DNA of 64,000 nucleotides from Burkholderia sp. USMB20. GTDB taxonomy: Bacteria > Pseudomonadota > Gammaproteobacteria > Burkholderiales > Burkholderiaceae. Position numbers and translations under genes: made by a program. Within the stretch, counting starts at the first letter, position 1. Each line of letters begins with the position of its first letter. Positions 1 to 64,000 of this stretch are shown here, one piece after another. The stretch covers positions 124,001 through 188,000 of the forward strand of contig NZ_JTAN02000005.1 in NCBI RefSeq assembly GCF_000949135.2, read 5' to 3'. A model generated the notes under the pieces. That model was given only the letters and a program-made list of their open reading frames with translations. It was not told the origin of the DNA and made no database searches.

Positions 1-239
1 TGAAGGAAGCGGTCGCGCCCGGGCAGAAGGCGGTGTTCCGCTTCACGCCGACGCTGTGGATCGGCGTGGCGTCGCAGGTACAGGAAAGCCGCGCACTGCA
101 CGCGGCGGTGATGTCGAGCGCGAACACGATGCTGCCGCTGGCGGGCGTCGCCGCGGCCGACATCGTGATGACGGGCGGCGGCACCGGCACCGACGCGCAG
201 CCGTTCGCGTTCGCGCTCGAACACATCGTGCGCGCGTAG
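1..239 (+). CDS. C-terminal part of an unrecognised ~205-aa protein, paralogue 1 of a tandem family (partial)
   Basis: The reading frame is open from the left window edge to the TAG at 237-239, so only about the last 78 residues are present. The fragment carries the same C-terminal signature as the two complete genes downstream: PGQKAVF, then TLWIGVASQ, then ADIVMTGGG, ending in a short hydrophobic strand. It is the most divergent of the three, with for example ESRALHAA where the others have EQGA.MNSA. No signal peptide or function can be judged from the fragment. It is followed by a 111-bp gap and then the next paralogue, which suggests successive local duplications. I do not recognise the family. 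Confidence 0.75.
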   Translation, partial: KEAVAPGQKAVFRFTPTLWIGVASQVQESRALHAAVMSSANTMLPLAGVAAADIVMTGGGTGTDAQPFAFALEHIVRA

Positions 240-350
240 TGCCGCCCGACACGGCTTGAACCGGCTTGACGGCACGGCTTCGCGGCCGGGCCGGCGGGAA
301 AGGTGTGCGGCAGACCGACTGCCGTTTTTTCAAACTCAAGGAGCAACGAC

Positions 351-968
351 GTGGATATCCAACTGAACCTGATCAACCGCTCGAACGACGCCAACAACTC
401 GAGCGTCGTGATTTTCCAGAAGAACGTGGCGACCGACTTCGACGAACTCGCGATCGCGTGGAAGGTGATCCGCAATTGCGGCCAGGGCGACAACCATCCG
501 TTCAAGTTCCCGATGACGATGAGCGTGAGCGCGAGCGACAGCTGGGGCAACTACATGCCGCAGCAGGTCGCGGCGAACGGCCAGGTGTTCCAGGTCGTGC
601 GCTCCAGCTCGGGCGACGTGCTGCAGCTCGGCGGCGACCCGGGCGCGAGCTCCGAGGTGCAGGTGCGCAACGACCTGCCGGCCGGTGCGATCAACGCGAC
701 GATCTACAAGGACGGCAACGCGCTCGCGCGCAAGACCTCCGTCGCGCCGGGCCAGAAGGCGGTGTTCCAGTTCAAGCCGACGATCTGGATCGGCGTCGCG
801 TCGCAGATCGAACAGGGCGCGCTGATGAATTCCGCGGTGATCTCCGACATCAACACGGAACTGTCGCTGCTCGGCATCGCGAGCGCCGACATCGTGATGA
901 CCGGCGGCGGCCCCGGCCCGCGCTCGACGCCGTTCACGTTCCGGCTGGAAAACGTGGTGATGGCGTAA
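351..968 (+). CDS. Unrecognised 205-aa protein, tandem paralogue 2
   Basis: I chose the GTG at 351 because AAGGAG lies 7 nt upstream (338-343) and because it gives MDIQLNLINRS, which aligns residue for residue with the ATG start of the next gene and the same length of 205 aa. There is no signal peptide and no obvious membrane segment. The composition (alternating polar and hydrophobic residues, many Asn, Gly and Val) looks like a beta-rich soluble protein. Conserved blocks shared with the neighbour are VIFQKNV, DELAIAWKVI, NCG.GDNHPF, NYMPQ, NGQVF, GQKAVF, IWIGVASQIEQGA, MNSAV.SDINTELSLLGI and SADIVMTGGG. No catalytic motif is recognisable. Function unknown. Confidence 0.85.
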   Translation: MDIQLNLINRSNDANNSSVVIFQKNVATDFDELAIAWKVIRNCGQGDNHPFKFPMTMSVSASDSWGNYMPQQVAANGQVFQVVRSSSGDVLQLGGDPGASSEVQVRNDLPAGAINATIYKDGNALARKTSVAPGQKAVFQFKPTIWIGVASQIEQGALMNSAVISDINTELSLLGIASADIVMTGGGPGPRSTPFTFRLENVVMA

Positions 969-1038
969 CGGTCCGTGCGCCGGCGATGCACGGCCGGCGC
1001 CCGTTCAATCAGTTATCCGAATCGAATCAAGGTGACTC

Positions 1039-1656
1039 ATGGACATCAATCTCAACTTCGTCAACCTGTCGAACGACGTCAACAACAGCCAGATCGTGAT
1101 CTTCCAGAAGAACGTGTCGACGGACTTCGACGAGCTCGCGATCGCGTGGAAGGTCATCACCAACTGCGGACGCGGCGACAACCATCCGTTCGTGTTCCCG
1201 TTGTTGACGACCGTCTCCGCGAGCGATGCCGACGGCAACTACATGCCGCAAAAGCGCGCGGACAACGGACAGGTCTTCAACGTGTCGCGCTCGACGTCGG
1301 GCAACGTGCTCGCGCTCGCCGGCCCCGCCCCGACGTCGCGCGAGATCCAGCTGCGCAACGACCTGAGCCAGGGAGCGATCACCGCGTCGGTCTTCAAGGA
1401 CAACCGGCTGCTCGCGCACAAGACGGGGATCGTGCCGGGCCAGAAGGCCGTGTTCGAGTTCAAGCCGACGCTGTGGATCGGCACCGCGTCGCAGATCGAA
1501 CAGGGCGCGGTGATGAATTCGGCCGTGCTGTCCGACATCAACACCGAACTGTCGCTGCTCGGCATCAAGAGCGCCGACATCGTGATGACGGGCGGCGGTG
1601 GCGGCACGACCGCGACCGCGTACCAGTTCCGGCTCGCGAACGTGGTGATGGGGTAA
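1039..1656 (+). CDS. Unrecognised 205-aa protein, tandem paralogue 3
   Basis: Complete 205-residue gene starting at ATG 1039, with an AAGGTG ribosome-binding site just upstream, 70 bp after the previous stop. It is highly similar to paralogue 2 over its whole length, including an N terminus rich in Asn (MDINLNFVNLSNDVNN), the blocks IVIFQKNV and DELAIAWKVI, and the C-terminal SADIVMTGGGGG. The region between the DNHPF block and the NGQVF block and the region around residue 105 vary most. There is no signal peptide, transmembrane helix or cysteine cluster. Same orientation and short spacing suggest that the three copies are co-transcribed. Function unknown. Confidence 0.85.
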   Translation: MDINLNFVNLSNDVNNSQIVIFQKNVSTDFDELAIAWKVITNCGRGDNHPFVFPLLTTVSASDADGNYMPQKRADNGQVFNVSRSTSGNVLALAGPAPTSREIQLRNDLSQGAITASVFKDNRLLAHKTGIVPGQKAVFEFKPTLWIGTASQIEQGAVMNSAVLSDINTELSLLGIKSADIVMTGGGGGTTATAYQFRLANVVMG

Positions 1657-1723
1657 ACGGCGCACGCGCGACGGCGCACGGGCGGCACCCGTCACGTCGT
1701 CGCGCGACCGCTCCGCGCGTGAA

Positions 1724-2611
1724 TCAGCCCGCGCGCCGCACCAGCGCCATCTTCGAGAAATACTTCGCCCCGGCCACGCAGCAGACGACCACGACCGTCA
1801 CGACGAGCATCGACGGCGGCACCGTCTCGTGCAGCAGCCCGGCCGCGAGCAGGAAACCGAAGAACGGCTGCAGCAGCTGCAACTGGCCGACGCCCGCGAT
1901 CCCGCCGAGCGCGAGGCCGCGATACCAGAACACGAAGCCGATCAGCATGCTGAACAGCGACACGTACGCGAGCCCCCACAGCGCGGCGGCGTCGACGCCG
2001 TCGAACGTCGCGGGCCACGTGAACCCCGCGAGCGGCAGCATCACCGGCAGCGACAGCACGAGCGCCCACGAGATCACCTGCCAGCCGCCGAGCTGGCGCG
2101 ACAGTCGCGCGCCTTCCGCATAGCCGAGCCCGCACGCGACGATCGCGGCCAGCATCAGCGCATCGCCCGCCACCGACGCTCGACCGCCGTTGCGCAGCGC
2201 GAACGCGGCCACCGCGCCGCTGCCGACCAGCGAGAAGACCCAGAACGGCAGCCGCGGCCGTTCGCCGCCGCGCCAGACGCCGAACAGCGCGGTCGCGAGC
2301 GGCAGCAGCCCGACGAACACGATCGCATGCGCGGACGTCACGTGCTTGAGCGCGAGCGCGGTCAGCAGCGGAAAACCGACCACGACCCCGAGCGCGACGA
2401 CGATGAGCGACGCGGTCTCGACACGCGTCGGCCGCTTCTGCTTCAGCGCGACGAGCAGGATCAGGCCGAGCACGCCGGCGATCGTCGCGCGCGCGAACGT
2501 GAGGAACAGCGGGTCGAGCCCCTGCACCGCGATGCGCGTCGCGGGCAGCGAGCCACTGAAGATGATCACGCCCAGCAGGCCGCTGAGCCATCCGTCGGTC
2601 GTCTTTTGCAC
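1724..2611 (-). CDS. EamA/DMT-family permease (10-TM exporter)
   Basis: Inner-membrane carrier of the drug/metabolite transporter superfamily; the substrate is unknown. I prefer the GTG at 2611 (295 aa, MQKTTDGWLSGLL) over an upstream TTG at 2632, because AGGA lies 6 nt before the GTG and helix 1 starts directly after it. About ten hydrophobic segments form two EamA halves, roughly residues 10-135 and 150-285. The first half contains the family-typical helix LDPLFLTFARATIAG, and the second ends in the hydrophobic GLLHE.V.PSMLVVTVVVV stretch. It is divergent from the MocR-type regulator and shares an intergenic region with an 8-bp inverted repeat, so it is the likely target of that regulator. 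Confidence 0.88.
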   Translation of the reverse strand: MQKTTDGWLSGLLGVIIFSGSLPATRIAVQGLDPLFLTFARATIAGVLGLILLVALKQKRPTRVETASLIVVALGVVVGFPLLTALALKHVTSAHAIVFVGLLPLATALFGVWRGGERPRLPFWVFSLVGSGAVAAFALRNGGRASVAGDALMLAAIVACGLGYAEGARLSRQLGGWQVISWALVLSLPVMLPLAGFTWPATFDGVDAAALWGLAYVSLFSMLIGFVFWYRGLALGGIAGVGQLQLLQPFFGFLLAAGLLHETVPPSMLVVTVVVVCCVAGAKYFSKMALVRRAG

Positions 2612-2698
2612 GGGAAATCCTGGTCGGAACAAGGTGGATGACCGATGATCCGCCGCCCGCGAAAAGCGCGTAAGCTACAGCCCAATACAATTCGGACA

Positions 2699-2727
2699 AA
2701 CTGTACTGGACAACCGGCCGTACAGTT
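2699..2727. promoter_or_regulatory. Candidate MocR operator between divergent permease and regulator genes
   Basis: A perfect 8-bp inverted repeat, AACTGTAC at 2699-2706 and GTACAGTT at 2720-2727, has a 13-bp spacer, so the half-sites are 21 bp apart, about two helical turns. A short direct repeat GGACAA occurs at 2695-2700 and 2708-2713. The site lies 11 bp before the regulator ATG and 88 bp before the permease start, where a regulator controlling both genes would bind. Assignment to the adjacent MocR protein is inference from position. Confidence 0.6.
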
Positions 2728-2737
2728 CCCTCCCGCC

Positions 2738-4216
2738 ATGAGCCGTTCCGTGCAAGACCCTGCTCCGCCCGCGCCGTCGCGCACGCGCGTGGAAACCGTG
2801 ATGGATACGCTGCGCGCGCGGATCGCGAGCCGCGCGCTGATGCCCGGCGCGCGCGTGCCGTCGATCCGGATGATGGCCGACGCGCTGCACGTGTCGAAAT
2901 CGACCGTCGTCGACGCTTACGAGCGGCTCGCGAGCGAAGGCGTGCTCGTCGCACGGCGCGGCTCCGGCTTCTACGTGTCGGGCCATGCGCCGCCGCTTGC
3001 GCTCGCCGAACTCGGCCCGCGCCTCGATCGCGAACTCGATCCGCTGTGGCTGTCGCGCCAGTCGCTCGAGGCGGCGCCCGGCTCGGTAAAGCCCGGTTGC
3101 GGCTGGCTGCCGTCGTCGTGGCTGCCGGACGAGAGCCTGCGACGTGCGCTGCGCGCGGTGTCCCGCGACGAACCCGACGCGCTGACCGACTACGCGACAC
3201 CGCTCGGGCTGCCCGCGTTGCGCCAGCAACTCGCGTGGCGGCTCGCGCAGCACGGCGTTCATGCGGAGCCCGCGCAGATCATGCTGACCGACGGCGGCAC
3301 GCACGCGCTCGATCTCGTGTGCCGGCTGCTGCTGGAGCCGGGCGACACCGTCGTGCTCGACGATCCGTGCTACTTCAACTTCCAGGCGCTGCTGCGCGCG
3401 CATCGCGCGCGGATCGTCAGCGTGCCGTATACGCCGAACGGCCCCGATCTCGCGCGTTTCGAACAGGTGCTCGCCGAGCACCGGCCGCGCCTGTACATCA
3501 CGAACGCGGCGCTGCACAACCCGACCGGCGCGACGCTCGCGCCGCCGGTCGCGCACCGGTTGCTCACGCTCGCGGCCGAGCACGGCCTGCTGATCGTCGA
3601 GGACGACATCTTCGCGGATTTCGAAAGCACGCCGGCGCCGCGCCTCGCGGCATTTGACGGGCTCTCGCGCGTCGTGTCGATCGGCAGCTTCTCGAAGACG
3701 CTGTCGGCCGCGATCCGCTGCGGCTACATCGCCGCGCGCCCCGAATGGATCGACGCGCTCGTCGACCTGAAGCTCGCGACGTCGTTCGGCAATGCGCAGA
3801 TCGGCGCGAACGTCGTGCACCGGCTGCTGGTCGACGGCACCTACCGGCGCCATCTCGACGGCCTGCGTATGCAGTTGGCCGATGCGATGGGCGAAACGAT
3901 CCGGCGGCTCGCGCGCGCCGGGCTCGGGATCTGGACGGAACCGCGCGGCGGGTTGTTCGTGTGGGCCGAGCTGCCCGACGGGCTCGATGCCGCGCGCGTC
4001 GCGCGCCATGCGCTCGACCACGATGTGGTGCTCGCGCCGGGCAACGTGTTCAGTGCGTCGCACGGCGCAACGTCGTTCATGCGCTTCAACGTGTCGCGCT
4101 GCAAGGGGCCGGCGGTGTTCGATGCGCTCGGGCGGGCGATGGAGGCGGCGCGGATGTCGGAGCACGCGATCGCGCAACCGGACACGAACGGGCGCGCGCT
4201 CGCCGGCGAACGTTGA
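2738..4216 (+). CDS. MocR/PdxR-type transcriptional regulator (GntR HTH fused to aminotransferase-like domain)
   Basis: A 492-residue protein beginning at ATG 2738 (MSRSVQDPAP). Residues about 18-80 form a GntR-type winged helix-turn-helix (VPSIRMMADALHVSKSTVVD). Residues about 110-480 form a fold-type I aminotransferase-like domain. The PLP-binding lysine is K320 in GSFSKTLSAAIR, and the substrate/PLP aspartate block is IVEDDIFADF. Length and architecture match the MocR family, which uses PLP or an aldimine ligand as effector and commonly controls a divergent transporter or PLP-metabolism gene. The EamA permease is divergently placed, with a palindromic site between them. The real effector cannot be read from sequence. 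Confidence 0.92.
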   Translation: MSRSVQDPAPPAPSRTRVETVMDTLRARIASRALMPGARVPSIRMMADALHVSKSTVVDAYERLASEGVLVARRGSGFYVSGHAPPLALAELGPRLDRELDPLWLSRQSLEAAPGSVKPGCGWLPSSWLPDESLRRALRAVSRDEPDALTDYATPLGLPALRQQLAWRLAQHGVHAEPAQIMLTDGGTHALDLVCRLLLEPGDTVVLDDPCYFNFQALLRAHRARIVSVPYTPNGPDLARFEQVLAEHRPRLYITNAALHNPTGATLAPPVAHRLLTLAAEHGLLIVEDDIFADFESTPAPRLAAFDGLSRVVSIGSFSKTLSAAIRCGYIAARPEWIDALVDLKLATSFGNAQIGANVVHRLLVDGTYRRHLDGLRMQLADAMGETIRRLARAGLGIWTEPRGGLFVWAELPDGLDAARVARHALDHDVVLAPGNVFSASHGATSFMRFNVSRCKGPAVFDALGRAMEAARMSEHAIAQPDTNGRALAGER

Positions 4217-4231
4217 CGGCGGGCGAGCGCG

Positions 4232-4303
4232 CTACTTGCCGGTCGCCACGATTTCCGCGACGAAATCGACGCGGACGCCGTGCTGCACGCCCTCGTCGCC
4301 CGC
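4232..4303 (-). pseudogene. Possible C-terminal remnant of a lost gene
   Basis: Reading the minus strand into the TAG at 4232-4234 gives a codon-biased, protein-like tail, GDEGVQHGVRVDFVAEIVATGK. Upstream of about 4303 the same frame becomes low-complexity and arginine/proline-rich, so the rest of the gene appears to be missing. It sits between the MocR regulator and nadV. The parent family is not identifiable from 22 residues, and in such GC-rich DNA a chance frame is possible. Confidence 0.3.
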
Positions 4304-4364
4304 GTCGCCTGAGCGCGAACGGGGTGGCGGCTGACGTTGCCACGCCGCCGCCCCGGTCGCCCGA

Positions 4365-5798
4365 TCACGCCTCCCCTGCGTGCGCCCTCGCCCGCACCTC
4401 GGCGAACGTCGTATCGACCAGCATCCGCCCGGTATCGAACACCGTTTCGAGCGCGTCATCCCACTCGCCTTCCAGCGCGCGATCGTCCCACGCGACCGGC
4501 AGCGTCACCGTCCGGTATTCACCCGTGCGCCGACTGCGCAGCAACGTCAGCCGGCCCTGCTTCGAGCGCTTGCCCGGATCGGTAACCGGATCCTTGCTCA
4601 CGCCGTGCCACACGTCGCCGCGCCGGATCGCCGAGCACTTCATCGCGAAGCGCTGCGTGTCGCGATTCACCTGCTGCAGCAGCGCGCCGCCCATCCCGAA
4701 CACGACGTTGCCGGCCGCATAACCCGCGTCGTCGAGTGCGGACAGGATCGCGTCGATCGACAGCTCGTCGACGCCGTCGCCCTGGATCACGCGCACGCGA
4801 TTCAGCACGCGCCGCCCCTTGCCGTTCACGGTCGAGCCGAACGAAGCGTCGAGCGCGCGCACGGTCTGCAGCACGATCTGCACCGGGTCGCCCGAATCGG
4901 GACGCACGACGAGCGTCGCGCCCGAATCGATCACCGCCTGGCGCAGCGGGCCGCCCCACAGTTCAAGCGCGGCGAACAGATCATAGGAGTCCGACACGAC
5001 CGACACGATCGCGCCGGGCAAACCGAAGCGAGCGATCATGTTCCGGTACGCATCGGCTTCGTGCTCACGCCCCCACGACGTGATCGTGCTGTGCTCGGCC
5101 GCGGGCACCGAGTACGCGGCCATCGGCTCGCGATAGAAGCGGTTCGCGGCCAGCACGCCGAGCACCGTGTCCGAACCCATGAAGCTCACGAGGTGTGCCG
5201 CGCCGCCGATCGCGGCCGACTCGGCGCTCGATACGCCGCGCGCGCCGAAGTCGTGCAGCTTGAACGGCAGCTGCGCGAGATCGTCGTCGGTCTTCTCGAG
5301 AAAGCGGCGGATCGTCTGCCGCAGGTGCCAGCTGCGCGTCGCGACCGTCACCGGGTACCACACGCGCAGCAGCATCGTCTCCAGATACGACGCGAGCCAG
5401 AACACCTTCGGGTCGTCGCATTCGACGGTCATCAGCACGTTGTGCACGGGCACGATCGAACCTTCGGGCACCGCGCGGATCCTGACGGGCAGGTAGCCGT
5501 CGTAGTGCTCGACGACATGGCGCCAGCCGTCCTCGTTGAACGGCTCGCCGTGCACCGCGAAGAAATCGCGCGCATCGTCGATCATCGCGTGCGTGACCGG
5601 CCGGCACAGATAGTCCTTCAGCAACATCTGCAGGCCGAAGAACAGCGTGCGGTCATAGCGGCCGCCGCGCGACTCGACGTACGAGAACATCGCCTGCGCG
5701 TCGGGCGGGTATTGCAGGAAGTGGGAAGCCTTGTACGAATCCGTGTTGAGGATCGGATTGGCGAGAACCGCGGCAAAGCCGCCGGGATCGTTTTGCAT
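4365..5798 (-). CDS. nadV: Nicotinamide phosphoribosyltransferase (NadV/NAMPT type)
   Basis: Cytosolic enzyme converting nicotinamide and PRPP to NMN, the first step of non-deamidating NAD salvage. The 477-residue product starts at ATG 5798 behind AGGAG with 8-nt spacing. NAMPT hallmarks are visible in order: LNTDSYKASHF (residues 18-28), HDFGARGVSS (about 176-185), SFMGSDTVLG containing the aspartate that selects nicotinamide over nicotinate, SVVSDSYDLF, the phosphate-binding RPDSGDP, and GMGGALLQ. Its length is that of the NAMPT family rather than the nicotinate enzyme PncB. It lies 74 bp downstream of the NadM-Nudix gene in the same orientation, which supplies the next step (NMN to NAD), so the two form a two-gene salvage operon. 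Confidence 0.95.
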   Translation of the reverse strand: MQNDPGGFAAVLANPILNTDSYKASHFLQYPPDAQAMFSYVESRGGRYDRTLFFGLQMLLKDYLCRPVTHAMIDDARDFFAVHGEPFNEDGWRHVVEHYDGYLPVRIRAVPEGSIVPVHNVLMTVECDDPKVFWLASYLETMLLRVWYPVTVATRSWHLRQTIRRFLEKTDDDLAQLPFKLHDFGARGVSSAESAAIGGAAHLVSFMGSDTVLGVLAANRFYREPMAAYSVPAAEHSTITSWGREHEADAYRNMIARFGLPGAIVSVVSDSYDLFAALELWGGPLRQAVIDSGATLVVRPDSGDPVQIVLQTVRALDASFGSTVNGKGRRVLNRVRVIQGDGVDELSIDAILSALDDAGYAAGNVVFGMGGALLQQVNRDTQRFAMKCSAIRRGDVWHGVSKDPVTDPGKRSKQGRLTLLRSRRTGEYRTVTLPVAWDDRALEGEWDDALETVFDTGRMLVDTTFAEVRARAHAGEA

Positions 5799-5872
5799 GG
5801 CTAGAGCTCCTCTAGGCCGTTGAAGTGCCGCCGCGTCTGTCGCGGCGGACCGGAATCCGGGGAATCAGCGTG

Positions 5873-6913
5873 TCACAGCTTCCCCAGGAAGTGATACGCG
5901 ATCTCGAAGTGATCCTCGAACATCACGTTGCGCATCTGCGCGAATTCGTTGAGCGGCACCCAGCGCGCCTTGTCGGCGTCGTCGCTGCCCTTCACGCGCG
6001 GCAACTCGCCGGTCGGGAAGTTGAACAGGCACGCGTGCGTGATCGTGCGGCCGCGCAGCGAACGCGTCGGATGATCGAATACCTGGCGATCCTTGATCGA
6101 GCCGCGCAGCACGGGCTCCGGCAGCTTCAGGCCGGTCTCCTCGCGCAGTTCGCGGATGCAGGCCGCGTCGAGCCGTTCGTCCTGGTTCACGAACCCGCCC
6201 GGCAGCGCCCACAGGCCGCGGCCCGGTTCGCTGCGCCGGCGCACGAGCAGGAGATGGCCCGAGTGCACGACCACCGCGTCGACCGTCACGAACGTGACCG
6301 GATACGGTGCGGCCGACCACGCCTTGCGATACCCGGCGATGAACTCGGCCTCGGCCTTCAGCTGTGCGAATGCCGGCTGCGTGCGAAAACGTTCGAGCCA
6401 GCCGAACACCGGTTCCGGCACGGCCCATTGCACGAAGCTGTTGGTGCGTTCGGCGAAGTACTGATCGCGGATTTCGGTGGCGGAGATGTCTTCGGTCGCA
6501 TCGACGTCGACGAGCTCCCATTGCGGGAACATCCGCAGGTAATACGACGTGGCGTCCTTCTCGTGGCCGATCAGCCCGACCCTGCGCTGCGCGACCTCGC
6601 CGAGCGAGGCGGCCACGGCATCCTGCACCCAGCGCACCCAGTCGCCGTCGTTGTACGTCGTATCCTGCACGGGCGCGACCGTCACGCGCTCGCGCTCGGA
6701 CGGCTCGAGCAGCGAAGCCAGCATCTGGCGGCGCTCGTCGAACGAGAACGGATCCTTGATGGTGCGGGGCTTGTCGGTCGATCCGATCAGCACGCATACG
6801 CGCTCGGCCCGGCTCAGTGCGGACTTCAGCACGTTCAGGTGACCACGATGCGGAGGCTGGAAACGACCAATGAAAACGAGCGCGTCGAAGCGCCGGTTCT
6901 GTTGCGTACTCAT
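5873..6913 (-). CDS. nadM: Bifunctional NMN adenylyltransferase / Nudix hydrolase (NadM-Nudix)
   Basis: A 346-residue fusion. The N-terminal half is a nucleotidyltransferase with GRFQPPHRGH (residues 14-23, the HxGH catalytic motif) and ISATEIR (about 142-148, the second nucleotide-binding motif), expected to adenylate NMN to NAD. The C-terminal half is a Nudix domain with a complete box beginning at GGFVNQDE and ending at RELREETGL; related Nudix domains hydrolyse ADP-ribose. The start at ATG 6913 is supported by GAGGGAG 4 nt upstream. It precedes nadV in one operon. A 7-bp hairpin lies in its 5' leader. Confidence 0.95.
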   Translation of the reverse strand: MSTQQNRRFDALVFIGRFQPPHRGHLNVLKSALSRAERVCVLIGSTDKPRTIKDPFSFDERRQMLASLLEPSERERVTVAPVQDTTYNDGDWVRWVQDAVAASLGEVAQRRVGLIGHEKDATSYYLRMFPQWELVDVDATEDISATEIRDQYFAERTNSFVQWAVPEPVFGWLERFRTQPAFAQLKAEAEFIAGYRKAWSAAPYPVTFVTVDAVVVHSGHLLLVRRRSEPGRGLWALPGGFVNQDERLDAACIRELREETGLKLPEPVLRGSIKDRQVFDHPTRSLRGRTITHACLFNFPTGELPRVKGSDDADKARWVPLNEFAQMRNVMFEDHFEIAYHFLGKL

Positions 6914-6938
6914 GAGGCTCCCTCAAGAGATTGAAACG

Positions 6939-6957
6939 CTTCGGGTCTTTCCCGAAG
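6939..6957 (-). promoter_or_regulatory. Leader hairpin upstream of nadM-nadV
   Basis: CTTCGGG (6939-6945) and CCCGAAG (6951-6957) can pair as a perfect 7-bp stem with a 5-nt loop, 26 nt before the nadM start on the minus strand. It could act in the mRNA leader or mark the promoter region. No known NAD riboswitch class is recognisable. Confidence 0.35.
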
Positions 6958-6975
6958 GCATGGAATCGATCGTAG

Positions 6976-7012
6976 GGGAATTCCCGGAGAAGGTCAATCG
7001 AGCGCGCGCTCG
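6976..7012. promoter_or_regulatory. Palindromes in the divergent nadM / SRPBCC promoter region
   Basis: Two perfect palindromes lie in the 184-bp divergent intergenic region: GGGAATTCCC at 6976-6985 and CGAGCGCGCGCTCG at 6999-7012. The second is itself framed by GTCAA (6993-6997) and TTGAC (7015-7019). Either could be an operator for the NAD salvage genes. No regulator gene lies next to them, so the assignment is tentative. Confidence 0.35.
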
Positions 7013-7097
7013 ACTTGACGAAGTCTGAAGAATTGCGCGGCTTTGGCGGGTTACACTCGATTTCATCCCGATTACAGCGTTGCGCTTGCTACCCATC

Positions 7098-7550
7098 ATG
7101 AGGATCTCAGTCAGCCGGATCGTCGGCGTCGATCGCAGACGCCTCTTCACGTGGTCGCAGGACTACGCGCGGCGGCTCGTGTGGGACAGCTTCCTTGCCG
7201 ACGCGTACCTGCCCGACGGGATGACGGCCGACGTCGGCGTCGATGCGTTCTGCCGCAGCCAGTCGGGCGCGACGATGGTGTCGCGCTACATCTCGTACCG
7301 TCCGCCGCAGGTCGCGGCCGTCGAAATGGTCGACGGGCCGAAGGTGCTCGAACGCTTCAGCGGCAGCTGGAATTTCACCGAGCACACACCGGGCACGACC
7401 GAAGTGAAGTTCACGTATCACTTCCGTGCGCAGCCGTCCTGGCTGCGCTGGCTGCTCGAACCGCTGATCGGCGCGTTCTATCTCGTGCACACGCGCCGGC
7501 GTCTCGACTCGTTCAAGCGTTGGGCCGAAGCCGAAGCGCTGCCGCACTGA
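7098..7550 (+). CDS. SRPBCC/START-like ligand-binding protein
   Basis: About 150 residues from ATG 7098 (MRISVSRIVGVDRRRLF); a TTG 18 bp upstream is less likely. The pattern of an N-terminal strand, two short helices, a long curved sheet (GATMVSRYISYRPP, VAAVEMVDGP, SWNFTEH, EVKFTYHFRA) and a long C-terminal helix ending in DSFKRWAEAE is that of polyketide cyclase/SRPBCC proteins, which bind hydrophobic ligands in a helix-grip cavity. A short hydrophobic run near residue 125 (LLEPLIGAFYLV) is amphipathic rather than a clear membrane span. No catalytic residues can be assigned. It is divergent from nadM. Confidence 0.75.
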   Translation: MRISVSRIVGVDRRRLFTWSQDYARRLVWDSFLADAYLPDGMTADVGVDAFCRSQSGATMVSRYISYRPPQVAAVEMVDGPKVLERFSGSWNFTEHTPGTTEVKFTYHFRAQPSWLRWLLEPLIGAFYLVHTRRRLDSFKRWAEAEALPH

Positions 7551-7568
7551 CGCGCGACGCCGCGCGCA

Positions 7569-8165
7569 TCAGAGGAACGGCGAAATGTTCGCGATCGCGC
7601 GCGACACGTAATCGTCCTTCTCGCCCACCGGCGCGACATAGTGAATCGCACTGCGCGCGGCCTCGATGCCGGCCAGACGCGCGATGAACCACGCGGCCAG
7701 ATACTGCGACGACAGGCACCCGCCGGCGGTCGCGACGTTTCCGTTGGCCACGAACGGCTGGTCGAGCACGGCCACGCCGGCTTCCTGCACCCACGGCTTC
7801 GTGGTCAGGTCGGTACACGCGGGGACATCGCCGAGCCAGCCCAGCTTCGCCAGCACGAGCGTGCCCGAGCACTGCGCGCCGAGCAACTGCCGCGCGGGGT
7901 CGAACTGCAATTGCGCCATCAACGCGGCATCGGCGACGACGTCGCGGGTCCGCACGCCGCTGCCGACCAGCACGGCGTCCGCGTCGCGGGCGTCCTGCAG
8001 CGACGCTTGCGCGTCGATCGTCACGCCGTTCATCGAGCGCACGCGGGCGGTCGGGCTCGCGATCGACACCCGCCAGCCCGGCTGCCTGACCCGGTTGAGA
8101 ATGCCGAGCGCGATCAGCGAATCGAGTTCGTTGAAACCGTCGAAGGTCAGGATGGCGATGTGCAT
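7569..8165 (-). CDS. DJ-1/PfpI family protein (class I glutamine amidotransferase-like)
   Basis: A 198-residue protein from ATG 8165 (MHIAILTFDGFNELDS). The N terminus FDGFNELD is typical of the DJ-1/PfpI regulators and isonitrile hydratase-like branch. The nucleophile elbow is GAQCSGTLVLA, with the conserved cysteine near residue 99. A histidine partner is not obvious. The GLDxA-type C-terminal region is replaced by ATAGGCLSSQYLAAWF, again family-like. It lies 103 bp downstream of the AdoMet decarboxylase gene in the same orientation, so it may be the last gene of that operon, although the gap would also allow its own promoter. Substrate unknown. Confidence 0.8.
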   Translation of the reverse strand: MHIAILTFDGFNELDSLIALGILNRVRQPGWRVSIASPTARVRSMNGVTIDAQASLQDARDADAVLVGSGVRTRDVVADAALMAQLQFDPARQLLGAQCSGTLVLAKLGWLGDVPACTDLTTKPWVQEAGVAVLDQPFVANGNVATAGGCLSSQYLAAWFIARLAGIEAARSAIHYVAPVGEKDDYVSRAIANISPFL

Positions 8166-8268
8166 GGAGGCCTCTGCGTGGGGACGTCGTACCGCACGAT
8201 CATAAGCGGTTCGCGAAATCGGTGCAGCGCGTCGTCGCATGCGCGACCACCGCTGTCGCCCCGGCCGC

Positions 8269-8646
8269 TCATGCGACGCCGCGCGCCACCTGCTGCCGGA
8301 CCTGCGCGTGCGTGCCGAGCGCGGCGGCGATCGCATCGACCGCCTCGGCCGCGCGCGCGGCGCCGCACATGAACGCATCGACGGCCGCGAAGCCGTGCTC
8401 CGGCCACGTATGAATCGTGATGTGCGACTCCGCGAGCAGCACGACACCCGTCACCCCATGCTCACCGCCGAAATGATGGAAATGCGCGCCGATCACGCGT
8501 GCGCCGGCCTGCTGCGCGGCGTCGGTGAGTATCGTCTCGAGCCGCGCGGCGTCGCGCAGCAGTGCCGCGTCGATGCCGGCGAGATCGGCCAGCACGTGCG
8601 AGCCGAGCGTCGCACGCGGCGCGGCGATATCGTCTCGCGCCGTCAT
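8269..8646 (-). CDS. speH: S-adenosylmethionine decarboxylase proenzyme (SpeH class)
   Basis: A 125-residue pyruvoyl-dependent enzyme that makes decarboxylated AdoMet, the aminopropyl donor for spermidine synthesis. The self-processing site is LLAESHITIH: cleavage between Glu73 and Ser74 would turn Ser74 into the pyruvoyl group. The expected processing and catalytic residues follow at His79 and Cys94 (AFMCG), with the same spacing as in the Thermotoga enzyme. The ATG at 8646 overlaps the stop of the preceding 48-aa gene (ATGA), so translation is coupled. It is in the same operon as DUF350, SPFH and DUF4178 genes, and a spermidine synthase is encoded divergently, so it should feed that aminopropyltransferase. 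Confidence 0.93.
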   Translation of the reverse strand: MTARDDIAAPRATLGSHVLADLAGIDAALLRDAARLETILTDAAQQAGARVIGAHFHHFGGEHGVTGVVLLAESHITIHTWPEHGFAAVDAFMCGAARAAEAVDAIAAALGTHAQVRQQVARGVA

Positions 8647-8789
8647 TTGTGCGACCCGTACGACGAATAGCCGCTGCGCGCCGACGAACTGCCCCACCCG
8701 CTGCCGCCCGAACCGCTGCCGCCGAGCGACGCGCAGCTGAACAGCGTGACGACGATCAGCCCGTAAAGTCCGTAGAGGATGTAACGCAT
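8643..8789 (-). CDS. 48-aa Gly/Ser-rich small membrane or lipoprotein
   Basis: MRYILYGLYGLIVVTLFSC begins with a hydrophobic segment (residues 3-17) ending in LFSC, a possible but imperfect lipobox with Cys19. The rest is a flexible Gly/Ser/Tyr tail ending in YSSYGSHK. The ATG at 8789 shares one base with the TAA of the DUF4178 gene (TAATG), and its own stop overlaps the SpeH start (ATGA), so it is translationally coupled on both sides. That arrangement is the main argument that this very short frame is a real gene. I recognise no family. It could be a membrane tether for one of its operon partners. Confidence 0.7.
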   Translation of the reverse strand: MRYILYGLYGLIVVTLFSCASLGGSGSGGSGWGSSSARSGYSSYGSHK

Positions 8790-10309
8790 TACGAGTTGCC
8801 CCCGTCGGACGCGAAGCCCTTCCACAGCCATTCCGGCAGCCACAGCACGAGCAGGCCGATCAGCACGTAGACGGAGCGGCCGCTGAACGAGAACAGCGAA
8901 CCCAGGTTGAAGATCACGAGCATCGCGCTGAACACGATCGGCAGCGGCGCGAAGCTATGCGGCTGCTTCGCGCCGAACAGGCCCGTCGACGCCCCGGCGG
9001 AACCCGTTGCGGACGCAACCGCTGCCGTCGCGAGCGCCAGCGTCGCGAAGCGTTCGGCCAGTGCGCCGGCCGACAACGGCCGCGCACGCGACCAGACGAT
9101 TTCCGCGGCGCTGCGCTCGCGCGTGAGCTTGTCCTTCTGCCAGCCGTAGTCGGTGATCGACGTGCGGTCGCCGATCTGCACGCGCCAGTTGAACGCGCCG
9201 ACCACGTACACGACTTCCGAGTCGTACGTCTCGCGCAGTCGATAGGTCTTGCCTTCGTCGATGACGTCGGACTCGCCGCCGATCGTCGGCCAGTGATCGA
9301 GCACCTGCACGCGATCCCAGCGCCCTTCGCTCTGCACGAGCCACAGGAAGCCGCGTTTCGGGTTCAGCAGCAGGTATTCGTCCCACGTCTCGTCGTCGCC
9401 CGGCACGCGGCAACGCATCATGCCGATCACCGTGTACTTCACGCCGTCGAACGTGCCGGTCGCGCCGAGTTCCAGCGCGCCCTTCACCGCATCGAGCTTG
9501 CGCTGCGCGGCGAACACGGTCTGCTGCTCGGCCGTGCACTGCACGCCCGCGTGACAGCTGCCGCACACGACGTAGTCGGCCAGGTTCGGTGCATACGACA
9601 GCGGCGCGCCGCAGCTCGGGCACGCGAACGGCACCATCTGCGCGCCCCGTTTCTCCCGCGTGTCGTTGTCGGTATCGCGCAGCCCCGTGAATGCGAGTGC
9701 GTCGAATTCCATCGCCTCGCCGCTGTAGACGGCCGGGCTCCCGCCGTTCGCGTCGGCGTCGGAATAGTCGTAGGTCGCGAATGCGTTGCCGGTGCGCAGG
9801 TCGACGACGCGGGCTTCCCAGCCCGCATCGATGCGGAACGGCAACTCGCCGTCGCCGCCCGTGCAGCGCGCGGTGCGCACGTCGGACACGAGATACGCGC
9901 GGCCGCCGTGGTCGATCCGCATGCCCGGTTCGAGCGTGCCGAACGCGGGCCACGCGCCGCCCGACGCATCGTCGGGCTCGCGCACCGTGACCGCATACTG
10001 GCCCGACGCATCCGACAGCCAGCCGAACGCGCCGTCGTCGAACACGACGTACCACTCGCTCCACGCGCCGGCGTCGTAGGTCATCTGGATGCGGCCGAGC
10101 ACCGTGAACGTGCGCTTGCCGTAGCGCCCGGCCGTGCCGATCTGGATCGGCGACGCGTCGTCGAGCACCGTGGCCAGCTCGCCGATGCGCTCGACGTCGG
10201 CACCGCGCTTGAGCAGCGTGCTGCGACAGAACGCGCAGACGGCCATCACCGCCGCCGCCGAGCGAAACTCGACCGGCGCGCCGCACTGGGGGCACGAAGT
10301 ACTGAACAT
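8789..10309 (-). CDS. DUF4178 protein with two zinc ribbons and C-terminal membrane anchor
   Basis: A 506-residue protein with an internal duplication. It starts with a CPQCGAP...CAFC zinc ribbon (residues 6-28) followed by a first DUF4178 domain (IQIGTAGRYGKRTFTVLGR). A second ribbon CPSCGAP...CGSCH lies near residues 229-251, followed by a second DUF4178 unit (LGATGTFDGVKYTVIG). Two hydrophobic segments near the C terminus (PLPIVFSAMLVIFNLGSLF and YVLIGLLVLWLPEWLW) should anchor it in the inner membrane. The gene is 9 bp after the SPFH gene and overlaps the next by one base. DUF4178 proteins recur next to SpeD/SpeE, SPFH and DUF350 genes; their biochemical role is not established. Confidence 0.9.
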   Translation of the reverse strand: MFSTSCPQCGAPVEFRSAAAVMAVCAFCRSTLLKRGADVERIGELATVLDDASPIQIGTAGRYGKRTFTVLGRIQMTYDAGAWSEWYVVFDDGAFGWLSDASGQYAVTVREPDDASGGAWPAFGTLEPGMRIDHGGRAYLVSDVRTARCTGGDGELPFRIDAGWEARVVDLRTGNAFATYDYSDADANGGSPAVYSGEAMEFDALAFTGLRDTDNDTREKRGAQMVPFACPSCGAPLSYAPNLADYVVCGSCHAGVQCTAEQQTVFAAQRKLDAVKGALELGATGTFDGVKYTVIGMMRCRVPGDDETWDEYLLLNPKRGFLWLVQSEGRWDRVQVLDHWPTIGGESDVIDEGKTYRLRETYDSEVVYVVGAFNWRVQIGDRTSITDYGWQKDKLTRERSAAEIVWSRARPLSAGALAERFATLALATAAVASATGSAGASTGLFGAKQPHSFAPLPIVFSAMLVIFNLGSLFSFSGRSVYVLIGLLVLWLPEWLWKGFASDGGNS

Positions 10310-10318
10310 GCGTGACGC

Positions 10319-11323
10319 TTACCGGGTGAGCTTCGCGAGGATGTCCGCCTTCGCGCGCGCATAGTCCTCTTCGGTGACGAGGCCCTTGTCGAGCAGCGCC
10401 TTCAGCTGTTCGAGGCGTTGCACGTAATCGGTCCCTTCGGCCGGTGCGGCCGGCGCCGGTTGCGCGGCGCCCGCGATCTGGCCGGCCATCGCCTGCCCGA
10501 TCGCCGCGCCGGCCGCGAGCCCCGCGCCGACCCCCGCGATGCCGCCCGGGTTCTGCGCGGCCAGCGGAATCGCCTGCGCCGTCTGGTATTGCGTCGCGCG
10601 GGCGAGATCGCCGGCCATCCCCGCGCCGATCCGCAGGTCGAGCGCCTTCTGCAGCTCGGCCGGCAGCGACACGCTTTCGACCGCGAATGCATCGAGCGCG
10701 AGGCCGTAGCGCGTGAACACCGGCACCAGCGCCTCGGCGACGCGTTGCGACAGCAGCGTCTGGTTCGCGGCCATGTCGACGAACGGCACGTCGGCGGAAC
10801 CGAACGTCGTGCTCATCGCGGTGACGACCAGGTTGCGCAGCTGCTGCTCGAGATCGTCGACCGTGTACTGCGCGCGCGTGCCGCTCACCTCGCGGTGGAA
10901 CGCGGCCGCATCGACGATCCGGTACGAGTAGATGCCGAACGCGCGCAGCTGCACGAAGCCGAATTCGCGATCGCGGATCGTCACCGGCTGCGCGGTGCCC
11001 CAGCGCCGGCCGAGCTGCAGCCGCGTGCTGAAGAAGTAGACATCCGACTTGAAAGGAGACTGAAAGAACTTGTCCCAGTTCTTCAGGTACGTGAGCACCG
11101 GCAGCGTGCGCGTTTCCAGCTTGTACAGCCCGGGCTGGAACACGTCGGCGACCTTGCCTTCGTTGACGAAGATCGCGACCTGCGTTTCGCGCACGGTCAG
11201 CTGGCCGCCGTACTGGATCTCCTGGTCTTCCATCGGATAGCGCCAGGCCAGCACGCCGTCGGTGTCTTCCGTCCATTGCAGGACGTCGATGAACTGCTTG
11301 CGGATAAACGAACCCAGACTCAT
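10319..11323 (-). CDS. SPFH/Band-7 domain protein with C-terminal SHOCT motif
   Basis: A 334-residue protein from ATG 11323 (MSLGSFIRKQFIDVLQW). Residues about 25-235 are the SPFH domain of the YdjI-like branch: an N-terminal IQYGGQLTVRETQVAIFVNEG, then Phe/Tyr-rich strands, then the helical part with SLPAELQKALDLR. A Gly/Ala linker (residues about 240-290) leads to a SHOCT motif at about 298-332 (LEQLKALLDKGLVTEEDY), a short helical motif often linked to membranes or oligomers. There is no transmembrane helix. SPFH proteins scaffold membrane microdomains. It is second in the DUF350-SPFH-DUF4178-small protein-SpeH operon. Confidence 0.9.
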   Translation of the reverse strand: MSLGSFIRKQFIDVLQWTEDTDGVLAWRYPMEDQEIQYGGQLTVRETQVAIFVNEGKVADVFQPGLYKLETRTLPVLTYLKNWDKFFQSPFKSDVYFFSTRLQLGRRWGTAQPVTIRDREFGFVQLRAFGIYSYRIVDAAAFHREVSGTRAQYTVDDLEQQLRNLVVTAMSTTFGSADVPFVDMAANQTLLSQRVAEALVPVFTRYGLALDAFAVESVSLPAELQKALDLRIGAGMAGDLARATQYQTAQAIPLAAQNPGGIAGVGAGLAAGAAIGQAMAGQIAGAAQPAPAAPAEGTDYVQRLEQLKALLDKGLVTEEDYARAKADILAKLTR

Positions 11324-11349
11324 GTCGGTCTCCCAGGACGCGTGGCGCG

Positions 11350-11736
11350 TCAGGTCAGGCAGGCGGCATTGATGATGCCGACGACGAGCGACGCAGTGCC
11401 CATCAGGCCACCCATCGCGACGTTGCGATCCTCGATCGCATGGTTCATGCCGGGAATCAGGCGGGTCAGCACCGCGTAGGTGACAAGCTGCACGGCCATC
11501 GCGCCGACGGCCCACAGCACGACTTCGCCGAGCGTCGAATTGTGCGCGATGCTGGACGCGAGCGTCAGGCAGAAGCCGACCAGCGCGCCGCCGAACGACA
11601 GCGTCGCGGCCGCGTTGCCGTCGCGGATCAGGGCCAGTTCGTCGAACGGGGTGACCTTCAGGTACACTGCCGCGAACACGAAAAGCAGCACGAACGCCGA
11701 CAGCAAATGAACCGCATAAAGATAGGCACTATTCAT
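11350..11736 (-). CDS. DUF350 membrane protein (YjfL-like)
   Basis: 128 residues with four predicted transmembrane segments: residues about 5-27, 45-66, 75-95 and 107-126. The polar motif TPFDELALIRDGN between the first two helices and the repeated small residues in the second (AATLSFGGALVGFCLTLASSI) are characteristic of the DUF350/YjfL family, whose function is unknown. It is the first gene of the minus-strand operon, 26 bp before the SPFH gene, and faces the divergent spermidine synthase across a 121-bp gap. Confidence 0.9.
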   Translation of the reverse strand: MNSAYLYAVHLLSAFVLLFVFAAVYLKVTPFDELALIRDGNAAATLSFGGALVGFCLTLASSIAHNSTLGEVVLWAVGAMAVQLVTYAVLTRLIPGMNHAIEDRNVAMGGLMGTASLVVGIINAACLT

Positions 11737-11857
11737 TCTTTTCCTCGGATTTTGTGCTCGGTTCGCCGCCCCGTCGCAGGCTGGCCCATGGCGGGCCACC
11801 CCACGAAAATCCGCGCCAGTATATCCACATTGACGAGCACTGCACAACGGACGCGCC
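11737..11857. promoter_or_regulatory. Divergent promoter region of the polyamine/membrane cluster
   Basis: This 121-bp gap separates the two arms of the cluster. It contains a GC hairpin (TGGCCC at 11782-11787 and GGGCCA at 11793-11798). On the minus strand there is a TATACT -10-like hexamer (plus-strand positions 11818-11823) about 80 bp before the DUF350 start. A -35 match is poor, so an alternative sigma factor or an activator is possible. Confidence 0.4.
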
Positions 11858-13372
11858 ATGCTGCATAAGCGCGCGCTCGTCCTGTCGATCCTCGTGCTCG
11901 CGTCGTGCGGGCTCGGCTACGAACTGATCAGCAGCGCGCTGTCGAGCTACCTGCTCGGCGATTCGATCCTGCAGTTCTCGTCGGTGATCGGCAGCTACCT
12001 GTTCGCGATGGGGATCGGCTCGTGGCTCGCGAAGTTCGTCGAGGACGACGACGTGCTCGACCGCTTCGTCGACATCGAGCTGCTCGTCGGCCTGCTCGGC
12101 GGCGTGTCGGCTGCGCTGCTGTTCGCGGTGTTCGCGTGGCTGGCCGCGCCCTTCCGCGCGGCGCTCTACGCGCTCGTGCTCGCGCTCGGCCTGCTGATAG
12201 GGATGGAGATTCCGCTCGTGATGCGCGCGTTCCAGCAGCGCCGCCAGGCGTTCCGCCATACCGTCAGCGAAGTGCTGACCTTCGACTATCTCGGCTCGCT
12301 CGCCGTGTCGCTGATCTTCCCGCTCGTGCTCGCGCCGCGTCTCGGCCTGTTGCGCACGAGCTTCCTGTTCGGGCTGCTGAACGCGTTCGTCGCACTGTGG
12401 ACCACGCACCTGTTCCGCGCCGAGATCCGCAACGTGCGCGGCAAGCTGATGCGCGCGTCGCTCGTGATCGGGCTGCTCGTCGCCGGCTTCGCGCTGTCGG
12501 ACCGCATCACGCACTGGGCCGAGCACGGCGTGTACGGCGACGAGACCATCTATTCGGAAACGACGCCGTACCAGCGCATCGTGCTCACGCAGTGGCACGA
12601 CGACATGCGGCTGTACCTGAACGGCAACCTGCAGTTCTCGTCGCGCGACGAGCATCGCTATCACGAGGCGCTGATCCATCCGACGATCGAGGCGCTGCCG
12701 TGGGCGAAGCGCGTGCTCGTGCTCGGCGGCGGCGACGGCCTCGCGGTGCGCGAACTGCTCAAGCACCGCAATCTCGAACGGATCACGCTCGTCGATCTCG
12801 ACCCCGCGATGACGAAGCTGTTCTCGACTTCGGTGCCGCTCGTGAAGCTGAACCAGGGTTCGCTGAAGGACCCGCGCGTGCAGGTGATCAACGACGATGC
12901 GGTGCGCTGGCTCGAATCGAACGCCGACGTGTACGACGCGATCGTCGTCGACTTCCCCGATCCGACCAACTTCGGGCTCGGCCGGCTGTATTCGGTGCCG
13001 GTGTTCCGGCTGCTCGCGCGCCACCTGTCCGAGAACGGCTATGCGGTGATCCAGTCGACGTCGCCGTACTTCGCGCCGCACGCGTACTGGACGATCATCG
13101 CGACGCTGCGCGAAGCCGGGCTCAACACCTGGCCGTACCACTGCTACGTGCCGTCGTTCGGCGACTGGGGATTCGTGATCGCCGGCAAGCGTCGCGACTT
13201 CACCGTGCCGACACGCTATTCGGTGCCGACGCGCTGGCTCGACGCGCAGACGGCCGCCGAGATGTTCCACTTCCCGGCCGACATGCCGGCGCTGCCGATG
13301 TCGCCGAACGAACTCAACGACCAGCCGCTCGTGCGCCGCTTCGACGACGACTGGAAGCACGTGCTGCGCTGA
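11858..13372 (+). CDS. Membrane-anchored spermidine synthase-like aminopropyltransferase
   Basis: 504 residues. The N-terminal ~225 residues hold about seven transmembrane segments (LVLSILVLASCGLGYELI onward, including LYALVLALGLLIGMEIPLV). The C-terminal half is a Rossmann aminopropyltransferase/methyltransferase domain with QFSSRDEHRYHE near residue 252, the AdoMet-site VLVLGGGDG, VDLDPAM, and the acidic IVVDFPDPTNF. These are the spermidine synthase motifs, so it probably uses decarboxylated AdoMet made by the SpeH protein encoded on the opposite arm. The acceptor amine is unknown. The stop shares one base with the ATG of the flavoprotein gene (TGATG), so the two are translationally coupled. 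Confidence 0.92.
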   Translation: MLHKRALVLSILVLASCGLGYELISSALSSYLLGDSILQFSSVIGSYLFAMGIGSWLAKFVEDDDVLDRFVDIELLVGLLGGVSAALLFAVFAWLAAPFRAALYALVLALGLLIGMEIPLVMRAFQQRRQAFRHTVSEVLTFDYLGSLAVSLIFPLVLAPRLGLLRTSFLFGLLNAFVALWTTHLFRAEIRNVRGKLMRASLVIGLLVAGFALSDRITHWAEHGVYGDETIYSETTPYQRIVLTQWHDDMRLYLNGNLQFSSRDEHRYHEALIHPTIEALPWAKRVLVLGGGDGLAVRELLKHRNLERITLVDLDPAMTKLFSTSVPLVKLNQGSLKDPRVQVINDDAVRWLESNADVYDAIVVDFPDPTNFGLGRLYSVPVFRLLARHLSENGYAVIQSTSPYFAPHAYWTIIATLREAGLNTWPYHCYVPSFGDWGFVIAGKRRDFTVPTRYSVPTRWLDAQTAAEMFHFPADMPALPMSPNELNDQPLVRRFDDDWKHVLR

Positions 13373-14991
13373 TGGATCGCCGCACGTTCCTCGTCGCGTC
13401 CGCGGCGGCGTCGCTCGCCGCGTGCGGCCGCACCGGCTGGATCGAGACGACGCCGCGCGTCGGCTACCCCGGCATGCGCGAAGGCCATGCGCTGCGCGAC
13501 CACGCGGCGCTGCCGCCGCCGTCCGGCACGATCGAGACCGACGTCGCGGTCCTCGGCGCGGGCGCGGCCGGGTTGTCGTGCGCGTGGCAGCTCGCGCGCG
13601 CGGGGCACACACGCTTCGTCGTGCTCGCCGGTCCCGAATTCGGCGGCAATGCGGCCGGCGGCCGCTTCGGCGAACTCGGCTATCCGAAGGGCGCGCACTA
13701 CCTGCCGCTGCCGTCGCTCGAATCCGCACATCTGCGCGACATGCTCGCCGATCTCGGCGTGATCGAAGCGGCGCCGTTCTCCGCGCAACCCGCGTACGAC
13801 GAACGCGCGCTCGTGCACGCACCCGACGAACGGCTGTTCATCGGCGGCCAGTGGCAGGACGGCATCGTGCCGACGGCCGGCCTCGACGCCGATGCGCTCG
13901 CGCAGCAAACGCGCTTCTTCGCCTACACCGACAACCTGCCCACGGCGCGCGGCGCGGACGGCCGCAAGGTGTTCTGCATCCCGCTCGCGGAATCGTCGCG
14001 CGACCCGCGCTGGCGCGCGCTCGACCGGCGCTCGTTCAGGCAGTGGCTGCTCGACGAGGGCTACACCGCGACCGCGCTGCACTGGTACCTGAACTACTGC
14101 TGCCGCGACGACTACGGTGCGGGTTACGAGCACGTGTCCGCGTGGGCCGGCCTGCACTATTTCTCGTCGCGCGGCGGCCACGCGAGCGATGCGGGCGACG
14201 GCGCCGTGCTGACCTGGCCCGACGGGCTGCATACGATGGTGACGAAGCTGAGCGACTCGATCACCGCGCGCACCGGCTCGAACGCGTGGTCGCGGCGCGG
14301 CTTCGCCGTTCGCGCGACCGAGCGCGCGGGCGGCGTCGACGTGCTGTGTGCGCGCATCGCCGACGACGGCACGCTGTCGACGTTCACGCTGAAGGCGCGG
14401 CGCGTCGTCAGTGCCATGCCGCTGTTCGTCGCGGCTCGCGTGTTTCCGCAGTTGCGCGCGTACGGTTTCGATCCCACGCGCGACCTGCCGCCGCGCGCGC
14501 CGTGGCTCGTGTCCAATTTCCTGCTCGACGGGATGCCGGCCGAGGCAGCCGGCGTGCCGCTCGCGTGGGACAACGTCGTCTACGACGGCGCGGGGCTCGG
14601 CTATGTCGTGTCGACGCACCAGCTGATCCGGATGTCGCCGCCGACCCGTTCCGTGTTCTCCGCCTATCAGGCGTTGAGTACGCAAACGCCGGACGACACG
14701 CGCCGCTGGCTTGCCCAGGCAAAGCCCGATGCGTTGCGCGAACAGGCGGCGATCGACCTGCAGGCCGTCTACGGACGCGAACTGTGGAAGCACGCGACGG
14801 CGCTCGAGATCACCGTGCGCGGCCACGCGATGGCGACACCCGATGTCGGCTTCCTGAGCCGGCCGGGGCTGCTCGCGCTGCGCGAGGCCGACGGCCCCGT
14901 CGTGTTCGCGCATGCGGACCTGTCCGGACTGTCGCTGTTCGAGGAAGCATCGTACTGGGGCATGCTCGCGGCCCGGCGCGTGCTCGCCTGA
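13372..14991 (+). CDS. Tat-exported, lipobox-bearing FAD-dependent amine oxidase-like protein
   Basis: 539 residues starting at the ATG that overlaps the spermidine synthase stop. The N terminus MDRRTFLVASAAASLAAC carries a twin-arginine motif (R3-R4) and a lipobox ending at Cys18, so it should be exported folded by the Tat system and lipidated. A dinucleotide-binding motif VAVLGAGAAGLSCAW lies near residues 57-71, as in the flavin amine oxidase/phytoene desaturase superfamily, and a C-terminal FAD block is seen around FAHADLSGLSLFEEASYWG. Its coupling to an aminopropyltransferase suggests that it oxidises a polyamine or its product outside the cytoplasm, which is inference. Confidence 0.85.
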   Translation: MDRRTFLVASAAASLAACGRTGWIETTPRVGYPGMREGHALRDHAALPPPSGTIETDVAVLGAGAAGLSCAWQLARAGHTRFVVLAGPEFGGNAAGGRFGELGYPKGAHYLPLPSLESAHLRDMLADLGVIEAAPFSAQPAYDERALVHAPDERLFIGGQWQDGIVPTAGLDADALAQQTRFFAYTDNLPTARGADGRKVFCIPLAESSRDPRWRALDRRSFRQWLLDEGYTATALHWYLNYCCRDDYGAGYEHVSAWAGLHYFSSRGGHASDAGDGAVLTWPDGLHTMVTKLSDSITARTGSNAWSRRGFAVRATERAGGVDVLCARIADDGTLSTFTLKARRVVSAMPLFVAARVFPQLRAYGFDPTRDLPPRAPWLVSNFLLDGMPAEAAGVPLAWDNVVYDGAGLGYVVSTHQLIRMSPPTRSVFSAYQALSTQTPDDTRRWLAQAKPDALREQAAIDLQAVYGRELWKHATALEITVRGHAMATPDVGFLSRPGLLALREADGPVVFAHADLSGLSLFEEASYWGMLAARRVLA

Positions 14992-15031
14992 GCGCCGATT
15001 TCCGGCGCGCGCGACGCCGCGCATTCCGTCA

Positions 15032-15059
15032 TTGCGGCGCCGCCGGCAACCGCTATAAT
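15032..15059 (+). promoter_or_regulatory. Sigma-70-like promoter upstream of the amidase gene
   Basis: A perfect TATAAT -10 hexamer at 15054-15059 lies 16 bp after TTGCGG (15032-15037), a partial -35 match. It is 58 bp before the amidase ATG. It is one of few consensus -10 boxes in this GC-rich window. Confidence 0.55.
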
Positions 15060-15117
15060 CGCGCGACATTCCGACTGCATTGAGCAGGCCGACGGTGCGC
15101 GCCATACGACGCGCCGC

Positions 15118-15900
15118 ATGCCCTCCTCGACAACAACAATGACAAACCGAACCCTTCGACGTCTTCGTCCGTTCGTGCGCGCCGCCGCGCGCCTGCTCGC
15201 ATGCGTCCCGCTGCTCGGCGCGCCGCTCGCGCTGCATGCGGCCGATGCGGCAGGTCGGGACGCACAGCCGGCCTCCGGCCGCTACGTCGTCGTCGACACC
15301 GGCCATACGCCGGCCCACCCGGGTGCCACCGGCGCAAGCGGCCGCGTCGAATACCGGTACAACCTCGACCTGTCCACCGCCGTCGCGGAGACGCTCGCCG
15401 CGCACGGCGATCGCGTGCTGCGCACGTCGGCCGACGGCCGCGAGATCGCGCTCGACCAGCGCTCGACGCAGGCGTCGGACGCAAATCTGTTCGTGTCGAT
15501 CCATCACGATTCGATGCAGCAGCAGTTCATCGACGCGGGCCGGCAGCGCGAATTCCGCGGTTTCGCCGTGTTCGTGTCCGAGCGCAATCCGCACTACGCG
15601 GAAAGCCTGCGTTGCGCGAACGCGATCGCCGAACGCCTGGTCGCGGCCGGCGAACGGCCGTCGCTGTATCACGCGCAGCCGATCAAGGGCGAGAACCGCC
15701 CGCTGATCGATCCGCAACTCGGCATCCACCGCTTCGACGATCTCGTCGTGCTGCGTACCGCGCCGATCCCGGCCGTTCTGGTCGAGGCGGGCGTGATCGT
15801 CAATCCCGACGAGGAAAAACGGCTCGCGCAGCGCGAGACGATCCAGCGCCTCGCCACCGCGATCGCGGGCGGGATCGACGCATGTACGGCGGCCAGGTAA
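15118..15900 (+). CDS. N-acetylmuramoyl-L-alanine amidase (Amidase_3, AmiC-like)
   Basis: 260 residues with an N-terminal signal region (basic residues up to about 25, hydrophobic core LLACVPLLGAPLALHA, likely cleavage near AHA/ADA). An alternative start is ATG 15139. The zinc-amidase motifs are VVVDTGHTPAHPG (first His), VEYRYNLDL (Glu), FVSIHHDS (second His) and VLVEAGVIVNPDEE (catalytic Glu). It should cleave the amide bond between MurNAc and the stem peptide in the periplasm. The protein lacks an AMIN domain and any LysM or SPOR domain, so it is a minimal enzyme. A promoter with a TATAAT box lies upstream, so it is probably transcribed separately from the polyamine genes. Confidence 0.9.
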   Translation: MPSSTTTMTNRTLRRLRPFVRAAARLLACVPLLGAPLALHAADAAGRDAQPASGRYVVVDTGHTPAHPGATGASGRVEYRYNLDLSTAVAETLAAHGDRVLRTSADGREIALDQRSTQASDANLFVSIHHDSMQQQFIDAGRQREFRGFAVFVSERNPHYAESLRCANAIAERLVAAGERPSLYHAQPIKGENRPLIDPQLGIHRFDDLVVLRTAPIPAVLVEAGVIVNPDEEKRLAQRETIQRLATAIAGGIDACTAAR

Positions 15901-15950
15901 AGGCGCCGCCGGTCGGTTTCAACGATTTTCACCCAGTGAGGAGCACCACA

Positions 15951-16340
15951 ATGATGAAGAAGAATCTGCTCGTTTCCTGCGCGCTGCTCGCGCTTGCCGT
16001 GCCGTTCTCCGCGCAGGCGGCCGGCTGCGGCAAACCGCGCAGCGCGTTCGACCAGGTGTACTGCAGCAGCAACGAGTTCTCGCAGGTCGACCGCGAACTG
16101 AACGACGAGTACGGCCGCGTGCGCAAGCAACTGAGCGGCGACCAGCAGGCGAAGCTGAAGACCGGCCAGCTCGCGTGGATGAAGCGGCGCGACGACCGCT
16201 GCAGCGAAACGCGCGACGACGGCTATCTCGTGAACCTGCAATGCGCGATCGACTTCACGCAATCGCGCCTGTCGTTCCTGCGCGAACGCGAGCGCGAATG
16301 CTCGAGCACGGGGTGCGTGACGGCGAAGCTCGGGGAGTAA
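15951..16340 (+). CDS. LprI/DUF1311-like periplasmic protein
   Basis: 129 residues from ATG 15951 with GAGGAG 7 nt upstream. The signal peptide is MMKKNLLVSCALLALAVPFS with cleavage after AQA (about residue 23). The mature part has six cysteines and the family-like pattern of SAFDQVYCSSNEFSQVDRELN followed by LKTGQLAWMKRRDDRC, as in DUF1311/LprI-type lysozyme-inhibitor-like proteins. It is only 50 bp after the amidase gene in the same direction, so the two may be co-transcribed, pairing a muramyl amidase with a putative lysozyme inhibitor. The inhibitory function is inferred from the family only. Confidence 0.8.
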   Translation: MMKKNLLVSCALLALAVPFSAQAAGCGKPRSAFDQVYCSSNEFSQVDRELNDEYGRVRKQLSGDQQAKLKTGQLAWMKRRDDRCSETRDDGYLVNLQCAIDFTQSRLSFLRERERECSSTGCVTAKLGE

Positions 16341-16658
16341 GCATGCCGCCGGCGCTGCGCCGGCACGCTACGGATGAACCGGGGATGGCCGCGTTCGGCC
16401 ATTCCCGTCAATCCATTCATTCGCTTCATGCGGCCGTTGACCTGCCGTCTCGTCCGCATGCTCGTCCCCGTTCATGTCGTGCTTATCCGCCACCCGGCAA
16501 TGCGTGGCACCCCGAACGATCGTCCCGTGCCGTCCTCCCCCTGACGCCCCGCCACACCTTCGGTCCATTTCCCGCCGCGTGCGCCGCCGATATCGTGCTC
16601 GTGTCCATTCGCATCGCGGACACATCCCGATCGACCGATATCGAACCGGAGGCACATC
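16341..16658. terminator. Intergenic region with two strong hairpins, possible terminators
   Basis: This 318-bp gap has a 7-bp stem at 16348-16364 (GCCGGCG and CGCCGGC with a CTG loop), 8 bp after the LprI-like stop. A second, 11-pair stem with one G-U pair lies at 16381-16406 (left arm GGGGATGGCCG, right arm CGGCCATTCCC). Neither is followed by a clear T-run, so factor-independent termination is uncertain. No coding sequence is supported. The 3' part is the leader of the next gene. Confidence 0.4.
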
Positions 16659-17147
16659 ATGCAATACGCATACCGTGGTGAAGACAACGCCCGCGCGGGC
16701 AAACCGGGCCGCACGCCGGCGGACGTCAAGGCGGCGGGCGGCTTCGCGCCGTGGCAGGCGAAAACCGTCGACGACGCGAAGAGCAATCTCGTGAAGCTCG
16801 TCACGAGCGGCACGCTCGCGCAGCAGGCGCAAAGCTGGTGCATGTACAAGAACAAGGAGAATGGCTGGTTCTTCAGCACCGGCACGGACACGCAGACGGC
16901 CTACGACAACTACGACTTCTTCTATCGTCTCGCGATCGACGGCCTGAAGAAAGTCGACTGGAGCGTGTTGAAAACCGACGTCAAAAGCATGAGCCTGTAC
17001 CTGAACGGAACGACGCTCGACGACTCGACACTGATCGCCGTCGTGTGGTCGGTGCGCCCGACGGAATTGCTGGTCATGACGCCGGTCGCGACCGCAGCCG
17101 TCGAAGTGAAGGACGGCGAGAGCTGGAACGCCTTGTCCACGTATTGA
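16659..17147 (+). CDS. 162-aa protein with possible ADP-ribosyltransferase-like (pertussis toxin S1) signature
   Basis: From ATG 16659 behind a GGAGG box: MQYAYRGEDNARAG. The N terminus has the layout of the arginine strand of mono-ADP-ribosyltransferases, a YRG followed by a variable segment and GGFAPW, comparable to the pertussis toxin S1 pattern of YR-x-DSR then a GF block. A later segment, NGWFFSTGTDTQTAY, resembles the STS strand. A catalytic glutamate cannot be fixed with confidence. There is no signal peptide, but low basic content and many Asp, Thr and Trp residues. It stands alone with no immunity-like or secretion gene next to it. The call rests on pattern resemblance only; an inactive or unrelated fold is possible. 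Confidence 0.45.
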   Translation: MQYAYRGEDNARAGKPGRTPADVKAAGGFAPWQAKTVDDAKSNLVKLVTSGTLAQQAQSWCMYKNKENGWFFSTGTDTQTAYDNYDFFYRLAIDGLKKVDWSVLKTDVKSMSLYLNGTTLDDSTLIAVVWSVRPTELLVMTPVATAAVEVKDGESWNALSTY

Positions 17148-17217
17148 ACGGATTCGATCGCAGGCAACGACGCAGGCCGATTGCGCGTGACCCGCGGCGG
17201 GGTCACGCGTGATGTCG

Positions 17218-18564
17218 TCACAGGAACCACCGATACTCGCGCGCCCCGATCTCGTTGCGAAAATCCAGCTCCTCCTGCCGCTTGTTCTCGCAATACACCA
17301 TCACGAATTCACTGCCGAGCCCGTCGCGCACGGCCGCGTGATCCTGCATCGCCGCGACGGCCGACAGCATCTCCTTCGGGAAATCGATCCCGCTGCCGCG
17401 ATCGTCGTTGAGCGGCGCGATCGGCTCGATCCGTGCGTCGAGCCCATGCTCCATCCCGGACAGGATCGCCGCGAGCACCAGGTACGGATTCGCGTCCGCG
17501 CTCGCGAGCCGATGCTCGATGCGCAGATTGCGCGCATCCGATTCCGGAATCCGGATGCACGCGTCGCGATCCTCGAAGCCCCAGCTTGCGCGGCTCGCCG
17601 CATTCACCATCGAGCCGTAGCGGCGGAACGCATTGTGGTTCGGCGCGAATACCGGCATGCAGTGCGGCAGCAGCGCGAGGCAGCCGGCCACCGCATGCCG
17701 CAGCGGCCGCTGCGCGTCCGCGGCGAGCAGGTTGCGGCCCGCGTCGTCATACAGGCTCACGTGCACGTGCATCCCGCTGCCCGGCGCATGCAGGTACGGC
17801 TTGCCCATGAAGCTCGCACGGTAGCCGTGCTGCAGCGCGACGCCGCGCGTGCTGCGGCAGAACAGCGCCGACCAGTCGGCCGCGCGCAGCGCGTCGTCGG
17901 TGTGGCCGAAGTTGATCTCGAACTGGCCGGGGCCGAGCTCGGCCGTGATCACCGTCGCGTCGACGCCCTGCTCGCGCGCGGCCTCGACCATCTCGTGCAG
18001 CACATCGGAAAACCGCGACAGGCGTTCGATGTGCATGTTCGGCTGGTCGTCGCGGTCGTCGCTCAAGCGGTCGCGCGGATACTGCGGCAGCCCGTCCGCG
18101 AGTTGCGCGGCGAACAGGTAGAACTCAAGCTCGAACGCGACGACCGGCCGGATGCCGCGCGCCGCGAACCGCCGCAGCACGCGCGCCAGCACCTCGCGCG
18201 GCTCGAACTCGATCGGCGCGTCCGTGCCGTCGGAGCTGATCAGCATCTGCGCGAGCGGCTGCCGCTCCCAGCGCACCGGCTTCAGCGTGCCGGGGATCAG
18301 GCGGCGCGGCGCGTCGGGGTCGCCGTCGTTGAAGCAGTAATCGCCGATCTTGTAGAGGCCGCCTTGCGTGCCGAGCAGCACGCAGTTCTGCGGCAGCTTC
18401 AGCAGCGAGCCCGACGCGACCTTCTCGAGCGCATCGATCGGATAACGCTTGCCGTAGAAATGGCCCGGCAGGTCGAGACAGATCAGGTCGACATAACGGA
18501 TCTCGGGATGCGCCTGCCGGAATGCGCGGACTTCATCGACCAGCACGGGAACGACGTCAGCCAT
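17218..18564 (-). CDS. puuA: Gamma-glutamylpolyamine synthetase (PuuA-like, glutamine synthetase family)
   Basis: 448 residues from ATG 18564, with GGAAAGGA upstream. Glutamine synthetase catalytic motifs are present: VVAFELEFYLF (metal Glu), ELGPGQFEINFGH, GSGMHVHVSLYD, PNHNAFRRY and EHRLASADANPYLVLAAIL. Length and the QFEINFGHTDDALRAAD segment fit the PuuA/GlnA3-type branch, which ligates glutamate to putrescine or related amines as the first step of polyamine catabolism. It lacks the tyrosine adenylylation loop of GlnA. It is the last gene of a minus-strand set with a cupin regulator and a PuuB-like oxidase, which supports this assignment over nitrogen assimilation. Confidence 0.9.
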   Translation of the reverse strand: MADVVPVLVDEVRAFRQAHPEIRYVDLICLDLPGHFYGKRYPIDALEKVASGSLLKLPQNCVLLGTQGGLYKIGDYCFNDGDPDAPRRLIPGTLKPVRWERQPLAQMLISSDGTDAPIEFEPREVLARVLRRFAARGIRPVVAFELEFYLFAAQLADGLPQYPRDRLSDDRDDQPNMHIERLSRFSDVLHEMVEAAREQGVDATVITAELGPGQFEINFGHTDDALRAADWSALFCRSTRGVALQHGYRASFMGKPYLHAPGSGMHVHVSLYDDAGRNLLAADAQRPLRHAVAGCLALLPHCMPVFAPNHNAFRRYGSMVNAASRASWGFEDRDACIRIPESDARNLRIEHRLASADANPYLVLAAILSGMEHGLDARIEPIAPLNDDRGSGIDFPKEMLSAVAAMQDHAAVRDGLGSEFVMVYCENKRQEELDFRNEIGAREYRWFL

Positions 18565-18711
18565 GTCTCATCCTTTCCATGTCTTGTATGACGGTGCCGC
18601 GGCGCGGCAAACCGGACTCATCGGCATGCGGCACGCCACATGCCCGATATCGATCAGTACTGCAAACCAGCAGCACGGCGCGACGATCCGTGGGACCGCC
18701 CGCCGGCGAAC

Positions 18712-19269
18712 TCAGGTGAACACCCAGATCACGCGCGCCGGCGCGTCGCCCAGGTTCGCGTAACGAAACCGCTTGTGCGCGGGAAGCTGGAATGCGTCGT
18801 TCGGGCCGAGCGTGACGGGCGTGTCGTCGCCGTCGATCCAGATCGTCAGCTCGCCTTCGAGCACGAAGCCGCCCTGCTCGTCGCTGTCGTCGACGGAGCG
18901 CTCGCCGCTGCTCGCGCCGGGCGCGAGATGGCTCTCGAGGATCGAGAAGCGCGAGCGCATGTTCGGCGACACGAGGATGTCCGTGATGCCGGCCGCGTAA
19001 TACACGGTGCGCCGCTCGTCGGGCCGCGTGACCCACGGCACGCTGCGCGGCTTGCTCAGGCTGTAGAAATACGTGGTCGGCACGCCGAGCGCCTCGCCGA
19101 TCGCGGTGAGATCCGCGACCGTCGGGCGCGACAGCCCGCGCTCGACCTGCGACAGAAAGCCGACCGAGCGGCCGATCCGTTCCGCGAGATCGTTGAGCGT
19201 GACCTTGCGATGCTTGCGCAGGTCGCGGATCAGGATCGCCAGACTTTCTATCTCTTCCTGTTCGTTCAT
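18712..19269 (-). CDS. puuR: PuuR-like XRE/cupin transcriptional regulator
   Basis: 185 residues from ATG 19269. An XRE helix-turn-helix occupies residues about 11-66 (VTLNDLAERIGRSVGFLSQVE), followed by a cupin_2 domain at about 110-180 (GFVLEGELTIWIDGDDTPVTLGPND). This is the architecture of PuuR, the putrescine-responsive repressor. The gene lies between the puuB-like (17-bp gap) and puuA-like genes in the same orientation. The nested inverted repeats at 20586-20635 upstream of puuB are the obvious operator candidate. Confidence 0.9.
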   Translation of the reverse strand: MNEQEEIESLAILIRDLRKHRKVTLNDLAERIGRSVGFLSQVERGLSRPTVADLTAIGEALGVPTTYFYSLSKPRSVPWVTRPDERRTVYYAAGITDILVSPNMRSRFSILESHLAPGASSGERSVDDSDEQGGFVLEGELTIWIDGDDTPVTLGPNDAFQLPAHKRFRYANLGDAPARVIWVFT

Positions 19270-19285
19270 GATGAGTTCCGGTACG

Positions 19286-20575
19286 TCAGACGGTATCGCG
19301 CAAACGGTACCAGGCCTTGCCGATCGCTTCCAGCGGCGCGGCGAGGCGGTCGCCGCCGGGAAAGCGCGGGTTGCGGATGCGCTGGTACTGCGCGAGCAGG
19401 TGATCGTCGCCGAGCACGGCATCGGCGACCGCGCGCGCGCCGGCGAGCGTCGGCAGCACGCCGTGCCCCGAGAAGCCCTGCAGCCAGAAGCGCTGGCCGC
19501 GGCAGCCGATGTCGGGCGTGCGGCGCATGCTGATGTCGATGTGACCGCCCCACACAAAGTCGAGCGGCACGCCGGCCAGTTGCGGGAACACGCGTTCGAG
19601 ATGCGGGCGCGTCGCGGCCGCGATGTCGGCCGGAATCCCGCCGAGATACGTGCAGCCGCCGCCGAACAGCAGGCGGTTGTCGGGGCTCAGGCGGAAGTAG
19701 TCGGGCACGAACTGGTTGTCGATCACACAGCTGTTCTGCGGCAGCAGCGAGCGGGCGACGTCCGCCGAAAGCGGTGCGGTCGCGACCTGGTAGGTGCCGA
19801 CCGGCAGCAACCGGCGCGACAGCTCGGGATCGAGCCGGTCGACGTACGCGTTGCACGCGAGCACCAGCGCGTCCGCGCGCACTTCGCCGTGCGCGGTTCG
19901 CGCGACGTGACCGCCGGCCGTCTCGCGACAGTCGAGCACGCGGCTTTGCTCGAAGATGCGGCCGCCGGCCCGTTCGATCGTCTGCGCGAGACCGAGCGCG
20001 AGCTTCAGCGGATTCAGATGGCCGGCCTCGGGATCGTAGAGCGCGGCGAGATAGCGCGCGCTGCCGATCCACTCGGGCATCTCGTCCTGCCCGATCACGC
20101 GCAGCCGGTCGTAGCCCCAGCGCTGCGCGGCTTCGTCGCGGGCCTGTGCGAGCAACGCAACGCGACGCGGCCGCACCGCGGCCCACAGGCTGCCGGGCCG
20201 ATAGTCGATGTCGAAGCCGTGCCGCGCGGGCAGTTCGCGCACTTCGGCCGCGGCCCAGCGCATGCTGTCCCACAGCATGCGCGCGCCGTCGCGGCCGAGC
20301 GAATCCTCGAGCGGCTGCATGTCGCACGACCAGCCGAGCAGTGCCTGTCCGCCGTTGCGGCCCGATGCGGCCCACGCGACGCGGCTCGCTTCGAGCACCA
20401 CCACGCGCTTGCCCGCAAGCGCCAGGCGCAACGCCGTGTGCAGCCCGCTGAAGCCCGCGCCGACGACCAGCACGTCGGCGTCGATGCGTTCGTCCAGTTC
20501 GGGACGCCGCGGGATCGGCGCCGGGTAGGTGCCGGCGTAGTAGCTTGCGACGTGACGGTCGGACTGCACGAACAT
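19286..20575 (-). CDS. puuB: Gamma-glutamylputrescine oxidase-like FAD oxidoreductase (PuuB-like)
   Basis: 429 residues from ATG 20575, with GGGAG 6 nt upstream. A DAO-family flavoenzyme: the dinucleotide-binding motif DVLVVGAGFSGLHTALRLA lies at about residues 34-52, followed by SRVAWAASGRNGGQ, the usual FAD-contact segment, and a C-terminal GFSGHGVLPTLAGA. It should oxidise gamma-glutamylputrescine made by PuuA, releasing ammonia and H2O2. It is the first gene of the puuB-puuR-puuA set and sits directly downstream of the candidate operator. No aldehyde dehydrogenase (PuuC) or PuuD hydrolase is present in the window, so the pathway would have to be completed elsewhere. Confidence 0.88.
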   Translation of the reverse strand: MFVQSDRHVASYYAGTYPAPIPRRPELDERIDADVLVVGAGFSGLHTALRLALAGKRVVVLEASRVAWAASGRNGGQALLGWSCDMQPLEDSLGRDGARMLWDSMRWAAAEVRELPARHGFDIDYRPGSLWAAVRPRRVALLAQARDEAAQRWGYDRLRVIGQDEMPEWIGSARYLAALYDPEAGHLNPLKLALGLAQTIERAGGRIFEQSRVLDCRETAGGHVARTAHGEVRADALVLACNAYVDRLDPELSRRLLPVGTYQVATAPLSADVARSLLPQNSCVIDNQFVPDYFRLSPDNRLLFGGGCTYLGGIPADIAAATRPHLERVFPQLAGVPLDFVWGGHIDISMRRTPDIGCRGQRFWLQGFSGHGVLPTLAGARAVADAVLGDDHLLAQYQRIRNPRFPGGDRLAAPLEAIGKAWYRLRDTV

Positions 20576-20585
20576 GCGGGCTCCC

Positions 20586-20635
20586 GTGAAATTTCAGTCG
20601 GCTAATTTCATGAAAAATTAGCACGTCAATTTCAC
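20586..20635. promoter_or_regulatory. Nested inverted repeats upstream of puuB, candidate PuuR operator
   Basis: Two perfect 8-bp inverted repeats are nested. The outer arms are GTGAAATT (20586-20593) and AATTTCAC (20628-20635). The inner arms are GCTAATTT (20601-20608) and AAATTAGC (20615-20622), around a central TTTCATGAAA palindrome (20606-20615). Four TTTCA/TGAAA half-sites thus lie within 50 bp, in an AT-rich island that also holds the likely promoter. Assignment to the adjacent cupin regulator is inference from position. Confidence 0.6.
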
Positions 20636-20821
20636 GGAGGCAAGCGGGAGGATGGGATCGTCGTCGTTGGGAAAATGAAGGCTCGCAGGGCGCCGGCACG
20701 ACGCTTGCGCCCGCAGCCCGGCACGCTCCCGCCGCCTGTATCTTTTTCCATGCCCGGCGAGCGCCGATAACGCGTACGGCAACGACCGACGACACCGCAC
20801 CGATGCAAGGGGGCTCCCCGC

Positions 20822-21049
20822 ATGACGACGCCATTCAAGCCGGGCGACCACGTCCGCTGGAATTCCGAAGCCGGTTACGTGACCGGCACGATCATCGCGA
20901 TCCACACGCAGGATCTCGACTACAAGGGTCATCGCGAACACGCATCGCCCGACGATCCGCACTACGAGATCAGGAGCGACCGCACCGACCACATCGCCGC
21001 GCACCGCGGGCACGTGCTCGAACGCGTTGCCGGCAAGGACGATTCGTGA
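20822..21049 (+). CDS. DUF2945 / hypervirulence-associated TUDOR-domain protein
   Basis: 75 residues from ATG 20822, with a G-rich ribosome-binding site. The FKPGDHVRWNSEAGYVTGTI block at residues 5-24, followed by a beta-rich middle (DPHYEIRSDRT) and HRGHVLERV, matches the small DUF2945/HVA1 TUDOR-like family, of unknown function. Its stop overlaps the GTG of the DUF488 gene by 3 bp (GTGA), so the two are translationally coupled. These two families are often found next to each other. Confidence 0.88.
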   Translation: MTTPFKPGDHVRWNSEAGYVTGTIIAIHTQDLDYKGHREHASPDDPHYEIRSDRTDHIAAHRGHVLERVAGKDDS

Positions 21050-21624
21050 CGCTCCCGTTCTACACGATCGGCCATTCGAACCGCACGCTCGACGCGTTCA
21101 TCGAGATGCTCGACGCGTCCGACATCGCGCTGCTCGCCGATATCCGGAAGATGACGCGTTCGCGCATGAATCCGCAGTTCAACGAAGCAACGCTTCCCGG
21201 CGCGCTGGCCGCGGCCGACATCGCCTACGAGCACATCGCCGCACTCGGCGGCCTGCGAGGCAAGTCGCTCGGCGTGCCCGACGACGTCAACGACTTCTGG
21301 ACGAACCGCAGTTTCCATCGCTACGCCGATTACGCGCTGTCGCCCGAGTTTCGAGCGGGCCTCGACCAGCTGATCGCGCAAGGGCACCGGCAGCGCAGCG
21401 CGATCATGTGCTCGGAAGCCGTGTGGTGGCGCTGTCATCGGCGCATCGTGTCCGACTACCTGATCGCGCGCGGCGAAACGGTGCTGCACATCATGGGCAA
21501 GAACCGCGTGGAGCCCGCGCGTCTTACTGCCGGCGCGGTGATCCGGGACGACGGCACGATCGTCTATCCGGACGTCGAAGGCCATGCGCCAGCGGAAACA
21601 GCCGACACGCAGCCGAACGCGTGA
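21046..21624 (+). CDS. DUF488 family protein
   Basis: 192 residues from GTG 21046, which overlaps the previous stop (GTGA) and gives MTLPFYTIGHSNRTLDAFIEML. Family signatures are the N-terminal TIGHSNRT and LLADIRKMTRSRMNPQF, and the cysteine/arginine block SAIMCSEAVWWRCHRRIVSDYL near residues 118-139. DUF488 proteins have no established activity. The conserved Cys, Trp and Arg residues suggest a nucleic-acid or metal-related role, but this is not proven. A charged C-terminal extension (residues about 165-192) is not conserved-looking. Confidence 0.9.
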   Translation: MTLPFYTIGHSNRTLDAFIEMLDASDIALLADIRKMTRSRMNPQFNEATLPGALAAADIAYEHIAALGGLRGKSLGVPDDVNDFWTNRSFHRYADYALSPEFRAGLDQLIAQGHRQRSAIMCSEAVWWRCHRRIVSDYLIARGETVLHIMGKNRVEPARLTAGAVIRDDGTIVYPDVEGHAPAETADTQPNA

Positions 21625-21833
21625 CGCGACACCGGTCGGGTGCGTGACGGCGTGACGGCTCAACGGTGCGAGCGCGTCGTGCCCGACGCAACGCCCCACG
21701 TCGATCGCCCGCGCCCCCGCACCCCCGCAACGCTATGCGCCGGCCCGCTTTGCGCCGCCGCGATCCTGCATTACCATCGGGCGACCATCGCGCGTACCCC
21801 CGCGCCCCCTGCCACCTCTTCGCTTCCGCACCA

Positions 21834-22571
21834 ATGCTCGCCCTCATCATCGTCGCCGGCCTGTGGGCCGGCCTGCAAAACGCCCTCGCGGGCGGCGGCT
21901 CGTTCGTCACGCTGCCCGCGCTGATCGTGTCGGGAATGACGCCGCTCGCGGCGAACATCACGTCGACGGTCGCGCTGTTTCCCGGCCAGGTCACGACGGG
22001 CTGGGCCAGCCGGAACATGGTGCGCGGCGCGGGCAAGCTGTCGTTTCGCGCGCTGTTCGCGATCAGCGTGGTCGGCGGCGCGCTCGGCGGCCTGCTGCTG
22101 CTGAAAACCCCGTCGTCGATCTTCTCGCACCTCGTGCCGTGGCTCGTGCTGTTCGCGACGGTCGTGTTCGCATGGGGCAGCTTCTTCCGCAAGACCGGCG
22201 CCGGCACGCAGCATGTCGGCCCCGTCACGGCCGCGATCTCGCAGTTCCTGATCGCGATCTACGGCGGCTACTTCGGCGGCGGCATCGGCTTCCTGATGAT
22301 GGCCGCGCTGACGATGGCCGGCCTGTCGCCGCGTCATGCGATGTCGACCAAGAACGCGCTCGCGGGCGTGATGAACGCGTCGGCGGTCGTGCTGTTCCTG
22401 ACCTCGCCGCACCTGCACTGGCAGGCGGCGATCGCGCTCGGCGGCGGCGCGATCGTCGGCGGCCTGCTCGGCGCGTGGGCGCTGCACCGCGTGAACGAAC
22501 GCGTGCTGCGGATCGCGATCGTCTGCATCGGCGCCGCGCTGACCGTGGGGCTGTTCGTCAAGCCGATCTGA
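21834..22571 (+). CDS. TSUP/TauE-SafE family permease
   Basis: 245 residues with about seven or eight transmembrane segments. Family motifs are GLQNALAGGGSFVTLPALI near the N terminus and the corresponding second-half motif YGGYFGGGIGFLMMAAL, with NALAGVMNASAVV after it. TSUP proteins export or import sulfonates, sulfite or other organic anions across the inner membrane; the substrate cannot be deduced here. It is a single gene, separated by 209 bp from DUF488 and convergent with the NnrU gene. No regulator is adjacent. Confidence 0.88.
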   Translation: MLALIIVAGLWAGLQNALAGGGSFVTLPALIVSGMTPLAANITSTVALFPGQVTTGWASRNMVRGAGKLSFRALFAISVVGGALGGLLLLKTPSSIFSHLVPWLVLFATVVFAWGSFFRKTGAGTQHVGPVTAAISQFLIAIYGGYFGGGIGFLMMAALTMAGLSPRHAMSTKNALAGVMNASAVVLFLTSPHLHWQAAIALGGGAIVGGLLGAWALHRVNERVLRIAIVCIGAALTVGLFVKPI

Positions 22572-22752
22572 CGCACGCGCGCCGATCGCGCCGACGGCAC
22601 GCATGCCGCCGGTCGCGACGAACTCGCCATCGATGGGCAGGTGCGTCGAGCGATGGGGGGGGCAATGCGCCCGCCTCGATGCCGCGGGCGGATTCGCGGG
22701 CGCGGCAGGCGGCTTGCGCGCCGCGCTCGTCAATGCTTGCAGGCGCGCGCGT

Positions 22753-23331
22753 TCAACCGAACGGCCGCACGCCGATCAGCGGGCCGTGCAGGAACCAGGC
22801 GAAGACGGCCCATACGACGAGTCCGGCGACGATCGTCACGGCATCGCCCGACAGGCTGCCGGCCGGATAGCGGACGCCGTTGCGGCGATCGCGCGCGCGC
22901 CACACGACGAAATCGACCAGCGACCACACGAAGAATGCGCCGAACAGCACGACCGCGTGCAGCGTGCCGTTCGCGAGCAGGTGCGCGATCGCCCATACCA
23001 TCACGCCGGCCACCATCGGATGGCCGACGAGCGTCTTGATGCGGTTGCGCGGCACGTAGGATGCGGCGATCAGCACGAACGCGATCGCGGTCAGCATGCC
23101 GGTGAGATGGCGAACGCCGACGGGCGACACCCACAGCAGCGTCCCGCCCTGGCGCGCGATCCCGTAACCCCAGATGATCAGCACGAAGCCGACGATCGAC
23201 GCGATCGCATAGGGGCCCTTCCAGCGTTTCTCGCCGATCCGCTCGATGGTCGCGGATCGCCAGCCGTCCGCGACGATCCGAATCGAATGCACACCGAGGA
23301 AGATCGCTAAACCGAGAATCAGGACGAGCAT
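22753..23331 (-). CDS. NnrU family membrane protein
   Basis: 192 residues with five or six transmembrane helices. The N terminus LVLILGLAIFLGVHSIRI and the block YGIARQGGTLLWVSP, then HPMVAGVMVWAIAHLLANG (residues about 104-122) with a histidine that could bind heme, are NnrU features. The family was first linked to nitrite/nitric oxide metabolism and resembles the carotenoid isomerase Z-ISO. There are no denitrification genes nearby, so the physiological role here is open. The start at 23331 has GGAG 8 nt upstream. Confidence 0.88.
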   Translation of the reverse strand: MLVLILGLAIFLGVHSIRIVADGWRSATIERIGEKRWKGPYAIASIVGFVLIIWGYGIARQGGTLLWVSPVGVRHLTGMLTAIAFVLIAASYVPRNRIKTLVGHPMVAGVMVWAIAHLLANGTLHAVVLFGAFFVWSLVDFVVWRARDRRNGVRYPAGSLSGDAVTIVAGLVVWAVFAWFLHGPLIGVRPFG

Positions 23332-23417
23332 CGGTTGTCTCCGTCTGGAACGATGAGTGGGGAATCATTCGCGCGGCTTTCGATGCGCCGCTCGCGAGGC
23401 CGGCGACACGGCCGGCG

Positions 23418-23951
23418 CTACGGTTGCTTGCGCTTCGCCACGGATTTCGTGGCCGGTTTCGAAACAGGTTTCGGCGCCGCTTTCGCGGATTGTTTCACAG
23501 ACGCTTTCGCTGCCGGCTTCACACTCCGTTTCTCAGCCGGCGTCGACGCGGCTGCCGTCTTCGGCTCCGCAGGCGGCTTCGGCGCCGCCTTCACCTTCGC
23601 CTTGCGCTTCGGCGCCCCCGCCAGCAACGCCGCCCGATACGCGCCGCGGCACCAGTCGAACAGCGCGCCCGCATCCTCGAGCACGTCGGCCGGCGTTTCG
23701 TAATACCCCTCGAGCGCAACGGTGCGCGTGGGACGCTCATACGAGAACGGCCCCATCCCCGCCGCCACGAACGCGGGACGGTTCACGTCGTCGACGCGCA
23801 GGAACAGCGACCCGCGCGACATGAAGCCGAACATCACGCCGTCGAGCCGCATCGCGGCGCCGCTGAAGAACCGTGCGACCTCTACCTTGCCGAGCGGCGC
23901 GAGCCGGTACGCGATCTCCTCGCCGTGCGCCTTCTCCGATTGCCAGCTCAT
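23418..23951 (-). CDS. TfoX N-terminal domain protein with Ala/Lys/Pro-rich tail
   Basis: 177 residues from ATG 23951. Residues 1-105 match the TfoX N-terminal domain (VEVARFFSGAAMRLDGVMFG, then SLFLRVDD and YYETPADVLED). Residues about 115-177 form a highly basic, low-complexity tail built from short KPA, KSV and APKP repeats, resembling histone-like tails and suggesting nucleic-acid contact. The TfoX C-terminal domain is missing, as in many stand-alone proteins. The ATG overlaps the stop of the Ldh2 gene (ATGA), so it is translated from the same message. A direct role in competence is not implied. Confidence 0.85.
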   Translation of the reverse strand: MSWQSEKAHGEEIAYRLAPLGKVEVARFFSGAAMRLDGVMFGFMSRGSLFLRVDDVNRPAFVAAGMGPFSYERPTRTVALEGYYETPADVLEDAGALFDWCRGAYRAALLAGAPKRKAKVKAAPKPPAEPKTAAASTPAEKRSVKPAAKASVKQSAKAAPKPVSKPATKSVAKRKQP

Positions 23952-25057
23952 GCGGGCTCCGTGCAGCGCTGTGTCCACACGTCGAGTTCCGCGTCGTCGA
24001 AGCCGACGGCCGCCGCGCTCTCGCGGATCTGCCGCCACGTCGCGCGATCGACCGGAATGCCGTCCACGCCGCGTGCGGCGCGGCTCGCCTCCTCCGGCTC
24101 GCCGGGCATCCGCACCGGCGCATCGCCCGCCTGCGGCGACGCCTTCGCCCATGCGACGAACGCATCGGCTTCGCGCTGCGCATCGGCCGCATCGAACGCG
24201 TCCGGATCGATCAGCACCGACAGCATCCCGTTGACGATCGCGCTCGTCTTCTGCAGCGTGTCGCCGTAGGTCGTATGCCCGCCGACCAGCGCGCCGCCGA
24301 AGATCTCGCACATCGAGGCCAGCGCATAACCCTTGTGCAGCCCGAACGGCAGCAGCGCGCCGAACGGCTGCTCGTGCATGACGGCCGGATCGTCGGTTGG
24401 CTGGCCGCGATGATCGATCAGCGACCCGGCCGGCACGCGCTTGCCCTGGTTGTACGCGACCCGCGTCTTGCCGTAAGCGATCGCGCTCGTCGCGAAATCG
24501 AGCAGCAGCGGCGGCCGCCCCGCGCGCGGATACGCGGCGCAGAACGGATTCGTGCCGAAGCGCGGATCGGTGCCGTGCAGCGGCGCGACGAGCAAGTCGC
24601 CCGGCACGTTGACGAAATGGAACGACACGAGCCCCGAGCGCGCGCACTGCTCGGCCCAGTGCCCGATGCGGCCGAGGTGATGGACGTCGCGCAGCCCGAT
24701 CGCACAGATACCCATGCGCCGTGCCCGCTCGATCCCTTCGACCATCGCCTCGAATGCGATCACCTGGCCGAAGCCGCGCCCGCCGTCGATGGTGAGCACC
24801 GCGCCGCCGTCGCGGACGATCGACGCGTGCCCGTTCAACTGCAACTGCCCTTCCCGCCACGACGCGACGTAGTTCGGGATCATCCCGATCCCGTGCGAAT
24901 CGTGACCGGCCAGATTCGCGCCGACCAGATGATCGGCGACGAGCCGCGCCTCGCGCTCGCTGCTGCCGACCCGCTCCCAGAGTGCCGCGACGAACGCGTG
25001 CAGCGGTTCGGCGCGCATGCGCAGCGGGTCGGTATCGGGGGGCGGCAGCGCGGTCAT
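23948..25057 (-). CDS. Malate/L-lactate dehydrogenase family oxidoreductase (Ldh2)
   Basis: About 369 residues from ATG 25057; a TTG 6 bp upstream is less likely. NAD(P)-dependent 2-hydroxyacid dehydrogenase of the type II malate/lactate family: LVGANLAGHDSHGIGMIPNY near residues 45-64, catalytic-type RDVHHLGRIGHW, PRFGTNPFCAAYPR, DFATSAIAYGK and GLHKGYAL. The family also contains delta-1-piperideine-2-carboxylate and delta-1-pyrroline-2-carboxylate reductases, so the substrate is uncertain. It is followed directly by the TfoX-N gene (overlapping) and preceded by a peptidase gene on the same strand. Confidence 0.88.
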   Translation of the reverse strand: MTALPPPDTDPLRMRAEPLHAFVAALWERVGSSEREARLVADHLVGANLAGHDSHGIGMIPNYVASWREGQLQLNGHASIVRDGGAVLTIDGGRGFGQVIAFEAMVEGIERARRMGICAIGLRDVHHLGRIGHWAEQCARSGLVSFHFVNVPGDLLVAPLHGTDPRFGTNPFCAAYPRAGRPPLLLDFATSAIAYGKTRVAYNQGKRVPAGSLIDHRGQPTDDPAVMHEQPFGALLPFGLHKGYALASMCEIFGGALVGGHTTYGDTLQKTSAIVNGMLSVLIDPDAFDAADAQREADAFVAWAKASPQAGDAPVRMPGEPEEASRAARGVDGIPVDRATWRQIRESAAAVGFDDAELDVWTQRCTEPA

Positions 25058-25117
25058 CGGCAAGGCTCCGTCAGGTCGGGTTGGATCCGGTCGGGTCGGG
25101 ACAGACAGCGCGAACGC

Positions 25118-26572
25118 TCAGCGCGCGGACGCGATCACGTCCGCCACCGCCGCGGTCAGCTTCTTCGCGTACGGCACATGCAGGAACTCGTTCGGGCCGT
25201 GCGCATTCGACTTCGGCCCGAGCACGCCGCACACCATGAACTGCGCGGACGGGAAGCCGGCCTGCAGCACGTTCATCAGCGGGATCGTGCCGCCGAGGCC
25301 CATGTACGCGCAGTCCGCGCCGAAGTGGCGGCGCGACGCGGCGTCGAGCGACGACGCGAGCCACGGCGCGAGATCCGGCGCGCTCCAGCCGGTCGCCGCG
25401 CCCGCATCCGGCTTGAACGTGACCTTCGCGTTGTACGGCGGATCGAGTTCGAGCAGTGCCTTCAGCTGCTGCACGGCCTGAGCGGCATCGACCAGCGGCG
25501 GCAGGCGCAGCGACAGCTTGAACGCGGTGCGCGGACGCAGCACGTTGCCCGCGTCGGCGAGCGCCGGCAGGCCGGCCGCGCCCGTCACCGACAGCGACGG
25601 ACGCCACGTCGAATTCAGCAGCGCCTCGCGCGGATCGGTGGTGGTCGGCAGCACCGGCTTGCCGTCCGCGCCGCATGCCCACGGCAGCCCCTTCCATACG
25701 GCGTCGCCGAGGATCGCGGCGGCCGCGTCGGCTTCGCGCACGCGGCTGTCGGGAATCTCGCAATGGAACACGCCCGGCAGCAGGTTGCCGTTCTTCGCGT
25801 CTTCCAGGCGCTCGAACAGCTGGCGCATCACGCGGAAGCTCGACGGCGCGATGCCGCCGAACACGCCCGAGTGAACACCCTCCTCGAGCACCTCGACCTG
25901 CAGGTCGCCGGACACCAGCCCGCGCAGCGACGTCGTGAGCCACATCTGGTCGTAGTTGCCGGCGCCCGAATCGAGGCACACGACGAGCGACACCTGGCCG
26001 AGCCGGTCGCGCAGCGCATCGACGTACGGCAGCAGGTCGTAGCTGCCCGACTCCTCGCAGGTCTCGATCAGGCCGACGCAGCGCGGGCGTTCGACGCCCT
26101 GCTCGTCGAGCGCGCCGAGCGCGGCGAGGCTCGCGTAGATCGCGTAGCCGTCGTCCGCGCCGCCGCGGCCGTACAGCTTGCCGTTCTCGAACTTCGGCGT
26201 CCACGGGCCGAGGTCCGCGCGCCAGCCGTCGAATTCGGGCTGCTTGTCGAGGTGGCCGTACAGCAGGATCGTGTCGGTGCTGCCCGAGCGGGTTGCGGGG
26301 GTTTCGAAGAAGATCACCGGCGTGCGGCCGGGCAAGCGCACGATCTCGAGCTTCAGGCCTTTCACCGGCTGGCGTTCGGCCCACTGCGCGGCATCGGTGA
26401 CGACCCGTTCGAGATAGCCGCGCTTCGCCCAGTCGGGGTCGAAGGCGGGGCTCTTCGCGGGGATCGCGATGTAGTCGGTCAGTGCGTGGAGGATTTCATC
26501 GTTCCACTTGCGCTCGACGAAGGTAACGAGCTTGTCATGGTCGAGGACGGGGGTAGTGTCGACGGAGGTCAT
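25118..26572 (-). CDS. M20 family metallopeptidase
   Basis: 484 residues from ATG 26572 (MTSVDTTPVLDHDKL). A dinuclear zinc peptidase/deacylase of the M20 family: ILLYGHLDKQPEF (first ligand His, catalytic Asp), GRGGADDGYAIYA (bridging Asp), ETCEESGS (catalytic Glu and ligand), VVCLDSGAG (Asp) and a C-terminal HGPNEFLHV (His). A dimerisation domain occupies about residues 215-370. Length is typical of dipeptidase-like M20A/M20F enzymes. There is no signal peptide, so it is cytosolic. The Ldh2 gene lies 60 bp downstream and may belong to the same transcription unit. Confidence 0.92.
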   Translation of the reverse strand: MTSVDTTPVLDHDKLVTFVERKWNDEILHALTDYIAIPAKSPAFDPDWAKRGYLERVVTDAAQWAERQPVKGLKLEIVRLPGRTPVIFFETPATRSGSTDTILLYGHLDKQPEFDGWRADLGPWTPKFENGKLYGRGGADDGYAIYASLAALGALDEQGVERPRCVGLIETCEESGSYDLLPYVDALRDRLGQVSLVVCLDSGAGNYDQMWLTTSLRGLVSGDLQVEVLEEGVHSGVFGGIAPSSFRVMRQLFERLEDAKNGNLLPGVFHCEIPDSRVREADAAAAILGDAVWKGLPWACGADGKPVLPTTTDPREALLNSTWRPSLSVTGAAGLPALADAGNVLRPRTAFKLSLRLPPLVDAAQAVQQLKALLELDPPYNAKVTFKPDAGAATGWSAPDLAPWLASSLDAASRRHFGADCAYMGLGGTIPLMNVLQAGFPSAQFMVCGVLGPKSNAHGPNEFLHVPYAKKLTAAVADVIASAR

Positions 26573-26697
26573 GATGGGGTGCCTGGATAGGGCTGACGAA
26601 AAACCGGATGATACGCCGATGGCCCCGCCCCGGGGCGCTTTCCGTGCCGTATTCAGGGACCGTTCGGCCCGTTTCCCGCAGCGCGTCGCGCCCCCGC

Positions 26698-27768
26698 TCA
26701 AACGGCCTGCGGGAATGCGTCGCGCAACCCCGCCGCGCACGCGATCGCGTCGTCCCACAGCCGCCGGGTCAGCGCCCCGGCATCCTCTTCCCGCGCGAGC
26801 GCCGCGGCCTCGCCCGACCACAGCAGCGAGAAATCGTCGCGCCCTTGCCGCTCGAACGCGCCGCGCAGCGGATCGACTGCCGCCGTCGCGAGCGGGAACG
26901 CGGGCGCCAGCGCGCTCATCGGCCCCTGCTCGCGCATGAAGCGCGTCAGCAGGCCGCGTCCGGGGCGGCCCGTGTAGAGGTTGGTCACGCGCGTACCGTC
27001 GTCGCGCGCGGCCCGCAGCGCCGCGCGATGCTGCGCCGAGCGGCCGGCCTGCGGCGTCAGCAGGTAGCCGGTGCCGATCTGCACCGCGCGTGCGCCGAGC
27101 GCGAACGCGGCCGCGATGCCGCGGCCATCGGCGATCGCGCCGGCGGCGATCACCGGCGCGCGCACCGCGTCGACGATCTGCGGCAGCAGCGCGAACAGGC
27201 CCGGCTGCGCGTGGATGTCGTCGGTCAGGAACATCCCGCGATGCCCGCCCGCCTCGGCGCCCTGCGCGACGATCGCATCGACGCCGCGCGCATCGAGCCA
27301 GCGCGCTTCCTCGACGGTCGTCGCGGACGAGACGACCAACGCGCCCGTGCGCCGCACCCGTTCGAGCAGCGCTTCATCCGGCAAACCGAAATGGAAGCTC
27401 ACGACGGCCGGGCGCAATTCCTCGACGACCGCGCACATCGCGTCGTCGAACGGCGCGCGGCCAGGGCCGCCCTTCACGTCGGCCGGATCGAGCCCGGCTT
27501 CCGCGTAGTAGCCGGCCAGCGCCGCGCGCCAGCGCGCGTCGACCTCGGCATCGGGCGCGGGCGGCGCATGACAGAAGAAGTTGACGTTGAACGGCGCCGG
27601 CGTGCGTGCGTGGATCGCCGCGATCTCGTCGCGCAACTGCTGCGGGCCGAGCGCCGCGCATGCGAGCGAGCCGAGCCCGCCCGCCTCGCAGACCGCAATC
27701 GTCAGCGGGCTCAGGGAACCGACCATCGGAGCCTGGATCAGCGGCAGGCGGGAAGGCAGCATCGTCAT
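26698..27768 (-). CDS. Nitronate monooxygenase (2-nitropropane dioxygenase family)
   Basis: 356 residues from ATG 27768, with CGGAGA upstream. An FMN-dependent TIM barrel: the N-terminal PLIQAPMVG, GLGSLACAALGPQQLRDEI, NFFCHAPP, and the FMN/phosphate segments AQGAEAGGHRG and VIAAGAIADGRGIAAAFALGARAVQIGTGY-like (near residues 190-220). These fit the class that oxidises alkyl nitronates such as propionate 3-nitronate. The catalytic-type histidine is within GGHRG. It stands alone behind a long AT-rich leader shared with the divergent antiporter gene. Confidence 0.9.
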   Translation of the reverse strand: MTMLPSRLPLIQAPMVGSLSPLTIAVCEAGGLGSLACAALGPQQLRDEIAAIHARTPAPFNVNFFCHAPPAPDAEVDARWRAALAGYYAEAGLDPADVKGGPGRAPFDDAMCAVVEELRPAVVSFHFGLPDEALLERVRRTGALVVSSATTVEEARWLDARGVDAIVAQGAEAGGHRGMFLTDDIHAQPGLFALLPQIVDAVRAPVIAAGAIADGRGIAAAFALGARAVQIGTGYLLTPQAGRSAQHRAALRAARDDGTRVTNLYTGRPGRGLLTRFMREQGPMSALAPAFPLATAAVDPLRGAFERQGRDDFSLLWSGEAAALAREEDAGALTRRLWDDAIACAAGLRDAFPQAV

Positions 27769-28099
27769 CGGAATCTCCGTTCGGTAGAAGTATTCAATGG
27801 CGCGGGCGAGCGCATTTCGAGCGCTCGATAATAACCGACTGATTCAATCAGGGTTTGCCGACTCATTCAGCCCATGAATTTAATTAACCGGTTCGGCAAA
27901 AAACGGATTATCCGCTCAACCTGCCCCGCATCTCGCCTTCGCCCCAGAACCACCGGCCGGACGGGCCAGACAGGCCACCCGCCCCGGTGCGGCCACCTTC
28001 ATCCGCACCAAAGCGTTTCACCCTTTTCAATGATCGACATCAATATTCAAGATATTAAATGGCCTCGCTTACCCTTATTGAACTTCATTAGGAGATAAG
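27769..28099. promoter_or_regulatory. AT-rich divergent promoter region before the amino acid antiporter
   Basis: This ~330-bp gap is much more AT-rich than its surroundings between about 27830 and 28095. It holds a perfect palindrome CGAGCGCTCG (27818-27827), an inverted repeat CTGATT-C-AATCAG (27839-27851) and a similar GACTCATTCAG nearby. These could be binding sites for a regulator of the antiporter/decarboxylase operon. No regulator gene is adjacent. Confidence 0.45.
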
Positions 28100-28288
28100 A
28101 TGCTGTCGTTCAATAAAACGACGATCCATTCCGGAATCGTCGACCGGCGCCGGGCCGCGCCACCTCAACCGCATCACGACCATTCAAGGAGCCTCGCATG
28201 TCCGATGCCAGCTCGTCCTCCTCCCGTTCCGCCGCCGCGCCAGCCGCGACCGCCGCGCCGAAAATCGGCGTCATCCCCGCCACGCTGA
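28100..28288 (+). CDS. Candidate leader peptide (uORF) before the antiporter-decarboxylase operon
   Basis: A 62-codon frame with a near-ideal ribosome-binding site (AGGAGATAAG directly before ATG 28100) starts MLSFNKTTIHSGIVDRRR and overlaps the antiporter start (28198) by 91 bp in another frame. The first 20 codons are unlike the Ala/Pro/Arg-rich remainder, which is imposed by the overlapping gene. Three consecutive arginine codons (RRR, residues 17-19) followed by prolines precede a putative arginine/ornithine transport and decarboxylation operon, reminiscent of regulatory uORFs such as speFL. Regulatory function is inference. Confidence 0.4.
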   Translation: MLSFNKTTIHSGIVDRRRAAPPQPHHDHSRSLACPMPARPPPVPPPRQPRPPRRKSASSPPR

Positions 28289-29730
28289 TGGTCGCGGGCA
28301 ACATGATGGGCTCCGGCGTCTTCATGCTGCCCGCGAACCTCGCCGCCACCGGCGGCATCGCGATCTTCGGCTGGCTGATCACCGTGGTCGGCGCCGTGTC
28401 GCTCGCGCTGGTGTTCGCGAAGCTCGCGGCGATCGACCCGGCCGCCGGCGGCCCGTATGCGTATGCGCGCAAGGCCTTCGGCCCGTACATCGGCTACCAG
28501 ACCAACCTGATCTACTGGCTCGCGAACGTGCTCGGCAACGTCGGCCTCGCGGTCGCCGGCCTCGGCTATCTCACGCACTTCTTCCCGGTCCTGCACGACC
28601 CGCTCGTGTTCGCGCTCGCGCAGATCTTCGTGATCTGGCTGTTCACCTACGCGAACATCCTCGGGCCGAACGTGGTCGGCCGCGTGCAGTCGGTCACGAC
28701 GATCTTCGCGCTCGTGCCGATCCTCGGGATGGCCGTGTTCGGCTGGTTCTGGTTCAGCAAGGACGTGTACTTCGCCGGCTGGAACGTGTCGGGCGCGAGC
28801 AGCTTCAGCGCGATCGGCGCGACGCTGAACTTCACGCTGTGGGCGTTCATCGGCGTCGAGAGCGCGTCGGTGTCGGCCGGCGTCGTCGAGAACCCGTCGC
28901 GCAACGTGCCGATCGCGACCGTCGGCGGCGTCGTGCTCGCGGCCGTGTGCTACGTGCTCAGCTCGACCGTGATCATGGGGATGATCCCGAACAAGGCGCT
29001 GCTCGCGTCGAGCGCGCCGTTCGCGGATGCCGCGCGCCTCGCGCTCGGCGACACCGCCGCGAACGCGGTCGCGATCTGCGCGGCGCTCGGCTGCCTCGGC
29101 TCGCTCGCGGGCTGGACGCTGCTGGTCGGCCAGACCGCGAAGGCCGCGGCCGACGACGGCCTGTTCGCCGGCGTGTTCGCCCGCGTCAACTCGAAGAACG
29201 TGCCGTCGGCCGGCCTCGCGATCGTCGCGGTCATCATGTCGGTGCAGGTGCTCGCGACGATGTCGCCGAGCGCGAGCGAGCAGTTCGGCAAGATCGCGTC
29301 GATCGCCGTGATCATGACACTGCTGCCGTACATCTACTCGTGCATCGCGATCAAGGTGCTCGGCTACGGCAAGATGCCGTCGCACCAGTTCACCTTCTAC
29401 ACGATCGTCGGCCTGATCGGCGCCGTCTACGCGCTGTGGGCGATGGTCGGCTCCGACGGCCAGCAGACGCGCTGGTCGCTGATCTTCGTGATCGCGACGA
29501 TCGTGTTCTACGAGCTGTCGATCAACCGCCAGCGCGAAATCGAGGAAACCCATGTCCATCCGGGCGGCCGCTCGCCGCGCTGGGTGCGCTACCTCGCGCT
29601 CGGCGTGACCATCGTCGCGCTCGTCGCGGCCTTCTGGATCTCCGTCGGCCAACACGAGGCCGCCCGCCTTCACGCACGCTCGCCGGCCGCCGCAGCAGGC
29701 ATCCCGGCAACTCAACAAACGGGGGAATGA
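28198..29730 (+). CDS. APC-family basic amino acid/polyamine antiporter (AdiC/CadB/PotE-like)
   Basis: 510 residues with twelve predicted transmembrane helices and a soluble Ser/Ala-rich N terminus. Helix 1 contains the APC substrate motif NMMGSGVFMLP (residues about 34-44), as in AdiC, CadB and PotE. Helix 6 has TLWAFIGVESASVSAG, the antiporter gate region. It should exchange an external basic amino acid for the decarboxylation product. The decarboxylase gene follows after 3 bp, giving a classic antiporter-decarboxylase pair for acid stress or polyamine export. Whether the substrate is arginine, ornithine or lysine is not decidable from this sequence alone. Confidence 0.88.
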   Translation: MSDASSSSSRSAAAPAATAAPKIGVIPATLMVAGNMMGSGVFMLPANLAATGGIAIFGWLITVVGAVSLALVFAKLAAIDPAAGGPYAYARKAFGPYIGYQTNLIYWLANVLGNVGLAVAGLGYLTHFFPVLHDPLVFALAQIFVIWLFTYANILGPNVVGRVQSVTTIFALVPILGMAVFGWFWFSKDVYFAGWNVSGASSFSAIGATLNFTLWAFIGVESASVSAGVVENPSRNVPIATVGGVVLAAVCYVLSSTVIMGMIPNKALLASSAPFADAARLALGDTAANAVAICAALGCLGSLAGWTLLVGQTAKAAADDGLFAGVFARVNSKNVPSAGLAIVAVIMSVQVLATMSPSASEQFGKIASIAVIMTLLPYIYSCIAIKVLGYGKMPSHQFTFYTIVGLIGAVYALWAMVGSDGQQTRWSLIFVIATIVFYELSINRQREIEETHVHPGGRSPRWVRYLALGVTIVALVAAFWISVGQHEAARLHARSPAAAAGIPATQQTGE

Positions 29731-29733
29731 CCC

Positions 29734-32082
29734 ATGACCGCTTCCTTGACCCAACCGGCGTTCCGCCGCCTCGGCATGAAGGCGCTGCTCGTGCAGCACG
29801 ACATCGACGAACGCACGGCCACCGGACGCGCGGCCACCGCGCTCGTCGAAGAATTGCGCACGCGGCTCGTCGACGTCGTGATCGCGACCTCAGCCGAAGA
29901 CGCACGCGCGGTGGTCGACGCCGATCCCGCGATCCAGTGCCTGCTGCTCAACTGGGAGCTCGGCAACGATCCCGCTCATGCGCCCGCGCAGGCCGTGCTC
30001 GACGCGATGCGCGCGCGCAATGCGACGGTGCCGGTGTTCCTGCTCGCGAGCCGCGCGAGCGCGGCGGCGATTCCCGTCGACGCGATGCGCAAGGCCGACG
30101 ACTTCATCTGGATGCTGGAGGACACGACCGCATTCATCGGCGGGCGGATCGTCGCCGCGATCGAACGCTACCGCGAAACCGTGCTGCCGCCGATGTTCCG
30201 CGCGCTCGCGCAGTTCTCGCGCGTGTACGAATACTCGTGGCACACGCCGGGCCACACGGGCGGCACCGCGTTCCTGAAATCGCCGGTCGGCCGCGCGTAC
30301 TTCGAATTCTTCGGCGAAGCGCTGTTCCGCTCGGACCTGTCGATCTCGGTCGGCGAACTCGGCTCGCTGCTCGACCACTCGGGCCCGATCGGCGAAAGCG
30401 AACGCTACGCGGCGCGCGTGTTCGGTGCGCACCGCACGTATCACGTGACGAACGGCTCGTCGATGTCGAACCGCGTGATCCTGATGGCGAGCGTCACGCG
30501 CAACCAGGTCGCGCTGTGCGATCGCAACTGCCACAAGTCGGCCGAGCATGCGATGACGATGTCGGGCGCGATTCCGACCTACCTGATACCGTCGCGCAAC
30601 CATTACGGGATCATCGGGCCGATCATGCCGGAACGGCTCACGGCCGCCGCCGTGCGTCTCGCGATCGACGCGAACCCGCTCGTGCGCGGCCGCGACGGCA
30701 TCGACCCGGCGCCCGTGCATGCGCTGATCACGAACTCGACGTACGACGGCCTCTGCTACAACGTCACGCGCATCGAGGAACTGCTCGGCCAGAGCGTCGA
30801 CCGGTTGCATTTCGACGAGGCATGGTACGGCTACGCGCGCTTCAACCCGATCTACCGCGATCGCCACGCGATGCACGGCGATCCGTCGCAGCACGACGCG
30901 AGCAAGCCGACCGTGTTCGCGACACAGTCGACGCACAAGCTGCTCGCCGCGCTGTCGCAGGCGTCGTTCATCCATGTCCGCAACGGCCGCAACCCGATCG
31001 AGCACGCGCGCTTCAACGAGGCGTACATGATGCATGCATCGACGTCGCCGAACTACGCGATCATCGCGTCGAACGACGTGAGCGCCGCGATGATGGACGG
31101 CCCCGGCGGCGAGGCGCTGACCACCGACGCGATCCGCGAGGCCGTGTCGTTCCGCCGGATGCTCGCGCGGCTGCATGCGGAATGCGAGGAGAACAACGAC
31201 TGGTTCTTCAACGGCTGGCAGCCGGACACCGTGGTCGATCGCAAGACGGGCTGGCGCGTGCGCTTCCATGAAGCGGACGAAACGCTGCTCGCCACCGATC
31301 CGTCATGCTGGGTGCTGCATCCGGGCGACACATGGCACGGCTTCGGCGAGATCGAGGACGATTACTGCATGCTCGATCCGATCAAGGTGTCGATCGTCAC
31401 GCCGGGCGTCGCGCCGCATGGCGGGCTGATGCCGGTCGGCATTCCGGCGTCGGTCGTCACCGCGTACCTGGACCGGCACGGGATCGTCGTCGAGAAGACG
31501 ACCGACTTCACGATCCTGTTCCTGTTCTCGCTCGGCGTGACGAAGGGCAAGTGGGGCACGCTCGTCAACACGCTGCTCGACTTCAAGCGCGACTACGACG
31601 CGAACGCGCCGCTCGAACAGGCGCTGCCGGAGCTGGTCGCGCGCTATCCGGACCGCTACGGCACGCTCGGCCTGCGCGATCTGTGCGACCTGATGTTCAG
31701 CGCGATGAGCGACCTGAAGACGACCGAGATGATGTCGCGCGGCTTCTCGACGCTGCCGCAGCCCGACTTCAGCCCGGCCGAGGCGTACGAGCATCTCGTG
31801 CACAACGACATCGAGATGCTGGAACTCGCCGAGATGGCGGGCCGCACCGTCGCGACGGGCGTGGTGCCCTATCCGCCCGGCATTCCGCTGCTGATGCCCG
31901 GCGAGAACGCGGGGCCGGCCGACGGCCCGCTGCTCGGCTACCTGAAGGCGCTCGAGCAGTACGACCTGCGCTTCCCCGGCTTCACGCACGACACGCATGG
32001 CGTCGAAGTCGAGGACGGCGTGTACCGGATCGCGTGCATCAAGCAAACCGCGCGCGATACCGGCAATACCAACACGCGCTGA
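29734..32082 (+). CDS. Inducible-type arginine/lysine/ornithine decarboxylase (fold type I PLP)
   Basis: 782 residues. An N-terminal response-regulator-like wing domain (about 12-140), then the PLP domain: YSWHTPGHTGGTAFLKSPVG, GSSMSNRVI, CDRNCHKSAEHAM, FDEAWYGYARF (PLP-ring Asp) and the Schiff-base lysine K402 in TQSTHKLLAALSQ, then the C-terminal domain. The STHKLL...LSQAS sequence and the length resemble arginine decarboxylase AdiA most closely, but lysine or ornithine specificity is possible. With arginine the product would be agmatine, CO2 being released and a proton consumed. It forms an operon with the upstream antiporter. Confidence 0.9.
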   Translation: MTASLTQPAFRRLGMKALLVQHDIDERTATGRAATALVEELRTRLVDVVIATSAEDARAVVDADPAIQCLLLNWELGNDPAHAPAQAVLDAMRARNATVPVFLLASRASAAAIPVDAMRKADDFIWMLEDTTAFIGGRIVAAIERYRETVLPPMFRALAQFSRVYEYSWHTPGHTGGTAFLKSPVGRAYFEFFGEALFRSDLSISVGELGSLLDHSGPIGESERYAARVFGAHRTYHVTNGSSMSNRVILMASVTRNQVALCDRNCHKSAEHAMTMSGAIPTYLIPSRNHYGIIGPIMPERLTAAAVRLAIDANPLVRGRDGIDPAPVHALITNSTYDGLCYNVTRIEELLGQSVDRLHFDEAWYGYARFNPIYRDRHAMHGDPSQHDASKPTVFATQSTHKLLAALSQASFIHVRNGRNPIEHARFNEAYMMHASTSPNYAIIASNDVSAAMMDGPGGEALTTDAIREAVSFRRMLARLHAECEENNDWFFNGWQPDTVVDRKTGWRVRFHEADETLLATDPSCWVLHPGDTWHGFGEIEDDYCMLDPIKVSIVTPGVAPHGGLMPVGIPASVVTAYLDRHGIVVEKTTDFTILFLFSLGVTKGKWGTLVNTLLDFKRDYDANAPLEQALPELVARYPDRYGTLGLRDLCDLMFSAMSDLKTTEMMSRGFSTLPQPDFSPAEAYEHLVHNDIEMLELAEMAGRTVATGVVPYPPGIPLLMPGENAGPADGPLLGYLKALEQYDLRFPGFTHDTHGVEVEDGVYRIACIKQTARDTGNTNTR

Positions 32083-32149
32083 GCATGCGCGCCGCGACGC
32101 CGCGCCGGCAGGATGCGGCACGCGTCGCGACGCGCGATGAACCGGCCGG

Positions 32150-32893
32150 TCATGCCGGCAACTGATTAACCCACGCGGCAAGCTGCGCTTCGCCTTCTTC
32201 GTCGAGCTTGCCCTTCAGTTCCCCGTACCACGGCGCGATCGCGTCGGCCGGCTGCGTGGCCTTCAGGATCTCGAGACTGTTCTCGAGGAACGACGAAAAG
32301 AACGGAATGCCGCGCATGTAGAGGAAGGTCGAATCGGTGATCCGCACGTGGCCGTACACGTCGCGCACCCACGCGAGATGCGGCAGCGCCTCGCGCAGGT
32401 GGCCGCCTTGCATCAGCGCCGAAATGAAGTTCACGCGCGCCGCGACGTCGGACTGCTCGTGCGTGTCGTGATTGACCTCGGCGGCCTTCTGCATCCACGC
32501 TTCGCCGCGCTCCACTTCGTCGCACATCACCGACGTCGTCGCGAGCTGCACCGCGTTGTGCGCGCTCGGCTCATGGTCGAACAGCGCGAGCCAGTACGGA
32601 AACGCTTCCGGGTAACGCTTCATCGCCGAGTATGAAAGCGCGCAGAGGCGCGCCGCATCGGCCAGCCGCTCCGCGTGCGGCGCGGCGGCCGCGATCGCGG
32701 CCTCGTGCCGGCCGGCCTGGAATGCCCTCAGCGCGGGCGCGAGTTCCGGCGCGATGTCGGGGCCGCCTTGTTCGTTCGTATCGTCGGATCCTTCCGTTGC
32801 TTCCGACGCTCCGCCTGCGTCGTGCGCGGAACGCGCAGGCGCTGCCGCTTCGTCACGCGTTTTCTTTCCGAACAGCTTGCCCAGCAGGCCCAT
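32150..32893 (-). CDS. TPR-like protein of unknown function
   Basis: 247 residues from ATG 32893. It begins with an amphipathic basic segment, MGLLGKLFGKKT, followed by an acidic, low-complexity linker to about residue 50. The rest is all-helical, with repeated small/aromatic patterns like those of tetratricopeptide units (APALRAFQAGRHEAAIAAAA, ALSYSAMKRYPEAFPYWLALF, GEAWMQKAAEVN), so a scaffold role is plausible. There is no signal peptide. It is convergent with the decarboxylase operon and not obviously linked to its neighbours. I do not recognise a named family. Confidence 0.75.
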   Translation of the reverse strand: MGLLGKLFGKKTRDEAAAPARSAHDAGGASEATEGSDDTNEQGGPDIAPELAPALRAFQAGRHEAAIAAAAPHAERLADAARLCALSYSAMKRYPEAFPYWLALFDHEPSAHNAVQLATTSVMCDEVERGEAWMQKAAEVNHDTHEQSDVAARVNFISALMQGGHLREALPHLAWVRDVYGHVRITDSTFLYMRGIPFFSSFLENSLEILKATQPADAIAPWYGELKGKLDEEGEAQLAAWVNQLPA

Positions 32894-33042
32894 GATGATT
32901 GTCCTTGTCGTTGTCGTTGCGAGCGGGAATGGCGGCGCCGCATCTACGGTCGCCGCACGGCGATCGCCATCTTACGCGTGCTCGAAGTCGACAAGAAGCA
33001 AACGACGGACTGATTCCGCCGCTGCGCGGAAAGACGCACCAC

Positions 33043-34017
33043 TCACGCGTCCGTGGACCTCACACCGCGATCCATCCCGCGCCGGTACGCAGCCGGGCTC
33101 GTCGCCGCGACGCGCCGGAAATGCCGGCGCAACGACTCCTCGGAACCGAACCCCGCGCGCGCGGCAATCTGCGCGAGCGACAGCCCGGGATGCGCTTCGA
33201 GCATGTCCTTCGCGACGTTCACGCGCTCGCGGATCAGCCATGCGAGCGGCGACATCCCCGTTGCATCCGCGAACTGCCGCTGCAGCGTGCGCGTGCTCAT
33301 CGCGGCCTGCGCGGCCAGCGACGCGAGCGTGTGCGGTTCGGCCGCGTGCGCGCGCATCCAGTCGATCAGCTTAGCGAGCCGGTCGCTGCCGCCCGGCGCG
33401 ACCGGGCGCGGCACGAACTGCGCCTGGCCGCCGTCGCGATGCGGCGGCAGCACGAGGCGCTGCGCGACGCGGTTCGCGATCGCGCCGCCGTGATCGCGGC
33501 GCACGAGATGCAGCAGCATGTCGAGCCCCGCCGCCGAGCCGGCCGACGTGACGATCTGCCCTTCGTCGACATACAGCGCATCGGGATTCACGCGCAGCGC
33601 CGGATAGCGCGCCTGCAGGCGCTCGGCGTAGCGCCAGTGCGTGGTCACGGTGAGCCCGTCGAGCACGCCGGCCGCCGCGAGCACGAACACGCCCGAGCAG
33701 ATCGAACAGAGCCGCGCGCCGCGACGATGCGCGGCACGCAGCTTCTTCAGCAGCGGCTCCGGCGGCAGCTCGTCCGGATCGCGCCAGCCGGGAATCACGA
33801 TGGTGTCCGCGCGATCGAGCATCGCGAGCCGGTACGGCGCGGCGACCGTGATGCCGCCCGCCGCGCGCACGGGCCCGGGCTCGCTCGCGCAGACCGCGAA
33901 GCGATACCAGTCGACGCCGAGTTCCGGGCGTTCGAGCGCGAACAGTTCGACCACGCAGCCGAACTCGAAGGTGCAGAGGCGATCGTAGGCGAGCGCGACG
34001 ACGAGATGATTGTGCAT
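33043..34017 (-). CDS. ftrA: FtrA/GlxA-type AraC regulator with DJ-1/PfpI domain
   Basis: 324 residues. Residues 1-190 form a DJ-1/PfpI-like sensor domain with the elbow CSICSGVFVLAAAG (the cysteine in the nucleophile position) and YVDEGQIVTSAGSAAGLDMLLHL. Residues about 215-315 form the AraC DNA-binding domain with two HTH motifs (HTLASLAAQAAMSTRTLQRQF and LSLAQIAARAGFGSEESLRRHF). Proteins of this architecture commonly regulate a divergent gene, here the rhodanese gene 111 bp away. The effector is unknown. Confidence 0.9.
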   Translation of the reverse strand: MHNHLVVALAYDRLCTFEFGCVVELFALERPELGVDWYRFAVCASEPGPVRAAGGITVAAPYRLAMLDRADTIVIPGWRDPDELPPEPLLKKLRAAHRRGARLCSICSGVFVLAAAGVLDGLTVTTHWRYAERLQARYPALRVNPDALYVDEGQIVTSAGSAAGLDMLLHLVRRDHGGAIANRVAQRLVLPPHRDGGQAQFVPRPVAPGGSDRLAKLIDWMRAHAAEPHTLASLAAQAAMSTRTLQRQFADATGMSPLAWLIRERVNVAKDMLEAHPGLSLAQIAARAGFGSEESLRRHFRRVAATSPAAYRRGMDRGVRSTDA

Positions 34018-34128
34018 GGCGCGATGTTACCGGAACTTGTCGATCGCGCCACTGCCGCGACGGCCGCCGAACCGCGATACTGCCCTTCATTCCGGCGCAT
34101 TCCGCGCCGTCCTTCAGGAGCGCCTTTC

Positions 34129-34548
34129 ATGTCATACGTCACCGACGTCACCGCCGCCGACAGCGCCACCGCCCTCGCGCACTTCGAAGCATCGCTGCGT
34201 TTCGAGACCGATTGCTGGGACGTCCACGATGCACTTGCGTCCGGCACGCCGGATTTCGTGCTGCTCGACGTCCGGGGTCCGGAGCAGTTCGCCGCCGGCC
34301 ACGTGCCCGGCGCGCACAACCTGCCGCACCGCAAGATCGTCGCCGGCAAGCTCGCCGACCATCCGGCCAACACACTGTTCGTCGTCTACTGCGCGGGCCC
34401 GCACTGCAACGGCGCCGCGCGCGCGGCGATCCGGCTCGCGCGCCTCGGCCGCCCGGTGAAGCTGATGATCGGCGGCGTCACGGGCTGGCTCGACGAAGGT
34501 TTCGCGTTGAGCAACGAAGTGCAGCCGGAGGGCGTCGCCATGCGCTGA
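34129..34548 (+). CDS. Single-domain rhodanese-like sulfurtransferase
   Basis: 139 residues from ATG 34129, with AGGAG upstream. The rhodanese domain contains FVLLDVRGPEQFAAGHVPGAHNLPH (residues about 43-67) and the active-site loop VYCAGPHCNGAARAA, with the nucleophilic cysteine near residue 87 and a CH-x(n) pattern unlike the strict CxxxxR loop of GlpE. It should move sulfane sulfur or detoxify thiols. It is divergent from the FtrA-like regulator, which is the likely controller. No signal peptide. Confidence 0.88.
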   Translation: MSYVTDVTAADSATALAHFEASLRFETDCWDVHDALASGTPDFVLLDVRGPEQFAAGHVPGAHNLPHRKIVAGKLADHPANTLFVVYCAGPHCNGAARAAIRLARLGRPVKLMIGGVTGWLDEGFALSNEVQPEGVAMR

Positions 34549-34638
34549 TCGTTATTGAAAACGCAACAATCAATTGCCGGCACACGAACGGAAAAAGCGC
34601 GACAATCAGCCTCATTGCAGTTCGGACGGAGCAGCAAC

Positions 34639-34965
34639 ATGGAACACACAGTCCTGATTCAGGTGGCCGGTTCGGTCGCAGCGATCGCGCTCTATTTTCT
34701 TCCGGCCATCGTCGCCGATCGGCGCAGCCGGCACGACAAGCTGACGATCGCGATGTTCAACGCGCTGTTCGCGTGGACGGGCATCGGCTGGCTGATGACG
34801 CTGTACTGGGCATGCCAGCCGAACCCGCAGACCGACGTCGCGCAAACCATCCTCGCGAAGCGCCGCGGCATCAGCATGCGGACCTTCTCTACCGGTCTCG
34901 TCGAACGCGTGCAACGCCGCGTCGCCGCCCAGCAACAATGGGCCGAGAAGCAAGGTTGCCGCTAG
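34639..34965 (+). CDS. T4 superinfection-immunity (Imm)-like small membrane protein
   Basis: 108 residues from ATG 34639 (MEHTVLIQVAGSVAAIALYF). Two transmembrane helices (residues about 6-24 and 39-60) are joined by a basic loop, with a NALFAWTGIGWLMTLYWA segment that is the signature of the superinfection-immunity family named after phage T4 Imm. In T4 Imm blocks DNA entry; chromosomal homologues are widespread and may have other roles. A cytosolic charged tail follows (residues about 63-108). There is no phage gene around it. A 66-aa relative in style lies at 42796. Confidence 0.8.
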   Translation: MEHTVLIQVAGSVAAIALYFLPAIVADRRSRHDKLTIAMFNALFAWTGIGWLMTLYWACQPNPQTDVAQTILAKRRGISMRTFSTGLVERVQRRVAAQQQWAEKQGCR

Positions 34966-34983
34966 GCAGTCCAGCCGTTCCGC

Positions 34984-36150
34984 TTACCTCGTCGCGCCGA
35001 ACTTCGGCATCCTGACATTGGTCGAGGCCCGGTAGTCCCACACCAGCCTGTCGCGCGGCGCGTCACCGCCCGCGCGCAACCACGCCCCGAACGCCCCCGC
35101 CGTGACCGCCCGCGCGATCCGCTCGCCCGGACAGCCGTGCGGCCCCGTGCCGAACCCGAAGTTCGGCCCCGGCGCGCGGCCCGGCAGCAATCGGTGCGGC
35201 TCGCGATGCACGGCCGGATCGCGGTTCGCCGCCGCGAGCACGACCAGGATGGCCGCACCGGCATCGACGGTCACGCCGTCGATCGTCGTGCGCGACGCGA
35301 CGAAGCGGCGCGTGTTCTGCACCGGCGCATCGAATCGGCCGACCTCGGCGACGAATGCGTCGAGGGCGGCCGTATCCGGCATCGCGCGTTCGCCGTCCGT
35401 GCCATCCCATGCGACCAGCACGTTGCCGAGCCACGCGGCCGTCGCCTCGCACGTCTGCGACAGCAACCCGACCAGATTCGCGACCAGCGCGCCGCTCGCG
35501 TGCCAGCCCGCGGCGCCGGCCGCCTGCTGAACCGCGGCGACGAGTGAACCGTCCTGCGCATGCGTGCGCGCGACGCGTTCCGTCATGCGGTCGAGCAGTT
35601 GCCGCGCGGCTTCGCTCGCGCGGGCCAGCGCGGCGTCGTCCGACAGCGGCGACAGCGCGGCGACGAAGTCGACGACCAGCGCGGCGATATCGTCGAGTTG
35701 CGCGCTGTCGAAGCCGAGCAGATCGGCGACCGCGCAGACAGGCACCGTCAGGCACCACGCGTTCAATGCATCGGCGTCATACGGCGCGCGCAGCCGGCTG
35801 CCGGCGAGTTGGGCGGCCCGTTCGCGCAACGCGTTCGCATCGATCGGCGCGAACGCCGCGTGCAGCGCCTGCTTCGGCACGTCGTGCCGCAATGCGCCGT
35901 CGTTCATGCGCACCAGTTCGCCGAACAGCGCACCCGCCGTCGACCCGCGCAACGCGGGCGGTACCGGCGCATCGAGCGGCCTGACGCGGCACGCCGGGTG
36001 GCCGAGCACGGCCGTCACGCTCGCTGCCCGGCTCGCGACCCACAGGCCGAGCGAGGCGTCGAACGCAAGCGGCGGCCCGTCGACGAGCGTCGCGTAATAC
36101 GGGTAGGGATCGCGGTGCGTGACCGCGGCAATCGGATGGGTCGGGTTCAT
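34984..36150 (-). CDS. Cytochrome P450
   Basis: 388 residues from ATG 36150. The heme-binding loop FGFGTGPHGCPGER (Cys thiolate) is near residues 337-350, and the ExxR motif is EVGR (about residue 279). The I-helix segment reads SQTCEATAAWLGN, where the usual acid-alcohol pair AGxET becomes QTCEA, so the O2-activating threonine is replaced by alanine with a Thr one position later. The protein is soluble and bacterial in type, with no redox partner gene nearby. Its substrate is unknown. It is a short P450 for the family. Confidence 0.9.
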   Translation of the reverse strand: MNPTHPIAAVTHRDPYPYYATLVDGPPLAFDASLGLWVASRAASVTAVLGHPACRVRPLDAPVPPALRGSTAGALFGELVRMNDGALRHDVPKQALHAAFAPIDANALRERAAQLAGSRLRAPYDADALNAWCLTVPVCAVADLLGFDSAQLDDIAALVVDFVAALSPLSDDAALARASEAARQLLDRMTERVARTHAQDGSLVAAVQQAAGAAGWHASGALVANLVGLLSQTCEATAAWLGNVLVAWDGTDGERAMPDTAALDAFVAEVGRFDAPVQNTRRFVASRTTIDGVTVDAGAAILVVLAAANRDPAVHREPHRLLPGRAPGPNFGFGTGPHGCPGERIARAVTAGAFGAWLRAGGDAPRDRLVWDYRASTNVRMPKFGATR

Positions 36151-36311
36151 GCGTGGAGTATCGGCGCGCCGGGCCGCCGCATGTTTCGGGTTGACGTGAA
36201 ATGTCGTGGATGTCGCGGCGGTGCCGCCGTGGCAGGCTGCTGCGACGCAGCAGCACACGGGCGGCACGCGGCGCCGCGCCGTAACGGACTCGGGGATCCG
36301 GGGATGCGGCG

Positions 36312-36578
36312 TCAGGCTGCCGACCGGTAGCGGTGCCCCTGCATGCGCACGCGGACACGCCCGGCGGAAATCGCGCGCGGTTCGGGCACCACCGTTTCGT
36401 GATGAAACATTTCCTGCCGGAAGTGGCCGCTGTCGTCGAACCACTGGCAGATCAGCCAGTCGGCATCGTCGAACACGACCGGCCCCGCGTACGTGACGGT
36501 CATGCGCGGCCCGCCGGTTTTCAGCGTCACGACATCGCCGACGCGAACGCCACTGCGGTGATTTTCTCGGATTGTCAT
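36312..36578 (-). CDS. YodC/DUF2158 family small protein
   Basis: 88 residues. The core VGDVVTLKTGGPRMTVTYAG is near residues 13-32 and ICQWFDDSGHFRQEMFHHETV follows, which is the YodC/DUF2158 pattern of a small SH3-like beta-barrel of unknown function. A C-terminal basic extension is less conserved. A TATATA/TATAAA -10-like stretch lies about 17-25 bp upstream of the start on the minus strand. Confidence 0.85.
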   Translation of the reverse strand: MTIRENHRSGVRVGDVVTLKTGGPRMTVTYAGPVVFDDADWLICQWFDDSGHFRQEMFHHETVVPEPRAISAGRVRVRMQGHRYRSAA

Positions 36579-36912
36579 CGCTCTCTCGATTTTTTATATA
36601 TTCATTTTCCGGCGGCCCGCTGGCAGGTCATTCGGATATGCGGGAGATTACCAATCCGATAAATAACCGGCAACTCCCGAATACGAAAAAAACAGCGACC
36701 GGAAAATCGCAACAATATGCGGCACCGGTTCGCGTGGCGGGCGGCTGACGCCAGAACCGGCGCGGCTTGCGTGCCGGTTCCGGTCGCACCGCCGGAATAC
36801 GGAGAATAATCGATGGTTTTCGCGCCGTCATCGAACTTCAAATCGGCAGCGGTTTCGATTGATTACCGTCAATCAGCTTTCGGTTGGAAACGTTCCCACG
36901 TTTCACCGGCCC
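36579..36912. other. 334-bp intergenic region, AT-rich half, no supported gene
   Basis: The first part (36579-36720) is AT-rich, with TTTTTATATATTC, and is the likely promoter of the YodC-like gene on the minus strand. The remainder is GC-rich. Short open frames on both strands here have no ribosome-binding site and no recognisable sequence, so I annotate no gene. Confidence 0.4.
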
Positions 36913-37773
36913 TTATTGTTCGAACTGAACGGGCGAATTGTCCGGCGCGGAAAACCAGCGATTGAGGTCGCGCCCCGGCACCGCCGCCTGCGTGAACGTG
37001 AACGTGCCGTCGCGCGCCATTTCCGTCGCGGCGCGCAGGAACGCGCCGAATGCGGCCCGCGCCAGCGCGCCGCCGACGCTGACGCGCTTCACGCCGAGCG
37101 CCGCGAGCGCCTCGAGGCTCAGCAACCCGCCCTGCAGCCCCATCACGACGTTGACCGGCGCGCCGACCGCGCGCGTGAGCGCCGCGATGTCGTCGGGATC
37201 GGTCACGCCCGGTGCGTACAGCACGTCAGCGCCCGCGTCACGGTACGCGACCAGCCGCGCGATCGTGTCGGCCAGGTCGTGGCGGCCGTGCAGGTAGTTT
37301 TCGCAACGCGCGGTCAGCGTGAACGGAAACGGCAGCGCGCGCGCCGCGTCGACCGCCGCCGCGATGCGCTCGACCGCCGCGTCGTACGGATAGATCGGTG
37401 CATCGGCGCGGCCGGTCGCATCCTCGATCGAGCCGCCCACCGCGCCGGCGCCGGCCGCCAGGCGGATCGTCTCGGCGACCGTGTCGGGCGCGTCGCCGAA
37501 GCCGTTCTCGAGATCGGCGCTGACCGGCAAGCCGCCCGCCGCGACGATCTCGGCGATGTGGGCGAGCATTTCGTCACGGCCGATCGCGTTGTCGGGCCGC
37601 CCTCTCGAAAACGCGAAACCGGCGCTCGTGGTGGCGAGCGATTCGAAGCCGGCCATCGCGAGCAGCCGGGCGGACCCGGCATCCCACGGGTTCGGGATGA
37701 TGAAGGCGCCGGGGCGCGCGTGCAGCGCGCGGAAGGTTTCGGCCTGGCGGAACTGCACGTTGGAATCGGACAT
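36913..37773 (-). CDS. Isocitrate lyase/PEP mutase family protein (oxaloacetate decarboxylase-like)
   Basis: 286 residues forming a TIM barrel of the PEP mutase/isocitrate lyase superfamily. Motifs are FIIPNPWDAGSARLLA, VSADLENGFGD (metal-binding acidic loop), VGGSIEDATGR and FTLTARCENYL. These place it in the branch with carboxyphosphonoenolpyruvate phosphonomutase-like and oxaloacetate decarboxylase-like enzymes; the KKCGH motif of true isocitrate lyase is absent. It should act on a 2-oxo or 2-hydroxy dicarboxylate with Mg2+. Single gene; the GNAT acetyltransferase gene lies 130 bp upstream on the same strand. Confidence 0.85.
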   Translation of the reverse strand: MSDSNVQFRQAETFRALHARPGAFIIPNPWDAGSARLLAMAGFESLATTSAGFAFSRGRPDNAIGRDEMLAHIAEIVAAGGLPVSADLENGFGDAPDTVAETIRLAAGAGAVGGSIEDATGRADAPIYPYDAAVERIAAAVDAARALPFPFTLTARCENYLHGRHDLADTIARLVAYRDAGADVLYAPGVTDPDDIAALTRAVGAPVNVVMGLQGGLLSLEALAALGVKRVSVGGALARAAFGAFLRAATEMARDGTFTFTQAAVPGRDLNRWFSAPDNSPVQFEQ

Positions 37774-37903
37774 TGACGTCTCCTCGGAATGGAGACGCCA
37801 GCATACGCGCGCGCGGTACGCGACGGTTCAGGTCGCGATGAAATATCGATGCGGATGTCAGGGCCGCGCGCGCGGCGCGGTGTGCGGCCGGTCAGGCCGC
37901 CGC

Positions 37904-38329
37904 TCAGGAACCGAGTTTCTTCGTCAGGAAAATGCGCGTATGCCCGGTGGGGTAATCCGGCAGCTCGCCGAAACGGACATAACCGCGCTTCTCGTAGAAC
38001 GGCCGCGCCTGAAAGTCGAACGTATCGAGCCACGCGCTGTGACACCCGCGCGCGACGGCTTCCGCTTCGGCGAGATCCATGATGCGCGAGCCGGCTCCCC
38101 GGCCGCGCGCCGCCTCGGGCACGACGAGCAGGTCGACATGCAGCCAGCCGAACGCCGTGCTGCCCCACAAGCCGCCCACGACCGCGCCGTCGGCATCGGT
38201 CACGCGCACGGCCAGCGGCCGGAAGTCGGCCGGGCCGGCCCGGCTTTCGTTGAACCGGACGAGTGGCGCCGCGATCTGCTTGCGGACGTTCACGTCGCCG
38301 GCGTCGGTCACGTCGTAGGTGAACGTCAT
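37904..38329 (-). CDS. GNAT family N-acetyltransferase
   Basis: 141 residues with the GNAT acetyl-CoA signature VVPEAARGRGAGSRIMDLAEAEA (Q/RxxGxG/A) at about residues 72-94, preceded by the beta4 strand VVGGLWGSTAFGWLHVDLLVV. Substrate unknown. It lies between the PEP mutase-like and RpiR genes, all on the minus strand, without close spacing. Confidence 0.85.
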   Translation of the reverse strand: MTFTYDVTDAGDVNVRKQIAAPLVRFNESRAGPADFRPLAVRVTDADGAVVGGLWGSTAFGWLHVDLLVVPEAARGRGAGSRIMDLAEAEAVARGCHSAWLDTFDFQARPFYEKRGYVRFGELPDYPTGHTRIFLTKKLGS

Positions 38330-38388
38330 CGGTTACGTCGGATCAAGGAGAAAACGGGAGTGGAAGAAAGGCGGAGCCGCGCGTGCGG

Positions 38389-39249
38389 CTACACGACATA
38401 CGCGCCCTTCGCATGCAGTTCCGCTTCCGTGCGCTCGAGCGCCGTGATCGCATCGCTGCCTTCGAGCGCCAGCAACTGCGCGACCAGCGCCTCGGCCATC
38501 GCATGCGCGGCGACCAGCGACGGAAAGAACGACGGGCTGTCGTGCGTGAAGATCAGCTGCGCGTCCGCATGCAGCGCGATCGGCGACACCGCGCTGTCGG
38601 TGATCGCGACGATCCTGCTGCCCTGCGCTTTCGCCGCCTGCGCGACGCGCGTCGCTTCCGCCGAATACGGCGCGAAACTGATGATCACGGTCACGCTCTG
38701 CTTCGCGATCGTGCGCAATTCCATCTCGAGCGAGCCGGCGACACCGTTGAGCAACGACACGGTCGGCCGGAACAGCCGGTAGCCGTACACGAAACCGAAC
38801 GCAACCGGATAGCACGACCGGAACCCCGCGACATGCACGTGCGACGCCTTGCGGATCAGCTTCGCGGCGTCCGCGAGCGCGTGCCCGTTTTGTGCGGCGG
38901 TGGCGGCAAGATTGTGCTGCTGTGCGGCGAGCAGGTCGTGCGCGAGCGACGCCTTCGCGTCGGGCCGCACGAGCGAACGCGCCCGCTGCGTGAGCGGCTC
39001 GGGACGCGTGCGCACGCGCGCGACGCACAGATCGCGCAGCTCGTTCCAGCCGGGGAAACCGAATTGCTGCGCGAGCCGCACGAGCGATGCGGGTTGAACC
39101 TGCGCGCGCTGCGCGACCTTGCGCATCGACGAGGTGGCGACCTCGTCGGGATGATCGAGCAGAAATGCAGCGCCCGCCTGGAATTGCGGGCTCAGTTCGG
39201 AAAATTGCGCCCGGATCCGGGACGCGAGTTCATCGAAATTGGCAGCCAT
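38389..39249 (-). CDS. RpiR/MurR family transcriptional regulator
   Basis: 286 residues. An N-terminal RpiR HTH (residues about 1-77, with AQRAQVQPASLVRLAQQFG) is followed by a SIS phosphosugar-binding domain (about 120-260: VHVAGFRSCYPVAF, FAPYSAEATRVAQAAKAQG, VAITDSAVSP). These regulators sense phosphorylated sugars or related ligands. No sugar operon is adjacent, so the target is unknown. Confidence 0.9.
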   Translation of the reverse strand: MAANFDELASRIRAQFSELSPQFQAGAAFLLDHPDEVATSSMRKVAQRAQVQPASLVRLAQQFGFPGWNELRDLCVARVRTRPEPLTQRARSLVRPDAKASLAHDLLAAQQHNLAATAAQNGHALADAAKLIRKASHVHVAGFRSCYPVAFGFVYGYRLFRPTVSLLNGVAGSLEMELRTIAKQSVTVIISFAPYSAEATRVAQAAKAQGSRIVAITDSAVSPIALHADAQLIFTHDSPSFFPSLVAAHAMAEALVAQLLALEGSDAITALERTEAELHAKGAYVV

Positions 39250-39297
39250 CTTGGTGAGAACGGGAACCGGTCGTCCATGGTATCACCGGCCCCGTAC

Positions 39298-39321
39298 GCA
39301 CCGGTGCACCGGTGCACCGGT
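39298..39321. repeat. Three tandem copies of GCACCGGT at the end of ygiW
   Basis: Perfect 8-bp units at 39298-39305, 39306-39313 and 39314-39321; the last base is part of the ygiW stop codon. Each unit contains the palindrome ACCGGT. It may be a slippage-prone or terminator-like site between ygiW and the RpiR gene. Confidence 0.7.
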
Positions 39322-39674
39322 CAGCGCAGCACTTCCACGTGATCGGCGTCGACCTTCACCTTGCCCGACCACTTGCGCTCGAACTCGCCGGTCAGCTTCA
39401 CTTCGTTCTTGTCGCTGACGGGCTGGCCGGCCGCCCACAGCTTGTGGTCGATCTCGACGCGGATCGTGCCCGTCGCATCGGCGAACTCGTAGTCCTCGCC
39501 GCCGGCATGCTTGACGATGCGCCCCTGCAACTGCACGTGCTGGTCGTCCTTGCCGTTCGCGAGCAGTTCCTTCACGGTCGTCGTGGTCAGCGCGGACGGC
39601 CCCGTGTATTGCGCGTAGACGGCGGCGGGCAGCACGGCAAGCGCGACCGCCAGGATTCTCGTCAGGTGTTTCAT
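39321..39674 (-). CDS. ygiW: YgiW/YdeI family periplasmic stress-tolerance protein (BOF domain)
   Basis: 117 residues with a signal peptide (MKHLTRILAVALAVLPAAVYA, cleavage near residue 21) and an OB-fold BOF domain (VQLQGRIVKHAGGEDYEFADATGTI, then LTGEFERKWSG). The family is linked to tolerance of envelope stress and cationic peptides. It is divergent from the response regulator gene, as ygiW and qseBC are associated in enterobacteria, and a QseB/PmrA-like direct repeat lies upstream. Confidence 0.88.
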   Translation of the reverse strand: MKHLTRILAVALAVLPAAVYAQYTGPSALTTTTVKELLANGKDDQHVQLQGRIVKHAGGEDYEFADATGTIRVEIDHKLWAAGQPVSDKNEVKLTGEFERKWSGKVKVDADHVEVLR

Positions 39675-39747
39675 GATCTCGTTCCTCCATTTTTTCGAGT
39701 GCGCCGCGCTCCGTTGAACGCGACGGCCCCAGATTACGGACCGTAAG

Positions 39748-39842
39748 ATTAAGCAAAGCTGAAGACCGTGCGCCGCGGCATGCCGTCGCAACGTTCCGGT
39801 GCGCGAACGCACGCAGGCGCCCGTGTTTAAGCTCGGCCTAAG
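39748..39842. promoter_or_regulatory. Two PmrA/QseB-type direct repeats between ygiW and qseB
   Basis: ATTAAG-N5-CTGAAG at 39748-39764, nearer ygiW, and TTTAAG-N5-CCTAAG at 39826-39842, nearer the response regulator, match the hexamer-5 bp-hexamer layout of PmrA/QseB family boxes. They lie in the 226-bp divergent region. They suggest that the response regulator autoregulates its operon and controls ygiW. Confidence 0.55.
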
Positions 39843-39900
39843 ACACCTGCGCTTATCATGGGAACCCCGGGCGCCCGCGCCCGCCAACAGACACGAATCC

Positions 39901-40563
39901 ATGCGCGTACTGCTCGTCGAGGACGATCCGCTGATCGGCAGCGGGCTCGAACAGGGCCTCAAACAGGAAGGCTTCGCGGTCGACTGGGTCAAGGACGGCG
40001 ACGCCGCGACGCTCGCGCTGCGCTCGACCGGCTACGGCCTGCTGCTGCTCGACCTCGGGCTGCCGAACCGCGACGGCCTGTCGGTGCTCGCGTCGCTGCG
40101 CCGCCGCGACGAAACCCTGCCCGCGATCATCATCACCGCGCGCGACGGCGTGCCGGACCGCATCGCCGGCCTCGACAGCGGTGCCGACGACTACCTCGTC
40201 AAGCCGTTCGTGCTCGAGGAACTGCTCGCCCGCATTCGCGCGGTCAACCGCCGCCATGCGGGGCGCGCGCAGACGACGCTCGCGATCGGCCCGCTGCGGC
40301 TCGATCCGGTCAAGCACCTGGTCTGGCTCAACGACGAAGAAGTCACGCTGTCGCCGAAGGAGTTCGTGCTGCTGCACGAACTGATGCGCGACCCCGGCGC
40401 CGTGATCTCGCGCGAACAGTTCGAGGAACGGCTGTACAGCTGGGGCGAGGAAATCGAGAGCAACGCGGTGCAGGTGCACATCCACAACCTGCGCAAGAAG
40501 CTCGGCCACGACATGATCCGCACGGTGCGCGGCGTCGGCTACCGGATCGGTGACGCCGCATGA
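39901..40563 (+). CDS. qseB: QseB/PmrA-type response regulator (OmpR family)
   Basis: 220 residues from ATG 39901. Receiver domain with acidic pocket EDD (residues 7-9), phosphoacceptor D51 (LLLLDLGLPN) and K102-type lysine in DDYLVKPF, followed by an OmpR winged helix (about 125-218: VTLSPKEFVLLHELM, SNAVQVHIHNLRKKLG). The sequence is QseB/PmrA-like. The stop overlaps the kinase ATG, so the pair is coupled. Functionally it should sense envelope stress or metal/signal changes through its kinase; the ligand is unknown. Confidence 0.92.
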   Translation: MRVLLVEDDPLIGSGLEQGLKQEGFAVDWVKDGDAATLALRSTGYGLLLLDLGLPNRDGLSVLASLRRRDETLPAIIITARDGVPDRIAGLDSGADDYLVKPFVLEELLARIRAVNRRHAGRAQTTLAIGPLRLDPVKHLVWLNDEEVTLSPKEFVLLHELMRDPGAVISREQFEERLYSWGEEIESNAVQVHIHNLRKKLGHDMIRTVRGVGYRIGDAA

Positions 40564-41936
40564 CGAGTCTGCAACACGCGATCGCGCGCTGGCGCAGCGC
40601 ATCGCTGCGGCGGCGCCTGTTGACGTGGCTGCTGCCGGCCGCGTGCGTGATCGGGCTGGTCGCAAGCGCGGGCACCTACTGGGGCGCGCTGCGCGAACTC
40701 GACGATCTCCTCGACGACCAGATGCGCAGCATGTCGAAGCAGATCGTCGTCGGCCCGAACGGCGAACTGTCGTTCAGCAACCATCGCGACGGCAAGCACG
40801 AATTCGAGGCCGGTGACCCCGACGCCGTGCTGCTGCAGGTCTGGCGCAACGGCACGCTGGTGTATTCGACCGATCGCAAGTCCGCGCTGCCGCCGCCCGC
40901 GCAGACGGGCATCGGCAGCGTCGACGTCGGCGGCCAGCCGTGGCGCACCTACGTGACCGAACGCGGCGGCACGACGATCCGGCTCGCGCAGGCGCGCCAC
41001 GCGCGCTGGGAAGCGATCGCGGGCATCGCGGTGCACCTGCTGTGGCCGGTGTTCTCGATGCTGCCGGTGCTCGCGATCGGGCTGTGGTTCGGCATCGGCG
41101 CGGGGCTGCGGCCGCTGCGCACGATCGCGGCCGGCCTGAAGCGCAGGAATGCGAACAATCTCGAGCCGGTCGACGTCGCGTCGATGCCGAACGAAGTCCG
41201 CCCGCTCGCCGAAGCGATCAACGACCTGCTCGCGCGGCTCGACCGTTCGTTCACGCTGCAGCGGCACTTCATCGCCGATGCCGCGCACGAATTGCGCACG
41301 CCGATCATGGGGCTGTCGATCCAGTCGCAATTGCTGCGGCGCGCGTCGACGGCCGACGAACGCGAGCAGATCCTCGCGCAGATCCATGCCGGCACGACAC
41401 GCCTCGGCCACCTCGCAGAACAATTGCTGACGCTCGCGCGCCTCGAACCCGACGCGCAGGCGTCCGCCGCGGCCTCCGCGCCCGTCGATCTCGCCGCGCT
41501 GTGCCGCTCGGTGGTCGCCGATCGCACGCGCGTCGCGGATGCGCACCGCATCGACCTCGGCGCGATCGTGTCGTCGCCGGTGATGGCCGCCGGCAACATC
41601 GACACGTTGCGCGTGCTGCTGAACAACCTCGTCGACAACGCGATCCGCTACGCAGGCGCAGGCGCGCGCGTCGACGTGTCCGCGCGTCTCGATGGCGCGA
41701 CGCCCGTGCTCGAAGTCGCCGACGACGGCCCCGGCATTCCGGAAGCCGAGCGCACGGACGTGTGGGAACGCTTCTATCGCGGCGAAGGCGCGCAGGCGGT
41801 CACGTCGTCGGGCAGCGGGCTCGGGCTGTCGATCGTCAAGCGGATCGCCGAACAGCATCGCGCAACCGTCGCGCTCGGCACGACGCAAGGCGGGCGTGGG
41901 CTGACCGTGACGGTCCGCTTTCCGGCGCCGGCCTGA
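40560..41936 (+). CDS. qseC: QseC-type sensor histidine kinase
   Basis: 458 residues. Two transmembrane segments (about 20-42 and 158-180) flank a periplasmic sensor region. A HAMP-like linker follows, then the DHp helix with H243 in FIADAAHELRTPI, and the HATPase domain with N-box LLNNLVDNAIRYA and G-boxes VADDGPGIP and GSGLGLSIVKRIAEQH. The start overlaps the qseB stop by 4 bp (ATGA). The first ~83-bp repeat of the array begins 18 bp after its stop. Confidence 0.92.
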   Translation: MTSLQHAIARWRSASLRRRLLTWLLPAACVIGLVASAGTYWGALRELDDLLDDQMRSMSKQIVVGPNGELSFSNHRDGKHEFEAGDPDAVLLQVWRNGTLVYSTDRKSALPPPAQTGIGSVDVGGQPWRTYVTERGGTTIRLAQARHARWEAIAGIAVHLLWPVFSMLPVLAIGLWFGIGAGLRPLRTIAAGLKRRNANNLEPVDVASMPNEVRPLAEAINDLLARLDRSFTLQRHFIADAAHELRTPIMGLSIQSQLLRRASTADEREQILAQIHAGTTRLGHLAEQLLTLARLEPDAQASAAASAPVDLAALCRSVVADRTRVADAHRIDLGAIVSSPVMAAGNIDTLRVLLNNLVDNAIRYAGAGARVDVSARLDGATPVLEVADDGPGIPEAERTDVWERFYRGEGAQAVTSSGSGLGLSIVKRIAEQHRATVALGTTQGGRGLTVTVRFPAPA

Positions 41937-41953
41937 CACACGCCCGACGGGCC

Positions 41954-42036
41954 GCTTTTCCACAGATTGTGTTGGCAAGCTTGTGGACAACCGGCCGCTA
42001 ATGGCAGCAAGCCATTGATCCGAAAGGGTTTGGCGC
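41954..42036 (+). repeat. 83-bp repeat R1 (DnaA-box-like inverted ends)
   Basis: Box 1 TTTTCCACA at 41956-41964, box 2 TTGTGGACA at 41981-41989, TTGATC at 42015-42020. It begins 18 bp after the kinase stop. Its box 2 is the only one ending in GACA rather than GATA. It also has AATGG and CCATT arms before TTGATC. Confidence 0.9.
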
Positions 42037-42148
42037 TCGTGCGCAGCGAATGCGCCAACCCGCGCCGAGCAGGCGCTCGCCTCGACGCGACATCGCGTAC
42101 CGATCCCTTCCCTCCGAGTCGTCGCCGCACTACTTGCAGGGGCGCCCA

Positions 42149-42291
42149 ATGCCACATTTCAAATCGATGGACCCGAACTTCCCGATCCGGCAACAGCTCG
42201 GCGTCGACGCGCAACCCGTCGTGCTCCTCAACGTCTTCACGGTGGATCCGGCAGACGAGGCGGTTTGCACGATGTGCCGCGCCGCGCGATC
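42149..42291 (+). pseudogene. Truncated N-terminal fragment of an antibiotic biosynthesis monooxygenase (ABM)-like gene
   Basis: ATG 42149 opens MPHFKSMDPNFPIRQQLGVD, and then QPVVLLNVFTVDPADEA, a pattern typical of the start of ABM-domain proteins (a strand followed by DPADE). After about residue 38 the similarity stops, and the frame runs through non-coding-looking sequence into repeat R2 at 42301. The C-terminal two thirds of the domain are absent. It looks like a broken gene whose 3' part was lost at or near the repeat. Confidence 0.5.
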
Positions 42292-42300
42292 GCCACGCGG

Positions 42301-42383
42301 ACTTCTCCACAGAAAATGTTGGCAAGCTTGTGGATATCCTGCGCACCGCAACGCTAAGCCGTTGATCCGACGGACTTTGGCAC
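42301..42383 (+). repeat. 83-bp repeat R2
   Basis: TTCTCCACA at 42303-42311, TTGTGGATA at 42328-42336, TTGATC at 42362-42367. Box 1 to box 2 is 25 bp and box 1 to TTGATC is 59 bp, as in R1. It directly follows the truncated ABM-like frame. Confidence 0.9.
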
Positions 42384-42493
42384 GCGTGATGCAGACGCGG
42401 CGCGCGCCGGGCCGTCACACGCGCCGGTTCGCCGCACTTCGCATCACGATGCCACGTCGATGCCCCAATGATGTGCGATGCGATCGTCGCAGC

Positions 42494-42576
42494 ACTTACC
42501 CACAGATTTTGTTGGCAAGCTTGTGGATATCCTGCGCACGCATCGGCTAACCCATTGATCGGCCAATGATTCATGC
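42494..42576 (+). repeat. 83-bp repeat R3
   Basis: TTACCCACA at 42496-42504, TTGTGGATA at 42521-42529, TTGATC at 42555-42560, with the same 25- and 59-bp offsets. It lies in the gap between R2 and the 66-aa membrane protein gene; that gap holds no supported gene. Confidence 0.9.
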
Positions 42577-42795
42577 GCCACGTCACCGTTGCGGCAGCAC
42601 GCGGTTCGCCCGCGCGCGCAGACGGACGATCCGGCGCAACAGCGGCACCCTGCCCGCCGCTTGACGCCCGCACCTGCCACGCGTCACGATCACACGAGCC
42701 GCACGCGCCACGCATCGCGAGACTTCACGCAGCGGCACCACGATGCCGGCCGTTGCGCCCGCATCGGACAACGACACATCATTCCGAGGAAGACC

Positions 42796-42996
42796 ATGGA
42801 ACACTTCACCGCAGGGCAGTTGATCGTCTCGCTCGTGCTCGTCGCGATCGTCGTCTATCCGTATGTCCGCATCGTTCGGCGTACCGGGCATTCAGGCTGG
42901 TGGATCCTGACGATGTTCGTCCCGGTCCTGAACTTCATCATGTTGTGGGTGTTCGCGTTCGCGCGCTGGCCCTCGGTCGACGATCGGCATGGCTGA
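42796..42996 (+). CDS. 66-aa membrane protein
   Basis: From ATG 42796 behind GAGGAAGA: MEHFTAGQLIVSLVLVAIVV. One strong helix (residues about 6-24), then a basic RIVRRTGHSGWW, then a second hydrophobic stretch (ILTMFVPVLNFIMLWVFAFA). The layout RTGHSGWWIL...PVLNFIMLWVFA resembles small DUF805/superinfection-immunity-style membrane proteins, but no family is certain. It is sandwiched between repeats R3 and R4, and R4 starts 12 bp after its stop. Confidence 0.65.
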   Translation: MEHFTAGQLIVSLVLVAIVVYPYVRIVRRTGHSGWWILTMFVPVLNFIMLWVFAFARWPSVDDRHG

Positions 42997-43007
42997 ACAT
43001 CGGGCGG

Positions 43008-43090
43008 GCTTGTCCACAGATTGTGTTGGCAAGCATGTGGATAGCCTGCGCATACCGCGATCAAGCGCTTGATCCGTAAGACTTTGTCCG
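43008..43090 (+). repeat. 83-bp repeat R4
   Basis: TTGTCCACA at 43010-43018, ATGTGGATA at 43035-43043, TTGATC at 43069-43074. Here the TTGATC is part of a 16-bp palindrome, GATCAAGCGCTTGATC (43059-43074). Begins 12 bp after the 66-aa gene. Confidence 0.9.
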
Positions 43091-43180
43091 CGCCGCTTCG
43101 AATCGGGCACGCGGCCACGCGATGTGCCGTTCACGCATCGTCGCGCGACGCGACGGACCGCATGTCGCGCGCGCCACGCC

Positions 43181-43263
43181 GCTTGTCCACAGATTGTGTT
43201 GGCAAGCGTGTGGATAGCCTGCGCATACCACGCACAAGCACTTGATCCGAAAGGTTTTGTCCG
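43181..43263 (+). repeat. 83-bp repeat R5
   Basis: TTGTCCACA at 43183-43191, GTGTGGATA at 43208-43216, TTGATC at 43242-43247. It is closest to R4 in sequence, including the segment after TTGATC, so the two probably duplicated recently. Confidence 0.9.
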
Positions 43264-43341
43264 TGCCGCTTCGAACCGGGCAGGCAAGCCTCACGCACGC
43301 CGGCGCCGCGCCCGCTGCGCGAGGAACGCGGCCGCGCGCGG

Positions 43342-43424
43342 GCTTGTCCACAATTTTTGTTGGCAAGGATGTGGATATCCTGAGCATGCGTGACCTAAGT
43401 CGTTGATCGCACAACGTTTCGACA
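43342..43424 (+). repeat. 83-bp repeat R6
   Basis: TTGTCCACA at 43344-43352, ATGTGGATA at 43369-43377, TTGATC at 43403-43408. It lies 93 bp from the 3' end of the beta-lactamase gene. No gene is supported between R4, R5 and R6. Confidence 0.9.
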
Positions 43425-43516
43425 TGCCGGTCACGACTGCGGCACCGCGTGCATTCATCGACACATCGCTTCATCGATCCGTGCGTTCATCGATGAACGC
43501 GCGCCGCGCCGCCCGC

Positions 43517-44410
43517 TCACGCGAACATCGCGACCGCGATGCGCGCGGCGGCCGCGATCACGTCGTCCTTCGCCTTCGCATCGGCACGCGCCTGCGTGTA
43601 ATACACGGCGAGCACGATCGGCGCACGCGACGGCGGCCAGATCACGCCCGCGTCGTTCGTCGTCCCGTAGTCGCCGGTGCCGGTCTTGTCGGCCACCTGC
43701 CACCCGGCCGGCACGCCCGCGCGAATCCGCTTGTCGCCGACCTTGTTGCCGCGCAGCCACGCGACGAGCTGCGCACGCTGCGCGGGCGGCAGCGCGTCGC
43801 CGAGCATGAGTACGCGCAGGCTCGCGGCCATCGCGGCCGGCGTCGTCGTGTCGCGCGGGTCGCCCGGCAACGCGGTGTTCAGTTCGGTCTCCCAGCGATC
43901 GAGCCGGAACGTGTCGTCGCCGATCGAACGTGCAAACGCGGTCACCGCCGACGGCCCGCCGATCAGCTTCATCGCCAGGTTCGCGGCCGAGTTGTCGCTG
44001 TACTGGATCGCCGCCTCGCACAACTCGGCGACGGTCATCCCGGTGCCGACATGCTTGCCCGACACCGGCGAGTAGTTCACGAGATCGGACTGCGCAACGT
44101 CCACGCGCTGCTGCAGCAGCCCCGGGCGCTCGACGCTCTGCGCGAGCACCGCCGCACCCAGCATTGCCTTGAACGTGCTGCAGAACGGGAAGCGCTCGTC
44201 CGCGCGATGCTGCACGCGCCGGCCGCCCGCGGTGTCGATCGCGCACACGCCGAGACGGCCGCCCGCCGCGCGCTCGAGCGCGGCAAACGACGTCGCGGAC
44301 GAAACGTCCTGCCCGGCAGCCGGCGGCGACGCGCACGCGCTGACGGTCAGGACGAGCGGCGCCGTCGCGGCAGCCAGCAGCAGGGTTCGACGTTGCGATG
44401 AGTAGGTCAT
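43517..44410 (-). CDS. penA: Class A beta-lactamase (PenA/PenB type)
   Basis: 297 residues from ATG 44410. The N terminus MTYSSQRRTLLLAAATAPLV has a twin-arginine-like RR and a hydrophobic core, ending in a lipobox-like VSAC. Active-site motifs are CSTFK (Ser70-Lys73, with Cys69), YSDNSA (SDN loop), RWETELN (Glu166 in the omega loop) and DKTGTG (KTG). These are the features of Burkholderia Pen enzymes, secreted to the periplasm, hydrolysing penicillins and some cephalosporins. It is divergent from a LysR gene, as penA and penR are. Confidence 0.95.
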   Translation of the reverse strand: MTYSSQRRTLLLAAATAPLVLTVSACASPPAAGQDVSSATSFAALERAAGGRLGVCAIDTAGGRRVQHRADERFPFCSTFKAMLGAAVLAQSVERPGLLQQRVDVAQSDLVNYSPVSGKHVGTGMTVAELCEAAIQYSDNSAANLAMKLIGGPSAVTAFARSIGDDTFRLDRWETELNTALPGDPRDTTTPAAMAASLRVLMLGDALPPAQRAQLVAWLRGNKVGDKRIRAGVPAGWQVADKTGTGDYGTTNDAGVIWPPSRAPIVLAVYYTQARADAKAKDDVIAAAARIAVAMFA

Positions 44411-44479
44411 GGGGTGTCTCTCGTGGTGGAATGGATGCAGAACGGCCGGCCGGCGAGACAGCACTATCGTGACTTTACG

Positions 44480-44496
44480 GTTGCCTGACAAGCAAC
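44480..44496. promoter_or_regulatory. Inverted repeat in the bla/lysR divergent region
   Basis: GTTGC (44480-44484) and GCAAC (44492-44496) are perfect 5-bp arms with a 7-bp spacer, in the 116-bp gap between the beta-lactamase and the LysR gene. Size and position fit a LysR (T-N11-A) type operator for beta-lactam-dependent induction. Confidence 0.55.
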
Positions 44497-44526
44497 GATA
44501 ATTGAGCGCTGACAAAAGAAATTCTT

Positions 44527-45417
44527 ATGACGAAGCTCCGCCCTCATCTTCCGCTCAATGCGTTGCGCGCGTTCGAATCGTCGGCGCGCCACCTGAACTT
44601 CACGCGCGCCGGCCTCGAGCTGAGCGTGACCCAGGCGGCCGTGAGCCAGCAGGTGCGCTCGCTCGAGGAGCGGCTCGGCTGTGCGCTGTTCACCCGGTTG
44701 CCGCGCGGCCTCGGGCTCACCGACGAAGGGCGCGCGCTGTTGCCGGTGCTCAGCGACGCATTCAGCCGGATCGAAACCGTGCTCAAGCAGTTCGACGGCG
44801 GGCGCTTCCACGAAGTGCTGACGCTCGGCGCGGTCGGCACCTTTGCCATAGGCTGGCTAATGCCACGGCTGAAGCGCTTCGGCGACACGCACCCGTTCGT
44901 CGAGCTGCGGCTGCGGACCCACAACAACGTCGTCGACCTCGCGGCCGAGGGTCTCGATTTCGCGATCCGCTTCGGGGAAGGCAACTGGCCGGCGACGCGC
45001 AACGAGCGGCTGCTCGACGCCCCGCTCACCGCGCTGTGCGCGCCGGAGATCGCGCGGCGCCTCGCGCGGCCGGCCGATCTCGCGAACGAAACGCTGCTGC
45101 GCTCGTACCGCACCGACGAATGGCTCGGCTGGTTCGATGCCGCGCCGCTCGAACCGTGGGCGGTGAACGGGCCCGTGTTCGATTCGTCGCGGCTGATGGT
45201 CGAGGCCGCGATGCAGGGCGCCGGCATCGCGCTCGCGCCAGCCTGCATGTTCGCGCGCGAACTGCAGCTCGGCCTGCTCGCGCGGCCGTTCGACATCGAC
45301 GTGCGCGCGGGCGGCTACTGGCTCACGTCGCTGAAGTCGAAGCCGCTCTCGCCGGCGATGACGCTGTTTCGCGACTGGATCGTCGCGGAGGCGGCCGACA
45401 CTGCGCCGGTCGAATGA
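44527..45417 (+). CDS. penR: LysR-type regulator of the beta-lactamase (PenR/AmpR-like)
   Basis: 296 residues from ATG 44527. An N-terminal LysR winged HTH (residues about 1-65: LPLNALRAFESSARHLNFTRA, VTQAAVSQQVRSLEERLG) is followed by a substrate-binding effector domain (about 90-295). The order and divergence with a class A beta-lactamase match AmpR/PenR, which respond to peptidoglycan fragments to induce the enzyme. Repeat R7 begins 10 bp after its stop. Confidence 0.92.
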   Translation: MTKLRPHLPLNALRAFESSARHLNFTRAGLELSVTQAAVSQQVRSLEERLGCALFTRLPRGLGLTDEGRALLPVLSDAFSRIETVLKQFDGGRFHEVLTLGAVGTFAIGWLMPRLKRFGDTHPFVELRLRTHNNVVDLAAEGLDFAIRFGEGNWPATRNERLLDAPLTALCAPEIARRLARPADLANETLLRSYRTDEWLGWFDAAPLEPWAVNGPVFDSSRLMVEAAMQGAGIALAPACMFARELQLGLLARPFDIDVRAGGYWLTSLKSKPLSPAMTLFRDWIVAEAADTAPVE

Positions 45418-45426
45418 TGCGGCCCG

Positions 45427-45509
45427 GCTTGTCCACAGATTGTGTTGGCAAGGATGTGGATATCCTGGGTACCCGAGGCCTAACCCGTTGATCGCGCACG
45501 AATTATCGC
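45427..45509 (+). repeat. 83-bp repeat R7
   Basis: TTGTCCACA at 45429-45437, ATGTGGATA at 45454-45462, TTGATC at 45488-45493. Starts 10 bp downstream of the penR stop. Confidence 0.9.
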
Positions 45510-45603
45510 GCCGATGCACGCAGCGGGCAGCCCGTGCGCAAAGGCTTCGACGCACCGACCGCCGCGCGCCGGATCGTCAACCATCAGGAAGCAATCACGT
45601 CAG

Positions 45604-45686
45604 ACTTATCCACAGATTTTGTTGGCAAGCCTGTGGATATTCCACCAATGTGACGCGTAACATCCTGATACAAAAGGGGATTCAGT
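45604..45686 (+). repeat. 83-bp repeat R8 (carries a consensus DnaA box)
   Basis: TTATCCACA at 45606-45614, an exact consensus DnaA box, and CTGTGGATA at 45631-45639. The TTGATC position is degenerate (CTGATA). It is the most divergent copy in its 3' half. Confidence 0.88.
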
Positions 45687-45766
45687 AGATCGGGCCAGAC
45701 AGGTCAATGACGCGTCATCGTGTGCGGCCTCGCGGCGCCGCTTGCGCGGCCGGTCGGGGGCCGGCC

Positions 45767-45849
45767 GGTTCTCCACAGATTGTGTTGGCAAGCTTGTGGA
45801 TATCCTGCGCACCGGCCGGCTAACTCATTGAGCGCACGGGATTTTGTGC
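45767..45849 (+). repeat. 83-bp repeat R9
   Basis: TTCTCCACA at 45769-45777, TTGTGGATA at 45794-45802, TTGAGC at 45828-45833 in place of TTGATC. It is the last copy of the array. No supported gene lies between R7 and the 84-aa gene. Confidence 0.9.
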
Positions 45850-45911
45850 GCGCCGTGCAGGATTGGGCAGCGCCGGCGCGGGCCACGCGGTCGACGCCGG
45901 CTGCCGCTTCG

Positions 45912-46166
45912 TCAATGCCGGTCGAGCCCGCGGCGCAATTCGCTCGCCTTGTCGCGCAGCGCCTCGTACCCGGAGCGCGCATGTTCGGGCAGGTCGGGAT
46001 CGCCGATCAGCGCGCCGAGCGTTTCGATCAGGCTGAACAGGATGCCCTTCGCCGCGCCAGCCGCGATGCTCTGCGACTCGATCGACTTGTGCAGGTGGTC
46101 GACCGCCGCTTCCAGGTTCTCGAGCTTCTTCTGCTCGCCGTCGTCGGGCCGGTTGTCGGTCGTCAT
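45912..46166 (-). CDS. 84-aa helical protein of unknown function
   Basis: I chose ATG 46166 (MTTDNRPDDGEQKKLENLEA) because GGAGG lies 8 nt upstream; a start 18 bp earlier has no such site. The protein is acidic at the N terminus, then helical with a possible coiled coil (KKLENLEAAVDHLHKSIESQ), a short hydrophobic patch (AAGAAKGILFSLIETLGALIG) and a charged C-terminal helix. It has no cysteine and no recognisable domain. It stands alone between repeat R9 and the debranching-type enzyme gene. Confidence 0.65.
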   Translation of the reverse strand: MTTDNRPDDGEQKKLENLEAAVDHLHKSIESQSIAAGAAKGILFSLIETLGALIGDPDLPEHARSGYEALRDKASELRRGLDRH

Positions 46167-46266
46167 CGTAGGTGCCTCCGCCATCGTTCAAGGGTCATGT
46201 CACGATTCTATGCCGCTGCGTGCGGACGTGGCACGACATCGCGCAACGTCCGTGCAGCCGCATGCG

Positions 46267-48492
46267 CTACAGCACCGCGACCACCTTCACCCGCCCCGGC
46301 TGCTCCGCCGACGCGATCACCTGGCCGTCGACGCGCCGGAACGTCAGCGATACCGTTTCGTCGCCGACGCGCAGTTCGTCGATGCGCAGCCAGTCGACAC
46401 CTTCGGGCAGCGCCGGGCGCTCGACCCGCACCTCGTGGCGCGCCGCGTCGACGCTCACGCCGAGACACGCCTGCAGCATCATGAACGGCGCACCGGCCGC
46501 CCACGCCTGCGGCAGGCACGCGACCGGATAGGCGGTCGGCGGCTCGCCGCGCCGGCGCGGGAACCCGCAGAACAGCTCCGGCAGCCGCATCTCGAAGCTG
46601 ACCGCGGCTTCGAACAGCGCGCGCAGCAGGTTCACCGCGGCCGTCTTGTCGCCGTAGCGCGCGAGCCCGCGCGCGATCAGCGCATTGTCGTGCGGCCACA
46701 CCGAGCCGTTGTGATAGGCCATCGGGTTGAAGCGCGGCTGGCCGGCCGCGAGCGTGCGCACGCCCCAGCCCGTCTGGAACAGCGTCGAGCCGAGCACGCC
46801 GGCGACCGCCGCGCCGCGCTCGGCGTCGGGCAGGCCGAACGCGAGCAGATGGCCCGCGTTCGACGCCAGCACGCGGCACAGGTCGCCGTGACCGTCGAGC
46901 GCGATCCCGTAGAACTGGCCTTCCGGCATCCAGAACAGCGTCTCGACCTGGTCGCGCAGCGCCTTCGCGCGCAGCGCATAGCGTGTCGCGTCGGCCGCGT
47001 GGCCGCGCCGGTGCGAGCACATCGACATCGCATCGAGCGCCGCGCACGCATACGCCTGCACTTCGACGAGCGCGATCGGGCCGTCGGGAAAACGGCCGTC
47101 CGCGTGGAACACCGAATCGTGGCTGTCCTTCCAGCCCTGGTTCGCGAGACCGCGCTCCGACGTGCGCTGGTAGTCGAGCAGACCGTACGGATTGCGGTCG
47201 CACTTGTCGATCACCCACTGCGCGGCGCGCTCGAGCGCGGGCCACAGCTCGTCGATCAGCGCATCGTCGCCGGTGTGTTCGACGTACGCGCCCGCGAGCA
47301 CGATGAACAGCGGGGTCGTGTCGACGCCGCCGTAATAGAGCGCGAACGGCACCTCCCCCGTCGCGGCCATTTCGCTGCGGCGGAATTCGTGCATGATCTT
47401 GCCGGGCTCCGCATCGCGAAACGCGGACGTCTCGCGCGCCTGGTGCTCCGCGAGAAAGCGCAGCACGCCGCGCGCGAGCGACGGCTGCAGCCACAGCATC
47501 TGCAGCGACGTGATCACCGCGTCGCGGCCGAACGGCGTCGAGAACCACGGAATGCCCGCATACGGATACGGCCCGGTATCGAGCTGCGTCGTGAGCAGCC
47601 CGAGATCCGCGAGCGAGCGGTCGAGCCATGCATCGAACAGCGGATTGCCGGTGTGCACGCGCGCCATCGACTCGCGGCGCGAGCGCATCTCGCGATGCAC
47701 GCCGACGAGCGCGGTGCGCAGCGCGACGCGCCCGCATCCCGGGCCTTCACCGTCGTGCGCGCGGCCGAGCGTCGCGTCGACGGTCAGGTAGATCGACACG
47801 CACGCCTGCGCGGCGATCGTCAGCGTGTAATCGGCACGATCGACCGACAACGCGTCGGGCGCCGGCGAGAAATGCACGGTCACGTTGCGTTCGACCTTGT
47901 CGAGGCCATCGTAGCGAAGCCGCACCGCACCGCCGTCGACGCGCGGCGCAACCACCGTGCCGCGCTTCGGGCGCGGCGTGCCGCGCACTTCGAACATGTC
48001 CTTGAAATCCGCCGCGAACGACAGCGACAGCGGCACCTCGGCCTCGCTCGCGCCGTAGTTGGTCAGCGTCAGCGCTTCGTACAGCACGTCGCCCGCGAGC
48101 ACGCGCATCCGTTCGATGTGGATCACGCCCTCGGGCGTCTCGCGACCGCCGAGCGGCGGCAGCGGGCGGTTCGTCAGGTGCGCGGTGAACGACGCGTTGT
48201 CCGCGCTCGTCGCGCCCGACAGCAGCGACGGCGCGCGGCCGCCGAACGTCAGGCGCCAGGTCGACAGCACGCGCATGTCGTCGACGAACAGGCCGTCGTC
48301 GTGGCCGCCGACGTCGCCGAGCGCGTCGCTGACGACGAACGCGTCGCCGGATTTCAGCACGTACTGGTTGTTGCGTGCGAGCGCCTGCGGATCGGCTTCG
48401 GGCGCGATGAATGCGGGGCCTGTCGCCTGGGTCGGGGGGACGGGCGCGACTTGCGGCGCCTGCGTCGTGGTGGCTTCGGCGTGATTCGGCAT
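46267..48492 (-). CDS. Amylo-alpha-1,6-glucosidase / glycogen debranching-type protein
   Basis: 741 residues from ATG 48492. An N-terminal beta-rich GDE_N_bis-type domain (SGDAFVVSDALGDV, HDDGLFVDDMRVLSTWRL) is followed by an (alpha/alpha)6 glycosidase domain: GIPWFSTPFGRDAVITSLQML, YYGGVDTTPLFIVLAGAYVE, NQGWKDSHDSVFHADG, YHNGSVWPHDNALIARGLARYG. It should hydrolyse alpha-1,6 or related glucosidic bonds of glycogen-like or trehalose-linked glucans in the cytosol. No signal peptide. A long Pro/Thr/Gln-rich N terminus (residues 8-25) is likely disordered. Confidence 0.88.
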   Translation of the reverse strand: MPNHAEATTTQAPQVAPVPPTQATGPAFIAPEADPQALARNNQYVLKSGDAFVVSDALGDVGGHDDGLFVDDMRVLSTWRLTFGGRAPSLLSGATSADNASFTAHLTNRPLPPLGGRETPEGVIHIERMRVLAGDVLYEALTLTNYGASEAEVPLSLSFAADFKDMFEVRGTPRPKRGTVVAPRVDGGAVRLRYDGLDKVERNVTVHFSPAPDALSVDRADYTLTIAAQACVSIYLTVDATLGRAHDGEGPGCGRVALRTALVGVHREMRSRRESMARVHTGNPLFDAWLDRSLADLGLLTTQLDTGPYPYAGIPWFSTPFGRDAVITSLQMLWLQPSLARGVLRFLAEHQARETSAFRDAEPGKIMHEFRRSEMAATGEVPFALYYGGVDTTPLFIVLAGAYVEHTGDDALIDELWPALERAAQWVIDKCDRNPYGLLDYQRTSERGLANQGWKDSHDSVFHADGRFPDGPIALVEVQAYACAALDAMSMCSHRRGHAADATRYALRAKALRDQVETLFWMPEGQFYGIALDGHGDLCRVLASNAGHLLAFGLPDAERGAAVAGVLGSTLFQTGWGVRTLAAGQPRFNPMAYHNGSVWPHDNALIARGLARYGDKTAAVNLLRALFEAAVSFEMRLPELFCGFPRRRGEPPTAYPVACLPQAWAAGAPFMMLQACLGVSVDAARHEVRVERPALPEGVDWLRIDELRVGDETVSLTFRRVDGQVIASAEQPGRVKVVAVL

Positions 48493-48583
48493 CGATGCTC
48501 CTGTGTCGAGGCGCAACGCGCGGCGCGCGTCGCGTGTTTCGCACAGGATAGGCCAGAACGGGGGACGCGCGCAGCGCCGAAAA

Positions 48584-48621
48584 AGACGCGACCCCGATGC
48601 GGGCATCGCCGTCGCATCGGG
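48584..48621 (-). terminator. Rho-independent terminator of the autotransporter gene
   Basis: A perfect 9-bp stem (CCCGATGCG at 48593-48601, CGCATCGGG at 48613-48621) with an 11-nt loop lies 28 bp after the autotransporter stop. On the minus strand a T-rich run (TCTTTTT) follows the stem after a few bases, so it can terminate minus-strand transcription. Confidence 0.65.
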
Positions 48622-48648
48622 ATCGCGCACAGGCACCTCAGGCGCCGG

Positions 48649-51600
48649 TCAGAACTTCCACAGGATGTTGCCGAGCACCGCGTTGTCGCGCACGCCGCTG
48701 CCGTACTGGCCGCTGAACGTGAGACCGAGCGTCAGGCGCTTCGTGATGGTCGCGTCGATGCCAGCTTCGAGCACCGCGCTGTCGCGCGCGATCGGCACGC
48801 CCGACACCTGGAACGACGTGCCGCCGTTCGCGAACGTGAACGCCGACGACGGCCGCACGTTGCCGAACGCATGCCGCCAGCCTACCGTCCCGCGCGCGGT
48901 GAACGTGCCGCTCGCGAGCATGCCGAGTTGAGAGGCCGCGCGCACGCCGAGCGTCGAGAAACCGACGTGGGTCGTCTGGCCGCCGGCCTGCAGCGCGGCC
49001 GCGCCGCCGGTTTCCGTATAGCCGTCGGTATGCAGGTTCACGTAGGCAAGACCCGCGAACGGTTCGAGCGCGACCGGCCCGACCGGCAGCGCATAGCCGA
49101 CTTCGCCGAACACCTGCTCGGAATGCGCGTTGTAGCCGGCCGAATCGTGATCGGAGAAGCCCGCGAAGCCCGGATTGCGGTCGCTGTTGATGCGGTACCA
49201 CGTGTACGACGCGCCGCCGCGCACGCCGAGCGCACCGTACTGCGCGCCGCCGTACAGCGACACGTAGTAGCTGTTGACCGACGCCGACGCGCTCTGGTCG
49301 TTGTCGAGCGAGCTGTGCGTGACGCCCGCGGCGAGACCGGCACGCCACTGGTCGTTGAGCGCCATGTCGGCACCGGCGATGAAGCCCGTCATGCTGCGGT
49401 TGATCGTCGACGCGTTGCCGTCGCCCGCGAGCCGGCTGCGGCCGCCGAACGCCTGCCCCCAGACCACCGGCTGATACGGCGTGCCGCCGTAGCAACCTGC
49501 GCGCGAACCGATCCGGCGTTCCGGCGGCAGCGTCGGATCGGTCGCGCCGGCCGTGTTGTCTCCGCACAGCGCGGCACCGCCCGACGACAGCGCGGCGAGC
49601 GGCCCCGCTCCGGGCGCGAGGCCCTGGCGCACGCGATCGGTCACGGCTTCGCGCACGTAGCGGCTGTCGAGCAGCAGCATGCTCTTCAGGCTCGCCTGCA
49701 GTTCCCCGTCGAGCATCCCGTAGGCGCGCCGCGCGGTGGCCGCATCGGTCGTCAGCACCGTGTCGTACAGCGGGTTGCCCGCGCCGAGCCCACCGATCGC
49801 GGTCGCGACCGCGCGCTGGTTCGGCGTCACCGCGACATCGGGCAGCGCCGTGCCGTTCGCGACGAGCTGCAGGTACACGTGGTCCGGATCGTAGCTGAGC
49901 GTCGGCATCAGGAACGCGTAGTTCGAATTCACCTGGCTGAACGTGCCCTGCACGCCCGACGATGCGCTGAGGATCGTGTACTTCGTGGTCGGCTGGTAGC
50001 TGGCCTGGTTCGCGAGCACCTGCACGGTGCCGCCGTTCAGCGTGGCCGTGCCGCCCGCCGCGATGCTGCCGGCCTGCTGCGGCGTCACCGCGACCTGCAG
50101 CGTCGAGCCCGGCTGGAACGTGACGTTGCCGGCCACGTTCAGCGCCGCGCCCGGCTGCGACGCGGCCGCGAACGCGCCGCCCTGCACGACGAGGCCACCA
50201 ACCGTGCCGGTGCCCGTCAGCGTCGCGCCGTTCTGCACGGTCACGGTCGACTGGCCGAGCGAACCGTCGACCGCGAGCGTACCCGCCGCGACGGTGGTCG
50301 GGCCGCTCAGCGTACTGGTACCGGTCAGCGTCAGTTGCCCGCTGCCGGCCTGGGTCAGCGAACCGGTGCCGGACAGCACGCTCGCGAGCGTCACGTTCGC
50401 GGACTGATTGAAGATCAGCGCGCCGTTGTCGACGATATTGCCGACCACGCTGCCCGACGTGCCGCCGTTGCCGAGCTGCAGCGTGCCGCCCGATGCGATC
50501 GTCGTGCCGCCCGTATAGGTGTTGCTGCCGGTCAGCGTCTGAATGCCGGTGCCCGCGACCGTCAGGCCGCCGGTGCCGCCGATCGTCCCGCCGAACGTGC
50601 TGGCGCCGCTGCCGCTCAGCGCCAGCGCATTCGCGCCGAGGTTCACGGTGCTGCCGGCCGCGCCCGACAGCGCGCCGATCGTCTGCGCACCCGCTGCGCC
50701 GCTCACGTCGAACGTCGCGCCCGCGCCGGCGAGGTTCACCGCGCCCGTCGACGCGAGGCTGCCGCCCGCGCCGAGCGCGAGCGTGCTGCCGCCGTTGATC
50801 GTCGTGCCGCCGGTATAGGTGTTCGCGCCCGTCAGCGTCTGCGTGCCGCTGCCCGCGAGCGTCACGCCGCCGCTGCCGCCGATCGTCCCGCCGAACGTGC
50901 TGGCGCCGCTACCGCTCAGCGCGAGGGCGTTCGCGCCGAGGTTTACGGTGCTGCCCGCCGCGCCCGACAGCGCGCCGATCGTCTGCGCGCCCGTTGCGCC
51001 GCTGAGATCGAACGTCGCACCCGCGCCGGCCAGATTCACCGCGCCGCTCGCCGCGAGGCTGCCGCCCGAACCAAGCGCGAGCGTGCTGCCGCCGTTGATC
51101 GTCGTGCCGCCGGTGTACGTGTTCGCCCCCGTCAGCGTCTGCGTGCCGGTGCCCGCGAGCGTCACGCCGCCGCTGCCGCCGATCGCGCCGCCGAACGTGC
51201 TGGCGCCGCTGCCGTTCAGCGTCAGCGCATTCGCGCCGAGGTTCACGTTCGTGCCCGCCGTGCCGGTCAGCGTGCCGAGCGTCTGCGCGCCTGCGGCGCC
51301 GCTCAGGTCGAACGTCGCGCCCGTGCCGGCCAGGTTCACCGTGCTGCCCGCGGCGAGGCTGCCGCCCGCGCCGAGCGCGAGCGTGCTGCCGCCGTTGATC
51401 GTCGTGCCGCCGGTGTACGTGTTCGCCCCCGTCAGCGTCTGCGTGCCGACGCCCGCGACCGTCACGCCGCCGCTGCCGCCGATCGTCCCGCCGAATGTGC
51501 CGGCGGTGCTGCCGTTCAGCGTCAGCGCGTTGCCGCCGAGGTTCACGCTCGTACCCGCCGCGCCGGTCAGCGTGCCGATCGTCTGCGCGCCCGTTGCGCC

Positions 51601-54600
51601 GCTCAGGTCGAACGTCGCGCCCGTGCCGGCCAGGTTCACCGCGCCGCTCGACGCAAGGCTGCCGCCCGCGCCCAGCGCCAGCGTGCCGGCGTTGATCGTC
51701 GTGCCGCCGGTGTACGTGTTCGCGCCCGTCAGCGTCTGCGTACCGGTGCCGGCCAGCGTCAGGCTGCCGGTGCCGCCGATCGCGCCGCCGAAGGTATTGC
51801 TGCCGTTGCCGCTCAGCGTCAGCGCAGTCGCGCCGAGATTCACGTTCGTGCCGGCCGCGCCGGTCAGCGCACCGATCGTCTGCGCACCGGACGCGCCGCC
51901 CAGGTCGAACGTCGCGCCCGCGCCGGCCAGATTCACCGTGCCGCTCGCCGCGAGGCTGCCGCCCGCGCCCAGCGCCAGCGTGCTGCCGCCGTTGATCGTC
52001 GTGCCGCCCGTATACGTGTTCGCGCCGGACAGCGTCTGCGTGCCGGTACCCGTGAGCGTCAGCCCGCCGGTGCCGCCGATCACGCCGCTGAACGTGCCGC
52101 TGGCCGTCCCGCCCAGTGTCAGCGCGTTGCCGCCGAGGCTCACGTTCGTGCCGGCCACGCCCGACAGCGCACCGAGCGTCTGCGCACCCGACGCATTGCT
52201 CAGGTCGAGCGTCGCGCCCGCGTTCGCGAGATTCATCGCGCCGGTCGATGCGAGGCTGCCGCCCGCGCCGATCGCCAGCGTGCCCGCGTTGATCGTCGTC
52301 CCGCCGGTGTAGGTGTTTGCGCCCGTCAGCGTGGTCGTCGCCGCGCCGTTCTTCACGAGCGCGCCCGTACCGGTAATCGCGCCGCCCAATCCGAGCGCGT
52401 TGCTGCCACCGAGCGTGAGCGTCGAGCCCGCGCCGAGACCGATTGCATTCGCCACCGTCAGGTTCGTGTTCGTATCGAGCGTCGCCGAACCGCCGACATT
52501 CAGCGCGCCGGTGCCGAGTGCCGCGGCGTTGCCGAGCACCAGTCCGCCACTGTTGAGGTTCGTGCCGCCCGAATAGGTGCTCGCGCCGTTCAGCGTCTGC
52601 GTGCCGGTGCCGGCCAGCGTCAGGCTGCCGGTGCCGCCGATCGCGCCGCTGTACGTGCCGCTGGCGGTTCCGCCGAGCGTCAGCGCGTTCGCGCCGAGAT
52701 TCACGTTCGTGCCGGCCAGGCCCGACAGCGCACCGAGCGTTTGCGCACCCGACGCATTGCTCAGGTCGAGCGTCGCGCCCGCGTTCGCGAGATTCATCGC
52801 GCCGGTCGCCGCCAGGCTGCCGCCCGCGCCGATCGCGAGCGTGCCCGCGTTGATCGTCGTGCCGCCGGTGTAGGTGTTCGTGCCCGTCAGCGTTACCGTC
52901 GCCGCGCCGTTCTTCACGAGGGCGCCCGTACCGGTAATCGCACCGGCCAATCCAAGCGCGTTGCTGCCGCCAAGCGTGAGCGCCGCACCCGTGCCGAGAT
53001 CGATCGCGTTGGCGACCGACAGGCTCGTATTCGTATCGAGCGTCGCCGCACCGCCGACGGTCAGCGCGCCGGTGCCGAGTGCCGCGGCGTTGCCGAGCAC
53101 CAGTCCGCCACTATTGAGGTTCGTGCCGCCCGAATAAGTGCTCGCGCCGTTCAGCGTCTGCGTGCCGGTGCCATCCAGCGTCAGGCTGCCGGTGCCGCCG
53201 ATTACGCCGCTGAACGTGCCGCTGGCCGTTCCGCCCAGCGTCAGCGCGTTCGCGCCGAGATTCACGTTCGTGCCCGCGACGCCCGACAGCGCGCCGAGCG
53301 TTTGCGCACCCGACGCATTGCTCAGGTCGAGCGCCGCGCCCGCGTTCGCGAGATTCATCGTGCCGGTCGCCGCAAGGCTGCCGCCCGCGCCGATCGCCAG
53401 CGTGCCGGCATTGATCGTCGTGCCGCCCGTGTAGGTGTTCGCGCCCGTCAGTGTCACCGTCGCCGCGCCGTTCTTCACGAGCGCGCCGGCGCCGGAAATC
53501 ACGCCGCCCAGCGCGAGCGCATTGCTGCCGCCGAGCGTGAGTGCCGTGGCCGTGCCGAGATCGATCGCGTTGGCGACCGACAGGCTCGTATTCGCATCGA
53601 GCGTCGCGGCACCGCCGACGGTCAGCGTGCCGGTGCCCAGCGCCGCGGCGTTGCCGAGCACGAGGGTACCGGCGTTCAGCGTCGTGCCGCCCGTGTAATT
53701 GTTCGCGCCGCTCAGCGTCAGCGCCGCCGCGCCGTTCTTCACGAGCCCGCCGCCGCCGGAGATCGTGCCGCCGAGCCCGAGATCGGTGCTGCCGCCCACC
53801 GTCAGCGTCGTGCCGGTGGCGACGTTGATGCCGTTCGCGAGCGACACGTTGGTGGTCGCATCGAGCGTCGACGAGCCGTTGACGTTCACCGCGCCGGAGC
53901 CCAGCGCCGTGTTGCTGCCGACGACGAGGTTGCCGCCGTTCAGGTTCGTGCCGCCGGAGTAGACGTTCGTGCCGGTCAGCGATTGCGTCCCGGGGCCCGA
54001 CAGCGTCACGCTGCCCGAGCCGCCGATCGTGCCCGCATAGGTCGCGTTGATGGTGCCGTTGAGCGTCAGCGAATTGCCGCCGAGGTCCACGTTCGTGCCG
54101 GCCGCTCCCGCCAGCGCTCCGATCGTCCGCGCGCCCGACGCGCCGCTCAGGTCGAACGTCGCGCCCGCGCCGGTCAGGTTCACCGTGCCGGTCGCCGCGA
54201 GGCTGCCGGCGCCGCTCAGTGCGAGCGTGCCGCTGTTGATCGTCGTGTCGCCCGTGTAGGTGTTCGCGGCCGTCAGCGTGGCCGTCGCGGCGCCGTTCTT
54301 CACGAGGCCGCCGTTTCCGCTGATCGTGCCGGACAGCCCGAGGCTGTTGCTGCCACCGAGCGTCAGCGTCGCGCTGTTGTCGAGATTGATCGCATTGTCG
54401 AGCGTGACGTTCGCGCTCGTGTCGAGCAACGCCGACGCATTGACGTTCACCGCGCCGGTGCCGAGCGCCCCGTTGTTGCCGACCACGAGGTTGCCGCCGT
54501 TCAGGTTCGTGCCGCCCGTATAGGTATTGGCACCCGACAGCGCCAGCGTGCCGCCGTCGTTCTTCGTCAGCGCGCCGCTGCCCGACACCGTGCCCGACAG

Positions 54601-55749
54601 CGTGAGCCCGGTCGCGCCCTGCACCGTCAGGCCGGTGCCGAGCGTCACGTTGTTCGACACGTTGAGCCCGGCCGTGCCCGCCTGCAGCGCGCCGCCGTTG
54701 GCCGTGATCGTGCCGGTGCCGAGCGACGCGTTGTCGTTGATGATCGCGACGCCGCCGCTCGACAGCGTCGCGTCCTGCACGGTCGACGCGCCGTTGATCG
54801 TCCAGTTGCCGCTCGCGACGTCGAGGTGATTGAAGTTGACGTAGTTGTTGATCGCGATCGTGCCGTTCGCGGAGGTGCCCTGCTGCAGGTTCAGCGTGTT
54901 GTTGCCGCCCGCGCCGCCGTCGACGATCCCCGTCGCCGCCACGTTGAGCGTGTTCGGGCCGACCGTGATGTTGAACGCGCCGCCGGTGCCGCCCGCCGCG
55001 TTGACCGACGAGCCCGTCACCGCGTTGAACGTGTTGGTGCTGTTCGCGCCCATCGACACGCTGCCGTTGATCGTGCCCGAGTTGGTGAACGTGTTGCCGC
55101 CCCCGGGCGTGCCGTTCGTGGCGAGCGACACGCGGCCGTTGATCGTGCCGCTGTTCGTCATGTTGACCGTGCCGCCGCCGTATGCGGCGACCACCGGCGC
55201 ATCCGCGCCGGACAGCGTCGCGCCGACCAGCGGGTTCGAACCGATCGTGCCGGTGTTGTTGATGGTCGACGTGCCGCCGGTGCCGTTCTGGACCGACAGC
55301 GCCATGCCGGTCACGCCGCTGATCGCGACCCCGGTCGAGCCGAGCATCGTGCCGTTGTTGGTGACGGTGGTATTGCTCGCCGACGCATTGCCGAGCACCG
55401 CGCCGCTCGACAGCACGCCGAGCCCCGAGCCGAGCGCGGACGGGTCGATCGTGCCGTTGTTGGTCAGCGTGTTGTTGTTGCCGGTCAGCGACATCGCGGT
55501 GCCGCCGACGCCCAGCAGCACGCCGACGCTCGCGCCAGGATTGACGGTGACGTTCAGGTTGTTGGCGCTGTTTGCATAGCTCGGCGCCAGCGGATTCGCG
55601 ACGCCCGTGCAGGTCACCGTGGTGCCTGCCGTGCTGCAGGTCGCGTACGCGGGGACGATGCCCGCGCCGGACAAGGCCAGGAAGACGCCCGTCGGCAACA
55701 GGAATTTCGGAAACGGCTCTCCGCTCTTCTTCGAATGCGCAATGTTCAT
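48649..55749 (-). CDS. Giant autotransporter with about 15 passenger-associated transport repeats
   Basis: 2,366 residues from ATG 55749, preferred over 55770 because GAGGGG lies just upstream. The N terminus MNIAHSKKSGEPFPKFLLP is followed by a hydrophobic segment up to VPAYA (signal peptide, near residue 36). The passenger (to about residue 1990) has about 15 repeats of a PATR-type unit, with hallmarks such as NTYTGGTTIN, LALGAGGSLA and TFDLSGA, each about 85-100 residues and highly similar to each other. The outer-membrane beta-domain starts near residue 2093 (VVWGQAFGG) and ends in ILWKF, the terminal Phe signal for the BAM complex. A surface adhesin or aggregation factor is the likely role. 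It is preceded by an AT-rich leader. Confidence 0.9.
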   Translation of the reverse strand: MNIAHSKKSGEPFPKFLLPTGVFLALSGAGIVPAYATCSTAGTTVTCTGVANPLAPSYANSANNLNVTVNPGASVGVLLGVGGTAMSLTGNNNTLTNNGTIDPSALGSGLGVLSSGAVLGNASASNTTVTNNGTMLGSTGVAISGVTGMALSVQNGTGGTSTINNTGTIGSNPLVGATLSGADAPVVAAYGGGTVNMTNSGTINGRVSLATNGTPGGGNTFTNSGTINGSVSMGANSTNTFNAVTGSSVNAAGGTGGAFNITVGPNTLNVAATGIVDGGAGGNNTLNLQQGTSANGTIAINNYVNFNHLDVASGNWTINGASTVQDATLSSGGVAIINDNASLGTGTITANGGALQAGTAGLNVSNNVTLGTGLTVQGATGLTLSGTVSGSGALTKNDGGTLALSGANTYTGGTNLNGGNLVVGNNGALGTGAVNVNASALLDTSANVTLDNAINLDNSATLTLGGSNSLGLSGTISGNGGLVKNGAATATLTAANTYTGDTTINSGTLALSGAGSLAATGTVNLTGAGATFDLSGASGARTIGALAGAAGTNVDLGGNSLTLNGTINATYAGTIGGSGSVTLSGPGTQSLTGTNVYSGGTNLNGGNLVVGSNTALGSGAVNVNGSSTLDATTNVSLANGINVATGTTLTVGGSTDLGLGGTISGGGGLVKNGAAALTLSGANNYTGGTTLNAGTLVLGNAAALGTGTLTVGGAATLDANTSLSVANAIDLGTATALTLGGSNALALGGVISGAGALVKNGAATVTLTGANTYTGGTTINAGTLAIGAGGSLAATGTMNLANAGAALDLSNASGAQTLGALSGVAGTNVNLGANALTLGGTASGTFSGVIGGTGSLTLDGTGTQTLNGASTYSGGTNLNSGGLVLGNAAALGTGALTVGGAATLDTNTSLSVANAIDLGTGAALTLGGSNALGLAGAITGTGALVKNGAATVTLTGTNTYTGGTTINAGTLAIGAGGSLAATGAMNLANAGATLDLSNASGAQTLGALSGLAGTNVNLGANALTLGGTASGTYSGAIGGTGSLTLAGTGTQTLNGASTYSGGTNLNSGGLVLGNAAALGTGALNVGGSATLDTNTNLTVANAIGLGAGSTLTLGGSNALGLGGAITGTGALVKNGAATTTLTGANTYTGGTTINAGTLAIGAGGSLASTGAMNLANAGATLDLSNASGAQTLGALSGVAGTNVSLGGNALTLGGTASGTFSGVIGGTGGLTLTGTGTQTLSGANTYTGGTTINGGSTLALGAGGSLAASGTVNLAGAGATFDLGGASGAQTIGALTGAAGTNVNLGATALTLSGNGSNTFGGAIGGTGSLTLAGTGTQTLTGANTYTGGTTINAGTLALGAGGSLASSGAVNLAGTGATFDLSGATGAQTIGTLTGAAGTSVNLGGNALTLNGSTAGTFGGTIGGSGGVTVAGVGTQTLTGANTYTGGTTINGGSTLALGAGGSLAAGSTVNLAGTGATFDLSGAAGAQTLGTLTGTAGTNVNLGANALTLNGSGASTFGGAIGGSGGVTLAGTGTQTLTGANTYTGGTTINGGSTLALGSGGSLAASGAVNLAGAGATFDLSGATGAQTIGALSGAAGSTVNLGANALALSGSGASTFGGTIGGSGGVTLAGSGTQTLTGANTYTGGTTINGGSTLALGAGGSLASTGAVNLAGAGATFDVSGAAGAQTIGALSGAAGSTVNLGANALALSGSGASTFGGTIGGTGGLTVAGTGIQTLTGSNTYTGGTTIASGGTLQLGNGGTSGSVVGNIVDNGALIFNQSANVTLASVLSGTGSLTQAGSGQLTLTGTSTLSGPTTVAAGTLAVDGSLGQSTVTVQNGATLTGTGTVGGLVVQGGAFAAASQPGAALNVAGNVTFQPGSTLQVAVTPQQAGSIAAGGTATLNGGTVQVLANQASYQPTTKYTILSASSGVQGTFSQVNSNYAFLMPTLSYDPDHVYLQLVANGTALPDVAVTPNQRAVATAIGGLGAGNPLYDTVLTTDAATARRAYGMLDGELQASLKSMLLLDSRYVREAVTDRVRQGLAPGAGPLAALSSGGAALCGDNTAGATDPTLPPERRIGSRAGCYGGTPYQPVVWGQAFGGRSRLAGDGNASTINRSMTGFIAGADMALNDQWRAGLAAGVTHSSLDNDQSASASVNSYYVSLYGGAQYGALGVRGGASYTWYRINSDRNPGFAGFSDHDSAGYNAHSEQVFGEVGYALPVGPVALEPFAGLAYVNLHTDGYTETGGAAALQAGGQTTHVGFSTLGVRAASQLGMLASGTFTARGTVGWRHAFGNVRPSSAFTFANGGTSFQVSGVPIARDSAVLEAGIDATITKRLTLGLTFSGQYGSGVRDNAVLGNILWKF
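50490..54540 (-). repeat. Nearly identical tandem coding repeats of the autotransporter passenger
   Basis: The DNA coding the passenger consists of successive units of about 264-300 bp, sharing long blocks around the codons for NTYTGGTTINGG, GAGGSLA and GAQTIGALSGAAG. Units near 50,520-51,700 are the most alike, suggesting recent duplication or gene conversion. Copy-number change by recombination is expected. Confidence 0.8.
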
Positions 55750-56604
55750 GCTTCCCCTCGTGCTCGGCATGGCCGGTGAATCGATCCGGCGGCGGCGGAA
55801 AATCCGGGACGCAAGCGTGCCCTCCGGCGGTCGCGGAACGACGTCGGTCTATTCGTGGATGAACTGCGGGTTAATCGATTCTCGTTTGCGAGTGCAAACT
55901 CAACCGGACGACATGATCGTGGCCCCTTGTTCTTATGCAGCGACTTTCTGGTTGATTTGATTACCGCCCTGCTTTTTGTCAGACAAGGCTATATCAAATA
56001 AACAGGGTTTTCCAGTCGATGTTTGGTTATCGGAGCGAGGTCGATGGAATACGTATTTTTTACTCGTTAGATTGCGTGAAACGACCGGATTAAAAGGGTC
56101 TTTCGGTCATTCCGTCATGCCAGGAAAAGTTACCTGTACCACGAGATCAGTAAAAACACTGATAATTCATACTAATCGCCGGCCGGATTTTCGCGACTCA
56201 ATTTAAATGATGACGGCGGCAGTCGGCGCAAATAATCCGAACCCATTTTATTTAAAGATTTGAAAGCATGGATTCTCAACACACTTGCAGAGTGCCTTCG
56301 CATTCGGCGCACATGATTCCGCCGCCTTGAAATGAAAAATGAAAGCCGCAAGGTCAATCGCCCCCCGGCCACGCGGCCCCGCTTGAAACGCAGGTTCAAA
56401 AGTGTCGGACTTCAGGAGAAGCGTGCCGCCGGCTTGCACGGCACGCGGCCCGGCATGCTGCCACGGCCGGCTCGCGCATGGCCAGGCACTGCGGTCGACA
56501 CGGCGTGTCGAGCGTGTCCGGAGCAGCCGGACGATGTTCGGCATGCCGGAGCTTCGGGGTTCGAAGGATGTTCAACGAACGTCGACGGGCTTGCCCGGCC
56601 GGCG
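55750..56604. promoter_or_regulatory. 855-bp leader of the autotransporter, AT-rich core
   Basis: Between about 55,870 and 56,420 base composition drops sharply from the GC-rich norm, with runs such as TATTTTTTACTCG and ATTTTATTTAAAG. No convincing gene was found on either strand. The region probably holds the promoter of the autotransporter and possibly sites for a silencing protein. It lies between the autotransporter start and the 3' end of the mreB-like gene. Confidence 0.5.
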
Positions 56605-57639
56605 TCAATCCACCGGACACATCGCGAGCCGCCCCATCGCCTCCCCGGCGCCGCGCACCGCGCAGGTGGCCGGCTCGTCGGCGATCCGCGCGCTCAGCCC
56701 GGTCTCGTCGCGCAGCAGGCGTTCGAGATCCGCGAGCAGCGCGCCGCCGCCCGTCAGCACCACGCCGCGATGCGCGATGTCGGTCACGAGTTCGGCCGGC
56801 GCGTTTTCCAGCACCGACTTCACCGCGCCGATCACCTGCTTGAGCGGCGCGGCCAGCGCGTCCGCCACATCGTGGTTGGACAGCTCGATCGAACGCGGCA
56901 GGCCGTCCTTGACGCTGCGCCCGATCGCGCGCGTCGACGCGCGCGGCACGGCGCTGGTGGCCGAGCCGATCGTCTCCTTCACGCGCTCGGCAGTCTGCTC
57001 GCCGAGCAGCACGCCGTACAGGTTGCGCACGTGATTGACGATCGCCGCGTCGAACTGGTTGCCGCCGACGCGGATCGCCTCGCGATAGACGACACCGCCG
57101 AGCGCGATCACCGCGACTTCGGTCGTCCCGGCGCCGATGTCGACGACCATCGAGCCGACCGGCTCGGTCACCGGCAGGCCCGCGCCGAGCGCGGCGGCGA
57201 GCGCTTCCTCGATCAGTTCGACGTCCGATACACCGGCCGCGAACGCCGCCTCGCGCATCGCGCGGCGCTCGACCGCCGTCGCATCCGACGGCACGCACAG
57301 CGTGACCTCGACGCGGCGGCTGAAGCGCGAGCGCGTGCGCGACATGTCGATGAAGCGGCGGAACATCTGCTCGGCGGCGTGCGCATCGGCGATCACGCCG
57401 TGCCGCATGGGCCGCACGGCCTCGAGATGCCCCGGCTCGCGGCCGAGCAGCGCCTTCGCGAGTTCGCCGACCGCCTCGAGCGTCGGTCGCGCGTCGGACG
57501 CGCCGCCCTTGCGAAAGCACACGACCGACGGCTGATCCAGCACCACGCCGCGCTCGTGCGTATAAATCCGCGTACTCGCCGTTCCAGGGTCGATCGCAAC
57601 GGGTTGCGCAAACAACTTTCCGAACAGCGGTGTCGACAT
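56605..57639 (-). CDS. MreB-like rod-shape protein, orphan paralogue
   Basis: 344 residues from ATG 57639. An actin-fold protein: VAIDPGTASTRIYTHERGVVLDQPS (phosphate-1, DPGT instead of DLGTAN), VVDIGAGTTEVAVIALGG (phosphate-2), VLTGGGALLADL (adenosine motif), and REAIRVGGNQFDAAIVNHVRN. MreB forms membrane-bound filaments steering cell-wall synthesis, but no mreC, mreD, mrdA or mrdB lies here, so this is a stand-alone homologue and probably a second copy. Phosphate-1 and the N terminus are divergent. Function beyond actin-like filament formation is not established. Confidence 0.85.
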   Translation of the reverse strand: MSTPLFGKLFAQPVAIDPGTASTRIYTHERGVVLDQPSVVCFRKGGASDARPTLEAVGELAKALLGREPGHLEAVRPMRHGVIADAHAAEQMFRRFIDMSRTRSRFSRRVEVTLCVPSDATAVERRAMREAAFAAGVSDVELIEEALAAALGAGLPVTEPVGSMVVDIGAGTTEVAVIALGGVVYREAIRVGGNQFDAAIVNHVRNLYGVLLGEQTAERVKETIGSATSAVPRASTRAIGRSVKDGLPRSIELSNHDVADALAAPLKQVIGAVKSVLENAPAELVTDIAHRGVVLTGGGALLADLERLLRDETGLSARIADEPATCAVRGAGEAMGRLAMCPVD

Positions 57640-57778
57640 GGTTACCCTTTTCTTGAACAAACCGGCCGAAGCGGCCAGGCCGCATCCCCGCGGCGCACCT
57701 TCGCCGCCCCATTGAAGTCTTAGCGGCAAATCGTGCCGATACTTTAAGCAATTCCAATGATTATTTCGCGACGAAATT

Positions 57779-57797
57779 GCCGAAACCGCGTTTCGGC
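57779..57797. other. 8-bp hairpin in the mreB/plpD divergent region
   Basis: GCCGAAAC (57779-57786) and GTTTCGGC (57790-57797) with a 3-nt loop form a perfect stem between the divergent MreB-like and patatin genes. It may be an operator or a transcript structure. No T-run follows. Confidence 0.35.
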
Positions 57798-57910
57798 AGG
57801 CCCGCGGCTACGCATCGGCCGCTCGCGTTGCGCTTGTAAAACACGGTAATCTCTCGGTCTTGCCTGCTCCCGGCAGGCGCCCGACGCCCGATCACGCCAG
57901 GTATTCCACC

Positions 57911-60322
57911 ATGACAGCGACCGCCTCTCTCCGCTGGCTCGGGGTGCGCCGGCTCGGCGCCACGCTCGTTGCGCTGTGGTGGCTGCACCGTTGCCGCGCA
58001 GCCTTGCCGGCCGCCGACACGCCGCGCGCACCGCGCCGGCGGCCACTGCCGCCGCACCGGGCCCCTGCCACGGCGGCCGCCCCGCCGCCACGCCGCCTCG
58101 ACCTGCAACGCCGACGGCGGCCGGCCGGCCGGCCGCCGGTCGGCCTCGTGCTGTCCGGCGGCGGCGCGCGCGGTTACGCGCACCTGGGCGTGCTGAAGGT
58201 GCTCGAGGAGAACCGCATCCCGATCGACTGCATCGCCGGCACGAGCATGGGCGCCGTGGTCGGCGGGCTGTATGCGAGCGGGATGGCCGCCGACGAGATG
58301 CAGAAGCAGCTGTCGGAGGTGAACCTGGCCGACATCGCGTTCGACGTGACCGACCGCGCCGACCTGCCGCAAACCAGCCGCGAGGACGAGCGCCTGTACA
58401 TCAACAGCCTGACGCTGGGCTTCGGCAAGAAAGGCGTGAAGGCGCCGGTCGGCCTCGTGCAGGGCAACCGGCTGCAGGCGCTGCTCGCGAACTGGACCGC
58501 CGCCGTGCCGACCAACCAGCCGTTCGACCAGTTGCCGATCCCGTATCGCGCGGTCGCGACCGACCTGCAGACCGGCCAGATGGTCGTGCTGGACCGCGGC
58601 TCGCTGCCGCTCGCGATCCGCGCGAGCATGGCGATGCCCGGCCTGTTCGCGCCGGCCGAGATCAACGGCCGCGCGCTCGTCGACGGCGGGCTCGTCAGCA
58701 ACCTGCCGGTCGACACCGCGCGGCAGATGGGTGCGAAGGTCGTGATCGCCGTCGACATCGGCTCGCAGCTGCGTCCGCTCGACGCGCTCGCATCGCCGGC
58801 CGACGTGATGCAGCAGATGGTCGGCATCCTGATCCGCCAGAACGTGACGTCGCAGCGCAAGCAGCTCGCCGCGCAGGACGTGCTGCTCACGCCCGACCTC
58901 GGCGCGCTCGCGTTCACCGATTTCCAGAACGCGAAGCAGGCGATCGCCGCCGGCGCGGCCGCCGCGACCGCGGCGCTGCCGCGGCTCAGGCACCTCGCGC
59001 TCACGCCGGAACAGTACGCGGCCTACCGGTCCGCGCATGCGCAGCCGCTGCCGCCGCCGATCCGCATCACGCGGGTCGAGATCAAGACGACCGGCGGCGT
59101 GCCCAAGCGTGTCGTCGCCGACGCGCTGCACGTGAAACCGGGCGACACCTACGATCCGGCGACCGTCAGCCAGGACCTGCTCGGACTGACGACCGGCGGC
59201 AATTTCGAGAGCGTGACGCAGCAGATCGTGAGCCACGGCGACGAGAACGTGCTCGAGATCGATGCGCGGGAGAAATACTGGGGGCCGAATTTCCTGCTGT
59301 TCGGCGTCGGGATGTCGAGCAGCTCGACCGACGAAGGCGGCTTCCGCCTGCACGTCGGCTACCGGCGGCCGTGGCTCACCGAATCGGGCCTTGAGTTCCG
59401 CGCGGACACGACGATCGGCAGCGACCTGCAGTCGGCGCGCGTCGAATTGCGCCAGCCGTTGCCGGCCGCATACGGCTTGTACATTTCGCCCTATGCGGAA
59501 TATCAGCGTCGCTACGTGAACCTGTACGACAACAGCGGCGAGGTGAAGCTGAACCAGTACTTGATGCAGACGGCGCGCACCGGGCTCGACTTCGGCCTGC
59601 CGATCGCGCGGCTCGGCGACTTCCGGATGGGTATCGGCTATGCGACCGGGCACGGCTCGCCGAACTACAACCTGCCGTTCCCGTTCGATGACGGCAGCTC
59701 GACGCTGATCTGGCCGAGCTTCACGTCGCAGGCGCTGACCGCGCGTGCGCGGCTCGTCATCGATCAGCTCGACGATCCGATGTTCCCGCGCCGCGGCTAC
59801 TACGGCGAATTCCGTGTCGAACGGTCGCTGTGGTCGCACAACAGCCAGTCCGCGGAGGACCTCGCCGATACATCCAACACGCCTTACACCGAGCTCTACG
59901 CCAAGGCGATGATCGCGCAGCAGTTCGGCCGGCACAGCGTCAGTGCAACGATCGAGGGCGGCAAGAGCATCGGCGGCACCAACCTGATCAATGCGTTCAA
60001 CTTCACGCTCGGCGGGTTCCAGCATCTGGCCGCGTATGCGGCCGACCAGCTGACGGGCAACGAACTCGCGTACGGCAACGTGACCTACATGAACCAGCTG
60101 ATGACGTTCAACGCGTCCCCGATCAAGGCGCTGTCGGTCGGCGCCAGCGCGGAACTCGGCAACGTGTGGTCGAGCGGCGTGAAGGTCGGCGGCGGCACGC
60201 TCAAGCAGAGCTATACGTTCTTCACGAGCCTGTCGACCTCATTCGGTCCGCTGTACATGGGTATCGCGCTCGCGCCGGGCGGCCGGCGCAACATCTACCT
60301 GCAGCTCGGCCGCACATACTGA
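57911..60322 (+). CDS. plpD: PlpD-type patatin phospholipase with two-part outer-membrane beta-domain (type Vd autotransporter)
   Basis: About 803 residues from ATG 57911. The N-terminal ~75 residues form a signal-like region rich in Arg/Pro/Ala. Residues about 78-290 are a patatin phospholipase with GGGARG oxyanion loop, GTSMG nucleophile (S112) and DGG (D258 of the Ser-Asp dyad). Then a POTRA-like segment (IRITRVEIKTTGGVPKR..., about 375-445) and a C-terminal 16-strand-type beta-barrel ending in LQLGRTY with a terminal aromatic residue. PlpD secretes its patatin domain to the cell surface. The basic, hydrophilic region after the putative signal (RRRPLPPHRAP) is unusual. Confidence 0.85.
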   Translation: MTATASLRWLGVRRLGATLVALWWLHRCRAALPAADTPRAPRRRPLPPHRAPATAAAPPPRRLDLQRRRRPAGRPPVGLVLSGGGARGYAHLGVLKVLEENRIPIDCIAGTSMGAVVGGLYASGMAADEMQKQLSEVNLADIAFDVTDRADLPQTSREDERLYINSLTLGFGKKGVKAPVGLVQGNRLQALLANWTAAVPTNQPFDQLPIPYRAVATDLQTGQMVVLDRGSLPLAIRASMAMPGLFAPAEINGRALVDGGLVSNLPVDTARQMGAKVVIAVDIGSQLRPLDALASPADVMQQMVGILIRQNVTSQRKQLAAQDVLLTPDLGALAFTDFQNAKQAIAAGAAAATAALPRLRHLALTPEQYAAYRSAHAQPLPPPIRITRVEIKTTGGVPKRVVADALHVKPGDTYDPATVSQDLLGLTTGGNFESVTQQIVSHGDENVLEIDAREKYWGPNFLLFGVGMSSSSTDEGGFRLHVGYRRPWLTESGLEFRADTTIGSDLQSARVELRQPLPAAYGLYISPYAEYQRRYVNLYDNSGEVKLNQYLMQTARTGLDFGLPIARLGDFRMGIGYATGHGSPNYNLPFPFDDGSSTLIWPSFTSQALTARARLVIDQLDDPMFPRRGYYGEFRVERSLWSHNSQSAEDLADTSNTPYTELYAKAMIAQQFGRHSVSATIEGGKSIGGTNLINAFNFTLGGFQHLAAYAADQLTGNELAYGNVTYMNQLMTFNASPIKALSVGASAELGNVWSSGVKVGGGTLKQSYTFFTSLSTSFGPLYMGIALAPGGRRNIYLQLGRTY

Positions 60323-60393
60323 TGGGGGCGCGCGGATGGCGGCGGCGGGCATCCGCCGCGTCACCGCCCGCGCCTTGCGCGGCCGGACGCCGG

Positions 60394-61524
60394 CTAGATC
60401 GGCCAGCTGATCTCGAAGCGCGCGCCGCCGAGTTCGGCCGGATCGACGACCGCGATCCGGCCGTTGTGCGCGTGGAGCACCTGCCGCGTGATCGCGAGGC
60501 CTAGCCCGTAGCCGCCGGTGCGGCGGTCGAGCCGCACGAACGCGTCGAAGATCCGCTCGCGTTCGCTCTCCGGCACGCCCGGCCCGTCGTCCTCGACATA
60601 GATCGCGATGTTGCCGTGTTCGATCGCGATCCCGACGACGATCCGCGACGCCGCATATTTGCTCGCATTGCGCAGCAGGTTGCGCATCGCGTACGACATC
60701 AGCCGCCGGTCCATCTTCACGCGCAGGTCCGACGCGATCGCGATGCGCGACTCGATCGCGCGCTCCGGATACAGCAGCTGCGCGTCGCTGACCTGGTGCT
60801 CGAACCACGCGACCGGCGCGGTCAGCTCGAGGTTCGACTGCAGCGAGCTGTATTCGAGCCGCGCGTACGTGAGGCTCATGTCGATCAGTTCCTCGAGTTC
60901 CGTCACGTCCTGCGCGATGCTCTCCAGCGCACCGTGGTATTCGGCGGCCGAGCCCGGCTCGCGCAGCATCTCGAGCGCGAAGCGCACGCGCGCGAGCGGC
61001 GTGCGCAGCTCGTGCGAGATCCCGTTCGTCAGGTCGCGCTGCGCGGCGATCAGCCGCTCCATGCGCATCGCGAGCGCATTCAGCGTGCGCGCGAGCGGGC
61101 CGATGATCACGCTGTGCGACTCGCGTGCGCGCGTGTTGAAGCGCCCGCCGGTGAAATCGATCGCGCGCTCGCGCACCATCACGAGATCCGACCAGACCGG
61201 CCGCATCCACCGATACGCGGCGAGTGCGGGCGCGGTGAACACGAACGCGAGCACGATCCAGATATCGCCCGGCAGCGCGTCGAACGCATGCCACACGACT
61301 TCCGGCGACAACACCACGCACAGCGCGAGCGCCGGCACCAGCGCGGTCAGCAGCACGAGGCCGAGCAGGTGCAGGTAGGTGCGCACGTACAGGCGCGACC
61401 AGCTCGGAATGCGGTCGGCGCGCGTGTCGGTCCACGCGCGGCGGAAATGCAGCCAGCGCCATTTGACATAGCGCAGCGCGGAAAGCGGCGCTGCGTCGGG
61501 GTGCGAACGGGTGCGTCGGATCAT
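60394..61524 (-). CDS. Sensor histidine kinase, RstB-like
   Basis: 376 residues from ATG 61524. Two transmembrane segments (about 51-75 and 83-103) are unusually close together, so the periplasmic sensor is minimal. Phosphoacceptor His is in NGISHELRTPLARV, followed by the HATPase domain (LLRNASKYAAS, VEDDGPGVPESER, GYGLGLAITRQVLHAH). It pairs with the response regulator 64 bp upstream on the same strand. The compact input domain suggests sensing within the membrane. Confidence 0.9.
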   Translation of the reverse strand: MIRRTRSHPDAAPLSALRYVKWRWLHFRRAWTDTRADRIPSWSRLYVRTYLHLLGLVLLTALVPALALCVVLSPEVVWHAFDALPGDIWIVLAFVFTAPALAAYRWMRPVWSDLVMVRERAIDFTGGRFNTRARESHSVIIGPLARTLNALAMRMERLIAAQRDLTNGISHELRTPLARVRFALEMLREPGSAAEYHGALESIAQDVTELEELIDMSLTYARLEYSSLQSNLELTAPVAWFEHQVSDAQLLYPERAIESRIAIASDLRVKMDRRLMSYAMRNLLRNASKYAASRIVVGIAIEHGNIAIYVEDDGPGVPESERERIFDAFVRLDRRTGGYGLGLAITRQVLHAHNGRIAVVDPAELGGARFEISWPI

Positions 61525-61588
61525 CGCGGCTTCCGGCTATCGTGCGATGCGGGGACGCGGCGGCCGACGGCGTCGCGCCAGGGTGGCG

Positions 61589-62299
61589 TCATTCCCACGC
61601 ATGCTTGCTGAACTGGTAACCCTTGCTGCGGATCGTCTTGATCCGCTGCGGGTTGCCTGCATCGTCGTGCAGCTTGCGGCGCAGCTTCGAGATGCGCCCG
61701 TCGATCGTGCGGTCGAGGCCGTCGAATTCGACCCCGCGCAGCTGCAGCATCAGGTCGTCGCGGCTGACGACCTCCCCCGCACGGCACACCAGCACCCACA
61801 GCAGGTCGAACTCGGCCGACGTGAGGTCGGGCGAGCCGCCGCCGGGCAGCACGACCGAGCGGTCGGTGCGGTCGATCGAGAACTGGCCGAACGTGTAGCG
61901 CTCCGGCTGCGGCGCGGCGCCCTCGGCCGCGCGCGCGGGCACGCGGCGCAGCTGCGCCTTGATCCGCGCGAGCAGGATGCGCGGCTCGACCGGCTTGTGC
62001 ACGTAGTCGTCGGCGCCGAATTCGAGGCCGAGCAGTTCGTCGAACGGCTCGTCGCGCGCCGTCACCATGATGATCACGCCGTCGTATTGCTTGCGTGCCT
62101 CGCGGCAGATCTCGAACCCGTCCTTGCCCGGCAGGTTCACGTCGAGAATGACGAGATCCGGGCGCGTGGACAGGATCGCCGGCACGGCGGCGTCACCATG
62201 CAGCACAGTGTCGACTTCATAGTCGTTCTTGCGCAGGTAGCCGGCGATCAGCGTGGACAGGCGGGTGTCGTCTTCGACGAGCAGGATGCGAAAGGGCAT
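61589..62299 (-). CDS. OmpR-family response regulator, RstA-like
   Basis: 236 residues from ATG 62299. Receiver with D53 (LVILDVNLPG) and lysine in DDYVHKPVEP, then an OmpR winged helix (about 135-235: LTSAEFDLLWVLV, LDRTIDGRISKLRRKLHD). The RstA-like ending GYQFSKHAWE is present. The kinase follows after 64 bp. Target genes are unknown. Confidence 0.9.
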   Translation of the reverse strand: MPFRILLVEDDTRLSTLIAGYLRKNDYEVDTVLHGDAAVPAILSTRPDLVILDVNLPGKDGFEICREARKQYDGVIIMVTARDEPFDELLGLEFGADDYVHKPVEPRILLARIKAQLRRVPARAAEGAAPQPERYTFGQFSIDRTDRSVVLPGGGSPDLTSAEFDLLWVLVCRAGEVVSRDDLMLQLRGVEFDGLDRTIDGRISKLRRKLHDDAGNPQRIKTIRSKGYQFSKHAWE

Positions 62300-62520
62300 G
62301 GGCAACGGTCGGATCGTACGGGGAGACCGCGGCGGCGGCAGGCTTGCACCGGCTGCCGGCCATCGGTCGAAACGTACCGCATGATACTGCGCCCACCGCT
62401 CGCCTGTTTGCCCGATCCGATAAATAAGGGCGCGATTGCTGCCGCGCTTGACGAACCGGCGCCGAAACGGTTCCATACGGGCTCTTTGGAAACCGGGCCG
62501 CCCGCCCTGCCTCGCACGCG

Positions 62521-63435
62521 ATGAACTATCAGCCGATCCTCGAACGCATCCATACCGAACTCGCCCCCTGGATCGGCCAGGGACGCGTCGCCGACTACAT
62601 TCCCGAGCTCGCGAAAGTGCCCGCCGACAAGTTCGGGATGGCCGTCGTGACGCTGGACGGAAACGTTTACACGGTCGGCGACGCGCGGGAGCGCTTCTCG
62701 ATCCAGAGCATCTCGAAGCTGTTCGCGTGCACGCTCGCGTTCCAGTTGCTGGGCGACGCGCTGTGGGAACGGGTCGGCCGCGAGCCGTCCGGCACCGCGT
62801 TCAATTCGCTCGTTCAGCTCGAAAGCGAGCGCGGCAAGCCGCGCAACCCGTTCATCAACGCCGGCGCGCTGGTCGTCACCGACGTGCTGTGCCGCCGCTT
62901 CGTCAGGGCCGAGACGGCGCTCGTCGAGTTCGTGCGGCGGCTGATCGGCGCGACCGACCTCGACTACGATTCGCGTGTCGCGCTGTCGGAGCTGCAGCAC
63001 GCGGAACGCAACCGCGCGATGGCGCATTTCATGGCGAGCTTCGGCAACATGCAGATGCCGCCCGATACGGTGGTCGACGCGTATTGCCGCCAGTGCGCGA
63101 TCACGATGAACTGCGTCGAGCTGGCGCAGGCCGCGCTGTTTCTTGCGAACGGGGGCGTCGCGCCCGTTACCGGCGAGCGGGTCGTCGATGCGAGTTCGGC
63201 AAAGCGGCTGTCGGCGCTGATGCTGACCTGCGGCACCTATGACGCGGCGGGCGACTTCGTATATCGCGTCGGCTTGCCTGCCAAGAGCGGTGTCGGCGGC
63301 GGGATCGTCGCGGTGCTGCCGGGGGAGATGGCCGTGTGCGTGTGGGCGCCGGGGCTCGATGCGAACGGGAACTCGCTGGCGGGGACGTTGGCGCTGGAAT
63401 GGTTGACGACTTATACGGGAAGGTCGATTTTTTGA
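62521..63435 (+). CDS. glsA: Glutaminase (GlsA family, serine-dependent beta-lactamase fold)
   Basis: 304 residues from ATG 62521. The serine-beta-lactamase-like SxxK dyad is S63-I-S-K66 in FSIQSISKLF, followed by NPFINAGALVV and the conserved Tyr/Asn residues (YDSRVALSE...RNRAMAHFM, YCRQCAITMNC) and KSGVGGGIVAVLPG near the C terminus. It hydrolyses glutamine to glutamate and ammonia in the cytosol. The gene is divergent from the RstA-like response regulator, so it could be under its control. Confidence 0.93.
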   Translation: MNYQPILERIHTELAPWIGQGRVADYIPELAKVPADKFGMAVVTLDGNVYTVGDARERFSIQSISKLFACTLAFQLLGDALWERVGREPSGTAFNSLVQLESERGKPRNPFINAGALVVTDVLCRRFVRAETALVEFVRRLIGATDLDYDSRVALSELQHAERNRAMAHFMASFGNMQMPPDTVVDAYCRQCAITMNCVELAQAALFLANGGVAPVTGERVVDASSAKRLSALMLTCGTYDAAGDFVYRVGLPAKSGVGGGIVAVLPGEMAVCVWAPGLDANGNSLAGTLALEWLTTYTGRSIF

Positions 63436-63663
63436 CGCACCGAAATCACGCGCAACGCATTCTTTGAAATGTGACGATCGATTCGGCACGCACCTGCAGG
63501 TTGAATCGGGAATGCGTCCTCGGGTAGCGATCGACCCGGAGGACACACTCGCCGCTCCCGAAACCGGACGTTGCGCTCGTCACAATTGGCACGCGTCAAC
63601 TCATCGCATCGGAACACTGAGCGAGCAAAATTCGGACAGGCCGGCGCAAGTCCGGCCACGCAG
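63436..63663. other. 228-bp intergenic region without a supported gene
   Basis: Between glutaminase and the short-chain dehydrogenase (which are convergent) I see no hairpin with a T-run and no credible coding frame. It is less GC-rich than its neighbours. Confidence 0.4.
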
Positions 63664-64000
63664 CTAGAAGGCGCTCTTTATCACGCCCCCGTCGGCTCGC
63701 AACGCAGCGCCGGTCGTCGCCGACGAAAGCGGGCTGGCGATATAAGCCACGAGGGACGCCACTTCCTGCGGCGAACCGAATCGCTTGATGAGCGATGTGG
63801 GACGGACCTTCTCGAAGAATTCCTTTTCGAACGCTTCGAACGATTTGCCGTCGGCCTTCGCGAGCGTCTCGACGAATTCGCCCACGCCGCGCGATTTCGT
63901 CGGCCCCGGCAGGATGCTGTTGACCGTGATACCCGTGCCGGCAACGGCTTCGGCCAGCCCGCGCGCAACCGCGATCTGCGCGGTCTTCGTCACCCCGTAG
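63664..64000 (-). CDS. Short-chain dehydrogenase/reductase, C-terminal part (partial at window edge)
   Basis: The frame is open from the right window edge to the stop at 63664. It includes the SDR active-site YxxxK (YGVTK at the edge), then ITVNSILPGPTKS, a long helical insertion (VGEFVETLAKADGKSFEAFE) and the C-terminal ATTGAALRADGGVIKSAF. NAD(P)H-dependent oxidoreductase of the classical SDR type; the Rossmann GxxxGxG half lies outside the window. Confidence 0.88.
   Translation of the reverse strand, partial: YGVTKTAQIAVARGLAEAVAGTGITVNSILPGPTKSRGVGEFVETLAKADGKSFEAFEKEFFEKVRPTSLIKRFGSPQEVASLVAYIASPLSSATTGAALRADGGVIKSAF

What the first reader, a model, noticed from the sequence alone, without database searches (positions are those of the whole stretch)
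41954..45849. Nine copies of a rigid 83-bp repeat with DnaA-box-like inverted ends around the beta-lactamase genes
Seen: each unit has TTNTCCACA (or close) then exactly 25 bp later nTGTGGATA, and in eight copies TTGATC or TTGAGC exactly 59 bp after box 1. All nine face the same way, and R8 contains a perfect DnaA consensus box TTATCCACA. The rigid spacing of boxes 25 bp apart means that the element is under selection as a unit rather than being a random repeat. Units lie 10-18 bp after the stop codons of three genes (kinase, 66-aa protein, penR). Inference: it could be a DnaA-titrating or DnaA-responsive element, a REP-like transcription element, or an RNA structure (the arms can pair in RNA). 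I do not know a name for it.
Basis: partly seen in the sequence, partly recalled or inferred. Interest (0 to 1): 0.78.

Follow-up and report, generated by a model that had tools for sequence, protein, structure and literature searches.

The report
Tandem DnaA and IHF site array
Nine copies of a short non-coding DNA element, each combining binding-site patterns for the bacterial replication starter DnaA and the DNA-bending protein IHF, sit in one conserved place in Burkholderia genomes and look like a control station for DNA replication.

Summary
In detail: nine same-strand units at 41954-45849 and no other core match in the window. The array is a genus-wide locus. 64 of 65 genomes match the core, 48 of 65 with 8-10 copies on one strand, and the 65th has three diverged units at the same place. 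It does not depend on the beta-lactamase genes. Each unit has DnaA-type boxes at 0 (+), +14 (-, degenerate) and +26 (-). This is the box layout found at E. coli DARS1 and DARS2, and not found in the oriC and datA stretches examined. An IHF consensus follows at one fixed offset (strict form in 195 of 250 units, at no other offset). Like modules occur on chromosome 1 and in other Burkholderiales, including six-unit arrays in another family. All 35 modules or arrays that I could orient point against the replication fork, but one close pair on opposite strands (G1053) must break this rule. Best reading: a DARS-like DnaA/IHF control array. Reactivation rather than plain titration is inference. RNA, terminator and REP readings are not supported. 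I saw no description in the papers searched. Binding and function are untested.

The parts
41955..42031 (+). R1: DnaA box I 41956, box II 41970, box III 41982, IHF site 42008-42020 (1 mismatch)
42302..42378 (+). R2: DnaA box I 42303, box II 42317, box III 42329, IHF site 42355-42367 (1 mismatch)
42495..42571 (+). R3: DnaA box I 42496, box II 42510, box III 42522, IHF site 42548-42560 (1 mismatch)
43009..43085 (+). R4: DnaA box I 43010, box II 43024, box III 43036, IHF site 43062-43074 (1 mismatch)
43182..43258 (+). R5: DnaA box I 43183, box II 43197, box III 43209, IHF site 43235-43247 (1 mismatch)
43343..43419 (+). R6: DnaA box I 43344, box II 43358, box III 43370, IHF site 43396-43408 (1 mismatch)
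45428..45504 (+). R7: DnaA box I 45429-45437 (+), degenerate box II 45443-45451 (-), box III 45455-45463 (-), IHF site 45481-45493 (consensus read on - strand, 1 mismatch)
45605..45681 (+). R8: perfect DnaA box I 45606, box II 45620, box III 45632, IHF site 45658-45670 (1 mismatch, at another place than in R1-R7)
45768..45844 (+). R9: DnaA box I 45769, box II 45783, box III 45795, IHF-like site 45821-45833 (2 mismatches)
40560..41936 (+). Context: two-component histidine kinase gene ending just before R1 (not part of the element)
42796..42996 (+). Context: 66-aa DUF805-like protein between R3 and R4 (no match in some array loci)
43517..44410 (-). Context: beta-lactamase gene inside the array; no match in 7 of 32 loci compared, one of which (L070) is cut short
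44527..45417 (+). Context: LysR-type regulator gene inside the array; no match in 7 of 32 loci compared (L070 cut short), and only a weak 27% match on the other strand in L067

Best explanation
The nine units are tandem copies of a non-coding DnaA/IHF module and together form a replication-control locus, by homology on chromosome 2. In each unit two strong DnaA-type boxes face each other 26 bp apart, with a degenerate box between them at +14: the box I/II/III layout of the E. [quoted passage not shown] An IHF site lies at a fixed distance (+52 from box I), where IHF would bend the DNA and shape the DnaA complex. I infer that DnaA assembles head-to-head on each unit, helped by IHF, and that the array changes the amount or nucleotide state of DnaA, most likely by promoting release of ADP from DnaA as DARS does. 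Array dosage doubles when mid-arm of chromosome 2 is replicated. Shown: sequence, geometry, conservation, position, prevailing polarity. Inferred: binding by DnaA and IHF. Speculative: reactivation rather than titration.
For: Geometry: with the loose thresholds used on the E. coli stretches, the 0/+14/+26 layout is found at DARS1, at the DARS2 core and once more in the DARS2 region, and not in the oriC and datA stretches. With stricter thresholds it is found exactly 9 times in the window, all nine being the units. PMC5742627 (passages) states that boxes I-III have the same spacing in DARS1 and DARS2, with box I opposite to II and III. IHF: strict YAAnnnnTTGAT in 195 of 250 units at one offset and at no other within 150 bp; 213 of 250 have at most 1 mismatch to WATCAANNNNTTR, against 0.024% of sampled background positions. 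A T-run, as expected of an IHF A-tract, starts at position 75 in 159 of 250 and at 74 or 76-78 in 24; 67 have none. In the window's nine, 8 have 1 mismatch and R9 has 2. In elements of other genera picked without regard to IHF, 19 of 22 with a TGTTG box II have the IHF site (up to 2 mismatches) at the same offset or one base on, against 6 of 968 for other offsets. Six-unit arrays in a second family have a different middle, with a perfect IHF consensus in 6 of 6 units of G576. Conservation: 64 of 65 genomes. Independence of the inner genes. No covariation for an RNA stem. Polarity: 24 of 24 Burkholderiales rows and 15 of 15 oriented rows point against the fork (35 distinct, 4 shared).
Against: No binding or functional data. 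Box II is degenerate: 3 mismatches to TTATCCACA in all nine units, 4 mismatches and no ACA end in the G576 array, whereas in E. coli DARS1 and DARS2 it has 0; it may be a site for something else. In DARS2 the IHF and Fis sites lie in a separate regulatory region of about 400 bp (PMC5742627); here IHF is adjacent and Fis was not tested. Canonical box II elements (TGTGGANAA) in the sampled loci of other genera had no IHF site at that offset, 0 of 9, so the module is not simply a DARS core plus IHF; near-canonical boxes (such as TGTGGACAG) with the IHF site do occur in another family, but there the search pattern itself asked for IHF. The prevailing polarity is not shared by E. coli DARS1, and G1053 C6 has two modules about 200 bp apart on opposite strands, so at least one breaks it. 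Chromosome 2 of B. cenocepacia starts by a RepA/iteron system (PMC4948915, passages), so a local DnaA role is not obvious.
Confidence: 0.6

Rival explanations
1. Passive DnaA titration sink: the array only soaks up DnaA (18 near-consensus boxes in 3.9 kb) and IHF merely stabilises binding; nucleotide state is unchanged.
For: 18 of the 21 near-consensus DnaA boxes of the 64-kb window are inside the array. Copy number is kept high: 52 of 65 genomes have 7-10 copies on the main strand.
Against: A sink needs no fixed inverted geometry, no conserved middle box (close to 2 bits at most positions) and no IHF site at one rigid offset.
Confidence: 0.17
2. datA-like locus: DnaA and IHF assemble to hydrolyse DnaA-bound ATP and switch DnaA off.
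For: datA also combines DnaA boxes with one IHF site (PMC5742627, passages; an IHF consensus in the datA stretch).
Against: In datA the essential boxes share one direction and the IHF site lies between boxes. Here box I opposes II and III and the IHF site lies outside. The datA stretch shows no 0/+14/+26 geometry.
Confidence: 0.1
3. Polar replication-linked site other than DnaA control, such as a DnaA-box-based fork barrier or a segregation or termination mark, since nearly every copy points the same way relative to the fork.
For: 35 of 35 distinct oriented modules or arrays meet the incoming fork with their IHF end, by eye about nine distinct loci.
Against: Positions range from 0.29 to 0.93 of the arm, with the largest array at mid-arm; symmetric inversions about ori and ter preserve polarity by themselves; rows from one genus are homologous; the opposite-strand pair in G1053 breaks the rule.
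Confidence: 0.08
4. RNA-level element (hairpin, small RNA array or terminator).
For: The outer boxes are complementary and could pair; three units lie 10-18 bp after stop codons.
Against: No covariation in 250 units; 0 terminator-like sites and no promoter-like site at the units; no Rfam hit overlapping a unit; same orientation whether the neighbouring gene runs + or -.
Confidence: 0.03

Closest known systems
DARS1 and DARS2 (DnaA-reactivating sequences) of E. coli
   Same: Three DnaA-type boxes at offsets 0 (+), +14 (-), +26 (-); non-coding; away from the origin (E. coli 0.66 and 0.41 of the arm; here chromosome 2 array 0.40-0.56 and chromosome 1 array 0.75-0.83); IHF involved, as in DARS2.
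   Different: Box II degenerate; IHF site adjacent (+52) in each unit; tandem arrays, up to nine or ten units; on a secondary chromosome; prevailing polarity to the fork; no Fis site tested; activity unknown.
datA of E. coli
   Same: DnaA boxes plus IHF site in a non-coding locus.
   Different: datA essential boxes share one direction with IHF between boxes (PMC5742627, passages); no 0/+14/+26 geometry in the datA stretch.
crtS of Vibrio cholerae
   Same: A non-coding site that couples replication of two chromosomes; coupling is only a hypothesis for the array.
   Different: crtS lies on chromosome 1 and acts on the chromosome 2 initiator RctB (PMC11711613, abstract in listing); this array lies on chromosome 2 and carries DnaA-type boxes.
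Iteron cluster of Burkholderia cenocepacia chromosome 2
   Same: Repeats on the same chromosome.
   Different: 19-21 bp iterons at the origin, with a second cluster 140 kb away (PMC4948915, passages); this array is 566-900 kb from the origin region in nine genomes.

Membership tests
DARS | Core of three DnaA boxes, I opposite to II and III, with fixed spacing | tested here: met
   0/+14/+26 in 9 of 9 units, at DARS1 and at the DARS2 core; none in the oriC and datA stretches. Box II is degenerate.
DARS | Box II close to the DnaA consensus, as in both E. coli sites | tested here: not met
   3 mismatches in 9 of 9 units; E. coli DARS1 and DARS2 core have 0. In L086 two of three units have 2 mismatches.
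DARS | IHF site (DARS2) | tested here: met
   Consensus present at one offset: 213 of 250 units with at most 1 mismatch, 250 of 250 with at most 2. Its position differs from DARS2, and binding is untested.
DARS | Fis sites (DARS2) | not tested
   Not scanned.
DARS | Promotes ADP release from DnaA | not testable with these tools
   Needs purified proteins.
datA | Essential DnaA boxes in one direction with IHF site between boxes | tested here: not met
   Box I opposes II and III; IHF site outside (definition from PMC5742627).
oriC | At the origin, with an AT-rich unwinding region | tested here: not met
   566-900 kb from the chromosome 2 origin region in 9 genomes; G+C stays 0.59-0.74 in 250-bp steps across the locus.
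REP/BIME dispersed repeats | Many copies scattered over the genome | tested here: not met
   One cluster on one strand, with at most one stray 1-mismatch hit elsewhere, in the genomes whose places were listed (the list is cut after about G021).
Structured RNA | Compensatory changes in the stem | tested here: not met
   No clear excess pairing over independence at any of 14 tested pairs.

The most novel reading that the evidence does not exclude
Burkholderiales carry a new class of mostly polar, tandemly repeated DnaA-IHF control loci. In Burkholderia the nine-unit array on the second chromosome, which itself starts by RepA, makes replication of chromosome 2 feed back on the DnaA that starts chromosome 1: when the fork passes mid-arm the array dosage doubles, and the level of active DnaA changes. 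This would be a chromosome 2 to chromosome 1 link, the reverse direction of crtS in Vibrio cholerae.
Probability: 0.25. Interest if true: 0.92.

Novelty: new variant of a known kind. Interest (0 to 1): 0.8.

Why it matters
How bacteria with several chromosomes time their replication is, to my knowledge, understood in most detail for Vibrio cholerae. PMC4948915 says that a crtS-like link between chromosomes 1 and 2 of Burkholderia cenocepacia is worth exploring (passage). PMC4245941 states that the DARS2 core is conserved specifically among gamma-proteobacteria related to E. coli (passage), although the review PMC5742627 speaks of beta- or gamma-proteobacteria close to E. coli (passage). A conserved, multi-copy DnaA/IHF array on the second chromosome gives a concrete DNA site for testing replication coordination.

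Tried and rejected
RNA family or hairpin: Rfam gave four sub-threshold hits, none overlapping a unit; no covariation. Terminator and promoter scan: 0 terminators; the two promoter-like sites lie at 44463-44502, between the beta-lactamase and LysR genes, not at units. Link to beta-lactamase regulation: rejected because the array persists in loci without a match to those genes (only stretches of 20 kb or less were compared, so the genes may lie elsewhere in those genomes). Origin of chromosome 2: rejected by distance. The single site TTATCCACAATTTCTGTGGAAAACCTTGTGGAAAG was first taken for oriC2 itself; it is only origin-proximal. Plasmid-collection records (5 with a match, 4 of them Burkholderia) gave homologues but no gene annotation in the three that I opened. 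RPA-family initiator search did not locate the chromosome 2 origin (matches in 4 of 15 genomes, on other contigs), so the parS2 pattern was used. The idea that the 0/+14/+26 geometry is just an oriC feature was checked on six loci: the 9 flanking frames scanned hit lon, ppnN, lysE, a SbcC-like ATPase, a phosphate transporter family, priA (twice), hemE and a Mg-chelatase family, none dnaA.

Limits. The window's own genome is not held, so its place on chromosome 2 is by homology. Polarity rows were chosen because the origin could be placed; chromosome 2 of G023 and G029 was left out as the origin parS was ambiguous. One search took 13 of the 43 matching genomes (long contigs); 8 of its 23 modules, in 6 of 13 genomes, could not be oriented because dnaA was not at the contig start. 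G576 (1 row) and G409 (3 rows) occur in both calls. Rows of one genus are homologous; 'about nine distinct loci' is my count by eye. Against the rule: G1053 C6 has one module on each strand about 200 bp apart. The 250 units come from 31 of the 65 genus genomes plus the window. L070 shows one unit because the 20-kb stretch or an insertion cut the array; the sets of L054 and L064 each include one weak matrix hit (scores 30 and 24). One search covers only the 30 loci kept.
Full report
WHAT IS THERE. The window holds nine copies of one element on the + strand between 41955 and 45844, and no other match to the core with up to 3 mismatches (9 found, 0.13 expected). A weight-matrix scan of 31 related loci plus the window gave 250 units, all on one strand within each source in 32 of 32. 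Counted from the C that opens the family, the layout is: positions 2-10 TTNTCCACA; 16-25 TGTTGGCAAG; 28-35 TGTGGATA; 54-66 YAAnnnnTTGATC; and often a T-run near 75. Between these blocks the sequence varies more.

A CONSERVED LOCUS. The window's own genome is not held. In the nearest genome the nine units form one cluster on one strand. In the genus, 64 of 65 genomes match; 48 of 65 have 8-10 copies on the main strand, 52 have 7-10, the rest 0-6. The genome without a match, G018, has three diverged units between the same outer genes. The beta-lactamase and LysR genes are passengers: in L054, L055, L060, L064, L067 and L086 units lie between some of the same outer genes on both sides, but no beta-lactamase match was found in these stretches, and no LysR match save a weak one (27%, other strand) in L067; L056 has a beta-lactamase match without the LysR gene; L070 is cut short.

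DnaA-TYPE BOXES WITH DARS GEOMETRY. In the nine units box I (+, at 0) has 0-1 mismatch to TTATCCACA, box III (-, at +26) has 1, and a degenerate box II (-, at +14) has 3. The same arrangement was found at E. coli DARS1 (TTATCCACT, TTATCCACA, TAATACACA), at the DARS2 core and at a second place in the DARS2 region, and not in the oriC and datA stretches. PMC5742627 (passages) says that boxes I-III have equal spacing in both DARS sites, with box I opposite to the others, and that head-to-head contact of DnaA on boxes I and II is a prominent feature of DARS. The box labels on the E. coli sequence are mine. The caveat is box II: perfect in E. coli, degenerate here, without the ACA end in the G576 array. 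In L086 and L060 it drifts towards the consensus (TGTGGTCAA, 2 mismatches), and in another family near-canonical forms such as TGTGGACAG occur with the IHF site. This supports a DnaA relationship but does not prove it.

IHF SITE AT A RIGID OFFSET. PMC8682772 quotes the IHF consensus as TAAnnnnTTGATW (passage). The strict form YAAnnnnTTGAT occurs in 195 of 250 units, always at position 54 and at no other offset in 150 bp; 213 of 250 have at most one mismatch to WATCAANNNNTTR and 250 of 250 at most two, against 0.024% and 0.10% of sampled background positions. In the window, R1-R8 have one mismatch and R9 two. A less circular control: elements in other genera were found with a pattern that stops before the IHF site. 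Of 38 distinct elements in the 30 loci kept, 19 of 22 with a TGTTG middle have the IHF site (up to 2 mismatches) at the same offset or one base on, 0 of 9 with a canonical box II do, and 4 of 7 others do; other offsets give 6 of 968, 3 of 396 and 3 of 308.

MORE ARRAYS. A smaller array with another middle (TGTTGACAG, TGTTGAAGA, TGTTGAAAG) lies on the dnaA-bearing chromosome: three units in L126, L127, L128 and L129, one detected in L122, L123, L124 and L125. The order-level scan matched 63 of 300 genomes with up to 2 mismatches, with 0 in the reversed-pattern control; many are single sites with canonical box II and poor IHF match. In another family 43 of 145 genomes matched. In its genus g126, six of eight genomes have six matches in one cluster, G1085 has three plus two, and G1098 has one; in G576 all 6 units have a perfect IHF consensus. 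At class level 14 of 274 matched: the centre genome G001 and 13 single sites, 11 of these with canonical TGTGGATAA. The relaxed module scan gives 240 modules in L040-L070 and 0 in the reversed control.

POSITION AND POLARITY. The chromosome 2 origin was placed by a recalled parS2 pattern, which clusters about 1-3 kb from a conserved DnaA-box site. In nine genomes the array lies 566-900 kb away, at 0.40-0.56 of the arm; the chromosome 1 array lies at 0.75-0.83 in ten genomes; E. coli DARS2 is at 0.41, DARS1 at 0.66, datA at 0.20 (dnaA places). Synteny makes the agreement within the genus unsurprising. All 24 Burkholderiales rows and all 15 oriented rows point against the fork, so that the IHF end is copied first: 35 distinct rows, four being shared, and by eye about nine distinct loci. 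This is not absolute: G1053 C6 carries two modules about 200 bp apart on opposite strands, and 8 of 23 modules could not be oriented. E. coli DARS1 points the other way. I have no explanation for the polarity.

MECHANISM. Shown: rigid module, conservation, array form, position, prevailing polarity. Inferred from motif identity: DnaA and IHF bind. Inferred from geometry: DnaA sits head-to-head as on DARS. Speculative: the outcome is ADP release. Because B. cenocepacia chromosome 2 uses a RepA/iteron origin (PMC4948915, passages), a DnaA-control array there might act mainly on chromosome 1, which suggests a link between the two chromosomes.

LITERATURE. PMC4245941 (passage) limits the DARS2 core to gamma-proteobacteria related to E. 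coli; PMC5742627 speaks of beta- or gamma-proteobacteria close to E. coli. A search for DARS1 with DARS2 and betaproteobacteria gave 0 papers; DARS with Burkholderia and 'DnaA-reactivating' gave one, whose Burkholderia passages are unrelated. The listings (titles, abstract starts) of searches on intergenic repeats, small RNAs, DnaA titration, parS, DnaA boxes with IHF, DARS2, and penA with direct repeats show no description of these units. Most subscription papers and preprints are not covered, so novelty is provisional.

Noticed in passing
L087 4803, L088 4519, L089 6632, L090 5028 (about 2-3 kb from parS2 sites on chromosome 2): A site TTATCCACAATTTCTGTGGAAAACCTTGTGGAAAG with near-canonical box II and the same 0/+14/+26 geometry, close in sequence to E. 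coli DARS1, without the IHF site. Its core is seen in 12 of 17 genomes with listed places and close variants in 3 more; the lists of the other two (G011, G019) are cut.
   Followed up: partly
L147, L102, L144: Single DARS-geometry sites with canonical box II occur in other genomes beside priA (L147, L102) and lon (L144); they may be DARS1-type loci.
   Followed up: partly
L046 1611 and 12227 (G007): About 10.6 kb lies between the first and second unit of the array, a likely insertion.
   Followed up: no
G1053 C6 63187-63443: Two modules on opposite strands about 200 bp apart, an exception to the polarity seen elsewhere.
   Followed up: no
window 48649-55770 (-): A very long frame of 2373 aa with a 300-bp tandem repeat at 50497-52332, perhaps a large repetitive surface protein.
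   Followed up: no
for example G009 C2:2752029: Besides the origin-proximal parS2 sites, most of the 11 genomes with matches have one lone parS2 site roughly 1 Mb or more away.
   Followed up: no
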